Shown piece after piece: positions 1 to 64,000 of a stretch of DNA of 64,000 bases. Every line of letters starts with the position of its first letter. Position 1 is the first letter of the stretch. The stretch covers positions 62,001 to 126,000 of the forward strand of contig JAKOTR010000022.1 of the NCBI GenBank assembly GCA_029776225.1. Reading direction: 5' to 3'. Both the position numbers and the translations under genes were made by a program. Under the pieces are notes generated by a model. That model had not been told where the DNA came from. It searched no databases and worked only from the letters and a program-made list of their open reading frames with translations. This DNA is from Acidobacteriota bacterium. Lineage in GTDB: Bacteria > Acidobacteriota > Terriglobia > Bryobacterales > Bryobacteraceae.

Positions 1-834
1 CAGTTCGGCCAGTTCGGTAACGGTATGCAAGAAATCGGGATGCTTTGGGCCCAGCACTTTCTCCTGGATCGAGAGCGCCAGCCGAAACAACGGTTCGGCG
101 CTCGCAAACTTCCCCTGCTTCCGGTACATCGTGGCGATCTCGGTGAGAGCGACCGCAACTTTCGGGTGCTCATCGCCCTGGAGAGCTTTTCTGAGTTCGA
201 GAACCCTCCACAGGATGGGTTCGGCCTCAGACAGCCGCTCCTGAGCCACATAAAAACGCGCCAGCGTTTGCAGCACCGCGAGGGTGTTCCAATCCTCGAC
301 CTTGCGGGCGCTGAGCAGCCTCAAGGCGCGTTGCAGTCCGTAAAACGCCTCGGGCATCCGCCCGAGCTTCATGGCGATTTCGCCAAGGCTGGACAGCACG
401 AGAGCTATGTCGGGGTGGTCGGGCCCCAGTTCCTCGGTCCAGATCTCGAGCGCGCGTTTGTAGGCCAGCTCCGCCTCGGCACACTTGCCCTGCGATTTAT
501 ACAGGCCGCCCAGGTTGTAGAACACCTGGCCTAAGTCCACGGCCTTCTCGCGGCCAGCTTTCTCGAGAAGCGTTACGGCACGCCGGAATTGAGACTCGGC
601 GTCATGGTATTTGCCTTGGTAGTAATAGAGCGTCCCCAACCGGTTGAGCATGTCCGGCAGGACAGGGTTGTTCGGACCGCCTTGCTCGGCCTCGGCAACC
701 GCTTTCTCCATCGCCAAAGCCGCCTGGTCCAGGCATCCCAGATAGAAGGCACCCTCCGCTAAGTCATTGAGATATTGACACGTTGCGTCACGTAATTCGC
801 TCTGAGCGTCGCGAACCGGCAAATCCGCTGTCAT
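1..834 (-). CDS. TPR-repeat protein, N-terminal part (runs off the window)
   Basis: Open frame of 278 codons from an ATG at 834 that is still open at base 1, so the C-terminus lies outside the window. The translation is a run of tetratricopeptide repeats of the kinesin-light-chain type: paired helices with phrases such as LNRLGTLYYYQGKYHDAE, FYNLGGLYKSQGKCAEAE and LTEIATMYRKQGKFASAE, at a spacing of about 42 residues. No signal peptide or catalytic motif is visible in this part. TPR arrays act as protein-protein interaction scaffolds. In acidobacteria they are often fused to other domains, and the missing part could hold one. The start is supported by an extended -10 element just upstream. 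Confidence 0.8.
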   Translation of the reverse strand, partial: MTADLPVRDAQSELRDATCQYLNDLAEGAFYLGCLDQAALAMEKAVAEAEQGGPNNPVLPDMLNRLGTLYYYQGKYHDAESQFRRAVTLLEKAGREKAVDLGQVFYNLGGLYKSQGKCAEAELAYKRALEIWTEELGPDHPDIALVLSSLGEIAMKLGRMPEAFYGLQRALRLLSARKVEDWNTLAVLQTLARFYVAQERLSEAEPILWRVLELRKALQGDEHPKVAVALTEIATMYRKQGKFASAEPLFRLALSIQEKVLGPKHPDFLHTVTELAEL

Positions 835-849
835 GACAGAGTTAAGAAG

Positions 850-858
850 AGTGTAGCA
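850..858 (-). promoter_or_regulatory. extended -10 promoter of the TPR gene
   Basis: Read on the minus strand, TGCTACACT is an extended -10 (TG, one base, TACACT) lying 15 bases before the ATG at 834. The predicted leader is only about 8 bases and has no Shine-Dalgarno sequence. No convincing -35 is seen. Confidence 0.35.
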
Positions 859-1044
859 CTGGATACCCCAAAATGCGAGGGGTTAGTGTCCACATTTGTG
901 GGTAGTACTGTGAATTTTTGCGTCCGGGGTGTCCCCAAAGCGCCGCGGCGGAATTCCAGAGTTTAGGACCCTGATAGCGCTGCCTTGACCCCGAACGCCG
1001 GGTCTGGGAAATTGTGGTGATGACATTCCGGGCTTGGAGGGCGT

Positions 1045-1488
1045 ATGGCAGATAGGGTTCGTTCGATTCTGGCGAACAAGGGCTCGGCAATCTGGTCTGT
1101 TACGCCGGAATCAACGGTCTATGAGGCGTTGATGCTGATGGCCGAAAAGGATGTTGGGGCGTTGCCCGTCGTTTCCGAGGGCAAGCTGGCCGGCATTTTC
1201 TCCGAGCGCGATTACGCCCGCAAGGTCGCCCTCATGGGGCGCTCGTCAAAAGAAATGCGGGTGTCGGAGATCATGACCGGCGAAGTCATCACGATCACGC
1301 CGGACCACAGCATCGACGAATGCATGCGGATTGTGACCGAGCATCGCATCCGCCACCTTCCCGTCGTGGAAGGAGACCGGCTCGTCGGGATCGTCTCAAT
1401 CGGCGACCTGGTGAACGCGATCATCTCCGCGCAGGCGGCAACGATCGAGCACCTGAGCAACTATATAACGGGTAATTACCCCTCGTAA
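1045..1488 (+). CDS. CBS-domain pair protein
   Basis: 147-residue stand-alone protein made of two CBS domains (about residues 13-68 and 78-132). Typical phrases are VYEALMLMAEKDVGALPVV in the first and IDECMRIVTEHRIRHLPVV in the second. CBS pairs (Bateman modules) bind adenosine nucleotides such as AMP or ATP and act as energy or redox sensors. The ligand cannot be read from the sequence. A GGAGG Shine-Dalgarno sits about 5 bases before the ATG. The gene converges with bshC, leaving 19 bases between the two stops. Single-gene unit; no partner enzyme is adjacent. Confidence 0.88.
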   Translation: MADRVRSILANKGSAIWSVTPESTVYEALMLMAEKDVGALPVVSEGKLAGIFSERDYARKVALMGRSSKEMRVSEIMTGEVITITPDHSIDECMRIVTEHRIRHLPVVEGDRLVGIVSIGDLVNAIISAQAATIEHLSNYITGNYPS

Positions 1489-1507
1489 TCCTGTTAGGGC
1501 ACCGGCG

Positions 1508-3088
1508 CTACAGGGCAACCACGCGGTGATCGCGGCAATCGAGCGTCAATAAGTCCGCAAGTCGGGCGGTGAGCTCCAGGCCGTGCCGCGCCAGGAACGG
1601 CAGGATCGAGTAGAAGCGTTCCTGCAGGTGCTTCTGCGGGTAAATCAGCCCGTTGAGATAAGCGGCGCCGGCAGCGGCCCGCTCATTCCGCCGCAGTGCC
1701 TCGCGCGCCGCCTTGCGCTCAATTTTGGAAAGCTGCCATTCGATTTTGCGGCGGCTGGTCTGGAGCGCGGCCTCGAGGGTCGGGTCGAAGGCCTTGAAGG
1801 CAGCGCTCAGCTCTTCCAGCGCCTGCTTTGATTTCGCCTGCGCCGCCTCGATGGCGCCGCCGAGCTCGCTGGGCACCAGCTTGCGCGCAATACGTTCTTT
1901 TAATGCCTCCTCGCCCGCGAAGAAATCGGTCAACGAAAGCCCATAGCGGTCCATGAGCTTGCCCGCCCGCGCATCCAGTAGCGTCGCGCTCTGGCGGTGG
2001 AGGGCGACCGGCATGCGGCGCAACAGCGCGTCGTAGATCACCTGCGATTGGGCAAGGTAAGCGAGCTCCGCCGGCCCGCCCACATACGCCACGGTCGGGA
2101 GAATGTAGTCCTGCACAACCGGGCGCAGCAGCGCGTTGGGCGAGAGGTGCTCGGCTTGCGCGGCGAGATCGCGGGCGGAGAACTTCCGTCCGTTGGTGGA
2201 ATACTCGCTGTTCTGGCGATGGAGCGTCAGGCGCCGGCCGCCTTCGAGCAGAAACACCAGCGACGTGTGCTCGTCGACGTGTACCTGGGCATGGTAGCCG
2301 TTAGTGGTCAGTTCGCGGTTGCGCTCCAGGATACGGGCGGTAAGATCGGGAGCCGCCTCCACCGCTTCGCGCAGCAGCGGGGCCGCAAGCCGCCGCGATG
2401 CCGGGTGCATCGGGTCCAGAAAAAGCAGGTCCTGAGACGCGAGCACTTGCCGCAGGAGATGGAAAAATGCCGAACCGAGCGTGCGCCCGGGCGTGTAAGC
2501 GTCCGCGACGAGCTCCGCCGTCTCGTCGCCGAAGGGGAAGTCCCGCAGCGCTTCCCGCAAAGCGTCCACCGGGCTGCGGTCAATTGGAATCTCTCCCACG
2601 GGCCGCCGCTCCGGGTTCGAACCGGGGATTTCCAGCCGCACCGGTTTGTGCTCGGCGTCGAACACCCAGCAGTGGTTGATCTCCTCGTAGTCGTGATCTT
2701 CGGTCGCGAGCCAAAAAACGGGCACTGCCGGTATGCCCATCTCCGTCAGTCTGTCTGCCAGCTTCGCGGCCGTGATCGCTTTGTAAATCGTGTAGCAGGG
2801 ACCGGAGAACAACCCGACCTGCTGGCCCGTCACCACCGCCACGGCGCCGGGCTGCGCGAGCCTGTCGAGCGCCGGAGAGGAGCCGTTCTGCTCCGCCAGC
2901 GCCTTGACCAGCGCACTGCGCCGCTCGCTGGGATAGTCAACCTGCGCGGCCGCAGTCCGGTAGGACTCCGCGTCGTAAGGTGAGTGCGCGTAGAAGCCGG
3001 CCACCCTGTCGAAGTGGTACAGAAAGTCGGCAAACAGCTTGGACGTGTGCGGCAATCGGGTATGGCTTATGCAGGCTGAATCAATCAC
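1508..3088 (-). CDS. bshC: Bacillithiol biosynthesis cysteine-adding enzyme BshC
   Basis: About 526 residues, near the usual BshC length of about 540. BshC is the putative cysteine ligase of bacillithiol synthesis, joining Cys to GlcN-malate. Recognisable segments are the N-terminal LFADFLYHFDRVAGFY, AVVTGQQVGLFSGPCYTIYK (Rossmann-like core), VFWLATEDHDYEEI, and a C-terminal coiled coil ending with NGLIYPQKHLQERFYSILPF. The GTG at 3088 is preferred: it gives the usual start just before the CISHTRLP segment, and TACGCT with an upstream TG lies 8 bases before it. An in-frame TTG at 3145 would run into the promoter of divergent hemW. The other bacillithiol genes bshA and bshB are not in the window. 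Confidence 0.88.
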   Translation of the reverse strand: MIDSACISHTRLPHTSKLFADFLYHFDRVAGFYAHSPYDAESYRTAAAQVDYPSERRSALVKALAEQNGSSPALDRLAQPGAVAVVTGQQVGLFSGPCYTIYKAITAAKLADRLTEMGIPAVPVFWLATEDHDYEEINHCWVFDAEHKPVRLEIPGSNPERRPVGEIPIDRSPVDALREALRDFPFGDETAELVADAYTPGRTLGSAFFHLLRQVLASQDLLFLDPMHPASRRLAAPLLREAVEAAPDLTARILERNRELTTNGYHAQVHVDEHTSLVFLLEGGRRLTLHRQNSEYSTNGRKFSARDLAAQAEHLSPNALLRPVVQDYILPTVAYVGGPAELAYLAQSQVIYDALLRRMPVALHRQSATLLDARAGKLMDRYGLSLTDFFAGEEALKERIARKLVPSELGGAIEAAQAKSKQALEELSAAFKAFDPTLEAALQTSRRKIEWQLSKIERKAAREALRRNERAAAGAAYLNGLIYPQKHLQERFYSILPFLARHGLELTARLADLLTLDCRDHRVVAL

Positions 3089-3140
3089 CAGTCCCAAGCG
3101 TAGCAGATGCTTTGCGATGCCCGAAAGATGCCGTTGTTGG

Positions 3141-3146
3141 GACAAT
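3141..3146 (+). promoter_or_regulatory. -10 element of hemW (leaderless pattern)
   Basis: GACAAT ends 6 bases before the TTG at 3153, so transcription would begin at or very near the start codon. No Shine-Dalgarno is present. It lies inside the 64-base gap between the divergent bshC and hemW starts. Confidence 0.35.
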
Positions 3147-3152
3147 GGAAAC

Positions 3153-4247
3153 TTGGCGGGTGTTTACATTTCCTTCCCGTTCTGCTCGCAGAAATGCACG
3201 TTCTGCAACTTCGCTTCCGGCGTGTTTTCGCGCGGCCTGGAAGAGCGGTATCTGCGGGCGCTGCGCGCGGAGGCGGCCCGGTTCGCATGGAAGTGGCTTC
3301 CGGAAACGGTGTACCTGGGGGGCGGCACGCCGAGCCGTCTGAGCGGGGACGATCTGGCGGAATTACTGGCGCTTGTGCCGGGCCGGCCCTGGCGTGAGGC
3401 CACCATCGAGGCGGCGCCGGGCAGCATCACCCCCGAGAAGGCGCGAGCCTGGGCTGCGGCCGGGGTGAACCGCGTCAGCCTCGGCGTGCAGTCGTTCGTG
3501 AGCGCCGAGCTGGCGGGCACCGGACGGAAGCATACCGCGGAAGTCGTAGCGCGCGAGGTGGGCATCCTCCGCGATGCGGGCATCGAGAACTTCAACATCG
3601 ACCTGATCGCCGGGCTGCCGGGGCAGACGCCCGCAAGCTGGAGGGAGTCGCTGGAATGGTTGCAGCGGCTCGCGGCGCCGCACGTCTCCGTTTACATGCT
3701 GGAGGTGGATGAGGACAGCCGGCTGGGAGCGGAAATCCTGAAGGGCGGCGCACGGTACGGCGCGGCGCGCGTGCCTGCGGAAGACGAAATCGTGGAACTG
3801 TACGAGATCGCGGTGGACCGGCTTGAGGCCATGGGAGTTTCGCAGTATGAAATCTCCAACTTCGCCCGGCCCGGACGCCGGTCGCTGCACAACCTGAAGT
3901 ACTGGAAGCTGGAGCCCTACGCGGGCTTCGGCGCGGACGCGCACTCTTTCGACGGCGCCGTGCGGCGGCAGAATGCGGAGACGCCCGAGGAATACGTCGA
4001 GCGCATGGAGCGCGGCGAGGCGCCCTGCATTGCGGAAACCCCCGCGCGCCTGGCGGAAGAAAAATTCATCCTCGGGCTGCGCCTGCGGGAGGGTATACGG
4101 CCGTCGCCGGAGGAGTGGCTCACGTTCGCGGCGCCCATTGCCAGGTTGACTGAAGCCGGTCTGCTCGAAACGGCGGACGGGGCGCTCCGGCTCACGCGGC
4201 GCGGCATTTTGTTGTCCAATGAAGTATTCCAGGACTTTATCTCATGA
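3153..4247 (+). CDS. hemW: Radical SAM heme chaperone HemW (coproporphyrinogen oxidase-like)
   Basis: 364 residues. The N-terminal CSQKCTFC (Cys11, Cys15, Cys18) is the CX3CX2C ligand set for a radical-SAM 4Fe-4S cluster. It is followed by the glycine-rich YLGGGTPS and by [13 protein letters not shown]. HemW-family proteins are homologous to HemN (CPDH) but mostly act as heme-insertion chaperones; true HemN activity cannot be excluded from sequence. The TTG start is chosen because it gives [11 protein letters not shown], the family's normal N-terminus, and because a -10 element sits 6 bases upstream. An in-frame ATG at 3117 is the alternative. The 3' end overlaps the next gene by ATGA, implying translational coupling. 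Confidence 0.87.
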
Positions 4248-5341
4248 AAGCTCGATTCCTACCACGAGGCTTGGGCGGCGGCCGCCCCGAGGAAGTCCGC
4301 ATCATTGACCTGCGCAGCGACACAGTTACCAAGCCCACCGCGGCCATGCGCCAGGCCATGGCGGAGGCCGAGGTCGGGGACGACGTCTATGGCGAGGATC
4401 CGACCGTCAACCGCCTGGAGAAGCGGGCAGCCGAGATCTTCGGCAAGGAGGCCGCCCTGTTCGTCCCCACGGGCACCATGGGAAACACCATTGCCATCAA
4501 GCTGCACACAACCCACGGCCAGGAAGTGATCTGCGAAGCCCGCTCGCACGTCTTCAATTACGAACTGGCGATGATGGCGTGGTTTTCCGGCTGCGTGGCG
4601 CGGCCGATTTACGCCGAAAATGGCATCCTCACGTGGGAGCAGATCCGGCGCGAAATTCGCCCGCTGGGTCCGCACGCCGCGCCGACCGGCTTGATCGAGC
4701 TGGAAAACACGCACAACATGGCGGGCGGCTCGGTATACCCGCCGGAGGTGTTGCGCGAGATCTGCGACAACGCGCACGAGATGGGCCTGAAAGTCCACCT
4801 GGACGGCGCACGGATTTTCAATGCGGCGGCTTACCTCGGCAGATCCGTGCTGGAGATCACGGCGCCGTGCGACACAGTGATGTTCTGCCTGTCAAAAGGC
4901 TTGGGAGCGCCGGTGGGGTCCATGCTCGTGGGATCTGCGGAGGCGATCGAGCGCGCGCGCCTCTACCGGAAAAGGCTGGGCGGCGGAATGAGGCAGGCAG
5001 GAGTGCTGGCGGCGGCGGGCCTGATTGCGCTGGAGGAGATGCCGTCGCGGCTCAGCGAGGACCACGCTAACGCCGCCTTCCTCGCGGACGCACTCTCAAA
5101 AATGCCGGGCATTTCAGTACCGCACGAGGTGCAAACCAACATCGTGGTGTTCGACATCGCGGGCACGGGGCTTACAACCGAGGAGTTCAGCGCCCGCTTG
5201 AAGGCGCGCGGCATCCTGATCAACGGCATCGGCGGAACGCGCATGCGGTTAGTGACGCACATGGACGTGAGCCGCGAGGACTGTGAAAAGGCGCTTACCG
5301 CGCTCGCGCAAGTCGCCGCGGGCGCGGCCGTCAACGCATAA
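4244..5341 (+). CDS. Low-specificity L-threonine aldolase-like PLP lyase
   Basis: 365 residues of the GLY1/LtaE type of fold-type I PLP enzyme, which splits L-threonine or allo-threonine to glycine and acetaldehyde. [12 protein letters not shown] near the N-terminus, [26 protein letters not shown] (PLP-ring Asp) and [12 protein letters not shown] (Schiff-base Lys218) are all present. The ATG at 4244 overlaps the hemW stop. About 18 residues precede the conserved IDLRSDT, so the true start may be internal, but no ATG or GTG lies in between. The linkage to hemW may reflect glycine supply, but that is only a guess. Confidence 0.85.
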
Positions 5342-5433
5342 CGCCTTCAGGGGCCTGCCGCTTCGCATGGGCGGGTACCGCGTGGGGTCCCGCCGATGCG
5401 TCATAATACTTCTTGCCCTTTTTCCAGCCCCAT

Positions 5434-8400
5434 ATGCCCAGAAGAACCGATATCAAAAAAATCTTAATCATCGGCTCCGGTCCCATTGTCATTGGACAGG
5501 CCTGTGAGTTCGATTATTCAGGCACGCAGGCCTGCAAGGCGCTGCGGAGCCTGGGGTATGAGATTGTGCTGGTCAACTCAAACCCCGCCACGATCATGAC
5601 CGATCCCGAGATGGCCGATGTGACGTACATCGAGCCGCTCAATTTGCCAACGCTGGTCAAGATCATCGAGAAGGAGCGTCCCGACGCGCTCCTGCCGAAC
5701 CTGGGCGGTCAATCCGGCCTCAATCTCTGCGCCGAACTCGCGCGGACAGGCACGCTCGAGAAGTACGGCGTGCAGGTCATCGGCGTGCAGGTGGACGCGA
5801 TCGAGCGCGGCGAGGACCGGGTGGCTTTTAAGGAAACGATGGAGCGGCTGGGCATCGACATGCCGCGCAGCGCCCCGGCGTACTCGGTGGAGGAAGCCGA
5901 GCGGATCGCCGCCGAACTTTCCTACCCCGTCGTTATCCGGCCGGCCTACACGCTGGGCGGCACTGGCGGCGGGCTGGTTTACAACGTCGAAGAACTCCGT
6001 GTTGTGGCGAGCCGCGGCCTGGCGGCGAGCCTCGCGGGGCAGGTCCTGGTCGAGGAAGCCGTGGTCGGCTGGGAAGAACTCGAGCTCGAAGTCGTCCGCG
6101 ACTCGAAGAACCAGATGATCACCGTCTGTTTCATCGAGAACGTGGACGCGATGGGAGTGCACACGGGCGATTCCTTCTGCACCGCCCCGATGCTCACGAT
6201 TTCCCAGGACCTCCAGAGGCGGCTGCAGGAGATGGCCTACAAGATCATCGAAGCCATCGAGGTGATCGGCGGCGCCAACGTGCAGTTCGCCCATAATCCC
6301 GAAACCGGCCGGGTGGTGGTGATCGAGATCAATCCGCGGACTTCGAGGTCGTCCGCCCTGGCGTCGAAAGCCACCGGCTTCCCGATCGCTCTCATCTCGT
6401 GCAAGCTGGCCGCCGGTCTCACGCTGGACGAACTCCCCTACTGGCGCGGCGGCACGCTGGCCGACTACACGCCTTCGGGCGATTACGTTGTCGTGAAATT
6501 CGCCCGCTGGGCGTTTGAGAAGTTCCCCGGCGCCGTGGACAAGCTCGGCACCCAGATGCGCGCCGTGGGCGAGGTGATGAGCATCGGCAAGACCTACAAG
6601 GAGGCTTTTCAGAAGGCGATCCGCGCGCTCGAAAACGGGCGCTCCGGTCTGGGATTCGCCAAGGATTTTCACCAGAAGCCGCTCGCCGAATTGCTCACCA
6701 TGTTGAACGAGCCCACCAGCGAGCGCCAGTTCATCCTGTATGAAGCCATACGGAAGGGCGCGCCCCTCGATCTGCTTTCGAGAAAGACCCACATCAAGCG
6801 CTGGTTCCTCGAACAGATGAAGGAACTGGTCGATCTCGAAGAGGAGATTCTTCGGTATCGGGGACGGCCGCTTCCGGACGAGCTGCTGACAAGAGCGAAG
6901 AAGGACGGATTCGCCGACAAGTATCTGGCCGGTCTGCTCGGAATCCCCGAAACCGACATCCGGGCCCAGCGCACAAGGTTGGGCGTCGTGGAGGCGTGGG
7001 ACGCCGTGCCGGTAAGCGGCGTCGAGAACGCCGCCTATTATTACTCGACCTACAACGGAGAGGACCGCGTGCCGGTCAGCAGCGGCAAACCGAAGGTGAT
7101 GGTTCTCGGCGGCGGGCCGAATCGCATCGGCCAGGGGATCGAATTCGATTACTGCTGCGTGCATGCGGCGTTCGCGCTGCGCGACGCGGGGTACGAATCG
7201 ATCATGGTGAACTGCAACCCCGAGACCGTCTCCACCGACTTCGACACCGCGGACAAGCTTTACTTCGAGCCGCTGACCGTCGAGGACGTGCTGAGCATTT
7301 ATGAGAAAGAGAAGCCGGTCGGGATCATCGTGCAGTTCGGCGGCCAGACGCCGCTGAATCTGGCCAACGACCTCGCCGCGGCGGGCGTCAGAATTCTGGG
7401 CACGTCTCCCGACGCCATCGACCTCGCCGAGGACCGCGACCGCTTCCGCCAGGTGATGGCGCGCATGAACATCCCGATGCCGCCATCGGAGATGGCCGTC
7501 AGCGTCGAGCAGGCGCTCGCTGCCGCTGCCCGCATCGGCTACCCGGTGATGGTGCGACCGTCGTACGTTCTGGGCGGCCGCGGGATGGAAGTGGTCCATG
7601 ACGAGAAGATGCTTCGCCACTACATGGCGGCAGCCAAAGGCGTCACTCCGGAGCGTCCCATTCTCATCGACAAGTTCCTCGAAAACGCCATCGAGTGCGA
7701 AGCGGATGCGATCTGCGACAACAACGAAGTCTTCCTGCCTGCGGTGATGGAACACATCGAGTACGCGGGCATCCATTCGGGCGATTCGGCATGCGTCATT
7801 CCCCCGGTCAGCATCGAGCCGCGCCACCTCGAAACGATCAAGGATTACACGCGGCGCATCGCTCTCGAGCTTGGCGTTGTGGGGTTGATGAACATGCAGT
7901 ACGCCATCGCGAACGGGATCGTGTACGTGCTGGAGGCGAACCCGCGTGCTTCCCGCACGGTGCCGCTGGTGTCCAAGGTCTGCAACATCCGGATGGCGCG
8001 CTGCGCGACGCAGTTGATGTTGGGCTACAGGCTGTCGGATCTCGGCCTTACTCACACCGCAATCCCGCACTTCGGTGTCAAGGAGGCGGTCTTCCCGTTC
8101 AACATGATGCCCGAAGTGGATCCGCTGCTCGGCCCCGAAATGCGCTCGACCGGGGAAGTGCTGGGCCTCGCGGAAACCTTCGGCGAAGCCTTTTTCAAGG
8201 CGCAGCAGGCCACGCAATTGCCCCTGCCGCTGGAAGGGACGGTGCTCATTACCGTGGCCAAGCGCGACCGTGCGGGCGTGCTGGAAGTTGCCCGGCAGTT
8301 CTCCGATCTCGGCCTGAAGATCCTCGCTACACGAGGAACCGCGGCATGGCTGGCGGCTCACGGAATCCCGGCGCAGGTCGTCAAGAAGATGCAGGAAGGG

Positions 8401-8667
8401 CGGCCGAACATCGTGGACCACATTAAGAACGGTGAGATCCAACTGATCGTGAACACCCCGGCCGGGAAAGAGAGCGAACTGGACGATTCCTACATCCGCA
8501 AGAACGCCATCAAGTACAAGATTCACTACATTACGACCGTGGCGGGAGCGCTGGCGGCGGCAAAAGGAATTGCGGCCTGCCGGAAAAGCGGAACCGGCGA
8601 GGTCCGTTCCCTGCAAAGCTATCACGCCGGCCTGGTAAGCGCTCAGGCCGACCTCGTACGGGGGTAA
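5434..8667 (+). CDS. carB: Carbamoyl-phosphate synthase large subunit
   Basis: 1077 residues, matching the usual 1073 or so. It makes carbamoyl phosphate from bicarbonate, ammonia (from CarA) and two ATP for arginine and pyrimidine synthesis. The two homologous halves are clear: each has an ATP-grasp domain (GSGPIVIGQACEFDYSG at the N-terminus and GGGPNRIGQGIEFDYC at about residue 560), and a C-terminal MGS-like allosteric domain follows from about residue 935. The start is the ATG at 5434, giving MPRRTDIKKILIIGSGP. A CATAAT -10 candidate lies near 5402. carA is not adjacent, which is common. Confidence 0.96.
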   Translation: MPRRTDIKKILIIGSGPIVIGQACEFDYSGTQACKALRSLGYEIVLVNSNPATIMTDPEMADVTYIEPLNLPTLVKIIEKERPDALLPNLGGQSGLNLCAELARTGTLEKYGVQVIGVQVDAIERGEDRVAFKETMERLGIDMPRSAPAYSVEEAERIAAELSYPVVIRPAYTLGGTGGGLVYNVEELRVVASRGLAASLAGQVLVEEAVVGWEELELEVVRDSKNQMITVCFIENVDAMGVHTGDSFCTAPMLTISQDLQRRLQEMAYKIIEAIEVIGGANVQFAHNPETGRVVVIEINPRTSRSSALASKATGFPIALISCKLAAGLTLDELPYWRGGTLADYTPSGDYVVVKFARWAFEKFPGAVDKLGTQMRAVGEVMSIGKTYKEAFQKAIRALENGRSGLGFAKDFHQKPLAELLTMLNEPTSERQFILYEAIRKGAPLDLLSRKTHIKRWFLEQMKELVDLEEEILRYRGRPLPDELLTRAKKDGFADKYLAGLLGIPETDIRAQRTRLGVVEAWDAVPVSGVENAAYYYSTYNGEDRVPVSSGKPKVMVLGGGPNRIGQGIEFDYCCVHAAFALRDAGYESIMVNCNPETVSTDFDTADKLYFEPLTVEDVLSIYEKEKPVGIIVQFGGQTPLNLANDLAAAGVRILGTSPDAIDLAEDRDRFRQVMARMNIPMPPSEMAVSVEQALAAAARIGYPVMVRPSYVLGGRGMEVVHDEKMLRHYMAAAKGVTPERPILIDKFLENAIECEADAICDNNEVFLPAVMEHIEYAGIHSGDSACVIPPVSIEPRHLETIKDYTRRIALELGVVGLMNMQYAIANGIVYVLEANPRASRTVPLVSKVCNIRMARCATQLMLGYRLSDLGLTHTAIPHFGVKEAVFPFNMMPEVDPLLGPEMRSTGEVLGLAETFGEAFFKAQQATQLPLPLEGTVLITVAKRDRAGVLEVARQFSDLGLKILATRGTAAWLAAHGIPAQVVKKMQEGRPNIVDHIKNGEIQLIVNTPAGKESELDDSYIRKNAIKYKIHYITTVAGALAAAKGIAACRKSGTGEVRSLQSYHAGLVSAQADLVRG

Positions 8668-8702
8668 GTCCGCCTGCGTCTGGCTCGCCGGAGAACGGCG
8701 GA

Positions 8703-8708
8703 TACAAT
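8703..8708 (+). promoter_or_regulatory. -10 TACAAT, leaderless promoter
   Basis: TACAAT ends 6 bases before the GTG at 8715. With normal spacing the first transcribed base is the start codon itself. No Shine-Dalgarno or good -35 is present. Confidence 0.5.
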
Positions 8709-8714
8709 TGGGTC

Positions 8715-9539
8715 GTGGGATTCGAAAAGGAACTGGAAACAGCGCGGGCGGCGGCTCTGCGCGCGGGACGCCTCGCGCTCGACTACCAGGCGAAAGGGGT
8801 CTCAGCGGAAGCCAAGCTCGACCGTTCCCCGGTGACCATTGCCGACCGGGAATGCGAGCGGCTCATCGCAGCGGCGCTCGATGAGGCGTTCCCGGACGAC
8901 GGCCTGCTGGGCGAGGAGGGCCTGGCCAAACAATCCTCTTCCGGCCGGCGGTGGATCATCGACCCGATCGACGGCACGCGCGACTTCCTGCGCGGGCTGC
9001 CCACGTGGGCGGTGCTGATCGGGCTCGAAACCGGCAGCGAGGTCAGCGCCGGCGTGGTGTACTTTCCCGCAACGGGCGACCTGTATTTCGCGAGCCGCGG
9101 CGGCGGCGCGTTCTTCAACGATCGCCCGATCCGCGTGTCGTCCATATCGAAACCCGCCGAGGCCCTGCTATGCGTAAACGGGTTCAACAGCGTGCTCAAC
9201 CTGCCGTTCGCGCCGAAACTGCTCGGCTGGATGCAGGCGTTCTGGGCCGTACGCAGCTTCGGCGGCTGCCAGGACGCCATGCTGGTCGCCAGCGGGCGCG
9301 CCGAGGCCTGGATTGAACCCGAAGGAAAACCCTGGGACTTCGCCCCGCTCAAGGTGATTTGCGAGGAAGCCGGCGCAGTTTTCTTCAATTTTGACGGGCG
9401 GCGCACAATCTACGGCGGCAACGGCGCGATCTGCGTGCCGGGACTGGAACTGGAGCTGCGGCGCTTTGTTATCGGCGCCACGCTCAAAGACTCTCCGGAA
9501 AAAGCGCCGCCGATTGTGCAGCCATTGGAGGAACTATGA
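8715..9539 (+). CDS. Inositol-monophosphatase family phosphatase (HisN/CysQ-like)
   Basis: 274 residues. The metal and phosphate motifs of the Li+-sensitive Mg2+-dependent phosphatase family are intact: GLLGEEG, WIIDPIDGTRDF (Asp83-Pro-Ile-Asp-Gly-Thr88) and the late WDFAPLKVICEEAG. Family members hydrolyse myo-inositol-1-phosphate, histidinol phosphate (HisN) or 3'-phosphoadenosine nucleotides (CysQ), and the sequence alone does not separate these. The GTG start is supported by the TACAAT element. The stop overlaps the following gene's ATG (ATGA), so the two are co-translated. Confidence 0.85.
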   Translation: MGFEKELETARAAALRAGRLALDYQAKGVSAEAKLDRSPVTIADRECERLIAAALDEAFPDDGLLGEEGLAKQSSSGRRWIIDPIDGTRDFLRGLPTWAVLIGLETGSEVSAGVVYFPATGDLYFASRGGGAFFNDRPIRVSSISKPAEALLCVNGFNSVLNLPFAPKLLGWMQAFWAVRSFGGCQDAMLVASGRAEAWIEPEGKPWDFAPLKVICEEAGAVFFNFDGRRTIYGGNGAICVPGLELELRRFVIGATLKDSPEKAPPIVQPLEEL

Positions 9540-10339
9540 AATACCTGCTGTTGCTGGCCGCAGCGATATCCGCTTGCGGCGCCGAAAACGTTCTGACTCC
9601 TTCCGAACAGGCGGAATCCTGGCGACTGTTGTTCGACGGCCGCACCATGAACAACTGGCGCGACCCGGCGAAGTTCAGCCCGCCGGGGGATTCATGGGTG
9701 ATCGAGGATGGATGCCTGAAGACGCGCCTCAAGCCGCGCATTGCCGAGGACCTGGTCACCACGGAATCCTTCGGCGATTTCGAGTTGAAATTCGACTGGC
9801 GGATTTCACCTCGCGGCAACACCGGAGTCAAGTACCGGATCCAGAAAACGGTATTTTTGGACAGCCGGATGCCGCGCGAAGGCGGGTTTGAAGGGATGGT
9901 TGCGCGCGCCCTTGCAGGACCGGCGGTGGACCGCGCGAAACTCGATCCGGACGCAAGGGGCGATGTCTACGTGATCGGCTTCGAGTGCCAGTTGATCGAC
10001 GATTCGGGGCACCGGGACGCGAGAACACCCAGTCATACGACGGGCGCCCTATACTCGATGATCGCGCCGACCCTGCATACCGCGCACCCGGCGGGCGAGT
10101 GGAACCAGGGGCGCATCGTCGTCCGGGGAGACCACTTCGAGCACTGGATCAACGGGGTGAAGGTCGCCGAAGGCTCGCTCCTCAGCGAGGCCGTGCGCGC
10201 GGGCGCCGCCAAACGCTGGGGCCGCTATCCACAAGTCATGGAGTTGTTCACGAAACCCAAGCCTCGGGGGCCGATCAGCCTCCAGCACCACGGCGACGAG
10301 GTCTGGTTCCGCAACATCAAAATCCGGGTGTTCGACTAA
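9536..10339 (+). CDS. DUF1080 (3-keto-disaccharide hydrolase domain) exported protein
   Basis: 267 residues. A short signal peptide ends with ISAC at residues 11-14, a plausible lipobox, so it is probably a lipoprotein. The DUF1080 domain follows, with typical phrases WRLLFDGRTMNNWR, DFELKFDWRISPRGNTGVKYR and ISLQHHGDEVWFRNIKIR. The family has a concanavalin-like jelly-roll fold. Some members hydrolyse 3-keto-glycosides, and others serve as carbohydrate-binding parts. Here 3-keto-sugar chemistry is only an inference, helped by Gfo/Idh oxidoreductases elsewhere in the window. Translationally coupled to the phosphatase gene upstream. The 3' end is duplicated in decayed form just downstream. Confidence 0.85.
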   Translation: MKYLLLLAAAISACGAENVLTPSEQAESWRLLFDGRTMNNWRDPAKFSPPGDSWVIEDGCLKTRLKPRIAEDLVTTESFGDFELKFDWRISPRGNTGVKYRIQKTVFLDSRMPREGGFEGMVARALAGPAVDRAKLDPDARGDVYVIGFECQLIDDSGHRDARTPSHTTGALYSMIAPTLHTAHPAGEWNQGRIVVRGDHFEHWINGVKVAEGSLLSEAVRAGAAKRWGRYPQVMELFTKPKPRGPISLQHHGDEVWFRNIKIRVFD

Positions 10340-10411
10340 GCCGCATAACATCGAAGTCCGGGTACTCGACTGAGCCGCACCATCAAGACCCGGATGTTCG
10401 GCTAACCCGCC
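10313..10411 (+). repeat. Three decayed tandem copies of the 3' end of the DUF1080 gene
   Basis: Copies begin at 10313, 10347 and 10379, a period of 32-34 bases. The first contains the real last codons (NIKIRVFD) and the stop. The second still reads NIEVRVLD then TGA, and the third reads IKTRMFG then TAA. Only the first is translated. The differences are mostly transitions, as expected for an old duplication. Confidence 0.75.
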
Positions 10412-10479
10412 CCCGTTCCCAGGCTCAACCCTAGAGCCCAGTCGTCGCCCCTACGGATCCGGCCTCCGCCCTCAGCGGC

Positions 10480-10518
10480 AAAAAAAAAAGAGCCCCGCTG
10501 CACAACCGGCAGCGGGGC
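10480..10518 (-). terminator. Rho-independent terminator of the TonB receptor gene
   Basis: Perfect 10-bp stem GCCCCGCTGC (10492-10501) with GCAGCGGGGC (10509-10518) and a 7-base loop. On the minus strand it is followed by a run of ten T (A at 10480-10489). It lies 24 bases past the receptor stop. Confidence 0.9.
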
Positions 10519-10541
10519 ATGCCCCGTAGAAAGAGCTCGAA

Positions 10542-13500
10542 TTAGAAGCTGAATCTGAGGGCCAACTGGATAATTCGAGCTTCGCGCCAGTTATTGGGAG
10601 TGCCGAAGTTCTTCACGCCGGCGGAGATTGGTCCCTCCGGGTTGTCGGCGCTGAACCCAGTGACGATGCTCCAAATCTGCGCGTTGTTAATCACGTTGAA
10701 CACCTCGCAGCGGAGGGCGGCTCGCACGGATTCAGTGATGGCGAAGTTCTTCACCAGATTGGCGTCGAGGTTGCGGATGCCGGGCAACCGCAGCGCGTTC
10801 CGGTGGAAGTTGCCGTATTCGCCCTCTTTCGGCCGGCGGAACGCATCCGGATTGATCCAGCGGTGCTTGTTCCGCCCCGCGTAGGGATCGCCGACTACGT
10901 CGGGATACTGGCTGCCAGCATCCACACCGTGCAAGCTGCCGTTCGAACTGATCGAGATCGGCATACCCGACTGGGACCGGAAAATTCCGCTGATTTCCCA
11001 GCCGTTGAGGAGCACCTTCAGCACGGGGTGGAAGTCGGCCCGGACCGTCGGGAGGTTGTAAATGAAATCCCAGGTGATGACATTGGTCTGGTCGTAGCCC
11101 GCCGGCGCCCAGTTCTGGCGCATATCGTACGGGTTGATGATGGTGTCAGAGTCGTTGTCGACAAGGTCCATGACCCTCGACCATGTGTAGTTGAAGTTCG
11201 TGGCAAAGTTGTTGGCGAACCGGCGGCTGAAGCGGACCATCAGGGCGTTATAGGAGGAGTAACTGAGCGTTTCCACCGCCGTGATGCTGCCCCAGCCGTA
11301 GTAGGGCCGCAGTGCGTCGTCGCGGAAGTTGACCGACTTGCGAAGGTCGGGGTACTTGACGAAGGTCCCGGCCGGCACGGCGTTGATTCGCCGCTGGTTC
11401 ATCAAGTGGACGCCGCGGTTGCCGGCATAGGAAATGTCGAGCGCCATCCTGTACGGCAACTCCCTCTGAATACCGGCGTACCACGAATAGATGCTCGGCA
11501 TCGTGTTGTCGGTGGGCCAAATGGTCTTGGCCGGCGGGGTGATCTCCGGCGCCGGACCCTGGGTGACGCTCAGGTCGATGGCGGAGACATTGCCGTTGAG
11601 TTGGGATGCGGACGTAAGGTTGGGCCACGACCCGCCCGCGCCGAAGTTGAAGTTGTTCTGGCGGAGACGCTCGTGGAAAACCCCAAAGCCAGCGCGGAAG
11701 GCCATCTTGCCGTTGCCAAAAACGTCATAGGCGAAGCCGATTCTCGGCGCGAAGAAGTTCTTCGCAGGAGAGAAACCGCGGTGGACTCCCTCGCAGGGAT
11801 CGCAAATCAGCCCAAGCGGCGACAGCGCCTGCATCGGATCTCCGACCAGCTTGCCGGTGTTCAGGTCAATGGTCGGGCGCTTCGAAGCGTCGTACCTGCT
11901 CAGGTCCACGCTGTAGAGCTTCCAGGTACCTTCGCCCCCCGGTTCACCGGACCGCGTGTAAGTGAAGGTCGGGACCATGTGCGCGTAGCGGACGCCGTAC
12001 TCCAGGGTGAAACGCCGGTTGATCTTCCAGCTATCCTGCGCGTAGGCTTCATACGCCAGGAAGCGGAAGTACGGATAAACGTGCGCGTTGTTCTGGCTGT
12101 AGCTCTGGAAGTTACCCAGCATCAGGTTGGCCAGCCCGAGGCCCGTGTCCATCGGCATCGAGGAGCTGGAGTTGAAGTTGATGCTGCCGTTCATCGGCCA
12201 GGTCGCAGTCTGCTTCTTGTCGTCGCGGTTGTAATAGAAGCCGAACTTCATGCTGTGCGACCCCCTCAGGATCGAAACGTTCTCGATCAGGGCGTAGTCC
12301 TTGCCGTCATTGTGCCAGCCCGGATCGCCGATGTTCCAGCTAATGGGCGACGCCTGAACGTCCGGAATCGAGTTGGTCAGGTTCGTTTTCGGATAGAGCT
12401 GCGGCCAGTTGGCGCCGAGCTTGTCGCGGTCGATCGGGTTCGGCTCGATCACCGCCAGCTCCTGCGACTGGTGGTTGTATGAGAGGGTAGTTTCGGTCGA
12501 GATCGTTGGCGAAATAATGCCGATCAGGGTCCATGCCCACGAGCTGCCCGGCTTCGGCCGTCTCTGCGGCTGAATCGGGAAAGGCTGGCCGGCCCAGACT
12601 CCGTTCTGGTTCTCCTCCTCCTGGTAGTCGTTGACCCAGCGGAAGAAGGTGTTCATCCTGGAGTTCACGGTGTAGTCGATGCGGAGCAGATCCTGATCCT
12701 TTCTCAGCTTGCTCGGGTTGTTGTAGGTGTAGCGCACGTAGCCGGGGTTGGGAGCTGCCGGCAGGCTGTTGTAACCGGGAATTCCCGTGTACACCTTCAA
12801 CAGGGCGGAGCTCAGGGGATTCCACATGCTCTTTGGAATGGTGTTGTCCGGGAACGGCAGCCCATCGATGATGTTGCCCGCGCCATCGCGTACAATACTT
12901 CCGGGCTGGAAGACGGTACCGTTGTAAAACTGGGGCGCGTACTGCATCTTGGTGTCCCTGAGGAACTCGCGGAAGTCGCCGTTCAGGATTCTGGAGTTGG
13001 GAATATCCGTGTAGGAGGTGCGCGGCAGTATGCGGCGCGTCATCTCACGGTTGTAGAAGAAGAACACCCGCTTGTCGTTCCGGGTGGAAACTTTCGGTAT
13101 GGGAACCCAGCCGCCGAGATTGCCGCCGAACTGGTTGTAGCGCAGCTTGGGCGGCACGCTGCAAATTACGCACCTGGCATCCAGCGCGTCGTTGCGGAAG
13201 TACTCGTAAAGCGTCCCGTGGAACGAACTGGAACCAGACTTGCTCTGGACCGCCACCACCATTCCGGAGTTACGGCCGTACTCGGCGTTAAATCCGCTCT
13301 GCAGTACCTTGAACTCGGCAATGGAGTCGATGCTGGGCTGCGTGTACTGCGACTGGTTGTCGCCGACGTCCAGGTTAGGAGTCCCATCCAGGTAGAAGTT
13401 GTTCTGCGAGCCGCGCCCGCCCAGGCCGTGGAACGTCGACACGTCGTTGAAGTTGACGTCGAAGTCGTTCCGGGCGCTGCTGGTCATGCCCGGAACTGTG

Positions 13501-13985
13501 CTCATCAGGGCCACCCAGTTCCGCCCGTTCATGGGCAGTTCCGAGATCTGCTTGACGTCCACCAGGTAGGCCTTTTCCATCGTGTTCGTCGTGACCAGAG
13601 GAATCACGGATTCGCTCACGGACAACACTTCGGTCACCTGGCCCAGGCTAAGCTTGATCTGGCCGACATCCAACCTGGTGTTGACGTCTAGTGTGACAGG
13701 GAGCTCAGCTCTCTTAAAGCCGGCTTTCTCTATTGCAATCAGATACCGTCCGGGGACCATGTTTACAGCCCGGAAAACCCCCGACTCATCCGTGGTTGTT
13801 TCGCGGGCGAGTGTTCCCTTTTCGACGTCGGTAATCTTGACGTCCGCCCCGGGAATGACCGCTCCCGACTCGTCAACAACAGTGCCGCTGATGTTTTGAG
13901 TTTGCGCCATCAGTGGCGCTGTTGTGAAAACAAGCAGGAAAAGAGTAAGGATCGCGATTTTCGCGAACCATTTATTTGCACACAT
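10542..13985 (-). CDS. TonB-dependent receptor with carboxypeptidase regulatory-like domain (Oar-like)
   Basis: 1147 residues. The signal peptide ends near PLMAQ (residue 28). A carboxypeptidase-regulatory-like beta-sandwich follows (about 30-115, ISGTVVDESGAVIPGADVKI), then a plug domain (about 130-235, with FYLDGTPNLD) and a large outer-membrane beta-barrel ending in the aromatic LALRFSF. The type is abundant in acidobacteria and is thought to import large substrates such as oligosaccharides or peptides, powered by TonB/ExbBD; the substrate cannot be inferred. ATG start with GAGGGG about 6 bases upstream. It has its own strong promoter, a leader of about 110 bases and its own terminator. 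No SusD-like partner. Confidence 0.9.
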   Translation of the reverse strand: MCANKWFAKIAILTLFLLVFTTAPLMAQTQNISGTVVDESGAVIPGADVKITDVEKGTLARETTTDESGVFRAVNMVPGRYLIAIEKAGFKRAELPVTLDVNTRLDVGQIKLSLGQVTEVLSVSESVIPLVTTNTMEKAYLVDVKQISELPMNGRNWVALMSTVPGMTSSARNDFDVNFNDVSTFHGLGGRGSQNNFYLDGTPNLDVGDNQSQYTQPSIDSIAEFKVLQSGFNAEYGRNSGMVVAVQSKSGSSSFHGTLYEYFRNDALDARCVICSVPPKLRYNQFGGNLGGWVPIPKVSTRNDKRVFFFYNREMTRRILPRTSYTDIPNSRILNGDFREFLRDTKMQYAPQFYNGTVFQPGSIVRDGAGNIIDGLPFPDNTIPKSMWNPLSSALLKVYTGIPGYNSLPAAPNPGYVRYTYNNPSKLRKDQDLLRIDYTVNSRMNTFFRWVNDYQEEENQNGVWAGQPFPIQPQRRPKPGSSWAWTLIGIISPTISTETTLSYNHQSQELAVIEPNPIDRDKLGANWPQLYPKTNLTNSIPDVQASPISWNIGDPGWHNDGKDYALIENVSILRGSHSMKFGFYYNRDDKKQTATWPMNGSINFNSSSSMPMDTGLGLANLMLGNFQSYSQNNAHVYPYFRFLAYEAYAQDSWKINRRFTLEYGVRYAHMVPTFTYTRSGEPGGEGTWKLYSVDLSRYDASKRPTIDLNTGKLVGDPMQALSPLGLICDPCEGVHRGFSPAKNFFAPRIGFAYDVFGNGKMAFRAGFGVFHERLRQNNFNFGAGGSWPNLTSASQLNGNVSAIDLSVTQGPAPEITPPAKTIWPTDNTMPSIYSWYAGIQRELPYRMALDISYAGNRGVHLMNQRRINAVPAGTFVKYPDLRKSVNFRDDALRPYYGWGSITAVETLSYSSYNALMVRFSRRFANNFATNFNYTWSRVMDLVDNDSDTIINPYDMRQNWAPAGYDQTNVITWDFIYNLPTVRADFHPVLKVLLNGWEISGIFRSQSGMPISISSNGSLHGVDAGSQYPDVVGDPYAGRNKHRWINPDAFRRPKEGEYGNFHRNALRLPGIRNLDANLVKNFAITESVRAALRCEVFNVINNAQIWSIVTGFSADNPEGPISAGVKNFGTPNNWREARIIQLALRFSF

Positions 13986-14104
13986 TAGTATCCCCTCACC
14001 TTACTGCTTTCGAATTGAATTGAGTTCCAACCGCATCGAGCCACACTTCACGCGTGGTCACCCTTGATCCGGCAGCCGACCCCTTCGCCACGCCGGTCAG
14101 AGCG

Positions 14105-14133
14105 ATTCTATTACCGTAAAGTTGACCCGTCAA
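14105..14133 (-). promoter_or_regulatory. Sigma-70 promoter of the TonB receptor gene
   Basis: On the minus strand TTGACG (14133-14128), a 17-base spacer and TAGAAT (14110-14105) form the best housekeeping promoter in the window. Transcription would start near 14098, leaving a 5' leader of about 110 bases before the ATG at 13985. Confidence 0.75.
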
Positions 14134-14150
14134 GGTTGAACACTGCGTAA

Positions 14151-14171
14151 TAAACGGGTGTTAAACGGTGT
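14151..14171. promoter_or_regulatory. Tandem direct repeat upstream of the -35, possible activator or repressor site
   Basis: TAAACGGGTGT followed at once by TAAACGGTGT, so the period is 11 bases (one helical turn). It lies 18-38 bases upstream of the receptor's -35, where activators commonly bind. The binding protein is unknown. Confidence 0.35.
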
Positions 14172-14258
14172 AACAAGGACTTATTTTTTCAATAGATTGA
14201 CGCATTTCAGCCCCTGGCGGCAGGCGGCGAACTCAGTGAGGTGACTCAGGAGGGTTCG

Positions 14259-14376
14259 AACTAAGCTCGGTGCTTAGTTGCGGGGCTAGCTTTCCCCCTT
14301 CGGCGCCGGGAAAGGCCCCTCTCCGAGCTTATGGTGGCGTTGCAGGATGCCACACCCGGCTGAGTGCCTTTCCCGG
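14259..14376. other. Strongly structured intergenic element (nested stem-loops)
   Basis: The 405-base gap between the Gfo/Idh stop and the receptor start holds, besides the promoter, a hairpin AACTAAGC/GCTTAGTT (14259-14266 with 14272-14279). It also holds a perfect 11-bp stem CCGGGAAAGGC (14306-14316) with GCCTTTCCCGG (14366-14376), which encloses GTGGC/GCCAC (14334-14338 with 14349-14353). No U-tract follows on either strand, so it is not a standard terminator. No riboswitch family was recognised. It could be a processed 3' end of the Gfo/Idh transcript or an unknown structured RNA. Confidence 0.45.
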
Positions 14377-14390
14377 TCAGTACTTAGAGA

Positions 14391-15587
14391 CTATAGAGGC
14401 AGGATTTCTTCCCTGACCGGATCGAAGTTGAGCCGGCGCTTCTGAACGTATGCGATGTTCCCGAGATGGGAGGCCTGCGCGGAGCGGTGGCCGACGAGCA
14501 CGTCCCCGTTCGGGAGCTTGCGCGTCCGCATACATTCCAGGAAATTGTTGACGTGGTCGAGATCCAGGCTGCCTTCGGCCTTCACGATCGTCGGCTGCAC
14601 GCGCCGCCCGACCGGGTGGAACTCATAGCGCCCGCGGTCAATCCAGAGCCGGCCGTTGGTGCCGCAAAATTCAACAGCCGCACCGGTGATTCCGGGCACC
14701 AGCGTCGCCTCGAAGGTGGCGGTGAACCCGCCCGGATACTCGAGCAGGACGTTGATTGTGTCGGGGGCGGTCCGGCCGTCCTTGTAGTGGTATACACCTC
14801 CGGCAGCCGAAGCCGAAATCGGGATGTCCTGGCCCATGAACATGTGGACCACATCGATCCAGTGGGTGAAGAGATCGGTCACCTGGCCGCCGCCGAAATC
14901 CAGGTACGCCCGCCAGTTGAAAAACTGCTGCGGGTCGTATTCGCGCCAGCGCACCGGCCCGAGGAAGCGGTCCCAGTCGAGATCCGCAGGCTTTGTCTGC
15001 AGCGAAGCCGGGGCGCGGCGGAGGTGGTAGCTGTTGCCGTGCCACCATGTGCGGGCCAGCGTGATTTTGCCAAGCTTGCCGCTGTCTATATACTCTTGCT
15101 TGGCCTGGATATAGTGCCGGCCGGAGCGCTGCTGCAGGCCGACCTGGCAGATGCGGTTGTTCACCCGCGCCGCCTTAATAATCGCCGGGCCTTCCTCGAT
15201 CGTCAGCGTGAGCGGTTTTTCGACGTAGACGTCCTTGCCCGCATTGAGCGCGTCGATCGTGCACGCGGCGTGCCAGTGATCGGGCGTGGCGATCAAGACG
15301 GCGTTAATCTCTTTCATTTCCAGCAGCTTGCGATGATCCGAAAAGCCCTTGGCCTCCGGCGCTCTCTCGCGCAAGCGCTCGACGTTAGCGGCGTAGACGT
15401 CGCAGAGTGCGACGATACTTACATTGGGATTTTTCAAGAATTGGTTCGCATCATACCGGCCGCGGTCACCGCAGCCGATTACTCCCAATAAAATCCGGTC
15501 ATTAGCGCCTAAAATCCGCGAATAGGACAATGCGGAGAGTCCCGCTACCCCGCGAAAAAGGTCGCGGCGAGGAAATTTTCCAAGCAT
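14391..15587 (-). CDS. Gfo/Idh/MocA family oxidoreductase with twin-arginine-like signal
   Basis: 398 residues. The N-terminus has RRDLFRG followed by a hydrophobic stretch, a twin-arginine export signal. The Rossmann fold starts [20 protein letters not shown] and VEKPLTL (catalytic Lys of the EKP motif) mark the Gfo/Idh family, and the alpha/beta C-terminal domain contains the usual WHG and GGQVTDLFTHWIDV segments. These enzymes oxidise or reduce sugar hydroxyls with tightly bound NAD(P), and exported members are linked to 3-keto-sugar pathways. The ATG at 15587 is chosen because TATAAT ends 6 bases before it. The frame is open for 74 codons further upstream, but that part looks non-coding. 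Confidence 0.87.
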   Translation of the reverse strand: MLGKFPRRDLFRGVAGLSALSYSRILGANDRILLGVIGCGDRGRYDANQFLKNPNVSIVALCDVYAANVERLRERAPEAKGFSDHRKLLEMKEINAVLIATPDHWHAACTIDALNAGKDVYVEKPLTLTIEEGPAIIKAARVNNRICQVGLQQRSGRHYIQAKQEYIDSGKLGKITLARTWWHGNSYHLRRAPASLQTKPADLDWDRFLGPVRWREYDPQQFFNWRAYLDFGGGQVTDLFTHWIDVVHMFMGQDIPISASAAGGVYHYKDGRTAPDTINVLLEYPGGFTATFEATLVPGITGAAVEFCGTNGRLWIDRGRYEFHPVGRRVQPTIVKAEGSLDLDHVNNFLECMRTRKLPNGDVLVGHRSAQASHLGNIAYVQKRRLNFDPVREEILPL

Positions 15588-15593
15588 GTGCGA

Positions 15594-15599
15594 ATTATA
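15594..15599 (-). promoter_or_regulatory. -10 TATAAT, leaderless promoter
   Basis: Consensus TATAAT on the minus strand, 6 bases before the ATG at 15587. No Shine-Dalgarno. Fixes the start of the Gfo/Idh gene. Confidence 0.55.
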
Positions 15600-15667
15600 C
15601 TTCACTCCCCGCACTGAATATCTATGAAAGTACATACAGCCAAACTTGCAGCAAGGGAGACGTTTTC

Positions 15668-16063
15668 GTGAAGCTTGCGGTCGCGTTCCTGTTGGCGGCG
15701 GTGGCGTTTGGACAGACGAAGCCGGCGAACAAGGTGACCAAAACGGCCGTTTGGGACGCAGCCGCCGACCGGCGTCTGGAGCAGGCAATTCGGGCCCGTT
15801 TCGCGGCATCTAAGATCGCGGTCAACGGCTTCGAAGTGCGTGTGCAGGGCGGTGTCGCCACGATAGAAGGCCGTACCGATGTCGTCCAGCACAAGGGCAC
15901 GGCGACGAGGCTGGCCAAGGCTATGGGGGCCGTGCGGGTCGTGAACCGTATTGAGGTCAGCCAGGCGGCGCGCGAGAAAGCGGCGGCAAGCCTGGCGAAG
16001 GGCCGCCGCAGGGCACAGGTGAAGCGTAGCGAGCCGCGGTCCGCGCGCGACGAGAAACGCTAA
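15668..16063 (+). CDS. Exported BON-domain protein
   Basis: 131 residues from a GTG with AGGGAG about 9 bases upstream. A signal peptide (LAVAFLLAAVAFGQ) is followed by one BON domain (about residues 35-102), with RRLEQAIRARF, VRVQGGVATIEGRT and VVNRIEVS. The tail is strongly basic (KGRRRAQVKRSEPRSARDEKR, shown only in part of the C-terminus). BON domains bind phospholipid surfaces and occur in OsmY-like periplasmic stress proteins. Divergent from the Gfo/Idh gene with an 80-base gap. Confidence 0.75.
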   Translation: MKLAVAFLLAAVAFGQTKPANKVTKTAVWDAAADRRLEQAIRARFAASKIAVNGFEVRVQGGVATIEGRTDVVQHKGTATRLAKAMGAVRVVNRIEVSQAAREKAAASLAKGRRRAQVKRSEPRSARDEKR

Positions 16064-16066
16064 GCC

Positions 16067-19000
16067 TCAGCGGGCCTGCTCAATCATCCGGAAGATTCGT
16101 TCCCCGTACCTCTCCACAGTCTTCAGGCCGACGCCCGGGATCGCGAGCAACTCGGCTGTCGATGCGGGCCGCTCGCTCGCGATGGCCTGAAGCGCGCGGT
16201 TGGTGAGAATGCGGAATGCCGGCACCCCGAGCCGTTTCGCCTCCGCCATTCGCCATTCCCGGAGAGTCCTGGCAAGGGCGTCATCCTGAGCCGGCTTTTC
16301 CGGCGCTACCCTGACCCGCCGGGCGGAAGACTTGCGCGCCTTTGTTTTCTTCCGGCGGCGCACGGGCAACGGCGGTTCAATCCCCTGAGGGATGGGGATG
16401 TCCGGCAACTCCTCGGGCACGGCGGCCGCCAGTCTCGCCAGCGTGAACGGGATCAGCTTGCCGTCCTTTCTAAACGAGGTCTCGGTTAGCTGAACCAATC
16501 CTGCGCGCGCGAGGCCCCCGAGGAGCTGCTCAAAGGCATCACGGCCGATGGATCGATCCTTGCCGAACAGATCGGTGTAGAGCCGGCCTGTGGGCCGCTC
16601 ACCCGCGCGCCTTAGCTCGACCAGAAGACGGCCGAGCGCCTCGCGCTCAGCCGTGCTGGGTGGCCGGAACGTTTGGGCGACGCACGAATCCGGAGCGCAG
16701 AAATCGCACACCCCGCAGGGGACGCGGGCGTCCTCGTGGTCGCCGAAGTGGCGAACCAGCGCGGCCATACGGCACTGATGCGAGCCGGCGTAACGCAGCA
16801 TTTGTTCGAGGTGCGCGAGTTTGCGCTCGCCCTGGGCGATGTAGGCTTCGCGCCACCCGCCGTTGCCGCGCGCGACGTTTTCGGCGAAGTCCACCAGCGC
16901 GCCGCCGTGAATCCACAACTTCTCGAGCGCTTTCTCGAAAACTTCCGGCTCCACGCGGCAGCGGCGCTCGAGCTCCTCGCGCGCGATGGGAACATCCGAC
17001 AGCTTCGCGTAAATGGCGTCGAGCACTTGGACGTCCGGGTAGTCCCGCTCGAAGAAGTAATCGTGCTTGTGGCGGTCGGCGTAGGAGTGCATCAGGATGG
17101 CCCGCGCGGGCATTCCATCGCGGCCCGCGCGGCCGATCTCCTGATAGTAGGCCTCCACGCTCCCGGGCAGCGCGGTGTGGACCACGGTGCGAACGTCCGC
17201 CTTGTCGATTCCCATGCCGAAGGCGATGGTCGCCACCACGACTTCGAGGCTGCCCTCGACAAAACGGGCCTGCACGTCGTCGCGCTTCGCGGCATCCAAT
17301 CCGGCGTGGTAGGCCGCGGCGGGGAAGTAACGGTTCAGCATGCGGGCGAGCGCCCCGGCCTCGGCCCGCGTCGGCGCATACACGATGGCCGGACGCCGCG
17401 CGGGGTCGAGCAGAAGGTCGCGCGCCAGCTCCTTGCGGGCCGACGGCGGCGCCCCGACCACTTCCACCGCAATGTTCGGCCGGCGAAATCCGTGGACGGC
17501 CCGCAAGGCGCCCTCGAGCCCGAGCTGCTGGATGATGTCATCCTGCACCACGGGCGTGGCGGTCGCCGTTAGGGCGACGACCGGGGCCGGGCGCAACAGC
17601 GGCAGGTAGCGGCCGAGCATCCGGTAGTCCGGGCGGAAATCGTGCCCCCATTCGGAAATGCAGTGAGCCTCGTCGATGGCGACCAGCGAAGGCTTGCGCT
17701 TTCCCAGCATCTCGGGGAAACCGGGAACGCGGAGGCGCTCGGGAGCGATGAACAGAAAATCGAGGCAACCGTTGAGGTAGTCGATTGAGGCCTGCCGCGA
17801 GGCGGCGCGGTTGCGGCCCGAATGGATGCGGTCGGCTCGGAAGCCGCGTTCCTTGAGCTTAGCCACCTGATCTTCCATCAGGGCGATCAAGGGGCTGATG
17901 ACAAGCGTGGTCCCGCCGCGGGCGATGCCGGGAAGCTGGTAGCAGAGCGATTTGCCCGCTCCGGTTGGCATCACGAGCAGGACGTCGCGGCCGTCGATGG
18001 CGGCGCGGCAGACCTCCTCCTGATTCGGCCGGAAGGAGGGAAAACCAAAGCGCGAGGAAAGGATTTCCGCGAGGTTCGAACAGGCAGCCGCGTTATTGAT
18101 TGCGCCGGCGGGCGCGGAAACGGGCTCCGATTTCCTTTCCGGTTCGATGCGGCCGACCACATCGCGGACATAGTCCTCGATGCTTTTCAGAAACGGCTCA
18201 AGCTGCGCCGTTCCGCGCTCGATCCTCCGCAGGCAGGCTTCCCACTGGCCAGTCATGGCCGGACTCTTGACCTCCGGGTGCACGACCTCGATCAGCCGGA
18301 TGCCTTTGTCGGTGGCCGCAAGCGTCTTCCCTTGACGGACGACGTAACCGCGCTTGAGCAGCACTTCGATGATGGCGGCGCGCGTGGCCGGGGTGCCCAG
18401 CCCGCACTCTTTCATCGCCTCCGAGAGTTCCTTCTCGTCGAGCGTCTTTCCGGCGGTTTCCATTGCCGTGAGAAGGGTGGCGTCGGTAAAGCGCTTGGGC
18501 GGGCGGGTGCGCTTGCGCACGCTCTCGACGTCCGCCACGGTCTGCGGCTGGCCGGTTGCGAGCCCCGACGGGAGGGGATCTTCGGCGGCATCCTTCTTGA
18601 CCTTGAGGTCCAGCGCTTTCCAGCCTTCCTGCTGAACGACGGTCCCGGAAGTGAGATACCGATCCAGCGCGCCGGGATTGGAGATCGCCGTGATGACCGT
18701 TGTGGTGGACGAGATATGGTCGGGCATCCACGCGGCGAGCAGGCGGCGGCAGACCAGGTCATACAGCTTGCGCTCATCCGGCGGCGGCGAGGCTTTTTCG
18801 AGCGGGGTCGTGGTGGGAATGATGGCGTGGTGGTCGGTAACTTTGGCGTCGTCGACAAAACGGCGGGAAAGGGGGCGCTCTCCAGTTCCGGGCGCGAGCA
18901 GTTGGGCGTAAGGCGCGGAAATGGCGCGGACGACGGCGGGCAGGGTGGCGGCGACATCACTCGACAGGTGGCGCGAGTCGGTCCGAGGGTAGCTGAGCAG

Positions 19001-19966
19001 CTTGTACCGCTCGTAGAGGGATTGGGCAAGTTGCAGGGTCTTTTCGGCGCTGAAGCCGAAGAGGCGGTTGGCGTGCCGTTGGAGCTCCGTGAGGTCGTAA
19101 AGAAGCGGCGGCGGCATCCGCTGCGTTTCCGCCTGAATGGATTCGATGCGGGCCTCACCGCTGCGGGCGCGCTCGATGATGGCGGCGGCCTGTTCGCCGT
19201 CCGCCGGGAGGCGCGTCTGCCTCTCGCCTTTGGTCTCAGTAAACCAAACGCCTTTGTAGGATTCCCCCGGCCGGGGCGAGAAAGTGGCGACGACTTCCAG
19301 GTAGTCTTCGGGAACGAAGGCGCGGATGGCGAGTTCACGCTCGACCAGCATGGCGAGCGTGGGCGTCTGGACGCGGCCGACGGACAGCTCGTCCTTGAAC
19401 GCCAGGGTATAGGCGCGCGAGAGATTCATTCCGACGAGCCAGTCGGCCCGGCTGCGCCCGCGAGCGGCGTCGGCCAGGTTGTCGTATTCGCGGCCGTCGC
19501 GCAGGTTTTCGAAGCCCTTGCGGATGGCTTCGGGTGTCAGCGATGAGATCCATAGGCGCTGGAAAGGCTTTCGGCATCCCGCCGCCTCGTAGATGTAGCG
19601 GAAAATCAGTTCGCCTTCACGTCCGGCGTCTGTCGCGCAGACGATGCGGCTGACGCGCGGGGAATTGAGAATTTTTCGTACGACCTCGAACTGGTCCTTG
19701 GTCTCTTCGCAAACAACCAAGGGCCACTCGTCGGGGATCATCGGGAGCAAGTCCCGGCGCCAGCGGCGCCATTCCGGACGGATCTCGTGTGGTTGCGCAA
19801 GGCCTACCAGATGCCCGAGGGCCCAGGTGACGATGTAGCCTCCGCCGTGGAGATGACCCCTCCCTTGCGTTTTCGCGCCCAGGACGCTGGCGATGTCGCG
19901 GGCAACCGAGGGTTTTTCAGCCAGGACCGCCACGAGCGAAGAGCCCGCGGCGCGTGGAGAATCCAT
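16067..19966 (-). CDS. Topoisomerase III - RecQ helicase fusion protein
   Basis: One uninterrupted frame of 1299 residues. The N-terminal part (about 12-610) is a type IA topoisomerase III of the Bacillus TopB kind: Toprim domain with AVLAEKPSVARDIASVLGA and ATDAGREGELIFRYI, catalytic YPRTDSR (Tyr326), and DAKVTDHHAIIPT. The C-terminal part (about 636-1299) is a full RecQ: MPTGAGKS (Lys672), DEAH at 765-768, ATIAFGMGIDKADVRTV, a zinc-binding Cys set with CGVCDFC near 1080, a winged helix, and an HRDC domain ending IPGVGLKTVERYGERI. RecQ unwinds and the topoisomerase passes strands; together they dissolve double Holliday junctions in the Bloom/TopoIII alpha complex. The start is set by TACAAT 7 bases upstream; another ATG lies at 19975. 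Confidence 0.93.
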   Translation of the reverse strand: MDSPRAAGSSLVAVLAEKPSVARDIASVLGAKTQGRGHLHGGGYIVTWALGHLVGLAQPHEIRPEWRRWRRDLLPMIPDEWPLVVCEETKDQFEVVRKILNSPRVSRIVCATDAGREGELIFRYIYEAAGCRKPFQRLWISSLTPEAIRKGFENLRDGREYDNLADAARGRSRADWLVGMNLSRAYTLAFKDELSVGRVQTPTLAMLVERELAIRAFVPEDYLEVVATFSPRPGESYKGVWFTETKGERQTRLPADGEQAAAIIERARSGEARIESIQAETQRMPPPLLYDLTELQRHANRLFGFSAEKTLQLAQSLYERYKLLSYPRTDSRHLSSDVAATLPAVVRAISAPYAQLLAPGTGERPLSRRFVDDAKVTDHHAIIPTTTPLEKASPPPDERKLYDLVCRRLLAAWMPDHISSTTTVITAISNPGALDRYLTSGTVVQQEGWKALDLKVKKDAAEDPLPSGLATGQPQTVADVESVRKRTRPPKRFTDATLLTAMETAGKTLDEKELSEAMKECGLGTPATRAAIIEVLLKRGYVVRQGKTLAATDKGIRLIEVVHPEVKSPAMTGQWEACLRRIERGTAQLEPFLKSIEDYVRDVVGRIEPERKSEPVSAPAGAINNAAACSNLAEILSSRFGFPSFRPNQEEVCRAAIDGRDVLLVMPTGAGKSLCYQLPGIARGGTTLVISPLIALMEDQVAKLKERGFRADRIHSGRNRAASRQASIDYLNGCLDFLFIAPERLRVPGFPEMLGKRKPSLVAIDEAHCISEWGHDFRPDYRMLGRYLPLLRPAPVVALTATATPVVQDDIIQQLGLEGALRAVHGFRRPNIAVEVVGAPPSARKELARDLLLDPARRPAIVYAPTRAEAGALARMLNRYFPAAAYHAGLDAAKRDDVQARFVEGSLEVVVATIAFGMGIDKADVRTVVHTALPGSVEAYYQEIGRAGRDGMPARAILMHSYADRHKHDYFFERDYPDVQVLDAIYAKLSDVPIAREELERRCRVEPEVFEKALEKLWIHGGALVDFAENVARGNGGWREAYIAQGERKLAHLEQMLRYAGSHQCRMAALVRHFGDHEDARVPCGVCDFCAPDSCVAQTFRPPSTAEREALGRLLVELRRAGERPTGRLYTDLFGKDRSIGRDAFEQLLGGLARAGLVQLTETSFRKDGKLIPFTLARLAAAVPEELPDIPIPQGIEPPLPVRRRKKTKARKSSARRVRVAPEKPAQDDALARTLREWRMAEAKRLGVPAFRILTNRALQAIASERPASTAELLAIPGVGLKTVERYGERIFRMIEQAR

Positions 19967-19973
19967 CGAAAGC

Positions 19974-19979
19974 ATTGTA
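19974..19979 (-). promoter_or_regulatory. -10 TACAAT, leaderless promoter of the fusion gene
   Basis: TACAAT on the minus strand ends 7 bases before the ATG at 19966 and overlaps the other candidate ATG (19975). The downstream ATG is therefore the likely start of a leaderless message. Confidence 0.5.
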
Positions 19980-20009
19980 GCGGCCCAGGGTTCCGCGGGC
20001 CATCTCTGA

Positions 20010-20038
20010 GAGAAAAAGCCGGGAGGCGAATCCCGGCT
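20010..20038 (-). terminator. Rho-independent terminator of the second TonB receptor
   Basis: Stem AGCCGGGA (20017-20024) with TCCCGGCT (20031-20038) and a 6-base loop. On the minus strand it is followed by TTTTTCTCT. It separates the receptor from the topoisomerase-helicase gene. Confidence 0.85.
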
Positions 20039-20099
20039 CAGCAAATCACCACCTGATCACGGGCGCTGGGCGGCACGGTCTCTCGCGCCGCCAGCGTCC

Positions 20100-23000
20100 T
20101 CAGAACCAGTATTTCAGGCCGAGCTGGATCAGGCGCGGATCACGCGCGCTCGTGATGCGGCCAAAAGCGCTCGAGGCGATGTTGCCGTCGGGGTTTTCGA
20201 ACATGACGTGGTTGAACAGATTGAAGATCTGGGTGGTGAATTCCAGCGTGTGTCCCTCGGCGATTCGGAGGCGCTTGAAGATTGAAAAATCCCAGTTGTT
20301 CAAGCCCGGGCCATGAAACACGTTTCGGCCGAAGTTGCCCCACCTGCCGGCGCCCAGCTCCCAGCTCGGTCCGGAGCCCACGCGCCTGAAAAACGGATTG
20401 GTTTCAGCCATTGCTGTGCCGCCGCCGGTGCCGTCAAAGTATGCGTTCAACCTTCCGGGCACGTTGGCGGCGCCGCGAGGATCGAAGAATTTGACCGTCC
20501 CGCCTATATAATCCGGCCGGTCGTCGCCAACACCGGTCAGGCTGCGGTCCGTGCTTTCGATAATGTCGAACGGCTGGCCGGTCTGAAATGTTGTGATGCC
20601 CGAAATACCCCAGCCGCCCACGATCTTGCCCAGCACCCCGTCCTGGTTCCTCATATAGGGGAATTCGTACAGGAAGGTGGCAACGTAGCGGTGGCGCACG
20701 TCGTGATCGGCATTGCCCCTGTTGGCGCGTCTGTTGTCCGGACGGGTGTACCCGCGCAGACCCGAAGCGGTATCGATGGCGTGGCCCCACGTGTAAGCGT
20801 GAGTCATGGTCAGGCCGTAGCTCATGCGCTTGGTCACCATCACCTGAAGCGCGTTGTAGCTGGAATTGAGGTCGGTTGCCTGGTACCGGAGGTTCCCCCA
20901 GACCGCCCCGCCGTACTCCTCGTTGAGCGGGTTGTTGATGTTCAGAATTCGTCTGGCATGGGTGTTGGCCGTCGTGGCGCCAGGGCCGGGAATGGCGTAG
21001 TTGAACTGCCTGCGGCCGAGCAGGTGAACGCCGTTGGACCAGACATAACCGACATCCAACATCCAGTCCGCGGCCATCTGATACTGCAGGTTCAGGTTCG
21101 CCTGCTGCCCGTATGGAGTCTGAAAGCCGGGGTCTATGAACGTCATGCCAATGGGAGCAACGGTCCTGTAATCGAAGTACTCGCCGGGCCTCACGGGGAC
21201 AAATGGAAACGGGTTGGGCCGGGGCGCAGGCCTGCCTCCGGACATGTTCAGCTCGTATGGCGCGCGGTAGAACGTACTGGTCAACGCTGTCCGGGTTCCG
21301 TAGGGAGGCACGCCAAGGAACTGTAAGGTGAGCTCGGTGATGGGAGCGTCATAAAAAAGTCCGTAGCCGCCTCGCAATGCGAGCTTGGCGTTCCCGAACA
21401 CATCCCAGGCGAAACCGAACCGCGGACCGAAGTCCGTGTAGTCCGCAGGGTAGGTAGCGCGGGAAATGCCTTTGTCGCCGGGGTACACAAGACCGGCCGG
21501 AGCGCTCGGGAACACAGTGGATTGCTGCCCGAGGCGGAATGCCACAACCTGGTCGTGAACTTCGTAGATGGGCTGGAAGAACTCCCACCGGAGTCCGAGG
21601 TTCAGAGTCAGCCGCGGCCTGACTTTCCAATCGTCCTGGAAGAAAAACGCGGCGTGCTTGGTGCGGTAACCCTGCCGCGCGGTGTTGGACTGCGAGAAGC
21701 TGCTCGTGTATCCCCTGGCGAAGTCAGTCAGGACGGGGTTCAAACCGGGAATGGGATCTACGAATCCGTTCTGAAAGCCGGCGCCGTCGAAGTAAATGTA
21801 GCCGTTATTGAGGAACGAGAAGAGCATGTTCTGCGCGAAAGTGCGCGCTTCACCGCCGAACTTGAAGTAATGCGAACCCTTGTTCCAGCTCACGTTATCG
21901 AGGAAGTGCCAGGTGTTGTTAAAACGGGACTGCGGTCCCTGGTAGCTGTTCCCCCAACCGGAATATCCGGCCGCGCTGAGATCGACATACGGGGGGCCTT
22001 CCGCCGCCGGGTTATCCACATTGATGCCGGTGAGCCCCAGGCTCTTGAGCGACGTCTTGTTCAATGGCACCAGGCCTTGCGCAGCGAGCCGGTGGAAGGA
22101 AACCCGAAACTCATTGAAGAGGGTGGCACTGAAGGTGTGCGTGTCACGCAGCACAGCGTTCGTGTACCGGGAAATTCCCTCTGAGCCGAAACCGGGAACG
22201 CTGCTTCCGCCAAAGGCGAATGGCTCCACGGACGTCTGGTCCTCCACGAAATACGTGAAAGCGAAGCGGTTCTTGTCACTGAGATGATGATCGTACTTGA
22301 CGAGTCCCTGGTCGCGGCGCAACGAATTCGCCGGAGCGGTCAGCAGCGTAGTAGGGCCGTAATTGGCGCGCGGAACCAGAGCCAGAAGGTTCTTGGCCTC
22401 CGGCGTGCCGTACTCATTGATGATGGCCCGGAGATTATCGGGGATAACCTGGGCCGATCGGCTAACGCCCTGGCGGCGGCGGAACCCGAGATAATGCAGG
22501 AAGAAGAAAGCCGTATCCCGCTTGATTGGTCCGTGGAATTGCGCGTCGAAATCGTTGGTGTTCCATTGCGGCCGGCGCGGAAACCCTGTGCCCGGAAGCG
22601 TCGTCTTGGTGCCGCCCGGGATGGCGTTCTGGAAGAACGGGGTGGCGTTCAGCCTGGTGTTGCGGAAAATCTCGCTGGCCGCGCCATGCCAGGCGTTGCT
22701 CCCGGAGCGCGTGGTGACAAGAACCTGAGCGCCGGAGTTGCGGCCAAATTCGGCCTTCATCGACCCGGTCACCACGCTGAATTCGGCAAGGGCGTTCGGA
22801 GAGATTGCATGGACGGAATCCGGCATGTTGACGGAGAGGTCGTTCGAGTCCCCGCCGTCCAACAGGAAATTGTTGGCTTGCGTCCGTTGCCCGTTGAACG
22901 AGAATACGCCGACGGCGACGTTCCTATTGGTGACGGGCTCCATCACGCCGGGTTGGGTCAACGCCAGCTTGAGCGGGTTGCGGCCGCCGGGGCCGGAAAT

Positions 23001-23456
23001 GATGGGCAGCAAGTGCACGTCGCGCAACACCTGGCCCATTTGCGAATCTTCCGTGTTGACCCTGGTGGCAGCCTCTTCGACCAGGACGATTTCGCTCAGT
23101 TGGCCGAGTTCCATCTCCAGGTCCAGCCGGATCACTTCGCCGGTGCTGAGACGTTGGGGCAGCGTAACCAATCTGCGGAAACCTTGCGCCTCGACTGAAA
23201 CGACGTAGGAGCCGGAGACAAGGTTGGCGAACCTGTAGAATCCCGCACCATCCGTTGTGGTCGCGAACTCGTCGTTAGTACCGGCGTTGCGGGCCACCAC
23301 CTTTGCGCCGGGAATCACGGCGCCGTCGGGATCCCTGATCACGCCGGTGATTGTGCCCGTCACGCTCTGGGCCGGGGCGACAGAGGAAAAAAGACAGAGC
23401 ACCAGGCAGACAGACAGCGCCTGGGATAAGACTCGCGTTACGTTCATTGTGTTCAA
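20100..23456 (-). CDS. TonB-dependent receptor with carboxypeptidase regulatory-like domain
   Basis: 1118 residues, a paralogue-type relative of the receptor at 10.5 kb. The signal peptide ends around SSVAPAQS. A regulatory-like beta-sandwich (GTITGVIRDPDGAVIPGAKVV) follows, then a plug with FLLDGGDSNDL and a barrel ending LGLKYWF. Outer-membrane importer of unknown substrate. The TTG at 23456 is kept because AGGAG lies 9 bases before it; the ATG three codons later (23447) would be 18 bases away, too far for that site. Monocistronic: own promoter candidate and own terminator. Confidence 0.9.
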   Translation of the reverse strand: MNTMNVTRVLSQALSVCLVLCLFSSVAPAQSVTGTITGVIRDPDGAVIPGAKVVARNAGTNDEFATTTDGAGFYRFANLVSGSYVVSVEAQGFRRLVTLPQRLSTGEVIRLDLEMELGQLSEIVLVEEAATRVNTEDSQMGQVLRDVHLLPIISGPGGRNPLKLALTQPGVMEPVTNRNVAVGVFSFNGQRTQANNFLLDGGDSNDLSVNMPDSVHAISPNALAEFSVVTGSMKAEFGRNSGAQVLVTTRSGSNAWHGAASEIFRNTRLNATPFFQNAIPGGTKTTLPGTGFPRRPQWNTNDFDAQFHGPIKRDTAFFFLHYLGFRRRQGVSRSAQVIPDNLRAIINEYGTPEAKNLLALVPRANYGPTTLLTAPANSLRRDQGLVKYDHHLSDKNRFAFTYFVEDQTSVEPFAFGGSSVPGFGSEGISRYTNAVLRDTHTFSATLFNEFRVSFHRLAAQGLVPLNKTSLKSLGLTGINVDNPAAEGPPYVDLSAAGYSGWGNSYQGPQSRFNNTWHFLDNVSWNKGSHYFKFGGEARTFAQNMLFSFLNNGYIYFDGAGFQNGFVDPIPGLNPVLTDFARGYTSSFSQSNTARQGYRTKHAAFFFQDDWKVRPRLTLNLGLRWEFFQPIYEVHDQVVAFRLGQQSTVFPSAPAGLVYPGDKGISRATYPADYTDFGPRFGFAWDVFGNAKLALRGGYGLFYDAPITELTLQFLGVPPYGTRTALTSTFYRAPYELNMSGGRPAPRPNPFPFVPVRPGEYFDYRTVAPIGMTFIDPGFQTPYGQQANLNLQYQMAADWMLDVGYVWSNGVHLLGRRQFNYAIPGPGATTANTHARRILNINNPLNEEYGGAVWGNLRYQATDLNSSYNALQVMVTKRMSYGLTMTHAYTWGHAIDTASGLRGYTRPDNRRANRGNADHDVRHRYVATFLYEFPYMRNQDGVLGKIVGGWGISGITTFQTGQPFDIIESTDRSLTGVGDDRPDYIGGTVKFFDPRGAANVPGRLNAYFDGTGGGTAMAETNPFFRRVGSGPSWELGAGRWGNFGRNVFHGPGLNNWDFSIFKRLRIAEGHTLEFTTQIFNLFNHVMFENPDGNIASSAFGRITSARDPRLIQLGLKYWF

Positions 23457-23566
23457 AAAGACATTCTCCTACGGGGCTCGAAAAACCATCCTCTGTCTGC
23501 ATGTCATTGCCAGAGGGAAACACGTATTCCTGATCAGCGCCCTGGATAGACGGCTCTCTCAGCGCC

Positions 23567-23595
23567 TCTACAGAAATCGGTACAAACACTATCAA
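23567..23595 (-). promoter_or_regulatory. Candidate promoter of the second TonB receptor
   Basis: On the minus strand TTGATA (23595-23590), 17 bases, then TGTAGA (23572-23567). The -10 is weak. The 313-base gap 23457-23769 holds this, an AGGAG site near 23466, and no other feature I can recognise. Confidence 0.35.
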
Positions 23596-23769
23596 ATTTT
23601 ATTGGGTTTTGAAACACGATGGCCCCAGACCGCTTCAGAGCCGAGGCCAGCCGCGGCTCAGCGCCCGGGACCGAAGGCATGTGCTGCGCCTGAATCGCCG
23701 CGACAACCCTGCGGCGGCGCTTGGTCAATCTCAGTTATCATCGAGAGTTACGAGAAGGAGCAATCTTTC

Positions 23770-24606
23770 ATGAACCTGAACTTCACCCGGCGTGGATTCC
23801 TGGGCGGAGCGCTCGTGTCCTCCGCCGCGGCCGGCGCTTCGGCCGCCGTTCAGACGCCTGCTAGCGCGGATATCAAACTGGGAGTCGCGAGCTATTCGCT
23901 GCGCGAGTTTCAACGCGGTCTTGCGATCCGAATGTTAAGAAAACTGAATGTATCCTATGTCAGCATCAAGGAGTTCCACCTGCCTTACCGCAGTTCCCCC
24001 GAGGAACTGCGCCGAGGAGCGCGCGACTTCCAGAGAGCGGGCATAGAGATCGTCAGCGGCGGAGTGATCTATATGCAGAGGGACGAGGACGACGACATCC
24101 GCAGGTACTTCGAATACGCCAAGACATGCGGCATGCCGATGATGGTCATCGGGCCAACGCACCAGAATTTGCCGCGCATTGAGAAGTTCGTAAAAGAATA
24201 CGACATCAAGGTGGCCATCCACAACCACGGGCCGGAGGACAAGCATTTCCCCTCGCCCGAAGTGGCATTGAAGGCGCTGCAGGGAATGGATCCCCGGATG
24301 GGGGTTTGCGTGGATGTCGGCCACACGACGAGGACCGGCACGAGCGCTGTGGAGTCGATCGAAAGAGCCGGCAGCCGCCTGTTCGACGTACACATCAAGG
24401 ATCTCCGCAACTTGATGGACGCCAAGAGCCAGTGCCCTGTCGGGGAGGGAGCGATGCCGGTGCCGGACATTTTCAGGGCGCTGAAGAAGATGAACTACCA
24501 GGGCTGCGTCAACCTGGAGTACGAAATCGAAGGCGACGACCCGATGCTCGGGATGGCGAAGTCCCTGGCTTATATGCGGGGAGTGCTGGCGGGACTGCGG
24601 GGATAG
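23770..24606 (+). CDS. Exported sugar phosphate isomerase/epimerase (TIM barrel)
   Basis: 278 residues. TRRGFLGGALVSSAAAGASA is a twin-arginine signal. The rest is a xylose-isomerase-like TIM barrel: LGVASYSLREF, MMVIGPTHQNLPRIEKFV, VAIHNHGPEDKHFP, GVCVDVGHTTRTG, FDVHIKDL, GCVNLEYEIEGDDP. The His/Asp/Glu residues of the last strands are the usual divalent-metal ligands. The family isomerises or epimerises sugars and keto-sugars; the substrate is unknown. GAAGGAG lies about 9 bases before the ATG. Oriented head-to-head with the TonB receptor and convergent with pnp. Confidence 0.82.
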   Translation: MNLNFTRRGFLGGALVSSAAAGASAAVQTPASADIKLGVASYSLREFQRGLAIRMLRKLNVSYVSIKEFHLPYRSSPEELRRGARDFQRAGIEIVSGGVIYMQRDEDDDIRRYFEYAKTCGMPMMVIGPTHQNLPRIEKFVKEYDIKVAIHNHGPEDKHFPSPEVALKALQGMDPRMGVCVDVGHTTRTGTSAVESIERAGSRLFDVHIKDLRNLMDAKSQCPVGEGAMPVPDIFRALKKMNYQGCVNLEYEIEGDDPMLGMAKSLAYMRGVLAGLRG

Positions 24607-24608
24607 AC

Positions 24609-24658
24609 GGAGGCACCCCGCCCCGCCTCCCGGACCGCCGGCCAGGCGCTGGCGGTCC
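24609..24658. other. Two hairpins between convergent genes
   Basis: GGAGGC/GCCTCC (24609-24614 with 24625-24630) and GGACCGCC/GGCGGTCC (24632-24639 with 24651-24658). They lie between the isomerase and pnp stops. Neither has a T-run, so they may stabilise or process 3' ends rather than terminate by themselves. Confidence 0.4.
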
Positions 24659-24678
24659 AAGATCCGAGTCCCGCGTTC

Positions 24679-26787
24679 TTACTTTTTTGCGCTCTTCAGC
24701 TTCTCCCGCTGCTCGCGCAGCACGGCCTTACGGCTCAGCTTGATCTTGTTGCCTTCAAGCGCGAGCACTTTCACGAGGATCTGGTCGCCTTCCCTCAGCT
24801 CATCCCGCACGTTCTTGATGCGGTTTTCCGAAATCTCGCTGATGTGCAGCAGGCCGTCTGTGCCGGGGAAAATCTCCACGAATGCGCCAAAATCCACCAG
24901 CCGGACCACCTTGCCCAGATAGGTCTTCCCGACCTCGGCCACGGCGGCGATATCGCTGACCATCTGCTGCGCCTTGGCGGCGGAGGCCTCGTCGGCCGAA
25001 AAGATGTGGACGGTGCCGTCGTCTTCGACGTCGATCTTGACTCCGGTCTGATCGATGATGCCGCGAATCACCTTGCCGCCCGGTCCGATAAGTTCGCGGA
25101 TCTTATCGGTGGGAATGGTCATCGTGTAGATGCGCGGGGCGTACGGCGAGAGCGTGGTGCGCGGCGCCGCCAGCACTTCCTCCATCTTGTTGAGGATGAA
25201 CAGCCGCCCGCGGCAGGCCTGTTCCAGCGCTTCCTTCATCACCGCGGTGGTTACGTTGGGAACCTTGATATCCATCTGAAGCGCGGTGATGCCCTCGCGC
25301 GTGCCGGCAACCTTGAAATCCATGTCGCCGTAGTGGTCTTCGGCGCCGGCGATGTCGGTGAGCACGGCGTAGCGGTCGCCCTCCTTCACCATTCCCATAG
25401 CGATGCCCGCCACGGGAGCGCTGATGGGAACGCCGGCGTCCATGAGCGCCAGCGTAGCGCCGCAAACCGAAGCCATCGAACTCGATCCGTTGGACTCCAG
25501 GATGTCGCTGACCACGCGCATGGTGTAAGGAAACACCGATTCCTCCGGAATCACCGCGGAGAGAGCGCGTTCGGCCAGCGCGCCATGTCCGATCTCGCGA
25601 CGGCCCGGCCCGCGCAGGAAACCGACCTCGCCCACGCTGAAGGGCGGGAAATTGTAATGCAGCATGAAACGCTTGGAGGTCTCGGCGCCCGATTCCAGGA
25701 GCTCCAGCCGCTGCTCGTCTTCCTTCGTCCCCAGAGTGACGGTGACGAGCGCCTGCGTTTCGCCGCGGGTGAACAGCGCGGAGCCGTGCGTCCGGGGAAG
25801 CGTGCCCACTTCGATCGAAATCGGACGGATCTCGTCGAACGCGCGGCCGTCGGGGCGGCGCTTATCGTTGAGGATCTGGTCGCGGAAGATGCGTTCCTTC
25901 AGGGCGTCGAATGCCTTGGCGGCATCCGGCTGCTGCTCTTCGGTGTATACCTCGAGAGCTTTCTTCTTCAGCGCCTCGACCCTTTGGTAGCTTTCCAATT
26001 TGGGATACTTCTGGGTGTCGAGCGCATCGGTCAGCTCCTCGCGGTACTGGGCCGCGATGCTGTCGTACATCTCCTTGTTGATTTCCGGCGGAGTGAACGC
26101 GAACTTCGGCTTGCCGGCCCTCGCCGCCAGGTCGCGGATGCCCGCAATGATCTTGCGGCAGCACTCGTGGCCGAACTCGATAGCCTGCAAAACCTCGGCT
26201 TCGGAGGCGCCATTGGCGCCCGCTTCCACCATGACAATGCCCTCGTCGGTGCCCGCGACAACGATGTTGAGCTTGGCGACGCGCACCTGTTCGTACGTCG
26301 GGTTCGCAATCAACTCGCCGTTCACCAGGCCGACGCGAACGGCGCCGATGATTTCAGGGAAAGGGATGTCGGAAACGGCCAGGGCGGCGCCCGCCCCGAC
26401 CATCGCCAGCGTGTCCGGGTTAATTTCGGGGTCGGCCGAGAGCACCATGCCGATCACTTGGGTTTCATGGTTGAAACCTTCGGGGAATAGGGGGCGGATC
26501 GGGCGGTCGATCAGCCGGCTGGTGAGGATTTCCTTCTCAGTAGGACGCCCCTCTCGCTTGATGTAACCGCCGGGAATCTTGCCGGCGGCGTAAGTATATT
26601 CGCGGTAGTCTACCGTGAGTGGAAAAAAGGTAACTCCGGCTTTCGGTTCCGCCGACATGCAGGCCGAAACGAGCACGACCGAATCGCCGCTGCGAACGAC
26701 GACCGCGCCGTTCGCCTGTTTTGCCACTTTGCCTGTCTCGATGGAAATTTTACAGGATCCCAGATCGATTTCTGCAGTGTGCACCAT
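24679..26787 (-). CDS. pnp: Polyribonucleotide nucleotidyltransferase (PNPase)
   Basis: 702 residues, typical length. It degrades RNA 3' to 5' phosphorolytically and is a core of the RNA degradosome. Domains in order: first RNase PH domain, helical linker, second RNase PH domain (GETQALVTVTLGTKEDEQ), KH domain (TDKIRELIGPGGKVIRGI) at about 545-605 and S1 domain (YLGKVVRLVDFGAFVEIFPG) at about 620-690. The ATG at 26787 has GGAG 9 bases upstream. Paired with rpsO in the classical order. The 186-base gap between the two can fold (GTCCAG with CTGGAC arms), as expected of a processed pnp leader. Confidence 0.96.
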   Translation of the reverse strand: MVHTAEIDLGSCKISIETGKVAKQANGAVVVRSGDSVVLVSACMSAEPKAGVTFFPLTVDYREYTYAAGKIPGGYIKREGRPTEKEILTSRLIDRPIRPLFPEGFNHETQVIGMVLSADPEINPDTLAMVGAGAALAVSDIPFPEIIGAVRVGLVNGELIANPTYEQVRVAKLNIVVAGTDEGIVMVEAGANGASEAEVLQAIEFGHECCRKIIAGIRDLAARAGKPKFAFTPPEINKEMYDSIAAQYREELTDALDTQKYPKLESYQRVEALKKKALEVYTEEQQPDAAKAFDALKERIFRDQILNDKRRPDGRAFDEIRPISIEVGTLPRTHGSALFTRGETQALVTVTLGTKEDEQRLELLESGAETSKRFMLHYNFPPFSVGEVGFLRGPGRREIGHGALAERALSAVIPEESVFPYTMRVVSDILESNGSSSMASVCGATLALMDAGVPISAPVAGIAMGMVKEGDRYAVLTDIAGAEDHYGDMDFKVAGTREGITALQMDIKVPNVTTAVMKEALEQACRGRLFILNKMEEVLAAPRTTLSPYAPRIYTMTIPTDKIRELIGPGGKVIRGIIDQTGVKIDVEDDGTVHIFSADEASAAKAQQMVSDIAAVAEVGKTYLGKVVRLVDFGAFVEIFPGTDGLLHISEISENRIKNVRDELREGDQILVKVLALEGNKIKLSRKAVLREQREKLKSAKK

Positions 26788-26973
26788 CTTGAGTTTCTCC
26801 AATCCCGGCTGTCGGGCCGGTTGCGGTTGGGCTTCTTCATAGGGATACGCCCACGATGGAGATTGGAGTGGAATGCGTCAAGCGGGTTTCGAATCAGGGC
26901 GACGTCCAGGTCTTAAATACCCCGTTTTGGACTCGCTGGACTCCCGCCCGCTGTGGCTGCCGAGTATACGCCT

Positions 26974-27243
26974 CTAGCGGCGAAGGCCCAGTTCCTGAAT
27001 CAGGTTCTTGTAACGTTCCGGCGACACTCTCCTCAAATAATTGAGAAGCCGGCGCCTCTGGGCCACCATGGTCAACAGACCTCGTCGGGAGTGGTGGTCT
27101 TTCTTGTGGGTTTTAAAATGCTCCGTGAGGTCGGCGATCCGCCGGCTCAGGAGGGCCACCTGCACTTCTGGCGAACCTGTATCGCTCTTGTGCGTCCGAA
27201 ACTTGGCCACGATCTCCTTCTTAACGTCTGTCGCCAGTGCCAT
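26974..27243 (-). CDS. rpsO: 30S ribosomal protein S15
   Basis: 89 residues, complete. It binds the central domain of 16S rRNA early in 30S assembly. Family phrases present: [39 protein letters not shown] and [10 protein letters not shown]. First gene of the rpsO-pnp unit. The leader contains an almost pure purine tract (minus strand of 27257-27287) that includes AAGGAG 13 bases before the ATG. Confidence 0.97.
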
Positions 27244-27361
27244 CCTAGAGTGGATACTCCTTCTCTCTCTTTCTCTCCGTCTTTTTTACTCCTGTAGGAT
27301 AGCACAAAAGCCGAAAAGGAACCCGGCCATCCGGAATTTTCGCTCAGCGAGCAGGGTCCGG

Positions 27362-27940
27362 TCAGGGAGAAGCAGCCGCCCGTTGAAACATGGTGATGGC
27401 GGCAATGCCGGCCGCCCCGGCCGCCAGGCAATCCGGCGTATTGGCTTCGTTCACCCCGCCGAGCGCCAGTACGGGAATGCGGACGGCGGCGCATGCCTCC
27501 CGCAGGCGGTCGAGCCCCACGGGCGGGCCATAGGGCGCTTTCGAGGGCGTGAAGAATACCGGGCCGAAGACGGCGAAATCGGCGCCGCCGCTCTCGGCCG
27601 CCCGCACTTCCTCGACCGAATGGCAGGAAACCGCGATCGTAAACCCTTCGGGGGCGATGGCGCGCAGCCGGGCGGGCGGTATCGAATCCGAAGGCAGGTG
27701 GACCCCGGCGGCCCCGGCCGCCAGCGCCACGTCCGCGCGGGAGTTCACCAGGATTTTGGCCCCGTGCGGGTTCGGCAGCGCGAGCGCCGCGCGCACAAGT
27801 GCGATCAGTTCCCGCGTGGAAAGATCCTTTTCGCGGATCTGCACAAAGTCGCAGCCGGCCGCGAGGTTGCGCCGGATGGTTTCCAGCAGGGCGGAGCACC
27901 CGCCCAGGGGCTTGCGGTCGGTGATGTAGTAGCGAATCAT
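27362..27940 (-). CDS. thiE: Thiamine-phosphate synthase
   Basis: 192 residues, slightly short for ThiE (about 210). It joins HMP pyrophosphate and thiazole phosphate to give thiamine phosphate. Motifs: [11 protein letters not shown] at the start, [14 protein letters not shown] (pyrophosphate/Mg site), [35 protein letters not shown] and [24 protein letters not shown] TenI-type homologue is the alternative. Its ATG overlaps the fmdE stop (ATGA). It is the last gene of a modB-modC-fmdE-thiE chain. No TPP riboswitch is seen. Confidence 0.85.
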
Positions 27941-28524
27941 GGTTCCAGCGGTTCGTAGTAGCGCTCGCCGGCGCAGGAGCGGCAGAGCGCGACGCCGTCC
28001 CGAACGACTTCCCGGCCAAAGTTGACGCCTTCTCCGCAGGCCGAGCAGACTACCCGCGGACCCTTGAAGCCGGGCAGATCCTCGGGACTGATGCGCACGC
28101 GCACCCATTGGTAGTCGAACAGCTCGGAGTCGGGCAGCTCGCGATAGGCGCGCATCTGTTGCAGGTTCTTGTCCTGAATTTCAGGGTACATTTCCCGCGC
28201 ACGCTGTTTCGAGGATTCCTTCGCCGCAACGCGCACTGCCCGGTTCCCAACCAGGTCGCAGAAGGTTGCGGCCACCTTGCCGAAGTCGCGGAATTTCAGC
28301 GCGCGCTTTCCCAGCCGGCAGCCGGTCACAACGGCGACGGCGTCGGTGGCGCAGCGGTCGATCTCCACGAAGGTGATCAGGCGCTTGCGGTCCTTGCCTT
28401 CCGGCTCGGTCAGGCCAAGCAGATTTAGCCCGTAGATGGCCATGCGCAGCCCGAGAATCTGGCCGGCGCAAATATGGCCATGCGCCTGTTCGGCAAGGGC
28501 GACATACTGGTCGAAAGTCTTCAC
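27937..28524 (-). CDS. FmdE-family protein with C-terminal zinc ribbon
   Basis: 195 residues. The FmdE domain (about 1-140) has [44 protein letters not shown] and [15 protein letters not shown], with His and Cys residues that can bind metal. A zinc ribbon follows: [10 protein letters not shown] then ALCRSCAG. FmdE was named for co-occurrence with tungsten/molybdenum formylmethanofuran dehydrogenase; outside methanogens its role is unknown. The GTG at 28524 is chosen because it overlaps the modC stop as GTGA. Its place between a molybdate transporter and thiE points to molybdenum or tungsten handling. Confidence 0.82.
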
Positions 28525-29591
28525 AGCACTCGCAGCCCCTCCTGCGGGAATGAAATCACCCACTCCCTATTATGCTTCTGCGCCTCGAACTGGCTCGGCG
28601 GGACCTCGACGCGGATCCCACCCGAAAATTCCAGGCGCACGGAGTGCGGCATCTCGACCACGCGCTGGAGTTGGGCCGGAATCTGGTTCGCGCCCGGGCT
28701 GCCATCGCGCGCCGAGACGGTGAGCGCATCCGGGCGAACGCACAGCCAGACGCGGTCGCCGAGCATGTGGCCGGGAAAATACGGGCCGGTGAGGTCGAAC
28801 TCGCCCAGGCGCAGCCGGCTGGAATTCTCCTGCGGATTGAGTTGGACAATCTCAACCGGCAGAAGGTTGAAAATGCCGAGCAGCCTGGCGACCTCGACGC
28901 TGGCCGGGCGGTCCGCGATGGCCTTCGGACTGCCGCTCTGAACCACCCTGCCGCTGCGCATGATCAGCATCTCCTCGCCGAGTTCGAAGGATTCGTCCAG
29001 ATCGTGCGTCACCAGCAGAATGGGCGTTTGGAATTCCGCCTGCACCTGGCGGAGCAGCTCGTAGAGTTCGGCGCGCAAGGGCGCGTCGAGGCCACGCGCA
29101 GGCTCGTCGAGCAGCAGCAGGCGCGGGGAGCCGATGAGAGCGCGCGCGATCGAACAGCGCTGCTTCTGGCCGCCGGAAAGCTCGTGCGGCTTGCGCCCGG
29201 CGACGTCGGTGAGGCGAAAGCGCTCGATCATCTCGTTCACCCGGCGATGGCGCTCCAGCCGCGGCTTGCGTTGGATTGCAAAGGCAAGGTTCTGCCGCAG
29301 CGTCATGTGGGGAAACAGCGCGTAGTTCTGGAAAACATAGCCGCAACGGCGGGCCTGCGGCGGCAGACAGACGCCCGCCTGCGCGTCAAACAGAATCTCG
29401 TCATCGAGCATGATGCGGCCGGCGTCCGGCGCCGTGAAGCCGGCGATGCAGTCCAGCGTGAGCGTCTTGCCCGCACCGCTCGGACCGAACAGCACGGTAA
29501 CGCCGCAGGAGGCTTTGAACTCGACGTCGAGCGAAAAGGCAGCCGCGTCCGGGCGCGGGGGGAATTGCTTGCGGATCCGGACGTGAATCAT
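28521..29591 (-). CDS. modC: Molybdate (or tungstate) ABC transporter ATP-binding protein
   Basis: 356 residues. ABC ATPase with Walker A GPSGAGKT, Q-loop VFQNYALFPHM, signature LSGGQKQR, Walker B LLLLDEP and the switch His in LLVTHDLDESF. A C-terminal TOBE-type domain (about 290-350) binds oxyanion as a regulatory site in ModC. It powers uptake through ModB. Overlaps modB and fmdE by 4 bases each. Tungstate or sulfate specificity cannot be excluded. Confidence 0.88.
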   Translation of the reverse strand: MIHVRIRKQFPPRPDAAAFSLDVEFKASCGVTVLFGPSGAGKTLTLDCIAGFTAPDAGRIMLDDEILFDAQAGVCLPPQARRCGYVFQNYALFPHMTLRQNLAFAIQRKPRLERHRRVNEMIERFRLTDVAGRKPHELSGGQKQRCSIARALIGSPRLLLLDEPARGLDAPLRAELYELLRQVQAEFQTPILLVTHDLDESFELGEEMLIMRSGRVVQSGSPKAIADRPASVEVARLLGIFNLLPVEIVQLNPQENSSRLRLGEFDLTGPYFPGHMLGDRVWLCVRPDALTVSARDGSPGANQIPAQLQRVVEMPHSVRLEFSGGIRVEVPPSQFEAQKHNREWVISFPQEGLRVL

Positions 29592-30253
29592 GCGGGTTGC
29601 CTGGCCAACAGCCGGTTGGCGACGTACAGAATCGAGACCGCCAGCACGGAAATGACGAGCACGAGCATGCGCGCCACGTCCCCGTTGCCGGCTTCGACGG
29701 CGTCATAGATGGCCACCGCCACGGTCTGGGTGCGGTTGGGAATGTTGCCGGCGATCATAATCGTGATGCCGAAATCGCCCAGGCTCCTCGCGAACGCCAG
29801 CACCATGACGGCCAGAATGGAACGCCGCGCCAAAGGCAGACTCACGCGCCAGAAGACGCGCCATTCCGAAGCGCCCAGGTTGCGCGCCGCGCGCTCGTAG
29901 CAGTGGTCCACGCTTTCCAGGGCAGCGCGGGCCGAGATCACCACCAGCGGAGTGGCGTGCAGCATCGCGGCCACCACGGCGGCCTGCCAGGTGAAGACCA
30001 GAGGGGTTCCGAAGACCCACTCGTAGAGCTGCCCGAGCGGGCTTTCCCGGCCCAGCAACACCAGCAGGTAATAGCCCAGCACGGTCGGCGGCAGCACGAG
30101 CGGCAGGGTGACCGAGGAATTCAGGATTTCCTTCCCTCTGAATTTGCGGTTGGCCAGCAGGTAAGCCAGCCAGAGTCCCAACAGCAGCGACAGCAGAGTG
30201 GCAATCCCGGCCACTCTCAGACTGAGCCACAGCGGGAACCAGTCAATCTGCAT
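29588..30253 (-). CDS. modB: Molybdate ABC transporter permease
   Basis: 221 residues with about five to six membrane segments. The EAA loop, which docks to the ATPase, is seen as YERAARNLGASEWRVFWRVSLPLARRSI. LPLVLPPTVLGYYLLVLLGRESPLG is typical of ModB. First gene of the operon. No binding protein (modA) is next to it, so ModA must be elsewhere or absent. TATAAT lies 8 bases before the ATG. Confidence 0.9.
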   Translation of the reverse strand: MQIDWFPLWLSLRVAGIATLLSLLLGLWLAYLLANRKFRGKEILNSSVTLPLVLPPTVLGYYLLVLLGRESPLGQLYEWVFGTPLVFTWQAAVVAAMLHATPLVVISARAALESVDHCYERAARNLGASEWRVFWRVSLPLARRSILAVMVLAFARSLGDFGITIMIAGNIPNRTQTVAVAIYDAVEAGNGDVARMLVLVISVLAVSILYVANRLLARQPA

Positions 30254-30261
30254 GAAAAACG

Positions 30262-30267
30262 ATTATA
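30262..30267 (-). promoter_or_regulatory. -10 TATAAT, leaderless promoter of the mod operon
   Basis: Consensus TATAAT on the minus strand, 8 bases before the modB ATG, with no Shine-Dalgarno. A molybdate-responsive ModE site was not recognised. Confidence 0.5.
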
Positions 30268-30355
30268 GAACCCCGGCGGCAGGCCAGACCTGTTCCGAAA
30301 GGCTGCATGCGCGGCGCCGCCGGAGTACGGGCAGCGCCTCAATCGCGGGGGAACT

Positions 30356-31729
30356 CTACCGCTGAACGCGCGCGGCGATCCAATCCCCAATGGTCTTCAG
30401 CGCCGCCGGATTGATCGTTTCCTCGATGCTGCCGTATTCGCTCACCGCGCCGGTTTTGGCCTTCTGGAAGAGGTGATTCAGACCGGGCAGCTTCACCGTG
30501 GTGACGTTCTTGTTGCCGCCTCTAGCAAGGGCAGCGGCGATGGCAGAGAGGTTCTCGTCGGCCGCCACCTGGGTATCGAGTTCGCCGTTGATGGCCAGCA
30601 CCGGGACTTTCACCTTGGCCAGCACGGAGGCGGGATCGGTAGTGTAAAAGGAGCGCAGGGCGGGCGAGGTCATCATGCGCAGCTCGGCTTCCTTGGCGCG
30701 CCGCGCGGGTTCGGGTAATTCAGCGAGCATTTTGCGGAACGCGGCTTCGTCGTCCGTCTCGGTCTTAAGGATCTCGAAGAGCCTGCGCTGCAGGGCAAGC
30801 GTTTCGGCAATCGCTTCAGGCGGCTGGCCGGCGCTGCGCAAGAGCGTTTCGATCTGACGCAGCACGACTTGATCGCCGGGCAGTCCCGCGCCGGCCATGG
30901 ACACCAGGAAAGCGACATCGGGTGAGTTGGAGGCCGCGATGGCGCCCACCAGGCCGCCCTGGCTATGGCCGATGATGCCGATGCGCGCCGGGTCAATTTC
31001 CTTGCGCGATTTCAAATAGGCGATGCCGGCGAGCGCGTCGCCCGCGAGATCGTTGAGAGTAGAGGTCGCAGGGTTACCCATGGAGCCGCCCACGCCGCGG
31101 TCGTCAGCGCGCAGCACGGCGATGCCGCGGCGGGTGAGATAGTCGGCCAGCACCAGGAATGGGCGGTGGCCCATGATGGTTTCATCGCGGTCCTGCGAGC
31201 CGGAGCCGCTCAGCAGCACGACCGCAGGGTGCGGGCCCTCGGAGCGCGGCAGTGTCAGGGTCGCGGCCAACCGCACACCGGCGTTTTCGTAGGTAACCTC
31301 AATCGCATCGTAGGGGTAGGGCTTCTTGGGCTCCTGCGGCCGGCGTGGGAGCTCCGCCTCCCCCCGGGAGAAGGTGATGGGCAGGCTGGCGCCGGCCTGG
31401 CGCAAGGTGGCTTTGATGGTGGAGCCGTCTTCGCTGAGGGTGCCCTCGATGGTGGCGCCGATTTGCGGAAACTCCATGGTGGCGGTGCGGCCGTCTATGG
31501 CGACCCGCTCGGCGCGGATGTCCGCGGCGCTCTGGTCCAGGCTGTTCATCACTACTGAGAAGCCGCTGGTGGGGGTGGGTTCGAACCGCAGCGCGATGCG
31601 CAGCTTGTTGGCCCCGACATTCAGGACGCCGAGCCAGCGGCCTTCGAAACTCGGCGCCTGGGCCAGCAGCAGAATCATCGAGGAGAGGAAAATCGCAAGA
31701 AGGTGCGCAGCGCGTACGCAGTGCAACAT
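30356..31729 (-). CDS. Exported alpha/beta hydrolase
   Basis: 457 residues. A signal peptide (to about residue 25, LLLAQAPS) is followed by a beta-rich N-terminal domain of about 110 residues, then an alpha/beta-hydrolase domain. The nucleophile elbow is GHSQGG, with VVLLSGSGSQDRDE (oxyanion region), VLAINGELDTQV (acid) and LPGLNHLFQ (His). This arrangement resembles the prolyl-oligopeptidase/dienelactone-type hydrolases common in acidobacteria. Substrate unknown (ester or peptide). Single gene with a leaderless promoter. Confidence 0.85.
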   Translation of the reverse strand: MLHCVRAAHLLAIFLSSMILLLAQAPSFEGRWLGVLNVGANKLRIALRFEPTPTSGFSVVMNSLDQSAADIRAERVAIDGRTATMEFPQIGATIEGTLSEDGSTIKATLRQAGASLPITFSRGEAELPRRPQEPKKPYPYDAIEVTYENAGVRLAATLTLPRSEGPHPAVVLLSGSGSQDRDETIMGHRPFLVLADYLTRRGIAVLRADDRGVGGSMGNPATSTLNDLAGDALAGIAYLKSRKEIDPARIGIIGHSQGGLVGAIAASNSPDVAFLVSMAGAGLPGDQVVLRQIETLLRSAGQPPEAIAETLALQRRLFEILKTETDDEAAFRKMLAELPEPARRAKEAELRMMTSPALRSFYTTDPASVLAKVKVPVLAINGELDTQVAADENLSAIAAALARGGNKNVTTVKLPGLNHLFQKAKTGAVSEYGSIEETINPAALKTIGDWIAARVQR

Positions 31730-31735
31730 GCGGCC

Positions 31736-31741
31736 ATTATA
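31736..31741 (-). promoter_or_regulatory. -10 TATAAT, leaderless promoter
   Basis: Consensus TATAAT on the minus strand, 6 bases before the hydrolase ATG at 31729. No Shine-Dalgarno. Confidence 0.5.
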
Positions 31742-31790
31742 GTGGCTTGCGCAATATGCAAGTTGATCGGATTAGAAGCATTCTGCTGCC

Positions 31791-33137
31791 TCAGAGCGGC
31801 CGGAAGCGCGCGCTGAAATGCCGCAAAAACGGGGGTTCGGAAACGATCTCAAGGCCTCGCAGGCTGTCGCGCCGCTCATTCACTTCCAGGATCGCTTCCA
31901 CGACGTAGTCGATATGGCTTTGCGTGTAGACGCGCCTTGGAATCGCCAGCCGCAGCAGCTCGTGCCGCGCCTTGTCTCCGAACATAACGGATCCGATCTC
32001 GACCGAGCGTATGCCCGCGTGCCGGTACAGCTCCACCGCGAGCGCCTGGCCGGGAAACTGGCGCCTGGGAATGTGCGGAAGCATCCGCCCCGCGTCAATG
32101 TAAATGGCGTGGCCGCCGGGCGGCTGCACGATCGGAACCCCGCGCTCGGAGGTGTGCCGCCCGAGGTATTCGGTCGAGGCGATCCGGTATCTCAGGTAGT
32201 CGGGGTCGAGCACTTCCGAAAGCCCCACGGCGATGGCCTCCAGGTCGCGCCCGGCAAGCCCGCCGTAAGTCGGAAATCCCTCGGTCAGAATGAGCAGTTC
32301 CTTTTCCTGCTCGGCGAGCCGGTCATCGTTCGTGCACAGGAAGCCGCCGATGTTCGCGAAAGCGTCCTTCTTCGCGGAAAAGGTGCAGCCATCGGCCAAA
32401 GAAAACATTTTTTGTGCGATCTGTTTCGGCGTCCAGCCGGCGTAGCCGGGCTCGCGCTGCTGGATGAACCAGGCGTTTTCGGCGAAGCGGCAGGCATCCA
32501 GGTAGAGCGGGATGCCGTAGCGGGAGGCCACGCGCTTCACCGCTTCGATGTTGGCCATCGAAACGGGCTGGCCGCCGCCGGAGTTGTTCGTCAGCGTGAG
32601 CATGACGAGCGGAACGCGCTCCGGGCCCTCGGTTTCAATGAGCCGTTCGAGCGCGCCCACGTCCATGTTGCCCTTGAACGGCAGGCGCGCCTGGGTGTCG
32701 GCGGCCTCGGGACAGGGCAGGTCCACGGCGCGGGCCCCGTAGAACTCGATGTTGGCGCGAGTGGTGTCGAAATGGGTATTGTTCGGGACCACCTGGCCGG
32801 GAGAGCACATCACCTTGAAAAGAATGCGCTCGGCCGCGCGCCCCTGGTGGGTAGGGATGACGTGGCGGAACCCGGTCAAATCTTCCACCACCCGCTTCAG
32901 CCGGACAAAGCTCTCGCTTACCGCGTAGGATTCGTCGCCGCGCATCATCGCCGCCCACTGTTCGGTGGACATGGCGCTCGTGCCCGAATCCGTGAGCAGG
33001 TCGATCAGGATGTTCCGCGACTCAATGAAAAAGAGGTTGTAGCCCGCCTCTTCCAGAAAGCGCTCGCGCTCCTCGCGCGTGGTCTGCCGGAGCGGCTCCA
33101 CGCTCTTGATGCGAAATGGCTCGATGATGGTCTTCAC
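31791..33137 (-). CDS. tnaA: Tryptophanase (tryptophan indole-lyase)
   Basis: 448 residues, full length. PLP beta-eliminating lyase of the tryptophanase/tyrosine phenol-lyase family: EPFRIKSVEPL, IDLLTDSGTSAMS, IPTHQGRAAE, GGGQPVSMANI, the PLP Lys257 in SAKKDAF, and FPTYGGLAGRD. Specificity residues favour tryptophanase. The site of the tyrosine-binding Arg381 of Citrobacter tyrosine phenol-lyase is Ile381 here (VEIGS), and the position of E. coli TnaA His463 is His440 (LRHFSARF). Products would be indole, pyruvate and ammonia. GTG start overlaps the preceding ATPase stop (GTGA). No TnaC-like leader peptide or TnaB permease is adjacent. Confidence 0.88.
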   Translation of the reverse strand: MKTIIEPFRIKSVEPLRQTTREERERFLEEAGYNLFFIESRNILIDLLTDSGTSAMSTEQWAAMMRGDESYAVSESFVRLKRVVEDLTGFRHVIPTHQGRAAERILFKVMCSPGQVVPNNTHFDTTRANIEFYGARAVDLPCPEAADTQARLPFKGNMDVGALERLIETEGPERVPLVMLTLTNNSGGGQPVSMANIEAVKRVASRYGIPLYLDACRFAENAWFIQQREPGYAGWTPKQIAQKMFSLADGCTFSAKKDAFANIGGFLCTNDDRLAEQEKELLILTEGFPTYGGLAGRDLEAIAVGLSEVLDPDYLRYRIASTEYLGRHTSERGVPIVQPPGGHAIYIDAGRMLPHIPRRQFPGQALAVELYRHAGIRSVEIGSVMFGDKARHELLRLAIPRRVYTQSHIDYVVEAILEVNERRDSLRGLEIVSEPPFLRHFSARFRPL

Positions 33138-34312
33138 ACCCGCGATCCATTACCCCCGGCCGGCGCCTCTTCTTCCACGCAGAAATCTTCGCCGAACAGA
33201 TCGAGCTGGTTTTCGTCGTAAGCCGGCGGCGGAACGGCTTCGGTGAGCGTGCCGTCCAGCAGAGCGCGCATGTCGCCGTGCGCGGCGGGAGTACGGACCG
33301 AAGTCTCCTCCTCTCCCGGAACGAGCAGCAGCACTTCTTCGAGCGGGATGCGCTCGTCCTCCACCAAGTCCGGCGAATGCGTCGTGATGAACAACTGGCG
33401 GCTTGTGCGGCGCTGGATGCGGGCGAAAATCGGCAGCAAATCCCGCACTACCTCGGGATGAAGCGACAACTCGGGTTCTTCGATCAGCAGCGGCCCCGAG
33501 CCATCGAGCGCGGCCCACAAAATCGCGATCAACCGCAGCGTGCCGTCGGAGAGCTGGTCCTCGGTATGCCATGCGCCCTGCGGCCGCCAGTGGCCGCGGC
33601 GTGCGCGCAAGTGCGGCGTTCCGCGGGGATCCCTCCACAGCTCCAGCCGCTGCAGATGCGGCACCGCGTCGCGCAGCATATGCAGGATGCGGCGCAGGCG
33701 GGAGTCGCGGGTGTTTTCGGCAGCGGCCGCGACCTCAGCAATGAAGCCCCCGCCGTGCGAACCGTCCGGCGTCCAGGGTTCTCGAATCGCCTGGGGGATG
33801 GGATGCACGTACCGCACCGAACTGAGAAACGCGGCTACTTCGCGGAACTCGCGATTGACGGCACCCTGTTCGAGATAGGTCTGGGTGAGACGCTCGGGAT
33901 CGGCAAGGTCCCGCTCGTCCGGACGGTTCACCACTTCGTTGCCGTCAAAGGTTACGCGCTCGCGGCAAATGACCGGCTTTTTGCCGGGGTTTTCGCTGGA
34001 AAACTCCAGGGCGTATTCCCAATCGGGGACATCCGTTCCGGAGATGCGCACGGCGATGGCCACCTCGGAATGCTGGCGGGCAGCCAGGCAGCGCAGGCGC
34101 GACACCCCGCCGCGCCGCCGCACGGCCTCCTGAAATCCCCCGCCCGGCGCGACGAGCTCGCCAAGAAACCGCAGCGCATCGAGCAGGTTCGACTTGCCGG
34201 ACGCGCTGGGCCCCACCAGCAGAACGCGGCGCTGGAGATCGGCCTCCACGCGCGTGAAATTGCGCCAGTTTTCCAGGTAAAGGTGCGAGAACCAACGCGC
34301 CGGCTGTTTCAT
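33134..34312 (-). CDS. AAA/RecF-like ATPase (AAA15/AAA21 type)
   Basis: 392 residues. Opens like a RecF/SMC N-terminus (LYLENWRNFTRVEADL), Walker A GPSASGKSN at 34-42. The signature-like LSDGTLRLIAILWA, Walker B PLLIEEPELSLHP and switch FITTHSPDLV follow near 260-320. Such ABC-type ATPases are found alone or as the ATPase part of defence systems (OLD-like, Septu or retron-type), but no nuclease (TOPRIM or HNH) is fused or adjacent here. It overlaps both the aldo/keto reductase stop (TGATG) and the tryptophanase start, so the three are one translationally coupled operon. Function unknown. Confidence 0.82.
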   Translation of the reverse strand: MKQPARWFSHLYLENWRNFTRVEADLQRRVLLVGPSASGKSNLLDALRFLGELVAPGGGFQEAVRRRGGVSRLRCLAARQHSEVAIAVRISGTDVPDWEYALEFSSENPGKKPVICRERVTFDGNEVVNRPDERDLADPERLTQTYLEQGAVNREFREVAAFLSSVRYVHPIPQAIREPWTPDGSHGGGFIAEVAAAAENTRDSRLRRILHMLRDAVPHLQRLELWRDPRGTPHLRARRGHWRPQGAWHTEDQLSDGTLRLIAILWAALDGSGPLLIEEPELSLHPEVVRDLLPIFARIQRRTSRQLFITTHSPDLVEDERIPLEEVLLLVPGEEETSVRTPAAHGDMRALLDGTLTEAVPPPAYDENQLDLFGEDFCVEEEAPAGGNGSRV

Positions 34313-35268
34313 CAGCAATCTGCGTGGTTCCGGAAGAAGCGGTCCAGCGCCTGTTTGTGGCGGCCGGAGATGGTTTCCGACAGATTGCGCATCTCGGCTT
34401 CCGGCAGCGGCGCGAAATTCCTCGCCGTCCGGACGTTGGCTTCGATGTGCTCGAGCTTCGGCATTCCCACAACGACTGCAGCGACCGGCAGCGACATCGA
34501 GTAAAGCAGGAGCTTTTCGACGGGCGCCTCGCCGACAAGCCGGTCCTGCGCGAATACCTTCATAGCGATCACGCCCAGGTTTTTGCTTTTTGCCACCGGG
34601 AGCGCCGTTGACTGGAAGCTGATCTGGGGATTGCGGTTCCAGATGGTGCCGTCCGGGTTGGCGGCATTGCCCGCCAGCGCGGCGTTGAGCGCCATCTGCG
34701 TGCAGTCGAAATCGTGCCGTTCCAGGGCCGTCTTGAGCACCACCGGGTCTGTATGCGAGGTGATTCCGATGGCGCGGGCAACCTTCTGGTCGCGCATCTT
34801 GTACAGAACCTTGAGCGCCCCGGCTTCCACGGCGGCGAGGTCCCGTTCCCCGGTGAGATTGTGGATGTGGAGCAGGTCCACGTAGTCCGTCTGAAGCCGT
34901 TTCAGGCTGCCTTCCACGCTGCGCATCGCCTCATCGTAGCCGCGGAAGGTGACCTTCGTGGCGAGGAACACCTCTTTTCGCCGGGTCTTCATGACGCGGC
35001 CTACACGGATTTCACTCTCGCCGTTGCCGTAATTCTGTGCCGTATCGACGTACGTGATGCCAAGGTCGATGGCGCGGTTCAAAGCCTCTTCGCCCTTATC
35101 CGGCGTGTAGGAGAGAAACCGGCTTCCCGACCCGAAAGCGAGAATGGAGACGCGGGCGCCGGTGCGGCCAAGCACACGGGTTGGCAGTGGGGTCGGCGCG
35201 GCGAACACGGGAAATGCCAGGCCGCCCAAAGCTGTGGTTTCCATGAATTTCCGGCGGGAGATGTTCAT
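34312..35268 (-). CDS. Exported aldo/keto reductase
   Basis: 318 residues. Starts with a twin-arginine-like signal (NISRRKFMETTALGGLAFP). The AKR barrel follows, with tetrad residues in VDTAQNYGNGE (Asp, Tyr), LATKVT (Lys) and DLLHIHNL (His). NADPH-dependent carbonyl reduction would be expected, but export makes the cofactor source unclear. Many TAT-AKRs of this group are uncharacterised. AGGAGG lies 5 bases before the ATG. First gene of the operon with the AAA ATPase and tryptophanase. Confidence 0.85.
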   Translation of the reverse strand: MNISRRKFMETTALGGLAFPVFAAPTPLPTRVLGRTGARVSILAFGSGSRFLSYTPDKGEEALNRAIDLGITYVDTAQNYGNGESEIRVGRVMKTRRKEVFLATKVTFRGYDEAMRSVEGSLKRLQTDYVDLLHIHNLTGERDLAAVEAGALKVLYKMRDQKVARAIGITSHTDPVVLKTALERHDFDCTQMALNAALAGNAANPDGTIWNRNPQISFQSTALPVAKSKNLGVIAMKVFAQDRLVGEAPVEKLLLYSMSLPVAAVVVGMPKLEHIEANVRTARNFAPLPEAEMRNLSETISGRHKQALDRFFRNHADC

Positions 35269-35297
35269 ACGGCCTCCTGTCCAACAGAAGCGTAGCA

Positions 35298-35717
35298 CTA
35301 CTCGCCGAGAAGGTGAAGGACGATCGATCGGTCGTGCGCGCGGGAGCGGTGTTCAAAAAGGTAAATTCCCTGCCAGGTGCCGAGCGCCGGCCGGCCTCCC
35401 ACCACCGGGATGGAGACCTGCGTGAGTGTGAGGGCCGCCTTGATGTGCGCGGGCATATCGTCCGGCCCTTCGATGGTGTGCCGGTAGGCCGGATGGTTTT
35501 CCGGCGCCAGACGCGCGAAAAAGTCCTTCAAGTCGCGGACGACGTCGGGATCGGCGTTTTCCTGCAAGATCAGCGATGCGGAAGTGTGCTGTACGAAAAC
35601 CGTAAGCAGGCCGGTCCGCACCTGCTGCGCGGCCAGCCAGGAGATGATCTGGTCCGTGATTTCGTACAGACCCTGCCCGCGCGTCCGGACGCAGAACTGA
35701 TGAACGGCCTGCCGCAC
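35298..35717 (-). CDS. YjbQ/UPF0047 family protein
   Basis: 139 residues from GTG, two bases after the glmS stop. Typical features: TGLLTVFVQHTSASLILQENADPDV, a central AYRHTIEGPDDMPAHIKAALT, and LGTWQGIYLFEHR. The beta-barrel family forms trimers with a His/Glu/Asp metal site. It is annotated as a secondary thiamine-phosphate synthase from weak activity in E. coli; its true role is unclear. Part of the glmS transcript. Confidence 0.85.
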   Translation of the reverse strand: MRQAVHQFCVRTRGQGLYEITDQIISWLAAQQVRTGLLTVFVQHTSASLILQENADPDVVRDLKDFFARLAPENHPAYRHTIEGPDDMPAHIKAALTLTQVSIPVVGGRPALGTWQGIYLFEHRSRAHDRSIVLHLLGE

Positions 35718-35719
35718 CG

Positions 35720-37576
35720 CTATTCCACCGTCACGCTCTTGGCAAGATTACGCGGCTGATCGACGTCGCAGCCGCGGCGCACGGCGATGTGGTAAGCGAG
35801 CAACTGGAGCGGCACGACTTCGAGGATGGGCAGCAGAAGATCGGGAGCGGGCGGGATCTCGATGACGTGATCGGCCATCTTCCTGACCTCGGTGTCGCCC
35901 TCGCTGACCAGCGCCAGCACCTGCCCCTCGCGCGCTTTTACTTCCTGAATGTTCGAGAGGGTCTTCTCATAGAGGAGGCGGCCGCGCTCGCTCGACGGGT
36001 CATGCACGGCCAGCACCACCACCGGAAGGTTTTCGTCGATCAAGGCGTTCGGGCCGTGCTTCATCTCGCCGGCCGGGTAACCCTCGGCGTGGATGTAAGA
36101 GATTTCCTTGAGCTTGAGAGCGCCCTCCAGCGCAATGGGGAAGTGGACCCCCCGGCCGAGGAACAGGAAATCGGTGGCGCGGAAATACTTCTTTGCCAGC
36201 TCCTCGTAGAGCGCGGCGCGGGAGAGCACGGCTTCCAGCTTGGCCGGGATCTTGAGCAGTTCCTGCACCAGGCAGTGCGACGTGTCGTCATCCAGAACGT
36301 CCCGCACCTGGCCGAGATACATGCCCAGAAGGAAGATCGCCGTGAGCTGGGCGGTGAACGTCTTGGTGGAGGCGACTCCGATCTCCGGCCCCGCATGGGT
36401 AAGGATGGTGCCGTCGGCTTCGCGGGTCACCATCGAGCCAATCACGTTGCAGATGGCGATGGTCTTCGATCCTTTGCGGCGCGCCTCGCGGAGCGCTGCC
36501 AGGGTGTCGGCCGTCTCGCCCGATTGCGTAACCAGGATCGTGAGCGCCTCGGGGGAGACGATGGGGTCGCGGTAGCGGAACTCGCTGCTGTAATCCACCT
36601 CGACCGGCAGCCGCGCCAGGTGTTCCAGCATGAACTTGCCCGCGAGGGCGGCGTGCCAGCTCGTGCCGCAGGCCACGAAACGAACCCGCCGGAACTCCCG
36701 GAACTCTTTTGGTTGGATGTCCATCTCATCCAGGAAAATGCGGCCGGATTCCTGCCCCACGCGCCCCACGATCGTATCCCGAACAGCGCGCGGCTGCTCG
36801 TAGATCTCCTTCAGCATGAAATGCTTGTATCCGCCCTTTTCGGCCATGATGGGATCCCAGAGGATGTGAGAGACCGCACGCTTGACGGGGCGGCCTTCGA
36901 AATCACTCAGCCGGACGCCGTCGGGAGTCAGTGTCGCGATGTCGCCGTCGGCGAGGAAAAGCATGTCCCGCGTGTGGCCCAGGATAGCGGGAACGTCCGA
37001 GGCGACAAAGTACTCCCCATCCCCCAGCCCGATTACCGCCGGAGGACCCGACCGCACGGCCACAATCTTGTTCGGATCGAGACGCGAGATGACGGCCAGC
37101 GCGAAAAGGCCCTGGAGCTGGCATGCCGTCTTGCGGACAGCGTCTTCCAGGTTGCCGTTGAAGTGCTTTTCAATCAAATGCGCGATGACTTCGGTGTCGG
37201 TTTCCGTGCGGAATTCGTGTCCCTCGGAGGCCAACTGGCGCTTCAGCGGAACGTAATTCTCGATAATCCCGTTATGGACGACCACAATATCGCCCTTACA
37301 ATCGCGATGGGGATGGGCGTTTTCCTCCGTCGGGCGCCCGTGCGTCGCCCAACGTGTGTGGCCGATGCCGTAGGCGCCATCGAGCGGGTTCATCCGGATG
37401 GCCTCTTCCAGGTTGTGGAGCTTGCCGGTTACGCGCCGGAGCGCGAGAGTGCCGTCCCCTTCCCGGTAGACGGCCAACCCCGCCGAGTCATACCCGCGAT
37501 ACTCGAGCCGGTGCAAGCCGTCCAGGAGAATCGGGACAGCCCTGCGGTTCCCTATGTAACCGACAATCCCGCACAT
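35720..37576 (-). CDS. glmS: Glutamine-fructose-6-phosphate aminotransferase (isomerising)
   Basis: 618 residues. Makes glucosamine-6-phosphate from fructose-6-phosphate and glutamine, the first step to UDP-GlcNAc for cell wall and, here, bacillithiol precursors. [11 protein letters not shown] places the nucleophilic Cys at position 2 of the class II amidotransferase domain. Two SIS domains follow ([16 protein letters not shown] and [22 protein letters not shown]), and the protein ends in the conserved [11 protein letters not shown]. The start is fixed by the required Cys2 and by TACAAT 6 bases upstream. No glmS ribozyme fold is possible in such a short leader. Confidence 0.96.
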
Positions 37577-37582
37577 GATTCC

Positions 37583-37588
37583 ATTGTA
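37583..37588 (-). promoter_or_regulatory. -10 TACAAT, leaderless promoter of glmS
   Basis: TACAAT on the minus strand 6 bases before the glmS ATG. Since the GlmS start is certain (Cys2), this is one of the firmest leaderless cases in the window. Confidence 0.55.
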
Positions 37589-37692
37589 TCCACGGGGACT
37601 TTCCGCCCAGGAGATTGGGAGAGTGCCCCCACTAATGCGGTGATTATGTCTAGTACTCCGACGCCCCAACCTCGCAGATTTCTCTCACATTT

Positions 37693-37722
37693 TTGGACAA
37701 CCGGACCAGTTTATGCTATATT
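37693..37722 (+). promoter_or_regulatory. Sigma-70-like promoter pointing into the repeat region
   Basis: TTGGAC (37693-37698), 18 bases, TATATT (37717-37722). It is divergent from glmS and has no protein-coding frame downstream. Confidence 0.5.
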
Positions 37723-37728
37723 CGAGAC

Positions 37729-37830
37729 AAAGCTATACACAACATAGCATCCCGGCGACGGGGCCCAGCCTGTCGCCAGCCCCTCTGAGTGAAGCCTCAG
37801 GCCCCCCAGCCTGAGGCTTCTTAGCGTTTT
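37729..37830 (+). ncRNA. Candidate small RNA with three hairpins
   Basis: Downstream of the promoter at 37693-37722 come GCTAT/ATAGC (37732-37736 with 37744-37748), GGCGAC/GTCGCC (37754-37759 with 37772-37777) and a perfect 12-bp stem GAAGCCTCAGGC/GCCTGAGGCTTC (37791-37802 with 37809-37820). The last stem is followed by a T-rich stretch, like a terminator. No open frame fits. No known RNA family was recognised (not SRP, 6S or tmRNA). About 100 nt. The 3' arm of the last stem also begins the tandem repeats. Confidence 0.3.
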
Positions 37831-38050
37831 AGGGCCTTTTTTGTCTAGCCAAAAGCTTCTTTGGGACCTTTGGGCGAAACCTGAGCCTTCGTAGCGTTGT
37901 TGGGGGCGTTGGCTGGAAGCCAGAGGCTTCTTCGGGGCCTTTAGGCGAAGCCTGAGCCTTCTTAGCGTTTTAGGGTGTTGGTGGAAGCCAGAGGCTTCTT
38001 AGGAGCGTTTAGCTGTAGCCTGAAGCCTCTTAGCTTTCTAGGACTTCTTA
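37808..38050. repeat. Degenerate tandem repeat, 68-71 bp period, about 3.5 copies
   Basis: Units start at 37808, 37878, 37949 and 38017 with AGCCTGAGSCTTCTTAGCG-like sequence. Each is followed about 38 bases later by a half-unit of the type GAAGCCAGAGGCTTCTT. The exact hairpin GAAGCC-AGA-GGCTTC recurs at 37916-37930 and 37984-37998, 68 bases apart. The last copy runs into the 3' end of the GyrI-like gene (stop at 38038-38040). The gap 37577-38037 thus holds the glmS promoter, a plus-strand promoter with a possible small RNA, and these repeats. Confidence 0.8.
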
Positions 38051-38655
38051 CCCAAGAGCTTTTCTACAACCGGCAGCCGCAGGATCGTGCGCAAGCGTTC
38101 GGGAGGAACGCGGTTGGGATCCGAAAGGTAGATCTCGTGGTGCGGTCCGGCGAGCGCGCATCCGTTTTCTTCCGCATACGCCTGCATCCGCTGAATGGTT
38201 GCGGGCTCTTCGGAGTACGGTCCCACGTGGAGCATCTGAACGCACCGCCCCTCCTCGATGGTCTCGATGCGGATGTTTTTGGCTTCCCCATCCTTTCCTT
38301 TCTTTTCCAAAGCAGCCACGGCATCCGCCAGGTCGCGCTCCGTAACGAATTCGGGCACGCGAATCAGCAGCTTCCATTTCATTTCGCCGCTTTGGTTATC
38401 GACGTCCTGGTAGAGACCCTCAAGGGCAGGCACCTTGAAGTCGCCGCGCCCGGCAGATTTCAGGCCCATTTTGATCGCATACGCGGCTCCGTATAGCGCG
38501 CCGGTCTGCGCCTGAAACAACGGGCTTCCCGGTTTCCCGTACCCCTCAATTGCCAGATAGCGCGCGGGCTGTATCTCGACAAAGACGGGTTGTTTCGGAG
38601 CAACATACTCCGCCCTATGTGTTTTATGGAAATCGATTTTTTCAGTCACAGCCAT
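38038..38655 (-). CDS. GyrI-like small-molecule-binding domain protein
   Basis: 205 residues. The GyrI-like (SHS2/BacR effector-binding) fold is indicated by PARYLAIEGYGKPGSP, MKWKLLIRVPEFV, IEEGRCVQMLHVGPYSEEPATI and GPHHEIYLSDPNRVPPE. The family binds small, often hydrophobic molecules and occurs alone or in transcription regulators; some members hydrolyse cyclopropanoids. Stand-alone here. GGAGGA is 7 bases before the ATG. Its final codons lie in the last tandem-repeat unit. Confidence 0.85.
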   Translation of the reverse strand: MAVTEKIDFHKTHRAEYVAPKQPVFVEIQPARYLAIEGYGKPGSPLFQAQTGALYGAAYAIKMGLKSAGRGDFKVPALEGLYQDVDNQSGEMKWKLLIRVPEFVTERDLADAVAALEKKGKDGEAKNIRIETIEEGRCVQMLHVGPYSEEPATIQRMQAYAEENGCALAGPHHEIYLSDPNRVPPERLRTILRLPVVEKLLGKKS

Positions 38656-38760
38656 TAAGTTGTCCTCCAAGCGGCTGCGGCCGGCCGATGGCTGCCGCCC
38701 GTACGCCCCTTTCTGAATTGTATGTCCGAGCGCTGGAAAAACCGCTCGTGCTGTGCGTTA

Positions 38761-38766
38761 TATAAT
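38761..38766 (+). promoter_or_regulatory. -10 TATAAT of the thuA-PQQ dehydrogenase unit
   Basis: Consensus TATAAT with a short leader of about 18 bases carrying AGGAGG, 5 bases before the TTG start at 38790. The -35 is weak. Confidence 0.45.
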
Positions 38767-38789
38767 CGGCATTTAACAGGAGGATAGCC

Positions 38790-39599
38790 TTGAGGGGAAA
38801 ATTCGTGCTCGGCCTGATCGTGTCGAGCCTGTTAACATTTGCGCCGGCTCAGCAGCAACCCAAGATTCAGACCCTCATCATCACCGGACAAGACGTGCAC
38901 GACTGGCGCGGCGTGACTCCTGGTCTCCGCAAGGCGCTTGAGGACACCGGCCGTTTTGAAGTCCGGGTAACGGAGGAGTTTCGCGGCGCAGGTCCGGAAA
39001 CGCTGGCCCCCTATGATCTCGTAATTCTGAATTATTACGACCTGCGTAAACCGGATCTCAGGTGGGGCGAACGGGCTGAGAAAGCGCTGCTCAACCACGT
39101 CCGGTCGGGCAAAGGCATCGTCATCTTTCATTTCTCGGTAGCGGCCTTCGACGGCTGGGAGGAATACGAGCAGATGTGCGCGGGCAACTGGCGGCCCGGT
39201 TTCGGCCACCACTCGCCGGCACACGATTTCACGGTTACGATTCGGGACCCCGATCATCCGGTCACCAAAGGGCTGAAGAAAACCTTTCTCCAACCGAAGG
39301 ATGAGTTATACGCCAACTTAAAGTGGAGGCCTTCGGGCACCTACCACGTGCTGGCAACGGCCTGGGACGACCACTCGCTGTATGGCGGCAAGGCGCGGCA
39401 GCCGACTCCGGGACCGGGACTGAACCAGCCGGTGCTGTGGACCACCGGCTTCGGCCAGGGCCGGGTTTTCGTAACCGTGCTCGGTCACGACCCACAGGCG
39501 GTGAGCACGCCCGCCTTTGTCGTGACCTTCACTCGCGGCGCCGAATGGGCGGCCACCGGGGAAGTGACGCTGCCGATTCCGCCCGAGATGAAAGAATAA
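38790..39599 (+). CDS. Exported ThuA-domain protein
   Basis: 269 residues from TTG (AGGAGGA upstream). Signal peptide to about residue 20 (LLTFAPAQQ). The ThuA fold resembles a class I glutamine amidotransferase: IQTLIITGQDVHDWRGVTP, YDLVILNYYDLRKPD, GKGIVIFHFSVAAFDGWEEY, FTRGAEWAATGEV. ThuA is linked to trehalose/disaccharide use through 3-keto-sugars in Rhizobium, and exported members are common in acidobacteria and planctomycetes. The enzymatic activity is not established. Likely co-transcribed with the PQQ dehydrogenase 69 bases downstream. Confidence 0.84.
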   Translation: MRGKFVLGLIVSSLLTFAPAQQQPKIQTLIITGQDVHDWRGVTPGLRKALEDTGRFEVRVTEEFRGAGPETLAPYDLVILNYYDLRKPDLRWGERAEKALLNHVRSGKGIVIFHFSVAAFDGWEEYEQMCAGNWRPGFGHHSPAHDFTVTIRDPDHPVTKGLKKTFLQPKDELYANLKWRPSGTYHVLATAWDDHSLYGGKARQPTPGPGLNQPVLWTTGFGQGRVFVTVLGHDPQAVSTPAFVVTFTRGAEWAATGEVTLPIPPEMKE

Positions 39600-39668
39600 C
39601 CCCCAAAGTCTGTTCGGCAGACGGCCCGCTCGGAGGGGCGAATCTGGGGGAAACACTTGGAGTGGGGC

Positions 39669-41738
39669 ATGAAACTGGGTTACTGTCTGGGGGCAGCCGG
39701 GGTGCTGCTGGGATTGGCATACGGCGCCGGCCGCGACTGGCCGGTGTATCTGGGAAGCGTGGACGGGCTCCATTACTCCCCGCTCACCCAGATCAACCGG
39801 AAGAATGTAAAAAACCTTCAGGTTGCGTGGACTTACGATACCGGCGACGAGTTCCCGGATTCCGAGATGCAATGCAATCCCCTGATCGTGGATGGCGTAT
39901 TGTATGCCACGTCTCCGCGGCTCAGAGTCTTCGCGCTCGATGCGGCGACCGGAAAGCTGCGCTGGAGTTTCGAACCGCTGCCGCGCGCCAGCCGGCCGGG
40001 GAAAATCCGCAGCCGGGGACTCATGTACTGGAGCGACGGCAAAGGGGATCGCCGTATCTACGTGGCCGCGAGGCAGTGGCTGTACGCGCTCAACGCGGAC
40101 ACGGGAAAGCCTGTGCCCTCGTTCGGCAGCGAGGGGCGGATCGACCTGCGGGAGGGGCTCGGGCGCGATCCCAACACAATTTCGGTTTCGGCAAGCACAC
40201 CCGGGGTCATTTACAAAGACCTGCTGATTCTGGGCAGCATCGTCAGCGAAGATTTGCCGGCGGCGCCGGGCGACATACGCGCGTTTGATGTTCGCACCGG
40301 CAAGCTGCGCTGGACGTTTCACACCATCCCCCGCCCCGGCGAGTACGGATACGAGACCTGGCCCAAGGACGCCTGGAAATACGCCGGCGGAGCCAACAAC
40401 TGGGCCGGAATGGCCCTGGATGAGAAGCGCGGACTCGTGTTCGTGCCAACCGGGTCGGCGGCGTTCGATTTCTATGGCGCGGACCGCAAGGGAGACAACC
40501 TGTTCGCGAACTGCCTGCTGGCGCTGAAGGCCGAAACCGGCGAGCGCGTTTGGCATTTCCAGGCCGTGCGCCACGACGTCTGGGACCGGGATTTCCCGTC
40601 CCCTCCCGTGCTGGTGACGCTGCGGCGGAACGGCCGGCCCGTGGATGCGGTGGTGCAGATTTCCAAGGCGGGCTGGATATACGTGTTCGAGCGGGAAACC
40701 GGGAAGCCGCTGTTCCCGATCGAATACCGCAAGGTCCCGCCGTCGGATGTGGACGGCGAGGAGCTTGCGCCGACGCAGCCGTTTCCGTTGAAGCCCGCGC
40801 CCTTTGCGCGGCAGGAATTCACAGAAGATATCGTGACGCGGCGGACGCCCGAGGCGCGCGAAGCGGTGCTCCGGCGGCTGCGCCAGTTGCGGAACGGCGG
40901 GCAGTTCACCCCTCCCAGCCTTCGGGGAACGATTATTTTCCCCGGTCTGGATGGCGGCGGCGAGTGGGGTGGACCGGCGTTTGATCCCACCACGCGCATC
41001 CTGTACGTGAATTCGAACGAAATGGTCTGGGTGCTGCGCCTTGTGGAGCGTTCGAGCGGAGATTTATATGGCCGGCTTTGCGCCAGTTGCCACGGCTCCG
41101 ATCTAAAAGGCAACCCGCCGGAGTTTCCCAGCCTGCTGAATCTGAAATCAACGGAGGCCGAGATTGTCAAGGTGATCCTGGAGGGGGCGGGGCGCATGCC
41201 CGCGTTCTCATCCATGATCGGGGAATCGGCAGCCCGGAACCTGGCGCGGTACATCAAGTCGAACGGGAAGATGCCGGCCCCGAGGTCGGGCGTGCAGGGG
41301 CCGATGCTCAAGTACCGGCTCGAAGGATACGGAAAATTTCTCGACCCGGACGGCTACCCTGCCGTGGAGCCTCCTTGGGGAACGTTGAACGCCATCAACC
41401 TGGAAACCGGGGAGTATGTCTGGCGCATACCGTTCGGCGAGTTCCCGGAGCTGGTTGCCAAGGGAATACGCAACACGGGGAGCGAAAACTATGGCGGGCC
41501 TGTGGTGACCGCCGGCGGGCTCCTCTTCATTGGGGCTACCAACCACGACCGCAAATTCCGCGCATATGATAAGGACACCGGCGAGTTGCTCTGGGAAACA
41601 ACATTGCCCGCCGCAGGGAACGCCACGCCGGCGACTTATGAAGTGAATGGGCGGCAGTACGTCGTAATTGCCGCGGGCGGCGGTAAGTGGGGAAATCCTT
41701 CGGGCGGAAGCTATGTCGCGTTCGCGTTGAAGCAGTGA
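39669..41738 (+). CDS. PQQ-dependent dehydrogenase with inserted cytochrome c motif
   Basis: 689 residues. Signal peptide ([19 protein letters not shown]), then an eight-bladed quinoprotein beta-propeller with tryptophan-docking repeats such as [30 protein letters not shown] and [18 protein letters not shown]. Before the last blade a c-type heme site CASCH (471-475) with a downstream heme-ligand Met region ([13 protein letters not shown]) is inserted. It would oxidise an alcohol or sugar in the periplasm and pass electrons through its own heme. The substrate could be glucose or another polyol. ATG at 39669 with GGAG upstream. Confidence 0.88.
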
Positions 41739-41753
41739 ACCACTTAGTAGCTT

Positions 41754-43751
41754 CTACCGCATAACCGGCGGGCAATATAGCGTGAGAGACTCATTCGTGA
41801 TCGAGCGCGTGGGTCCGGTTTCGACGAAGTAGCGGAACGTGGCGCCGCCGGGTGCGATGCGTTCCACGTGCCGGCGCAACTGGCCGCTTTCTCTCCAGGT
41901 GTGCGTGATCTCAACCGGCGAACGCGCATCGGATGCCCGGGAGCGGACGGCGAGGCGGATGCTATCGAGGGCGAGGTTCGCGAAGCGGTAGCGGACATAT
42001 ACTTTTTTCACGCCGGGCGGCAGCTCGTTGACTGTGAAGTCGACTTCCGGCCAGCGCAGCACGCGGTTGATCGCGTCGCCGTCCCTCCACTGGATCTCAT
42101 CGCTCCACTTCCAGAGGGGCTTGAAGTCGCGGCCCGGCGCGAGCGACCACTCGAGCGACGCCTCCGGCGAGCCATGGAAAACAATTTTTGTTTTTCTGAC
42201 GCCGGCGGTGAGCTTGTCCGGGGCCAGTCCGCCGCGGAGGTCCAGAAAGCGTCCTCCGGCCTCGAAACCGGTGAGGACCGCGCCTCCGGGAGCGGCCAGT
42301 TCGAAAACCACGCTCCCAGACCTGCCCTCCTCGGGCACAAGCAACTCATTGCCCGCTTCGGTAACGCGATGCGCGTGTGAGAGCCGTCCGGCGCCCGCGG
42401 GAATCAAGCGGCGGACCTCGGCCGCGCCCGATTGGTACACCATTTCGTTCCGGCCCGGGGTCAAGTGAGCCAAGGCGCGCGGATTGTGCTGGAAAGTTGT
42501 CGTAATGGTGAGCTGGTCGATGGCGGTGTCCGCTGGTTCGCCCCCGCCGGACATAGTAAAGCGGACAAGGTAGCCGTAGGTTCCGCGCGGGACTAGGGAT
42601 TTCACCTCCCACTGCCCCCGGTAGGGTCCCCTCAGAAGGCCGGCCCGCGACCACGTCCTGCCGCCGTTGGTCGAGAACTCAGCCATAAGCGTCTGCCGGA
42701 CGGTTTCCAGACGAGCGCGAACGCTGAGGCGCGCGTCGATGATCACGTAGGGACAGGGCATTTCAAACACCGCCACGCCAGGGTGCGCGCCGTCGAGCCG
42801 GGTAAGTTCGGTCGTGTTTCCGGACGGAAGGCGCAGATTCGAATTGAAACCGGCGCGGAACTCGGGGTAGTAGGAGGTGACGTCCGATAGCACCGGTGTG
42901 TACTCGATCCGGCCGGTCGCCCAGCGGCGGTCGTCTGTGGGAGAGCGCGGGCCGTCCTCCGCGCGGGCCGGCCGCACAGGCGGCAAATAGTAAAGATCCG
43001 GCTGCTCCGGAGCGAAGTGCCGGATCAAGCGCTCGCCCGGACGGAGAACGAACGCCATGCTATGCCCTTGAGGGTAGCGGGTGAAGGGGAAAACCCGGTT
43101 GTCCGCGGCAGTGGAAAACAGGCGGGCGAAGGACTCCATTTGCTCCGGCCGGAAGCTTGGAAACCAGGGATGATCCACCGCATTCGCCTCGGCGCGCGAG
43201 CCGAACTTGGCCAGAAGGATGCCCGGCTCCTGTTCGAGATTCCGGACGGAGACTACGGGCGCCTGCCGGAAAGGGCCCTTTCCGGCAGTGGTGTATCCCA
43301 TGTGATCGGAATCGTAATAGTGATAGGCGCCGTCATAAAAGACTTCCGCGACCGTGTGCCCGCCGAGAGACCAGACACGCGCGTCGGGGAAGCCGGCCGC
43401 CTCCCAAGCGGCTTCAAGCAGCGCGGCAAGCTGCGCGGATGTTCCGAAGCCGTAGCTGTTGAGGAGTTTCAGCGGATCGGTAACCAGCCCGCCGGGCTCT
43501 TCGTATGCCCAGCCGTCGAGCCGGTACCAGAAACCCGGCTTGACGAAGCGGCCGTCTGCGAGGAAAAAGCGCCAGATAGCTTCGGCCCGCTCGCGCTGGC
43601 CGGTAACGCGAGCGCGATCCAAAATCCCGTTGACAAACGAACGAATGCTGGAGGCGTCCGGGTCCCCCTGGCGGACCACCCTGGGGGAGTACACCTGGGC
43701 AACCGCGGTTCCCGCCAGCACAGCCGCGAGAATCCAGCGCCGATCCAGCAT
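41754..43751 (-). CDS. Exported transglutaminase-like protein lacking the catalytic Cys
   Basis: 665 residues with signal peptide (WILAAVLAGTAVAQ). The region about 95-160 resembles a transglutaminase/protease core: LLNSYGFGTSAQLAALLEAAWEAAGF, then VWSLGGHTVAEVFYDG and YHYYDSDHMGY. The His and Asp of the triad are visible, but the position expected to be Cys (in GYGYC-like relatives) is Ser105. The rest (about 250-665) is beta-rich and looks like tandem immunoglobulin-like or carbohydrate-binding modules. Probably a secreted, possibly non-catalytic binding protein. Converges with the PQQ dehydrogenase, 15 bases apart. Leaderless start. Confidence 0.65.
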   Translation of the reverse strand: MLDRRWILAAVLAGTAVAQVYSPRVVRQGDPDASSIRSFVNGILDRARVTGQRERAEAIWRFFLADGRFVKPGFWYRLDGWAYEEPGGLVTDPLKLLNSYGFGTSAQLAALLEAAWEAAGFPDARVWSLGGHTVAEVFYDGAYHYYDSDHMGYTTAGKGPFRQAPVVSVRNLEQEPGILLAKFGSRAEANAVDHPWFPSFRPEQMESFARLFSTAADNRVFPFTRYPQGHSMAFVLRPGERLIRHFAPEQPDLYYLPPVRPARAEDGPRSPTDDRRWATGRIEYTPVLSDVTSYYPEFRAGFNSNLRLPSGNTTELTRLDGAHPGVAVFEMPCPYVIIDARLSVRARLETVRQTLMAEFSTNGGRTWSRAGLLRGPYRGQWEVKSLVPRGTYGYLVRFTMSGGGEPADTAIDQLTITTTFQHNPRALAHLTPGRNEMVYQSGAAEVRRLIPAGAGRLSHAHRVTEAGNELLVPEEGRSGSVVFELAAPGGAVLTGFEAGGRFLDLRGGLAPDKLTAGVRKTKIVFHGSPEASLEWSLAPGRDFKPLWKWSDEIQWRDGDAINRVLRWPEVDFTVNELPPGVKKVYVRYRFANLALDSIRLAVRSRASDARSPVEITHTWRESGQLRRHVERIAPGGATFRYFVETGPTRSITNESLTLYCPPVMR

Positions 43752-43759
43752 GTGTTGTT

Positions 43760-43765
43760 ATTTTA
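43760..43765 (-). promoter_or_regulatory. -10 TAAAAT, leaderless promoter
   Basis: TAAAAT on the minus strand 8 bases before the ATG at 43751. No Shine-Dalgarno. Confidence 0.4.
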
Positions 43766-43849
43766 GCCAGTGGCTGCGGCGACGGACCACGAACGGATTT
43801 GCGCGGTCCGGCGGCGCCGGCTGCTGAAGTCGCTCTACTAGGTGCTTTG

Positions 43850-43858
43850 TGGTAGACT
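43850..43858 (+). promoter_or_regulatory. Extended -10 promoter of the csm operon
   Basis: TGGTAGACT fits TG-N-TAxxxT. It lies 26 bases before the cas10 ATG, and AAAGGG is the likely ribosome site. It is the only promoter candidate for the five-gene operon. Confidence 0.35.
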
Positions 43859-43884
43859 AACCGCTTTCAAAGGGTCTCTATCTC

Positions 43885-45390
43885 ATGTCAGTGCAACTTC
43901 TTCTGTACGGCCGGTTGTTGGGTATAGAAGAGTTCCTGCTTTCGGCGGGCGACGACCCGGAACTGTTTACCGGGCGTTCCCAATGGATCACCCTGCTGAG
44001 CGAAGTGCTGCCGCGCGCCATGCTGGCGGAATTCGGACTTGCACGTATTCTACTGGGGTCGAGCGGCGGCGGCCAGTTCCTGGTGGTTCTGCCGAGCGAA
44101 GCACGCGCCCAGGCCGACGAGTTTTTCTGCGAGGCCCGGCGGCACATGCATGAGATGAGCGGAGGCCGTCTGAACCTCGTGTGGGCCGCGACGGAGAATC
44201 TGGGTGACTGGAGTGTCGTCCGCAAGCGGCTGAGCGAGGGGCTGCACCGCAAGCTCGGGGCGGCGGCAGCGGGTTGGCCCCGCGAGGCGTTCGAGGCATT
44301 TCAGGAATCGCCCCCCGTTGATCACGGCGATTATTTCCGGGACCTGGCCGCGCGGATGTGGCAGGCCGAGAGCGCGGGCTGGAATCCAGAATCGCCCGCA
44401 CACATCCTGCTCGGGCAGGGAAAGCACACCTGGAGCCTGCGGGATGATATCCCGCTGGCCCGCCACGCCGCGCCATCCGACGACGGAGCAACTCCCGCCT
44501 GTTTGTCCGTGCTGGCCGCGCGGTCGGAAGGCCGCAAGGTCTGGGGGGTGCTGCGCGGCGATGTGGACAGCTTTCGCATCCGCCTGCGGCGCGCCCAGAC
44601 GATCGAAGAGCACGTCCGCCTCTCGGTGCTTTACAGGCAGTTTTTCGCCGGAGAACTGGAAGTGCTATGCTCGCAACCGGAGTTCTGGCGCAAGGTTACG
44701 ATCCTGTACTCCGGCGGCGACGATTTCGCGGTGTACGGCGCATGGGACGCGCTGCTGCCGCTGGCGCGGGAGATGCAGCGGTTGTTTCACCGTTTCACAG
44801 AGGAAAATCTGAAGGATTTTCCCGGGCCCGAGGGCAAGACCATATCGATGGCAATGGCGCTGGCGCCCGACCCGGACGCTTCGCTGGGATGGGTCTACGA
44901 GAACGCAGGCAAGCAGCTTGAAATTGCCAAGGATGTGGACAAGGATTGTATCTCGGTGCTCGGACGCATCCTGGAGTGGCGACACCTGGCGGATGCCGCG
45001 GAATTAAAGGACACGCTGGCGCGCATGGTGGCCGAATCGGGGTCGTCCGGGCAGTTGTTGAACGAATTGAGCGCGTTCTATCGCAAGGGCGGGCAGACGT
45101 GGTCGCATGGGAACGTGCAGCGCTTCGACCGCCCCTGGCGGTTCCACCGCCGGCTCAACCGGGTGCTGGCGGGAGTGAAGGACCGCGAGTTGCAAAAACT
45201 GCGGGCTCACCTGGCCAATGAGATGATGAGCAGAGGCGCGGCGCAGGTCAAGCTGCGTCCCGCAGGTTTGGTCGCGCTGGAATGGACGAGATTGCTTACT
45301 GAGCCGCTGAGCGGCGAGCGGGCGCCGGGCCGCCCGGCGAAATCGCGAAAATCGGGAAACGGCCGCGGGCCGTTGCCTGAGGAGGGTTAA
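43885..45390 (+). CDS. csm1: Cas10/Csm1 without HD domain (type III-A)
   Basis: 501 residues against about 750-850 for usual Csm1. Starts directly in the first Palm-like domain (GIEEFLLSAGDDPELFTGRS, then ILLGSSGGGQFLVVLP), so the N-terminal HD nuclease is missing. Between the Palms (about 110-215) there is no CxxC zinc finger. The second Palm has GVLRGDVDSF and the intact cyclase motif YSGGDDF (GGDD at 277-280). The helical D4 domain (about 400-480) completes it. It should scaffold the Csm complex and make cyclic oligoadenylate, but not cut DNA through an HD site. Only 133 bases precede it, so the HD part is not a split upstream frame. Confidence 0.88.
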   Translation: MSVQLLLYGRLLGIEEFLLSAGDDPELFTGRSQWITLLSEVLPRAMLAEFGLARILLGSSGGGQFLVVLPSEARAQADEFFCEARRHMHEMSGGRLNLVWAATENLGDWSVVRKRLSEGLHRKLGAAAAGWPREAFEAFQESPPVDHGDYFRDLAARMWQAESAGWNPESPAHILLGQGKHTWSLRDDIPLARHAAPSDDGATPACLSVLAARSEGRKVWGVLRGDVDSFRIRLRRAQTIEEHVRLSVLYRQFFAGELEVLCSQPEFWRKVTILYSGGDDFAVYGAWDALLPLAREMQRLFHRFTEENLKDFPGPEGKTISMAMALAPDPDASLGWVYENAGKQLEIAKDVDKDCISVLGRILEWRHLADAAELKDTLARMVAESGSSGQLLNELSAFYRKGGQTWSHGNVQRFDRPWRFHRRLNRVLAGVKDRELQKLRAHLANEMMSRGAAQVKLRPAGLVALEWTRLLTEPLSGERAPGRPAKSRKSGNGRGPLPEEG

Positions 45391-45394
45391 AGAA

Positions 45395-45853
45395 ATGGCG
45401 GAAGTGCAGCAGGAAACGAAAAGTCGCGAGGGACGGTCTCAGCGAGAGGGCCGGCAGCCGAAAGAAGGCGGCGCGGACCGCCGCGAGGAACGGCGGAGCC
45501 GTCCCGAGGGCCCGCCGGAAATCGACCTGGATAAACTGATCAGCGATCCGCTTTATCTGGACAACCAGGCGCATAGCGTAGTCAGCCGCATGCGCGACAT
45601 GGATTCGGGGACCAAGAGCCAGTTGCGGCGGCTGTACAACGCGGTGCGGCGCGCATGCCGCGCTCCGGAGAACGAACGGCAGCAGCAGTTCGTGATGCTG
45701 AGGGCGCGGCTGGCTTACACGATCGCGCGCCACTCTCTGCGCAGCCTCGACGCGCTGGAGAAGCTGCTGTTGCAGGTGACGCGCAAGAACGATCCGCGCG
45801 GGTACGAACGGTTCAGGGATCTTTTCGAGGCCATCGTCGCCTACAACGAATAG
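45395..45853 (+). CDS. csm2: Csm2, small subunit of the type III-A complex
   Basis: 152 residues. The first 40 are charged, Arg/Glu-rich and probably disordered. The rest is a helical bundle typical of Csm2: TKSQLRRLYNAVRRACR, QQQFVMLRARLAYTIAR and GYERFRDLFEAIVAYNE. Csm2 copies line the belly of the complex along the crRNA-target duplex. Four bases after cas10; its ribosome site lies at the cas10 end. Confidence 0.87.
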   Translation: MAEVQQETKSREGRSQREGRQPKEGGADRREERRSRPEGPPEIDLDKLISDPLYLDNQAHSVVSRMRDMDSGTKSQLRRLYNAVRRACRAPENERQQQFVMLRARLAYTIARHSLRSLDALEKLLLQVTRKNDPRGYERFRDLFEAIVAYNE

Positions 45854-45862
45854 CGAGGAAGC

Positions 45863-46702
45863 ATGAGCGCTCACACAGTCGACACCGAACTGAGACTGAT
45901 TGGCAAATTAATTTTGGACGGGGAGCTTCATTGCAAGACCGGCCTGCACATCGGCGCCGGCAAGGGCTCGCTTGAAATTGGAGGCGCCGACAACCCGGTG
46001 GTGAAGGACGCCTTCGGGCGGCCCTACGTCCCGGGCAGCTCCCTGCGCGGAAAACTGCGCTCGCTGCTCGAGCAATCCTCCGGGCTGGCCGTGCCGAGCG
46101 AACTGGTGTACCTGTCGAAGCGCAAGGGGCAGGAGGTCCGCATCCATCAAAGCGACAGGCCGGACGATGAGATCTGCCTGCTATTCGGGCGCAACCCGGG
46201 CCGCATGGAACGGGTGTCCGGCGGCGAACCACTGGAAACGGCATGCACGAGTCCGGCCCGCCTGACGGTCTACGACGCGCCGCTGGATCCCGACAGCATT
46301 ACTCCGCAAATGCGCGAGAACCTCGACGACGAGCTGACCGAAGTGAAAAGCGAGAACGCGATCGACCGCATCACTTCGCAGGCGAATCCGCGGACGCTCG
46401 AGCGCGTGCCCGCCGGCGCGCGGTTCCGCGTACGCTTCATCCTGGATGTGCTCTGCGAGGAGGACAAGGCGCTCACCGGGCGGCTCGTCGAAGCGATGCG
46501 GCTGCTGGAAGACGACGCCCTTGGCGGCGGCGGCTCGCGCGGCAGCGGACGCGTGCAGTTCTCCAACTTGACACTCAAGTGGCGCAGCCGGAATTTTTAC
46601 GCTAACGGCGCCCCCGAACAGGAACTCCTGAGCGGAGGCGACCTCGATGCGCTCCAGGCGCTGGTGAGGGAAGAAGGCTTCGCCGCCAAACTTTCCGAAT
46701 AG
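45863..46702 (+). CDS. csm3: Csm3, backbone RNase subunit (RAMP)
   Basis: 279 residues, RAMP fold. CKTGLHIGAGKGSLEIGGADNPVVKD contains Asp43, at the position of catalytic Asp33 of Streptococcus thermophilus Csm3. GRPYVPGSSLRGKLRSLLE, ENAIDRITSQANPRTLERVP and the glycine-rich GGGGSRGSGRVQF complete the signature. It forms the filament and cuts target RNA every 6 bases. Target-RNA cleavage is therefore likely intact. GAGGAAG precedes the ATG. Confidence 0.93.
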   Translation: MSAHTVDTELRLIGKLILDGELHCKTGLHIGAGKGSLEIGGADNPVVKDAFGRPYVPGSSLRGKLRSLLEQSSGLAVPSELVYLSKRKGQEVRIHQSDRPDDEICLLFGRNPGRMERVSGGEPLETACTSPARLTVYDAPLDPDSITPQMRENLDDELTEVKSENAIDRITSQANPRTLERVPAGARFRVRFILDVLCEEDKALTGRLVEAMRLLEDDALGGGGSRGSGRVQFSNLTLKWRSRNFYANGAPEQELLSGGDLDALQALVREEGFAAKLSE

Positions 46703-46712
46703 CAGCAGAACA

Positions 46713-47798
46713 ATGAACCCAGCTTTTGTCGTTCGTTTTCGGCCGACCGGTCCATGGCGTATCGGGCCGGACTCCGGCGCCCGCAATCGCGTGGATCTTA
46801 TCCTCCACAGCGATACGCTCTGCTCCGCGGTTACGCACGCGATGGCGCGGCTCGGGCAGCTGGAAGAATGGCTGGAGGCGACGGCTCGAAATCCGCTGGG
46901 GCCTGCCGTACGATTCACTTCCTGTTTCCCGTTTCTGGACGACATCCAATTCATCGTTCCCCCGCGGATTCATTGGCCGCCGCTGCCTTCTCCGAAAGTG
47001 CGCTGGGCCGGCGCGCGGTTCGTGCCGCTTTCGGTGGTGGCGGCGCTGGTTTCCGAGCAGCCGCTCAAGGACGACGGATGGTACGTTGACGGTCCAAGCG
47101 AGTGCCTGATGCCTGGGCACGAGGCGCCACGCCCTGGGCCGTTCCGGGTCGGTCTGCGATCGTTCGCCGCGGTGGACCGGCCGAGTGGGTCTGCCGTGGC
47201 TGTTCACGAGGCGGCCTGCCTGGAGTTTTCCGCGGGCGCCGGACTGTGGGCCGCGGTGGAGTTTTCCGGCGAGGAGAACTGGGCGCGCTGGAACGAGCCT
47301 GTCCGCGCGGCCTTGCGGCTGCTGGCGGACAGCGGGCTGGGCGGGGAACGCTCCATCGGGTGGGGGCGGTCCGAAGCCCCCGAATTCACGGACGGAACGC
47401 TCCCCGAGATGATTCTTCCTGCTCCGCAGCCGCCCGAACCAGTCGCGGAAACCACGGCGGAGGGGGCGGAGACCGCCGTGCCGAAACCGGCGCCGGAAAC
47501 CGGATACTGGCTGCTTTCGATGTACAGCCCCGCCGCCGATGATGCGGTGGACTGGCAGCGCGGCAGCTACTCGATCGTGACGCGCGGCGGCCGTGTGGAT
47601 AGCCCGGTTCGCTCAGGCGAAGCGAAAAAGCTTCTCCGCATGGTAACGGAAGGGTCCGTGCTGGTGGCCGAGGCGCCGCCGCGGGGGGCTGCGCCCGATG
47701 TCGCCCCTGACGGATTCCCCCATCCGGTTTTCCGCTTCGGCTTTCCCGTCGCCATTCCAGTTCCGCTGCGGGCGGCGGAGCGCCCCTTGGGTACGTGA
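46713..47798 (+). CDS. csm4: Csm4, crRNA 5'-tag binding RAMP
   Basis: 361 residues. N-terminal FVVRFRPTGPWRIGPDSG and LILHSDTLCSAVTHAMARLG are typical of Csm4. G-rich loops (ADSGLGGERSIGWGR) and RGGRVDSP follow near the C-terminus. Csm4 contacts Cas10 and the crRNA 5' handle. The stop shares a base with the csm5 ATG. Confidence 0.87.
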   Translation: MNPAFVVRFRPTGPWRIGPDSGARNRVDLILHSDTLCSAVTHAMARLGQLEEWLEATARNPLGPAVRFTSCFPFLDDIQFIVPPRIHWPPLPSPKVRWAGARFVPLSVVAALVSEQPLKDDGWYVDGPSECLMPGHEAPRPGPFRVGLRSFAAVDRPSGSAVAVHEAACLEFSAGAGLWAAVEFSGEENWARWNEPVRAALRLLADSGLGGERSIGWGRSEAPEFTDGTLPEMILPAPQPPEPVAETTAEGAETAVPKPAPETGYWLLSMYSPAADDAVDWQRGSYSIVTRGGRVDSPVRSGEAKKLLRMVTEGSVLVAEAPPRGAAPDVAPDGFPHPVFRFGFPVAIPVPLRAAERPLGT

Positions 47799-48949
47799 TG
47801 AGATACCGCATTACCTGCCTGACCCCGTTGCTGGTCGGCGATGGCCAGAGGTTGTCGCCGATCGATTACATGGTCTGGAAAAACCAGGTCAACGTGCTCG
47901 ACCAGCGGCGCATTTTCCGCCTGCTGGCGAAAGGTCCGCGCCTGGAAAGCTATCTCACGCAGTTGAAGAAGGCCGACAAGCTGGACTTCGCCTCGTGGGG
48001 AGGCTTTGCGCAGAACTTCGCGGACCGGCGGGTGCCGTTCGAGCACCCCTCCGCCGCCGCGTATTGGGAAAAAGCTCGCGGCGAGAGCCTGTTCATTCCG
48101 ACATTCGTATCGCGGCCCGAGGGCCCGTACCTGCCAGGCAGTGCGATCAAGGGGGCGCTTCGCACAGGGATGCTGTTCTCGCGGTGGACGGATGGCGCCA
48201 CGCCGCAGTTCGAAAGGCTTGTGCAGAACGCCCGCTCCCGGCAGCGGCCGGGCGAACCCGCGGAGGAGCAGGCGCTCGGTTCCGGGCCGTTCAGTTTCAT
48301 GAGGGCCATCGCGGTGGCCGATTCCGATCCGGCTCCCGCGGACGTTCTGAAGCTGTACCTGCTGAGGGTGGCAACGCTGCAGGCGCGGGGAAACGGCAAG
48401 TACGAACTGGGCTGGAAACAAATCCCGCGCGGGACGGTTCCCGGCAATCAGCCGGCCGAGAGTACGCCGCTTTTCGCGGAGATGGCGGCTCCGGGCACCG
48501 TTTATGAGGGCCAGTGGCGCGAAAACGCGTTTTTGGGGCAGGCCGAGATCGTGCGCGCGCTCCGCTGGCGTGAGCCGGTGGACACGGCGCGGATTCTGGC
48601 GGCCGCCAACGCCTATGCGGAGCGGCTGCTGGCAATTCACAAGCAGTACGCCGTTTGGGCCGGGCTGCCGCTGCTGCAACGGAACATCGAGGAGCTGGAG
48701 GGCCGGCTGGCGGAACTCCGCACAACCGGGCGCGCCTGCCTGCTGTCGATGGGCTGGAGCAGCGGTTTGCTATCGAAAACAGGGTGGCTCGAAACCGATA
48801 ACGAGACCTATCGCCGCGCGCTCCAGCAGGTTCCGCTGTACGGCAAGGCGCTGGCCACGGGGCTTCCCTTCCCCAAGACGCGGCGCATCGTTTTCCTCGG
48901 CGATCAACCGGCGGCGTTGCCGGGCTGGGTGCAGTTGGAAATCCTGTAG
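47798..48949 (+). CDS. csm5: Csm5, crRNA 3'-end RAMP
   Basis: 383 residues. YRITCLTPLLVGDGQRLSPIDY at the start and YLPGSAIKGALRTGMLFSRW are clear Csm5 marks. Csm5 caps the 3' end of the crRNA and recruits maturation nucleases. ATG at 47798 (TGATG overlap with csm4); a GTG at 47795 is the alternative. Last gene of the operon. No cas6, csm6 or CRISPR repeats follow in the next 130 bases. Confidence 0.88.
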   Translation: MRYRITCLTPLLVGDGQRLSPIDYMVWKNQVNVLDQRRIFRLLAKGPRLESYLTQLKKADKLDFASWGGFAQNFADRRVPFEHPSAAAYWEKARGESLFIPTFVSRPEGPYLPGSAIKGALRTGMLFSRWTDGATPQFERLVQNARSRQRPGEPAEEQALGSGPFSFMRAIAVADSDPAPADVLKLYLLRVATLQARGNGKYELGWKQIPRGTVPGNQPAESTPLFAEMAAPGTVYEGQWRENAFLGQAEIVRALRWREPVDTARILAAANAYAERLLAIHKQYAVWAGLPLLQRNIEELEGRLAELRTTGRACLLSMGWSSGLLSKTGWLETDNETYRRALQQVPLYGKALATGLPFPKTRRIVFLGDQPAALPGWVQLEIL

Positions 48950-49082
48950 ACGTGCCGCGGCCGTCCGATAAGAACCCGTAAACTATTGGCAGCACGGAGT
49001 GTTGACGGCCGGTTCCTGGCCGCAGGTCAGGAAATGGTAAGATGCAGAAGTACGCGGGCACTGGGCGCGTCAGCAAACCCTA

Positions 49083-49958
49083 ATGTACAACGCGTTCTTC
49101 GGTTTCAGAGAAAGCCCCTTTAACCTGACTCCCGATCCGGCCTTCCTGTATCGGAGCCAGCAGCACGAAGAGGCTCTGGCAAACCTCATTTACGGAGTAC
49201 AGAGCCGCAAAGGTTTCGTGGTGCTTACCGGGGAGGTGGGAACCGGGAAAACCACCATGCTCGAGTGTCTGCAGGACTTCCTGAGCGCCCACCGGATCGA
49301 CTTCGCCTACGTGTTCAATTCGCGTCTGACCGTGGATCAGTTCTTCGAGATGGTGGCGTACGATCTCGATCTGCAGTGCAACCGCAGTTCGAAGACGGAC
49401 GTGCTGATTGCCCTGAACCAGTTGCTGATCGCCAACGCGAATGAGGGGCGGACCACGGCGCTCATTCTGGACGAAGCCCACAACCTGGAGTGGGACGTGC
49501 TGGAAGAAGTGCGGCTGCTCGGGAACCTGGAGAACCGGCGCGGCAAACTGCTGCAAATCGTGCTGGCCGGACAGCCGGAGTTCGACCGTAAGCTGGATGC
49601 CCCGGCCTTGAGGCAGTTGAAGCAGCGCATCGCGCTGCGGTGCATGCTGAGACCGTTCCGGGAAGCGGAGACGTTCGAATACATCCAGACCCGCATGGCG
49701 AAGGCCGGAATGCCGAATCAGACTGTATTCCCGCCGGAACTGATCGCCGAAATACACCTGCGCTCGCAGGGCATTCCCAGGCTCATCAACGCCATCTGCG
49801 ACAACCTGCTTCTGACGGCTTTCGCGATGGAGAGCAAGGTCGCCACGCGCGAAATGCTGGATGAGGTCTCCGACGACATGCGACTGGAGTGGCCGGGCAA
49901 GGCCATTCCCGTGTCCCGGCCGCGCTTTTCCCGCGATATCCGCGAGCCGGCCGTCTGA
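49083..49958 (+). CDS. ExeA/GspA-like AAA ATPase
   Basis: 291 residues. MYNAFFGFRESPFNLTPDPAFLY is the usual opening of ExeA-type ATPases. Walker A GEVGTGKTT near residue 51, Walker B ALILDEAHNL near 135, sensor-like LQIVLAGQPEFDRKL, and SQGIPRLINAICDNLL close the AAA module. No peptidoglycan-binding or membrane part is present, unlike full ExeA. Such soluble forms occur with type II secretion, exopolysaccharide export or transposition. No partner is adjacent, and the link to the upstream csm operon is probably fortuitous. Confidence 0.83.
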   Translation: MYNAFFGFRESPFNLTPDPAFLYRSQQHEEALANLIYGVQSRKGFVVLTGEVGTGKTTMLECLQDFLSAHRIDFAYVFNSRLTVDQFFEMVAYDLDLQCNRSSKTDVLIALNQLLIANANEGRTTALILDEAHNLEWDVLEEVRLLGNLENRRGKLLQIVLAGQPEFDRKLDAPALRQLKQRIALRCMLRPFREAETFEYIQTRMAKAGMPNQTVFPPELIAEIHLRSQGIPRLINAICDNLLLTAFAMESKVATREMLDEVSDDMRLEWPGKAIPVSRPRFSRDIREPAV

Positions 49959-49993
49959 GAGCCGGCAGTCTGCGGTTCCCCTCCCAAAAAGAC

Positions 49994-49999
49994 TACAAT
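49994..49999 (+). promoter_or_regulatory. -10 TACAAT of the Gfo/Idh gene at 50 kb
   Basis: TACAAT followed by a leader of about 42 bases with AAGGAGAG about 6 bases before the ATG at 50048. The -35 is weak. Confidence 0.4.
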
Positions 50000-50047
50000 T
50001 GAAGTCTGCACTGCAGCAATTCGGATACTAGACCGCAAGGAGAGAGT

Positions 50048-51385
50048 ATGTCCTCTCAGAAGGACTTTAATCGTAGAGATTTCATCAAGGGTGCGGCCGG
50101 CGTCGGAGCCGCGCTGGGGGCCAGGCGCGCTTTTGCCAGGCAGTCCGGAAGAGTGCTCGGAGCTAACGACCGGATTAACGTCGCAATCATTGGAGCGGGT
50201 GGCCGCGGGTCGTACGTCGGCGCCGAGTTCGCGAAGATCGGCAAAGAGGACAATTCCTGCCAGATCGTGGCGGTCTGTGACGTCTACCAGAGGCGCGTCA
50301 CGAAGAACAAGGAATACTTCGCCAAGAACTACTCCCCTGTGGACGGGTATCTGGATTACCGCGAGGTCATCAGCCGCAAGGACATCGATGCCGTGATCGT
50401 GGCAACCCCGGATCACTGGCACGCGAAGATCGCTTTGGCCGCAATGGACGCGGGCAAGGACGTCTATTGCGAAAAGCCGATGGTGCATACCATCGAGGAA
50501 GTCCGGCAGATGATCGACACGGTGCGGGAAACCAAGCGTGTCGTGCAGGTCGGCTCGCAGACGACTTCGGCCCAGCAGTGGTGGCAGGCCAAGAAGCTCA
50601 TCGCCGACGGCGCGATCGGCCACATGCTGATGAGCCAGGGCTCCTATCATCGCAATTCGAGGGAAGGCGAGTGGAACTGGCCCATCGACGAGACGGCCGG
50701 CCCGGACAAGTCGGGCGATGATTACATCGACTGGAAGATGTTCCTCGGCCCGGCTCCGAAGAGGCCCTATGACCCCGACCGGTTTTTCCGTTTCCGCAAG
50801 TACTGGGACTATTCGGGCGGCATCGCAACCGACTTGTTCTTCCACGTAGCGGCGCCCTTGAACATCTGCTGGCCGCAGCCGCAGTATCCATACAAGGTAA
50901 TGGCGGGCGGCGGCATCTACGTGTTCAAGGACGAGCGCGAGGTGCCGGACACGTTCCACCTGGTGGCCGAGTATGCCCAGGGCCACTCGGTGGTACTGAC
51001 CTCGTCGATGGCGAATTCGCAGCACATTCCGGGTTTGATCCGCGGCCACCTCGGCACGATCATCATGGTGGACCACGGGATGTTCGAGGCCGTCACCGAC
51101 CATATCACGCTGAAACCCGAGCGGCGCACCATCGACGCGGCGTATGTCGAGAAGTTCGGAAAGCAAGAAAAGATCGTTCCCATCGAAAAGCAGGACTCGA
51201 TGGCCGCGCACATAAGGAATTTCCTTTCCTGCATCCGGACGCGTGAGAAACCGACGCTCGACGTGGAGACCGCGGCGCGCGCGCAGGTGCTGATTACGAT
51301 GGCTGTCATGTCGTACCGCCAGGGCCGCGTGCTCTACTTCGACGAGAAGAACTTCAAGGTCGTCACCAAGCCTCCGAGAGTCTGA
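50048..51385 (+). CDS. Twin-arginine Gfo/Idh/MocA family oxidoreductase
   Basis: 445 residues. [23 protein letters not shown] is a TAT signal. Rossmann [45 protein letters not shown] (catalytic Lys), [14 protein letters not shown], and [19 protein letters not shown] with the usual catalytic Asp and His. An exported NAD(P)-linked sugar oxidoreductase. It belongs to the same broad group as the gene at 14.4 kb but is longer and not a close copy. AAGGAGAG upstream of the ATG. Monocistronic. Confidence 0.87.
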
Positions 51386-51821
51386 CTTGCATCCATGGGG
51401 GCCGGCCATGCCCGGCCCCCTACAGGAACCCTGCCCGCTACAAGTCCTTCGGGCCGTGCCGAGAATAGCCTCCCTGACTCCCCTTATCCTTCCGAATTCC
51501 GCGTCAGACATTTCCTGCGAATTGAAACAATCGAGCATAGGAATCCTGCCGCCTGACCGGGAGACGGAGACGGTTCAGTTCTGGAAAAGATGGTGGGAGC
51601 GTCACCGGCAGGAGCTTCAGAGTTCGAACCCGTAGTGGACCGTGATGGCTTGGTGTATAGGGGCACATCAAATCCAAAACCCGGCCGCAGGCAGGGTCTC
51701 CGGGGCCCAGTTTACATTTAACCGGACCACTTGCAAGCTCCGGGCGTTCCCGTTTAAGCTCTTATCTATGTTCGGGAGCGGGCGAAATTGCTAAGCCCAC
51801 CCGCGCTTCAAAGGAGAACCA
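51386..51821. other. 436-base gap without a supported gene
   Basis: Contains a perfect 9-bp hairpin GGGGGCCGG/CCGGCCCCC (51397-51405 with 51412-51420, loop of 6) just after the Gfo/Idh stop. There is no T-run, so it may only protect the 3' end. A short frame ending near 51635 has a helix-like tail (QFWKRWWERHRQEL) but an implausible rest; I do not call it a gene. AAGGAG before 51822 belongs to the next gene. Confidence 0.5.
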
Positions 51822-52385
51822 ATGCGGAAGAAGTTGATATCGCTGCCACTGTTGCTGAGCGGCGTTTTAGCCCTGTCTTTTATCGCGGCTGTACCTGCCG
51901 CTGGCGTACAGTACGACACTCCGGCGCTGGACGTCCCATACGTCCCGACCACACATGAACTTGTCGAGGAAATGCTCAAGCTCGGCGGGGTCAAGCCGGG
52001 TGATGTTGTCTACGATCTGGGCTGCGGCGATGGACGAATCGTCATTATGGCGGCGGAAAAGTTCGGGGCTCGCGGCGTGGGGGTAGACCTGAATCCGGAG
52101 CGCATCCGGGAAGCAAACGAGAACGCGAAGAAGGCGGGAGTCACTGACCGCGTAAAGTTCATTAACGGCAACCTGTTCGACGCCGACATTCGCGAGGCAA
52201 CAGTTGTTACGCTGTACCTGCTTCCGGACGTGAATCTGAAGCTTCGCCCGAAACTGCTGAGAGACCTCAAACCCGGCACGCGCATCGTTTCCCACAGCTT
52301 CGATATGGGCGACTGGAAGCCGGATAAGGAAGTCGAGGTCAACGGCAGCCGGCTCTTCCTCTGGACGGTTCCGAAGAAAAACTAA
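51822..52385 (+). CDS. Class I SAM-dependent methyltransferase with signal peptide
   Basis: 187 residues. A clear signal peptide (LISLPLLLSGVLALSFIAAVPAAG) precedes a small Rossmann methyltransferase: VPTTHELVEEMLKLGGVKPGDVVYDLGCGDGRIVI (motif I), GVDLNPERIREANENAK (acidic loop), FINGNLFDADI and VVTLYLLPDVNLKLRP. SAM binding looks intact, but export would place it where SAM is not made. The leader could be a membrane anchor or the protein may bind another ligand. Substrate unknown. AAGGAG precedes the ATG. Confidence 0.83.
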   Translation: MRKKLISLPLLLSGVLALSFIAAVPAAGVQYDTPALDVPYVPTTHELVEEMLKLGGVKPGDVVYDLGCGDGRIVIMAAEKFGARGVGVDLNPERIREANENAKKAGVTDRVKFINGNLFDADIREATVVTLYLLPDVNLKLRPKLLRDLKPGTRIVSHSFDMGDWKPDKEVEVNGSRLFLWTVPKKN

Positions 52386-52393
52386 CCTCCGCG

Positions 52394-53476
52394 TTAGTCA
52401 GCGAGCGTCAGGTTGGCGCGGGCGGGGAGAGTGAAGTCGTCGAGCTGCCCGCGCTTGAGCTTGGGGAAAGCAGCGGCTGCGATCATGGCGGCGTTGTCGG
52501 TGGACAGCGCCGGCAGGGGAAAGTGCACGGGGAATGGAAACCGTGCCTCCTCAGCGGCCGCACGAAGTCCCGTATTGCACGCCACGCCGCCGGAAACAAT
52601 CAGCGCGCGGGCGCCGATTGACTCGGCGGCGGAAGCGGCCCGCCGTAAAAGTTCCTCGATCACTGTCCGCTGAAAAGAGGCCAGCACGTCGCGCGTGGCT
52701 TGCGGAGTCACCGCGAGCCATTCCTCGACCCGCGGGCGCGGATTCGCGCGCAGCAGTTCGCGGCGCCGCTCGACCTCTTCCGCCATGTCGCGGCTCTGGA
52801 ACCAGCGGAGGACTGCGGTCTTCAACCCGCTGAAGCTGAAATCGAGCGGGTTGCCCTTCATTTTCGCCAGGGTGAACCGCACGGCCCGCGGGTTGCCGTA
52901 GGGCGCCAGTTTGTCGATCACCGGCCCGCCGGGGTAGCCAAATCCGAGCAGCTTGGCCACTTTGTCGAAAGCCTCGCCGGCGGCGTCGTCGCGTGTCTTG
53001 CCGAGGAGCCGGTAGCGGGATTCGCCATTTACCTCGAACAGATGGGTGTGACCTCCGCTGACCACCAGCGCCAGGGCGGGATACTCGATGGGTCTGCCCT
53101 CGCGCAGCGCCTGGGAAATGACGGCGTGGATATGGCCTTCGATGTGGTTGACACCCACCAGCGGCAGCTCGCGCGCAAAGCAGAGCGCCTTGGCGTAGGT
53201 GATGCCGACAAGCAGCGCGCCCACGAGCCCGGGGCCTGCAGTAACGGCAATGGCCGCCAGGTCAGCATAATCCGTGCCGGCCTGTTCGAGCGCGGCGCGC
53301 ACAACCGGAACGATGGCGCGCAGATGCTCCCGCGAGGCGAGCTCGGGCACCACGCCGCCGTACTTCCCGTGAGTCTCAAGCTGGGATGCCACGACCGACG
53401 ATAAGATCCGCGTCCCGTCCTCCACGACGGCCGCGGCAGTCTCGTCGCACGAGGATTCGATTCCTAGAATTCGCAA
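52394..53476 (-). CDS. tsaD: tRNA threonylcarbamoyladenosine transferase TsaD
   Basis: 360 residues. Transfers threonylcarbamoyl from TC-AMP to A37 of ANN-decoding tRNAs, with TsaB/E. ASKHA-fold marks: [46 protein letters not shown] (Fe/metal His pair), [13 protein letters not shown] and the late [14 protein letters not shown]. The start is a TTG, 25 bases from divergent queA. GATAAC, 6 bases upstream, would again fit a leaderless message. Confidence 0.94.
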
Positions 53477-53501
53477 ACGGCTGTTATCCTTCAGAAGAGG
53501 A

Positions 53502-54569
53502 ATGGACCTCTCCGATTTCGATTATCCCCTGCCTGAGGAGCGGATCGCACAGCGCCCGCTTGAGGACCGGGCGGCGTCGCGCATGCTTGTGGTGGATCGC
53601 GCGGCGCGGCGCTGGGAAGACCGCACCTTTCGCGAGTTCCCGCAGTTTCTGCGGCCGGGCGATTGCCTGGTGCTGAATGACTCCAAGGTGTTCCCGGCGC
53701 GGCTGTTCGGGCGCCGGGCGGGCGTGCACGCGCTTCCCATCGGAAAGAAGAACCCGGCGCGAAAGGAGTACCTGAAGGGGAGAGTGGAAGTGTTGCTGGT
53801 CCGGCCGGCGCCTGACGATCCGAAAACCTGGCTGGCGCTGGTGCATCCCGGGCGAAAGATGCGGGTAGGCGAGCGCATCGAGTTCGACGAGGGACTGTGG
53901 GCGGAAATCACAGGACGCGGGACGTTCGGCGAGCGTACACTCCGGTTCGACTACCCCGGCGACCTTTTCGAGAAGTTCAACCGCATCGGGCACGTTCCCC
54001 TGCCTCCCTACATTAAGCGCGCTGACGAGGCGGCCGACCGCGAGCGCTATCAAACGGTGTTCGCGTCGAATCCGGGTTCGGTCGCGGCGCCGACGGCGGG
54101 GCTGCACTTCACGCCGGAGATTCTGGAGCAGTGCCGCGCGGCCGGGGCGGAGATCGCCTATGTGACGTTGCATGTCGGGCTCGGCACATTCCAGCCGGTC
54201 CGAACGGAGCGCGTCGAGGAGCACCGACTGCATCCGGAGTTCTTCGCGATCTCCGAAGAGAACGCCGCGAAGCTGAGGGCGGCCCGCCGGGTGGTGGCCG
54301 TGGGCACGACGAGCGTGCGTACGATCGAGAGCGCGGTCCGCGGGGCCGGGCTGGTTGGCTCAAGCGGCGAAACGAGCCTGTACATCTACCCGGGATTCGA
54401 GTTCCAGGTGACCGGGGCCTTGCTCACCAACTTTCACCTGCCGCGGAGCAGCCTGCTGTTGCTGGTCTCGGCCTTCGCGGGCCGGGAACTCATCCTGGAC
54501 GCCTACCGGCATGCGGTCGCCAGCGGCTACCGGTTCTACTCCTACGGCGATTGCATGTTGATCCTGTAG
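53502..54569 (+). CDS. queA: S-adenosylmethionine:tRNA ribosyltransferase-isomerase
   Basis: 355 residues. Converts preQ1 in tRNA to epoxyqueuosine using the ribosyl part of SAM. Typical segments: [83 protein letters not shown] and [16 protein letters not shown]. Complete. Divergent from tsaD and followed after 148 bases by ffh. Confidence 0.95.
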
Positions 54570-54648
54570 CCTGGTCCGGCACGAATTGGGCGGGAACCCG
54601 GGAATTCCGGACCGGAACCGTCCAGTCCACGTTCAAAACCCGATAGCT

Positions 54649-54654
54649 TATAAT
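54649..54654 (+). promoter_or_regulatory. -10 TATAAT of the ffh-rplS operon
   Basis: Consensus TATAAT giving a leader of about 57 bases before the ffh ATG. The -35 region is poor. Confidence 0.5.
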
Positions 54655-54717
54655 GAGATTACTACCAGACGGCGGAAGTGTGTCGGCCCACCGCACGCCG
54701 GAAGTTTGGTCCGTACC

Positions 54718-56073
54718 ATGTTTGAGAATTTATCCGAGAAGCTACAACGCGTCTTCAAGAACCTGCGCGGCGAAGGAAAGCTGACGGCCGAGAATATGGA
54801 GTCGGCGCTGCGCGAGATCCGAGTCGCGTTGCTTGAGGCCGACGTTCACTTCCGGGTAGTCAAGCAGCTCATCGAGAACATCAAACAGAAGGCGATGGGC
54901 GAAGAGGTGCTCACCGCCCTCTCGCCGAGCCAGCAGGTGGTGAAGATCGTTCACGAGGAGCTGATTAAGATCCTCGGCAGCCACCAGTCGAAGCTGCGGT
55001 TCGCCAACGAGCCGCCGACGGTGATATTCATCGTGGGACTGCAAGGCTCGGGCAAGACCACTACGACCGGCAAGCTGGCGCGCTGGCTTTCCAAGAATGG
55101 CCACAGTCCCCTGATGGTTTCGGTGGACGTCTACCGGCCCGCGGCGCGCGAGCAGTTGAGCGTGATCGGCCGCGAACTGAAGCTGCCGGTATATGAGGGG
55201 ACGCCCGGGGAGACCACGCCGGCCGATCTGGCGAGGGGAGCGCGCAAGGAAGCCACGAACACCGGGCGGGACGTGGTGCTGATCGACACCGCGGGGCGGC
55301 TCCACATCGACGAAGATCTCATGAAGGAGCTGCAGGAGTTGAAAGGTCTGCTCTCCCCGACCGAGATCCTGTTCGTCGCGGACGCGATGACCGGTCAGGA
55401 TGCGGTGAAATCGGCCGACGAGTTCCACAAACGGCTCGGTATCACCGGCGTGATCCTGACCAAGATGGACGGCGATGCCCGCGGCGGCGCCGCGCTGTCG
55501 ATCCGCACGGTGACGAACCAGCCGCTGAAGTTCGTCGGCGTGGGCGAAAAGTTTGACGCCATCGAGCCGTTCCACCCCGACCGTGTGGCTTCCCGCATTC
55601 TCGGCATGGGCGACGTGCTCTCGATCATCGAGAAGGTCGAGGAGCAGATCGACCAGAAGAAAGCCGAAGAGATGCAGCGGAAGCTCCTCGAGAACGAGTT
55701 CACGCTCGAGGACTTCCGCGACCAGATCCGGCAGTTGCGCAAACTGGGGCCGCTGGAATCGATTTTGTCGATGATGCCGCAGGTCGGCATCCTGAAGGAC
55801 CTGAAGAACGTCAAGGTGGATGAAAAGGAAATTACGCGCGTGGTGGCGATCATCGATTCGATGACGCCCCAGGAGCGCGCCAACCACATGATCATCAACG
55901 GGTCCAGGCGGCGGCGGATCGCCCGCGGCAGCGGGACCACCGTTCAGGAAGTGAATCAACTGCTGAAGCAGTATGCGCAGATGCGCAAGATGATGAAAAG
56001 TTTTTCCGGCGGGTTCCTGGGCAAGAGGCTGGGCAAGATGAAGCTGCCCGATATCCTGGGGCAGCGCCTATAA
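54718..56073 (+). CDS. ffh: Signal recognition particle protein Ffh
   Basis: 451 residues. GTPase that with SRP RNA carries nascent membrane proteins to FtsY. N domain (FENLSEKLQRVFKNLRGEGKL), G domain with GLQGSGKTTTTGKLA, DTAGRLHIDEDLM and TKMDGDARGGAALS, and the Met-rich M domain (from about 300, with GSRRRRIARGSGTTVQEVNQLL). The ATG at 54718 gives the standard N-terminus. Heads a conserved secretion/translation operon. Confidence 0.96.
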   Translation: MFENLSEKLQRVFKNLRGEGKLTAENMESALREIRVALLEADVHFRVVKQLIENIKQKAMGEEVLTALSPSQQVVKIVHEELIKILGSHQSKLRFANEPPTVIFIVGLQGSGKTTTTGKLARWLSKNGHSPLMVSVDVYRPAAREQLSVIGRELKLPVYEGTPGETTPADLARGARKEATNTGRDVVLIDTAGRLHIDEDLMKELQELKGLLSPTEILFVADAMTGQDAVKSADEFHKRLGITGVILTKMDGDARGGAALSIRTVTNQPLKFVGVGEKFDAIEPFHPDRVASRILGMGDVLSIIEKVEEQIDQKKAEEMQRKLLENEFTLEDFRDQIRQLRKLGPLESILSMMPQVGILKDLKNVKVDEKEITRVVAIIDSMTPQERANHMIINGSRRRRIARGSGTTVQEVNQLLKQYAQMRKMMKSFSGGFLGKRLGKMKLPDILGQRL

Positions 56074-56112
56074 GAGACAGCGATCAGAGAGAGAATACGA
56101 GATAAATAACCT

Positions 56113-56370
56113 ATGTTGATGATTCGCTTAGCGCGATTCGGCGCGAAGAAAAAGCCTTCCTATCGCGTAGTAGTCATTGAAAAGGAGAGGGCGCGGGACA
56201 GCCGCGCGCTGGAAGTCGTGGGCTATTATAACCCGGTGAGCAAGCCGGCAACCGTGAAGCTGAATCATGAACGGATCGCCCACTGGCTGAAGCAGGGGGC
56301 GCGTCCTTCAGACACCGTTTCGCGGTTAATCGAGAAGTACCCGGCCCCGGCAGCGGAGCCGGTTAGCTGA
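56113..56370 (+). CDS. rpsP: 30S ribosomal protein S16
   Basis: 85 residues. IRLARFGAKKKPSYRVVV, SRALEVVGYYNPVSKP and HWLKQGARPSDTVSRLI identify S16. An ATG two codons in (56119) is a possible start. 39 bases after ffh. Confidence 0.96.
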   Translation: MLMIRLARFGAKKKPSYRVVVIEKERARDSRALEVVGYYNPVSKPATVKLNHERIAHWLKQGARPSDTVSRLIEKYPAPAAEPVS

Positions 56371-56464
56371 AACACTGACAGACCGGGAAGCGCTTTAGGT
56401 TGTCCGGGAGAGAACGTCTCCTGTGTGCGGGATGGTATTATCGAGTCAACAGGGAGGCGCTGGG

Positions 56465-56704
56465 ATGGCAGGGATGAAAGAACTCGTGGAGGACATTGCG
56501 AAAGCTCTGGTAGACATCCCCGATCAGGTTGCCGTCCGGGAGGTACAGGGCGAACAGGTCACCGTGTTGGAACTCCGTGTGGCTCCCAGTGACTTGGGAA
56601 AAGTGATTGGCAAGCAAGGGAGAACCGCACGTTCGATCCGGACTATTCTAGGAGCCGCTGGTATGAAGTTGAACCGGCGGTTTACACTGGAAATTCTGGA
56701 GTAA
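56465..56704 (+). CDS. khpA: KH-domain RNA-binding protein KhpA
   Basis: 79 residues, one KH domain with the conserved [21 protein letters not shown]. KhpA, usually with KhpB/Jag, binds many RNAs and influences cell division and elongation in Gram-positives. The ATG at 56465 has GGGAGG upstream. Standard place between rpsP and rimM. Confidence 0.92.
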
Positions 56705-56745
56705 ATCGACTGCCAATTGGGGAATCGCAGCAGAGCGGCAAGTGG

Positions 56746-57297
56746 GTGGCTCTCGCCGTGCTCGGCCGCGTTTGGGGCCGGCGGGGAGAGCTGATCGCGA
56801 CGTCGCTGAGCGGCGGGGCAGAACGGTTTGCGGAGCTGGAAGAAGTTTATTTGTTTGGCGCGCCGGGCGCTCCCGGAGAGCGGCATCCCGTCGGTCTCGA
56901 ATCCGTGTGGGAGCACCGCGGTGCGCTGGTTTTTAAGTTTCGAGGCGTGGATTCGATATCGGAGGCCGAGCCGCTCGAAGGCGCCGAGGTCAGGATCCCC
57001 GCGGAGGCGCGCCGCAAGCTCCCCGAAGGAGAGTATTTCCAGTCCGATCTGATCGGCTGCGAAGTGGTTGAGCAGGCGAGCGGGGAGCGATTGGGCGTAG
57101 TGGCCGGCTGGCAGGAATACGGCGGTCCGCCGCTGCTGGAAGTACACGGCGAGGGCGAGCCGCTGCTGATTCCCTTCGCGCGTTCGATTTGCGTTGAGAT
57201 CGACGTGGCCGGGCGGCGCATCGCGGTGGATTTGCCGGAAGGGTTGAAGGAGTTGAACGCTCCGGCCAGGCCGAAGAACCGGAGAGGAAGGGAATGA
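56746..57297 (+). CDS. rimM: 16S rRNA processing protein RimM
   Basis: 183 residues from GTG. RimM N-domain ([38 protein letters not shown]) and PRC-barrel ([40 protein letters not shown]). Binds S19 and assists 30S head maturation. The frame is open for 12 more codons upstream without ATG or GTG. Overlaps trmD by ATGA. Confidence 0.92.
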
Positions 57298-58037
57298 CGT
57301 TTGAAGTGCTGACGATTTTCCCCGACTTCTTCCGGGGCCCTTTCGAGCACGGTATCGTGGCCCGGGCACGCGCGGCAGGCCTTTTGGATATTCGCGTCCA
57401 CGACTTACGAAACTGGACGCACGACCGGCACCGCACGGTAGACGACCGGCCATTCGGCGGCGGCGAAGGCATGTTGATGAAGCCGGAGCCGGTGTTTGAA
57501 GCCGTCGAATCCATCTGGCCGGAGCGCGGTCCGAACCGGCGGGTGGTCCTGCTCTCGGCGCAGGGCCGGCTTTTCGATCAAACCACAGCGCGGCGGTACG
57601 CCTCGCTGGACGGCCTGCTGCTGATCTGCGGCCGGTACGAAGGAGTGGACGAACGGGTGGCCGAGCACCTGGCCGATGAGGAAATCTCGATCGGCGATTA
57701 CGTGCTGAGCGGAGGCGAGCTGGCCGCGGCGGTGCTGATCGACGTCGTCGCGAGGCTGCTGCCGGGCGTGCTCGGCAATGAGGCATCGGCGGTCAACGAA
57801 TCCTTCAGCGGGAAAGAAACGCTGGGGATTCTGGACTGCCCGCAGTATACACGGCCCGCGGAGTTTCGCGGCTGGAAAGTGCCCGAAGTGCTATTGAGCG
57901 GGCATCACGAGGAGATCCGCCGGTGGCGGCGGGAGGCAGCGCTGGAAAAGACCCGGCGCAACCGTCCGGACTTGCTGGCAAAGATTCTCCCCGAGCAGGA
58001 ATTTGTCGGACAGGAAGCAGGGAAGCACAATGAATAA
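57294..58037 (+). CDS. trmD: tRNA (guanine-37-N1)-methyltransferase TrmD
   Basis: 247 residues. SPOUT-class methyltransferase making m1G37 to prevent frameshifting. Trefoil-knot motifs: [58 protein letters not shown] and the C-terminal [15 protein letters not shown]. Overlaps rimM by 4 bases and rplS by 8. Confidence 0.95.
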
Positions 58038-58374
58038 CACGCTTTTGACGAAATACATCAACAGCAAGAAGCGCCAAGACGTGCCGGAATTTCGCCCGGG
58101 CGACACCGTGCGGGTCCATGTGAAGATCAAGGAGGGCGACAAGGAGCGCCTGCAGGCGTTCGAAGGCACGGTAATTGCCCGAAAGAACTCGGGGATGGGT
58201 GAAACCATCACGGTGCGGAAGATCAGTTTCGGTCACGGCGTGGAACGCATCTTCCCGCTGAATGCGCCGGTAATAGACCGCATCGAAGTGGTGCGGACCG
58301 GAAAAGTCCGGCGGTCGAAGCTGTACTATCTTCGCGGGCTGAGAGGCAAGGCGGCGAGGCTCAAAGAGCGGTAG
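58030..58374 (+). CDS. rplS: 50S ribosomal protein L19
   Basis: 114 residues. [45 protein letters not shown] and [17 protein letters not shown] are standard L19. The ATG at 58030 lies inside the trmD 3' end (8-base overlap). Confidence 0.96.
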
Positions 58375-58378
58375 AAAC

Positions 58379-59101
58379 TTGCCGGCAAGGCGGAGGCGGA
58401 AATTCCGGTGCCTGGGGAGCCTGGAACGCGAGGCTCGAAAGGCTGGCTTTGCGCTTGTGGCCGGCGCCGATGAAGCGGGCCGCGGATCGTTGTTCGGGCC
58501 GGTGTTTGCCGCCGCCGTGATTCTCTCCCCGGACCGCCCGATTTACGGCCTGCGGGACAGCAAGACGCTTCCTCCCGAACGGCGCGAGGAGCTTGCGGCC
58601 GAGATACGGGAAAAGTCGCTGGCCTGGGCGGTGGCCGCCGTCGATGCATTCGTCATCGACCGCATCAACATCTACAACGCCTCCTGCCTGGCGATGAAGC
58701 GCGCCCTGGAACAGCTCGATCCCCCACCGGATTTCGTGCTCCTGGACGGCGTGCGGCTGGAGATCGAGCTTCCGTATAGCCGCGTGATCCATGGCGACGC
58801 GCGCTCGCAGACGATCGCGGCGGCATCCATCCTCGCCAAAACGGAGAGGGACGAATGCATGCGGGAGTGGGACCGGGTGTTCCCGGAGTACGGGCTCGCC
58901 CGGCACAAGGGATACGCAACCCCGGAGCACCTCCGGGCGCTCATCGACTACGGGCCGACGATGTATCACCGCTTCAGCTACGAGCCGGTGCGCGAGGCGT
59001 GCCCGCGTTCGTTCTGGACAGTTTGGGCGCTGCGGGAAGAGCTGCATTTCCCGTGGCATCCGGGGATCGCGCAGCAATGGGAGGCGGCCGCAACCCGATG
59101 A
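58379..59101 (+). CDS. rnhB: Ribonuclease HII
   Basis: 240 residues from TTG. Cleaves RNA in RNA-DNA hybrids and misinserted ribonucleotides. GADEAGRGSLFGPV (Asp31, Glu32) and LLDGVRLEI with VIHGDARSQTIAAASILAKTERD give the DEDD catalytic set. About ten basic residues at the N-terminus may not be real; a downstream start cannot be excluded. Four bases after rplS, ATGA overlap with the next gene. Confidence 0.93.
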   Translation: MPARRRRKFRCLGSLEREARKAGFALVAGADEAGRGSLFGPVFAAAVILSPDRPIYGLRDSKTLPPERREELAAEIREKSLAWAVAAVDAFVIDRINIYNASCLAMKRALEQLDPPPDFVLLDGVRLEIELPYSRVIHGDARSQTIAAASILAKTERDECMREWDRVFPEYGLARHKGYATPEHLRALIDYGPTMYHRFSYEPVREACPRSFWTVWALREELHFPWHPGIAQQWEAAATR

Positions 59102-59427
59102 CGCCCGAGCGGGATCCGGCGCGAATCGAAGAGGCGGCGGAGGCGGACGACGGCGCGGCTCTGCGCTGGTACCACAAGCTCGGCGCGCTGATTTACGTTT
59201 TCTTTTGTTTCGAAATTGGTGTGTTCCTGCTCCTGTTTCCCTGGCTCGACCTCTGGCAGCGCAATTTCCTGAGCAGTCTGACCCCGGAATGGCTTGACAT
59301 CTGGAACAGCGCGTACCTGCGCGGGGCCGTCAGCGGGCTGGGTGTGATCAACATCGGCATCTCGTTTGCCGAGTTGTTCCGGCTGCGCCGCTTTGCCCGA
59401 GTGCGGCCGTCCGACTCGGTACAATAG
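59098..59427 (+). CDS. Small two-helix membrane protein, unknown function
   Basis: 109 residues. A charged N-terminus, one hydrophobic helix (about 28-50, LIYVFFCFEIGVFLLLFPWL), a loop with NFLSSLTPEWLDIWNS, and a second helix (about 78-98, AVSGLGVINIGISFAELF). No motif known to me. It overlaps rnhB by ATGA and is followed by signal peptidase I, so it may belong to membrane-protein biogenesis. Conservation in related genomes would be the test. Confidence 0.75.
   Translation: MTPERDPARIEEAAEADDGAALRWYHKLGALIYVFFCFEIGVFLLLFPWLDLWQRNFLSSLTPEWLDIWNSAYLRGAVSGLGVINIGISFAELFRLRRFARVRPSDSVQ
59420..59425 (+). promoter_or_regulatory. -10 TACAAT before the first signal peptidase
   Basis: TACAAT overlaps the end of the small membrane gene. 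The leader has GAGGAGAG just before the TTG at 59456. Confidence 0.4.
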
Positions 59428-59455
59428 TTGGAGACGCACGATTTAGAGGAGAGCT

Positions 59456-60244
59456 TTGGACCGAACGAGACCTGCCGCAGTGGAAGAAAGACCGGAACGG
59501 CCGAAAAGCACCAGGACCGAGACGCATCGCGGAACGATCGCGGAGTGGACGGTCACCGTCATTTTGCTGCTGTTCGGGACCACAACCCTGGTGCAGGCGT
59601 TCGTCATCCCGACCGGCTCCATGGAGGACACGCTGCTCATCGGCGACCACCTGCTGGTGGATAAGCTGACCTACGCTCCCGAAGACGCCATCAGCAAGCA
59701 CCTGCTGCCCTACAGCGAGGTGAAACGGGGCGACATCATCGTGTTCCGCTATCCGGTGGACATCAACCAGACGTTCGTGAAACGCGTGATCGGCGTTCCG
59801 GGCGACCGGATCAAGATCGTCCACAAACAGGTCTACCTGAATGGCAAGAAGCTCCAGGAACCGTACGTCCACTTCAAGACGGAGTGGCTCGACCCGTACC
59901 GCGACGACTTCCCCGGGCCGGCAAATTCGCAGGTGCTCGAGCCCGGCCTGAAGATGCTGGAAGAGCACGTGGTGAACGGCGAGGTGGTCGTGCCGCCGGG
60001 CAACTACTTCGCCCTGGGCGACAACCGCGATTCCTCTCTCGACAGCCGCTACTGGGGTTTCGTGCCGCGCGAGAATATCATCGGCAAGCCGCTCATCATT
60101 TACTGGTCCTACGACGCCACGACCGAGGCGCTCTCGGGACCGACTCTGAGCATTGACCACATGAAGGATCTTATGAGCAACTTTTTCAGCAAGACCCGCT
60201 GGCGCCGGACCTTCATGCTGGTGCGGGGATATTCTGACTATTGA
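59456..60244 (+). CDS. lepB: Signal peptidase I, copy 1
   Basis: 262 residues from TTG. One N-terminal membrane helix (WTVTVILLLFGTTTLVQAFVI), then the periplasmic protease. Ser55 in IPTGSMEDTL and Lys109 in FVKRVIGVPGDRIKI form the catalytic dyad; ALGDNRDSSLDSRYWGFVP is box E. Removes signal peptides of exported proteins, of which this window has many. Followed 72 bases later by a close paralogue. Confidence 0.93.
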   Translation: MDRTRPAAVEERPERPKSTRTETHRGTIAEWTVTVILLLFGTTTLVQAFVIPTGSMEDTLLIGDHLLVDKLTYAPEDAISKHLLPYSEVKRGDIIVFRYPVDINQTFVKRVIGVPGDRIKIVHKQVYLNGKKLQEPYVHFKTEWLDPYRDDFPGPANSQVLEPGLKMLEEHVVNGEVVVPPGNYFALGDNRDSSLDSRYWGFVPRENIIGKPLIIYWSYDATTEALSGPTLSIDHMKDLMSNFFSKTRWRRTFMLVRGYSDY

Positions 60245-60284
60245 GAAGCCCGGTGACGGGCGGCAATTTGAGCCTCCGATGATT

Positions 60285-60290
60285 TACAAT
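60285..60290 (+). promoter_or_regulatory. -10 TACAAT before the second signal peptidase
   Basis: TACAAT 26 bases before the GTG at 60317, so the two lepB copies have separate promoters of the same -10 type. Confidence 0.4.
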
Positions 60291-60316
60291 CCATTGGCCG
60301 GAGCGCTTTTGTAAAC

Positions 60317-61111
60317 GTGGCGGAAGAAACCAGCACGACGCAAGCGCCGGAGGCAGTCGAGCCCCATGCCGCGGCGGCGGCCAGGCCGCGCCGCTCCGCG
60401 CTCGCCGAGTGGGCGATCACGATCATTCTGCTGCTGTTTGCGACCACGACGCTGGTTCAGTCGTACGTAATCCCCACGGTTTCGATGGAGGATACCCTGC
60501 TCCGCGGCGACCATCTGCTGGTCGATAAGCTTTCCTACGCGCCCGGCGGAGTGCTCAGCAATTATCTTCTTCCGTATCAGGAAGTTGAACGAGGCGACAT
60601 CATCGTATTCCGCTGGCCCATCGATGTGCGGCAGAACTATGTGAAGCGCGTGGTCGGCGTGCCGGGCGACCGGCTGAAGATCGTCAACAAGCAGTTGTAC
60701 CTGAACGGAACGCCGCTGGTTGAACCCTACGCGAGCCACAAGACCCCCTATTTCGATTCCTACCGCGACAACTTCCCGGGAGAGCCTAACGTGCGGCTGG
60801 AGGAGCCGGCGCTGGAGATGCTTGAGGAGAACGTCGTTAACGGCGAGCTCGTCGTGCCTCCCGGCCACTACTTCGTGCTGGGGGACAACCGCGACAATTC
60901 ACTCGACAGCCGCTATTGGGGCTTTGTGCCCCGGCAGAATATCATCGGCAAGCCGTTGATGATCTACTGGTCTTATGACGCTCCCACGGAGCGGCTGGCG
61001 GACCCGAACATCCTGAACCTGGAGCACCTGATCGACCTGGCCAAAAACTTCTTCACGAAGACCCGCTGGGAGCGGACGTTCAAGATCATTCGGGCCCACC
61101 CCATAGAGTGA
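60317..61111 (+). CDS. lepB: Signal peptidase I, copy 2
   Basis: 264 residues from GTG, co-linear with copy 1 and plainly a tandem duplicate (shared RGDIIVFR, KRVxGVPGDR, LGDNRDxSLDSRYWGFVP). Catalytic Ser56 (IPTVSMEDTL) and Lys110 are intact. Differences cluster in the N-terminal tail and the substrate-facing PxxSM neighbourhood (TGS against TVS), which could alter signal-peptide preference. Confidence 0.93.
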   Translation: MAEETSTTQAPEAVEPHAAAAARPRRSALAEWAITIILLLFATTTLVQSYVIPTVSMEDTLLRGDHLLVDKLSYAPGGVLSNYLLPYQEVERGDIIVFRWPIDVRQNYVKRVVGVPGDRLKIVNKQLYLNGTPLVEPYASHKTPYFDSYRDNFPGEPNVRLEEPALEMLEENVVNGELVVPPGHYFVLGDNRDNSLDSRYWGFVPRQNIIGKPLMIYWSYDAPTERLADPNILNLEHLIDLAKNFFTKTRWERTFKIIRAHPIE

Positions 61112-61148
61112 CCGCTGCCGCCGGGTTACGCTCCTGCCCTGACGGCGC

Positions 61149-62369
61149 CTAGCGCACCCGCTTGAACACCTTGACCAGGATCTTCACTGCCGTATCGATT
61201 TCCTTCGCCGTGATGATGTACGGCGGAAGGAAACGCAGCACGTTCTCGTGCGTGCAGTTGATCAGCAGCCCTTCCTGCATGGCATCGACCACGATCTGCC
61301 TGCCGGGGATATCCAGCTCCACACCGATCATGAAGCCGAAGCCGCGCACCTCGCGGATGAACCCGAAACTGCGCGATAGCTCGGAAAGCTGCGCGCGGAA
61401 TTGGCCGCCGAGCGCATAGATCGAGGGCAGCAGCCCCTCGAGGATGTCGAGAAATTCGAGCGCGACGCGGCAAGCCAGGGCACCGCCCCCAAAAGTGGTT
61501 CCGTGCATGCCGGGACCGATAGTCGCCGCGGCCTTCTCGTTCATCATCACCACGCCGAGAGGCAGGCCGCAGGCGAGCGGCTTGGCGGCGACAGCGATAT
61601 CGGGCAGAATGGCCGGTTCAGCCAACTGATAAGCGAAGTACGTGCCCGGGCGCCCAACTCCGCATTGGATTTCGTCGAAGACCAGCAGTGCGTTGTGGCG
61701 TCTGGCCAACTGCGCGACGTGGGCGACGAACTCGGTCGAGAGCGGGCAAACGCCGCCTTCGCCCTGAATCAACTCCATGATGACGCCCGCCGTGTTCGGC
61801 CCAATGGCCGCTTCGGCGGCCGCCAGATCGTTCGGCGGGATGAACTTCACGCCGGGAAGCAGCGGCTCGAAATCCGTGCGGTACTTAGCCTGGCCGGTGA
61901 CCGAGAGGGCTCCCGTGGTGCGGCCGTGAAACGAGTTCTCGAGGGAGATGATTTCGTACTTCTCCGGACTGATCCTTCTGCCGTGGGACCGGATCATCTT
62001 GATGGCGGCCTCCGTGGCCTCGGTTCCGGAGTTGCAGAAGAAGCTGCGCTTCAGGCCGCTGATTTCGGCCAGTTTCTGCGCGAGCCGTCCCTGGTATTCG
62101 TGGTAGTAAAGGTTTGAGGAATGAATCAGCCGTGCAGCCTGCTCGCGGATGACACGCATGATACGGGGATGAGCATGGCCGAGAGCGTTCACACCGATTC
62201 CGGCTATGAGATCTAGATATCGTTTGCCTTCCAGATCAAAGACATAGCAGCCCTTTCCTCGATGCAGTACGAGCGGATACCGGCTGTAGTTCTGCAGCAG
62301 ATGCTGGTGTTCCAGATCAATGATTTCCTGCGCGGCAACCGACGCGCCGGACTCTGACGTCGTAAGCAT
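61149..62369 (-). CDS. argD: Acetylornithine aminotransferase-like class III transaminase
   Basis: 406 residues. PLP class III aminotransferase: GKGCYVFDLEGKRYLDLIAGIGVNALGHAHP, FFCNSGTEATEAAIKMIR, SFHGRTTGALSVTGQ, ELIQGEGGV, VFDEIQCGVGRPG and the Schiff-base Lys in AVAAKPLACGLPLG. Best match in type is ArgD (arginine synthesis), but ornithine or succinylornithine aminotransferase are close alternatives. No other arg genes are adjacent. The ATG at 62369 has TATGAT 6 bases upstream. Confidence 0.82.
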   Translation of the reverse strand: MLTTSESGASVAAQEIIDLEHQHLLQNYSRYPLVLHRGKGCYVFDLEGKRYLDLIAGIGVNALGHAHPRIMRVIREQAARLIHSSNLYYHEYQGRLAQKLAEISGLKRSFFCNSGTEATEAAIKMIRSHGRRISPEKYEIISLENSFHGRTTGALSVTGQAKYRTDFEPLLPGVKFIPPNDLAAAEAAIGPNTAGVIMELIQGEGGVCPLSTEFVAHVAQLARRHNALLVFDEIQCGVGRPGTYFAYQLAEPAILPDIAVAAKPLACGLPLGVVMMNEKAAATIGPGMHGTTFGGGALACRVALEFLDILEGLLPSIYALGGQFRAQLSELSRSFGFIREVRGFGFMIGVELDIPGRQIVVDAMQEGLLINCTHENVLRFLPPYIITAKEIDTAVKILVKVFKRVR

Positions 62370-62375
62370 CTATTC

Positions 62376-62381
62376 ATCATA
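62376..62381 (-). promoter_or_regulatory. -10 TATGAT, leaderless promoter of argD
   Basis: TATGAT on the minus strand, 6 bases before the ATG at 62369. No Shine-Dalgarno. Confidence 0.45.
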
Positions 62382-62411
62382 ACCTCTGCGTGCTAACATC
62401 GACATAACAGG

Positions 62412-63620
62412 ATGACTCGCCCGAGTGCCTGCCGGTGCGCGCTGCCGCTGCTCATATTCGTGAGCGCCGCCGCTCTCCGGGGAGCCGTTCTTCCCGCCAG
62501 CACCGAGCTGGAAATCCGGCTCAAGACCAGGGTCGCCAGCAACGCCTCGAGACCCGACGATCCCGTGGAAGCCGTTCTAATCCGGCCGGTTGTCGTCGGA
62601 GGGGAGATTGCCGTGCCGGCGGGCGTAACCCTGCGCGGCCGGGTGAAGGAAGCTCTAGCGATCTCAAAACCCGATCAGCGCGCCGTGCTCGGAATCGAGT
62701 TTTTTGAACTGGGGGGCGTGAAGGTCGAGGCGCGGGTGACGGCGGTAGACAACGCCCGCGAGACAGTGGACGAAACGGGACGCATCATCGGGATTCTCGC
62801 CTCCGAGACGATTGCGGCGAGGCTCAACCAGGGCGTGGAGCGCGTCGCGGAGAAATACGGCAAGCTGGGCGGCGTTCTGCAGGCCGTAACCGCGGCCGTT
62901 TTCAAGGAGCCGGAGCCGGAAATTATCTACGAACCCGGTGTGGAGATGAAACTGGCGCTCGTGAAGGCGGTGGATTGGAAAGGCGAGGCGGCTGCCCAGC
63001 CGCCGGTCGATCCCGTATCGCCGGAAGAAGAGATTTACGCGCTGGTGAATTCCCAGCCCTGGCAGACCACCACCGAAGGGCGGCAGCCCATTCCCTCGGA
63101 CATCACCAATTTGATGTTTCTCGGCTCCCAGGAGCAGCTCTCGAAAGCCTTTGAGGCCGCGGGCTGGTCAACCGCGGCGGCGTTGGACGCGAGTTCGGGG
63201 CTGGAAACAGTGCGAGCTGTGGTCGAATCGCGCGGCTACAAAGAGGCGCCGATGTCGATACTGCTGCTGGAAGGGAAAAAGCCGGACCTGGTCTTCCAGA
63301 AGCAGAACAACACGTTCGCCATGCGGCACCATCTCCGCATCTGGCGCAGGCCGGGCGAGTTCCAGGGCCGCGCCATCTGGGTGTGCGCCGCGACGCACGA
63401 CATCGGCATCGAGTTCTCACCCGAGCAGCGTACCTTCATCCACAAAATCGATTCGCAGATCGATCGCGAGCGGGCCAAGGTGGTGAGCGACCTTTTGTTC
63501 GCGGGAAGCGTGCAGGCCCTTTCGCTGGTTGAGCGTCCCGAGGTGCCGCAACTCAGCCAGAACGCCACCGGGGACAATCTGGAGACGGACGGGCGCATGG
63601 CCGTGCTCCTGCTGAAGTGA
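62412..63620 (+). CDS. Exported protein with LssY-type C-terminal domain
   Basis: 402 residues with signal peptide (LPLLIFVSAAALRGA). The N-terminal half is beta-rich (ELEIRLKTRVASNASRPDDPVEAVL, VPAGVTLRGRVKEAL), as in TrbI/OmpA-like sandwich domains that limit metal or drug entry. The C-terminal half (about 225-370) matches the LssY C-terminal domain: SDITNLMFLGSQEQLSKAFEAAGW, MRHHLRIWRRPGEFQGRAIWVCAATHDIGIEF. The LssY C-terminal function is unknown (LssY is linked to type I secretion in Legionella). Divergent from argD. Confidence 0.72.
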   Translation: MTRPSACRCALPLLIFVSAAALRGAVLPASTELEIRLKTRVASNASRPDDPVEAVLIRPVVVGGEIAVPAGVTLRGRVKEALAISKPDQRAVLGIEFFELGGVKVEARVTAVDNARETVDETGRIIGILASETIAARLNQGVERVAEKYGKLGGVLQAVTAAVFKEPEPEIIYEPGVEMKLALVKAVDWKGEAAAQPPVDPVSPEEEIYALVNSQPWQTTTEGRQPIPSDITNLMFLGSQEQLSKAFEAAGWSTAAALDASSGLETVRAVVESRGYKEAPMSILLLEGKKPDLVFQKQNNTFAMRHHLRIWRRPGEFQGRAIWVCAATHDIGIEFSPEQRTFIHKIDSQIDRERAKVVSDLLFAGSVQALSLVERPEVPQLSQNATGDNLETDGRMAVLLLK

Positions 63621-63744
63621 TCCCGGGGCTGTTCGAAAAATACGCCTCCAATACCTGACCAACCTAATGCGACTCCGAAATGAGCCCGTTTTTTCCGTCC
63701 GCGGGGAAGAGTAGTATTGAGAGTTCAGGAGCGGGAAAACGGAT

Positions 63745-64000
63745 ATGCAGCAAACCATTTCCTTCACGCTCAATGGGAAGCCGGTCAAGCTGGCGGTCGA
63801 TGGCGACCGTATGCTGCTCTGGGTGCTGCGCAACGATCTCGGCCTGACCGGCACGAAATTCGGATGCGGTGAGGGCCTCTGCGGCGCCTGTACGGTGGTT
63901 GTGGACAGGGAGGCAGTCCGGTCCTGCGCGATACCGGTGAAAGACGTCGCGGGCAAGCAAGTGCTGACGATCGAGGGTCTCGGGCAGGAGCGGCTCCACC
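63745..64000 (+). CDS. 2Fe-2S subunit of a molybdenum hydroxylase (partial)
   Basis: First 85 codons; the gene runs past the window end. Plant-type ferredoxin domain with CGEGLCGACTVVVD and the fourth Cys in RSCAIPV. It is typical of the small subunit of xanthine/isoquinoline/aldehyde oxidoreductases, which need molybdopterin; it fits the molybdate transporter at 28.5-30.3 kb. AGGAGCGGG lies upstream of the ATG. Confidence 0.88.
   Translation, partial: MQQTISFTLNGKPVKLAVDGDRMLLWVLRNDLGLTGTKFGCGEGLCGACTVVVDREAVRSCAIPVKDVAGKQVLTIEGLGQERLH

Follow-up and report, generated by a model that had tools for sequence, protein, structure and literature searches.

A single gene on the minus strand (16067..19966, ATG at 19966) of the 64,000-nucleotide stretch analyzed here (the window) encodes a 1299-residue protein in which topoisomerase III (TopB) is joined to a RecQ-family helicase. 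The translation of 16067-19966 ends with a stop and contains no internal stops. Translation could also begin at an ATG lying three codons ahead of this start in the same frame, or at TTG 20044, the start used in the open reading frame listing (16067..20044, minus strand, 1325 aa). The original prediction gave the interval correctly, omitting the strand, and the stop-free frame it described is borne out by the translation and the Pfam domains. From the N-terminus, all on the minus strand, the protein comprises Toprim (19541..19930, residues 13-142, Pfam); the type IA topoisomerase core, Topoisom_bac (18188..19489, residues 160-593, Pfam), with Tyr326 of the motif YPRTDSR at 18989..18991; a linker of approximately residues 611-629 (18080..18136), predicted to be disordered (pLDDT < 50); RecA-like domain 1 (DEAD, 17543..18031, residues 646-808, Pfam), with Walker A (17948..17974, residues 665-673, including Lys672) and DEAH at 765-768; RecA-like domain 2 (Helicase_C, 17114..17419, residues 850-951, Pfam); a roughly 65-residue insertion that separates RecA2 from the zinc domain (16844..17038, approximately residues 977-1041), predicted to fold as helix-helix-helix-strand-strand; the RecQ zinc-binding domain (RecQ_Zn_bind, 16697..16834, residues 1045-1090, Pfam); a predicted RQC-type winged helix (16385..16654, approximately residues 1105-1194), seen in the structure model; and HRDC (16082..16282, residues 1229-1295, Pfam). 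RQC, which the prediction listed in its proposed domain-architecture search, has no Pfam match in this protein.

The protein scores 594.6 bits with the topB model TIGR01056 (cut-off 515.75) and 375.3 with the recQ_fam model TIGR00614 (cut-off 219.8), and falls below the cut-off of the equivalog model for canonical bacterial RecQ, TIGR01389 (477.7 versus 640.2). The C-terminal half is a RecQ-family member, with the zinc domain and HRDC in place, that is not filed as canonical RecQ. The N-terminal half contains Toprim and Topoisom_bac, the active-site tyrosine and the Toprim acidic residues. In alignment, Tyr326 falls at the position of the catalytic Tyr328 in E. coli Topo III, which makes it the catalytic tyrosine by this comparison, as originally predicted; it is invariant in an alignment of 51 rows, as are E17, D113 and E117 of Toprim. 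Lys672 and DEAH, both named in the original prediction, are invariant in the alignments made, as are the zinc ligands Cys 1065/1084/1087/1090 in the 60-row alignment. The two alignments hold 50 relatives with the fusion, the fusions L155, L158, L173, L182, L187 and L188, the remnants L132, L133 and L217 (see below) and the contig-cut L130 being left out. Among 59 fusion loci, remnants included, strict motif searches find Toprim CATDAGREGE in 59, YPRTDSR in 56, EKPSVARD in 52, Walker A in 54, DEAH in 56, motif VI in 56 and the Cys pattern in 51; in the aligned loci that fail a strict motif the key residues are invariant, and L182, which fails the Cys pattern, is absent from the alignments. The fusion has DAGREG versus DPDREG in E. 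coli, so that one Asp position is Gly; Listeria TopB shares DAGREG, as do 10 of 26 free TopB loci. Retention of HRDC, noted in the original prediction, holds for 59 of 60 aligned RecQ halves, whereas four whole fusions (L124, L173, L182 and L188, three of them outside that alignment) have no match over that end.

Structure comparison agrees with these assignments. Residues 11-611 of the model match E. coli Topo III (2o19_A) with Z 34.5 over 589 aligned positions (rmsd 3.4), and the RecQ-half model (its residues 1-570) matches the E. coli RecQ core (1oyw) with Z 30.7 over 482 positions (rmsd 5.3), which gives the model a predicted winged helix of the RQC type. A model of TopB, linker and RecA1 (pTM 0.70) has a disordered linker and shows no sign of a fixed interface; a rigid TopB-RecQ interface is therefore unsupported. 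Across 59 relatives the linker is 11-184 residues long and Pro/Ala-rich. In eight pairs, dN/dS is 0.035-0.27 for the topoisomerase half and 0.031-0.30 for the RecQ half, and 0.18-0.76 for the linker in the six pairs where it is computable. Both halves are under purifying selection and the linker varies fast; given that fusions were recognized as single open frames, an uninterrupted linker is in part a consequence of how the sample was chosen.

Genomic context does not connect the gene to repair: none of its eight neighbors in the window, nor of the ten neighbors in eight relatives (two without any family), is a repair gene, and an operon or defence island is rejected on these grounds. For a neighboring outer-membrane protein, the only plasmid-record matches that span 80% or more of its length are four, in Granulicella and Acidisarcina, in keeping with Acidobacteriota as the phylum. 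Upstream of the start lies a weak terminator-like hairpin with a T-rich tail (20016..20039, minus strand; 1 found versus 0.3 expected by shuffling), which points to the end of the upstream gene at this site and to separate transcription of the fusion. TACAAT is located 7 bases 5' of the fusion start; a consensus promoter scan at the gene finds none, and there is no structured RNA at gathering score in 14-24 kb.

Of 120 genomes from the order to which the window belongs, at least 62, the window genome among them, have the join in one frame. A blastp search confirms the fusion in 60 further genomes, a set that overlaps with the 120: 37 from the window's phylum, 22 from Myxococcota and one from Verrucomicrobiota, three of the 60 holding only a degenerate helicase remnant. 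The covalent fusion originally proposed is thus genuine, and it spans at least two phyla. In Myxococcota it occurs in at least 22 of 188 genomes sampled, all 22 confirmed by blastp; two further long frames (G588 and G683) hold TopB without RecQ and are not fusions. The Verrucomicrobiota case (1 of 145 at E <= 1e-150) comes from a single genome, on a contig of 8 kb, and may reflect a binning error. The fusion is found in none of 249 Gemmatimonadota genomes at E <= 1e-150, which says little alone because nothing registered in that search, and in none of 199 Planctomycetota genomes at E <= 1e-90, as judged by frame length (longest, 1050 aa). A scan of genome contigs with exact patterns, which would miss distant fusions, retained 80 loci that match only within the RecQ half or at its edge, and tblastn finds no TopB half at these contig loci. 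A phage or plasmid gene is rejected: neither 50,697 phage records (87 with any match) nor the best 5000 plasmid records contain a locus that matches 80% or more of the fusion query. A scan of viral contigs with exact peptide patterns yields four loci, each with its match in the RecQ half.

In the TopB tree, a single branch (SH-aLRT 99) separates the 60 rows labelled as fused, together with one other row, the frameshifted G397, from the rest. In the RecQ trees, free RecQs nest among the fused ones, which makes repeated loss of the topoisomerase half probable. These are quick trees, midpoint-rooted and with SH-aLRT support only. An AU test of one Myxococcota clade versus gene transfer between phyla does not discriminate between the two (p = 0.096). 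The RecQ half is often present without TopB, and free in many lineages, so that the coupling appears dispensable there; no intact free TopB of the fusion clade is found among the close matches listed, both statements drawing in part on a survey that scored two candidates per genome. The doubtful free-TopB cases, when fetched, prove to be contig ends (G246, G468, G495, G496 and G637 run off the contig) or a frameshift in the linker; G428 was left out of this check, and G564, whose 47% identity is in line with that of free TopBs, was left off the tree. Neither a further TopB nor a further RecQ scores over the cut-off in the window genome (97.7% complete), nor is there a second TopB over the cut-off in any of 12 other fusion or remnant genomes tested. 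Some fusion genomes carry extra RecQs (e.g., G368), and G642, G687 and G712 a second, distant TopB.

The closest known parallel is the BLM-TOP3A-RMI / Sgs1-Top3-Rmi1 dissolvasome, where a RecQ-family helicase is likewise physically joined to topoisomerase III; in the fusion, this joining is provided by one open frame, and it differs in being one covalent chain, topoisomerase first, and bacterial. In Listeria (NZ_LR134400.1), recQ and topB are adjacent on one strand, 23 bp apart, and unlike the fusion they are two unfused genes with recQ first. E. coli TopB and RecQ share the folds of the fusion halves but are separate proteins that, according to one review, show no physical interaction (PMC7140829). 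The RecQ-TopB partnership that the original prediction treated as established is likewise taken as given in another review (PMC8185306), and the E. coli account goes against it. The existence of a bacterial RecQ-Topo III "toposome" has been debated since 1999. RecQ modulates Topo III in vitro in work cited by a 2026 paper and by the former review, and E. coli genetics speaks against cooperation (PMC13244152, PMC7140829); the 2026 paper favors RecG over RecQ (PMC13244152). A literature search for a TopB-RecQ fusion found no paper.

Taken together, these observations make it fairly probable that the fusion is old, probably arose once, and turns a bacterial Topo III and a helicase of the RecQ family into a single enzyme. 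The best reading of the sequences is a putative one-polypeptide RecQ-Topo III strand-passage enzyme, in which activity, coupling of the halves and substrate are all predicted. The RecQ half would load on branched or partly single-stranded DNA, unwind or branch-migrate it, and hand the exposed single strands to the gate of the tethered Topo III for cleavage, passage and resealing; double Holliday junctions or hemicatenanes could thus be dissolved, or converging forks unlinked. The flexible Pro/Ala linker would provide a fixed 1:1 ratio and a high local concentration, not a rigid machine. The domains in one frame, the fold matches, the invariant residues, the conservation, the single branch of fused TopBs, the dN/dS values, the absence of a second TopB from the 12 other genomes tested, the adjacent Listeria genes and the in vitro modulation of Topo III count for the one-enzyme reading; E. 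coli genetics, the dispensable coupling, the absence of a fixed interface, the motor-less remnant and the non-repair neighbors count against it.

Several of these points would suit a fusion that fixes only dosage and recruitment (e.g., to SSB-coated DNA or forks), with uncoupled halves acting on different substrates: the linker is fast-evolving, variable in length and, in the window protein, predicted to be disordered, the RecQ half is free in many lineages, and the E. coli data oppose cooperation. The lack of an intact free TopB of the clade among the close matches listed argues against such a simple tether, which we regard as rather unlikely.

In three of 19 genomes of one genus, TopB is fused to a degenerate RecA1 of about 187 residues. 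This remnant lacks RecA2, the zinc domain, RQC and HRDC, its DEAH is changed and the aromatic loop is lost, yet the protein end is identical in all three genomes and dN/dS is 0.13-0.17. TopB thus persists there joined to a remnant devoid of a motor, so that this topoisomerase can do without an attached one. The RecQ part might be mainly a DNA-binding or gate-assisting tail for TopB, with ATP-driven unwinding secondary. This appears improbable, considering that the helicase motifs are invariant in 60 aligned rows, that each of the three genomes has an intact RecQ of the fusion type at another locus, and that the truncation may be recent, as suggested by weak similarity past the stop in two of them. 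A tentative proposal, possible and somewhat doubtful, is that Topo III of this clade depends on the attached RecQ domain and that the remnant is kept as a built-in gate cofactor, comparable to RMI1 of eukaryotes; the observations behind it are the lack of an intact free copy among the matches listed and the purifying selection on the remnant.

Reverse gyrase has the helicase first. The fusion has the topoisomerase first and scores 122.2 with the reverse gyrase model TIGR01054 (cut-off 471.7), in contrast to its score above the TIGR01056 cut-off, so that reverse gyrase is rejected by model score and domain order. A mesophilic reverse-gyrase-like enzyme changing supercoiling in an ATP-dependent manner is, for the same reasons, highly improbable, even if reverse gyrase also combines an SF2 helicase, termed RecQ-like, with a type IA topoisomerase in one protein, as stated in one review (PMC8185306). 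An assembly error is very unlikely because the join recurs in the order-wide and blastp-checked (overlapping) sets, and an assembly chimera or neutral read-through of two adjacent genes, for which G397 with its halves in different frames might speak, has an almost negligible probability given the same join in 60 further genomes and the constraint on both halves across a fast linker.

The fusion matters because the physical RecQ-Topo III partnership is disputed in E. coli. Maintained by selection in at least two phyla, it argues strongly, on comparative grounds, that the two enzymes are direct partners in the bacteria concerned. With it one can test whether a bacterial topoisomerase and RecQ truly pair, and it provides a ready-made enzyme of 1:1 composition with which dissolution can be studied structurally and at the single-molecule level, with natural controls in the lineages without the topoisomerase half and in those without the helicase motor.

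On the minus strand of the window (positions 16067–19966), translation and an ORF listing give a single frame of 1299 residues with zero internal stops, in which Pfam recognizes, in this order, the Toprim, Topoisom_bac, DEAD, Helicase_C, RecQ zinc and HRDC domains. The protein exceeds the curated cut-offs of the NCBIfam models topB (594.6 vs 515.75) and recQ_fam (375.3 vs 219.8) and scores below that of the canonical recQ equivalog (477.7, cut-off 640.2). Translation, Pfam and NCBIfam all bear out the original prediction of topoisomerase III (TopB) fused to a RecQ helicase in one stop-free frame, that is, the RecQ-Topo III pair turned covalent. The predicted structure of the RecQ half (pLDDT 91.1, pTM 0.85) matches 1oyw, the core of E. 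coli RecQ, with a Z score of 30.7 and an rmsd of 5.3 over 482 residues; for the TopB part of a second prediction, covering TopB, linker and RecA1 (pLDDT 89.3, pTM 0.70), the values against E. coli Topo III are 34.5 and 3.4 over 589 residues. The RQC domain has no Pfam match in the fusion and appears as a winged helix in the predicted RecQ half.

The genome encodes one further type IA topoisomerase, which is TopA-like, and a search for a separate topB or recQ gene finds none over the cut-offs (115 contigs, 97.7% complete). The flanking genes encode outer-membrane, sugar and oxidoreductase proteins and PNPase, the neighboring outer-membrane protein having its best plasmid-gene matches in Granulicella and Acidisarcina, which agrees with Acidobacteriota as the phylum; this gene context is uninformative and counts against a coupled-enzyme reading. 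Just upstream of the fusion start (within 19966–20039, minus strand), a weak terminator-like hairpin is followed by a TACAAT that precedes the start codon by 7 bases; a consensus scan finds no promoter there, and TACAAT is perhaps the fusion's own promoter, giving a leaderless message. Functional coupling of RecQ and Topo III is further weighed against by extra copies in other fusion genomes: two RecQs over the cut-off in G368, additional, more distant RecQ matches in others (G401, G417, G438, G475 and G485 among them), and a second, distant TopB in three (G642, G687, G712). The same holds for four whole fusions without a match over the HRDC end (L124, L173, L182, L188) and for E. coli evidence against the partnership in passages of PMC13244152 and PMC7140829.

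In the order to which the window genome belongs, at least 62 of 120 genomes, counting that genome itself, have the join in one open frame. Among the matches listed, 33 of these cases show a single match that extends from TopB and enters or traverses the RecQ C-terminus, another 7 show a single match that spans less than the full join, and 22 show two or more matches with one common frame length. A survey of the whole phylum, a lower bound since two candidates were scored per genome, yields the fusion in at least 10 of 396 genomes (the window's own included), together with one that crosses the join where its contig stops and two that are truncated. Beyond Acidobacteriota, it is found in 22 of 188 Myxococcota genomes, all 22 borne out by blastp, and in one of 145 Verrucomicrobiota (E <= 1e-150, on one 8-kb contig); none is detected in 199 Planctomycetota (E <= 1e-90, judged by frame length), 249 Gemmatimonadota (E <= 1e-150) or a mixed sample of 43 genomes. 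The further genomes borne out by blastp number 60: 37 from the own phylum (including three in which TopB carries a mere RecQ remnant and one that its contig end truncates), 22 Myxococcota and one Verrucomicrobiota. Selection has maintained the fusion in two phyla or more, and a third has yielded a single case. Two fusion frames reach 1990 and 1734 residues (L184 and L201, respectively), L184 having about 590 residues of open frame ahead of TopB; in Listeria, recQ and topB adjoin on one strand, recQ first, with a 23 bp gap (L237, 2980–6929). Among the matches listed from open-licence papers, none describes a TopB-RecQ fusion; the architecture may already be on record in InterPro or another domain database.

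Nei-Gojobori dN/dS in eight fusion pairs is 0.035–0.27 for the topoisomerase part and 0.031–0.30 for RecQ; the linker evolves faster (0.18–0.76 in six computable pairs, dS being saturated in two). Constraint on both halves around a fast-evolving but open linker argues that the whole chain is translated, an argument weakened by the choice of loci by single open frame. The linker measures 11–184 residues in 59 relatives and is 37% Pro + Ala. Acidic tryptophan motifs, possibly short docking motifs, recur in the long linkers of L127, L128, L129, L176 and L177, and that of L128 repeats a nearly identical short unit three times.

On the TopB tree, the 60 rows labelled fused, including the window, the remnants and two contig-split cases (one of which, G246, is a putative fusion), fall on one side of a single branch (SH-aLRT 99). 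The only other row there is G397, in which the TopB and RecQ halves are adjacent in different frames (L205), through either a frameshift in the linker or a true fission. On the RecQ tree, the fused RecQs form one group (99) with 19 of the 20 free RecQs of the own phylum, the twentieth, from G169, lying outside. The free RecQs are scattered, with a minimum of 9 changes of the 'solo' label, 6 forced by the starred branches ('solo' rows include G397 and G169). A tree holding fused and free RecQs apart is rejected (AU p 4e-129). The single TopB group, together with free RecQs in several places, suggests that the topoisomerase half was probably lost repeatedly, a direction of change that is inferred on midpoint-rooted trees. 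This is supported by four genomes with a fusion-type RecQ and without TopB over the cut-off (G171, G394, G380, G185); the family-mates G187 and G289 are likewise without such a TopB and have a RecQ of a different kind.

Between RecA2 and the zinc domain, this RecQ type carries a characteristic insertion of about 65 residues (16844–17038, minus strand). Measured between motif VI and the first zinc cysteine, and counted over loci, some repeated, rather than genomes, the spacing is 110–117 in 68 fusions, 113–116 in 32 fusion-type free RecQs, 42–54 in 53 of 67 other RecQs and 114–223 in the remaining 14. Comparably long spacing occurs in a few distant RecQs (L037, L101, L138); L138, the G169 protein outside the fusion group, is perhaps near the source of the fusion's RecQ half.

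In 3 of 19 genomes of one genus from another family of the class, TopB is followed only by a RecA1 part of about 187 residues (L132 7528–10224, L133 7928–10555 and L217; genomes G281, G241 and G1334). This remnant retains GxGK, has EEAE for the DEAH box, and lacks the aromatic loop, RecA2, zinc, RQC and HRDC; the protein ends alike in all three. With dN/dS of 0.13–0.17, against 0.08–0.11 for the topoisomerase part and 0.57–0.66 for the linker, it is under purifying selection. In G241 and G1334, RecQ similarity continues slightly beyond the stop, a trace of the lost part. These genomes have an intact fusion-type RecQ elsewhere. Since their TopB is placed among the fusions of other families and their free RecQ groups with its own family, the fusion was probably acquired later, after which the redundant motor would have decayed and the structural part been kept. 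That the Topo III of this clade came to depend on its attached RecQ, the remnant serving as a cofactor of the topoisomerase gate, seems rather unlikely, and slightly more so in view of the RecQ similarity that G241 and G1334 show after their stop codons and of the narrow search for free TopBs. A motor-less derivative of the fusion occurs naturally.
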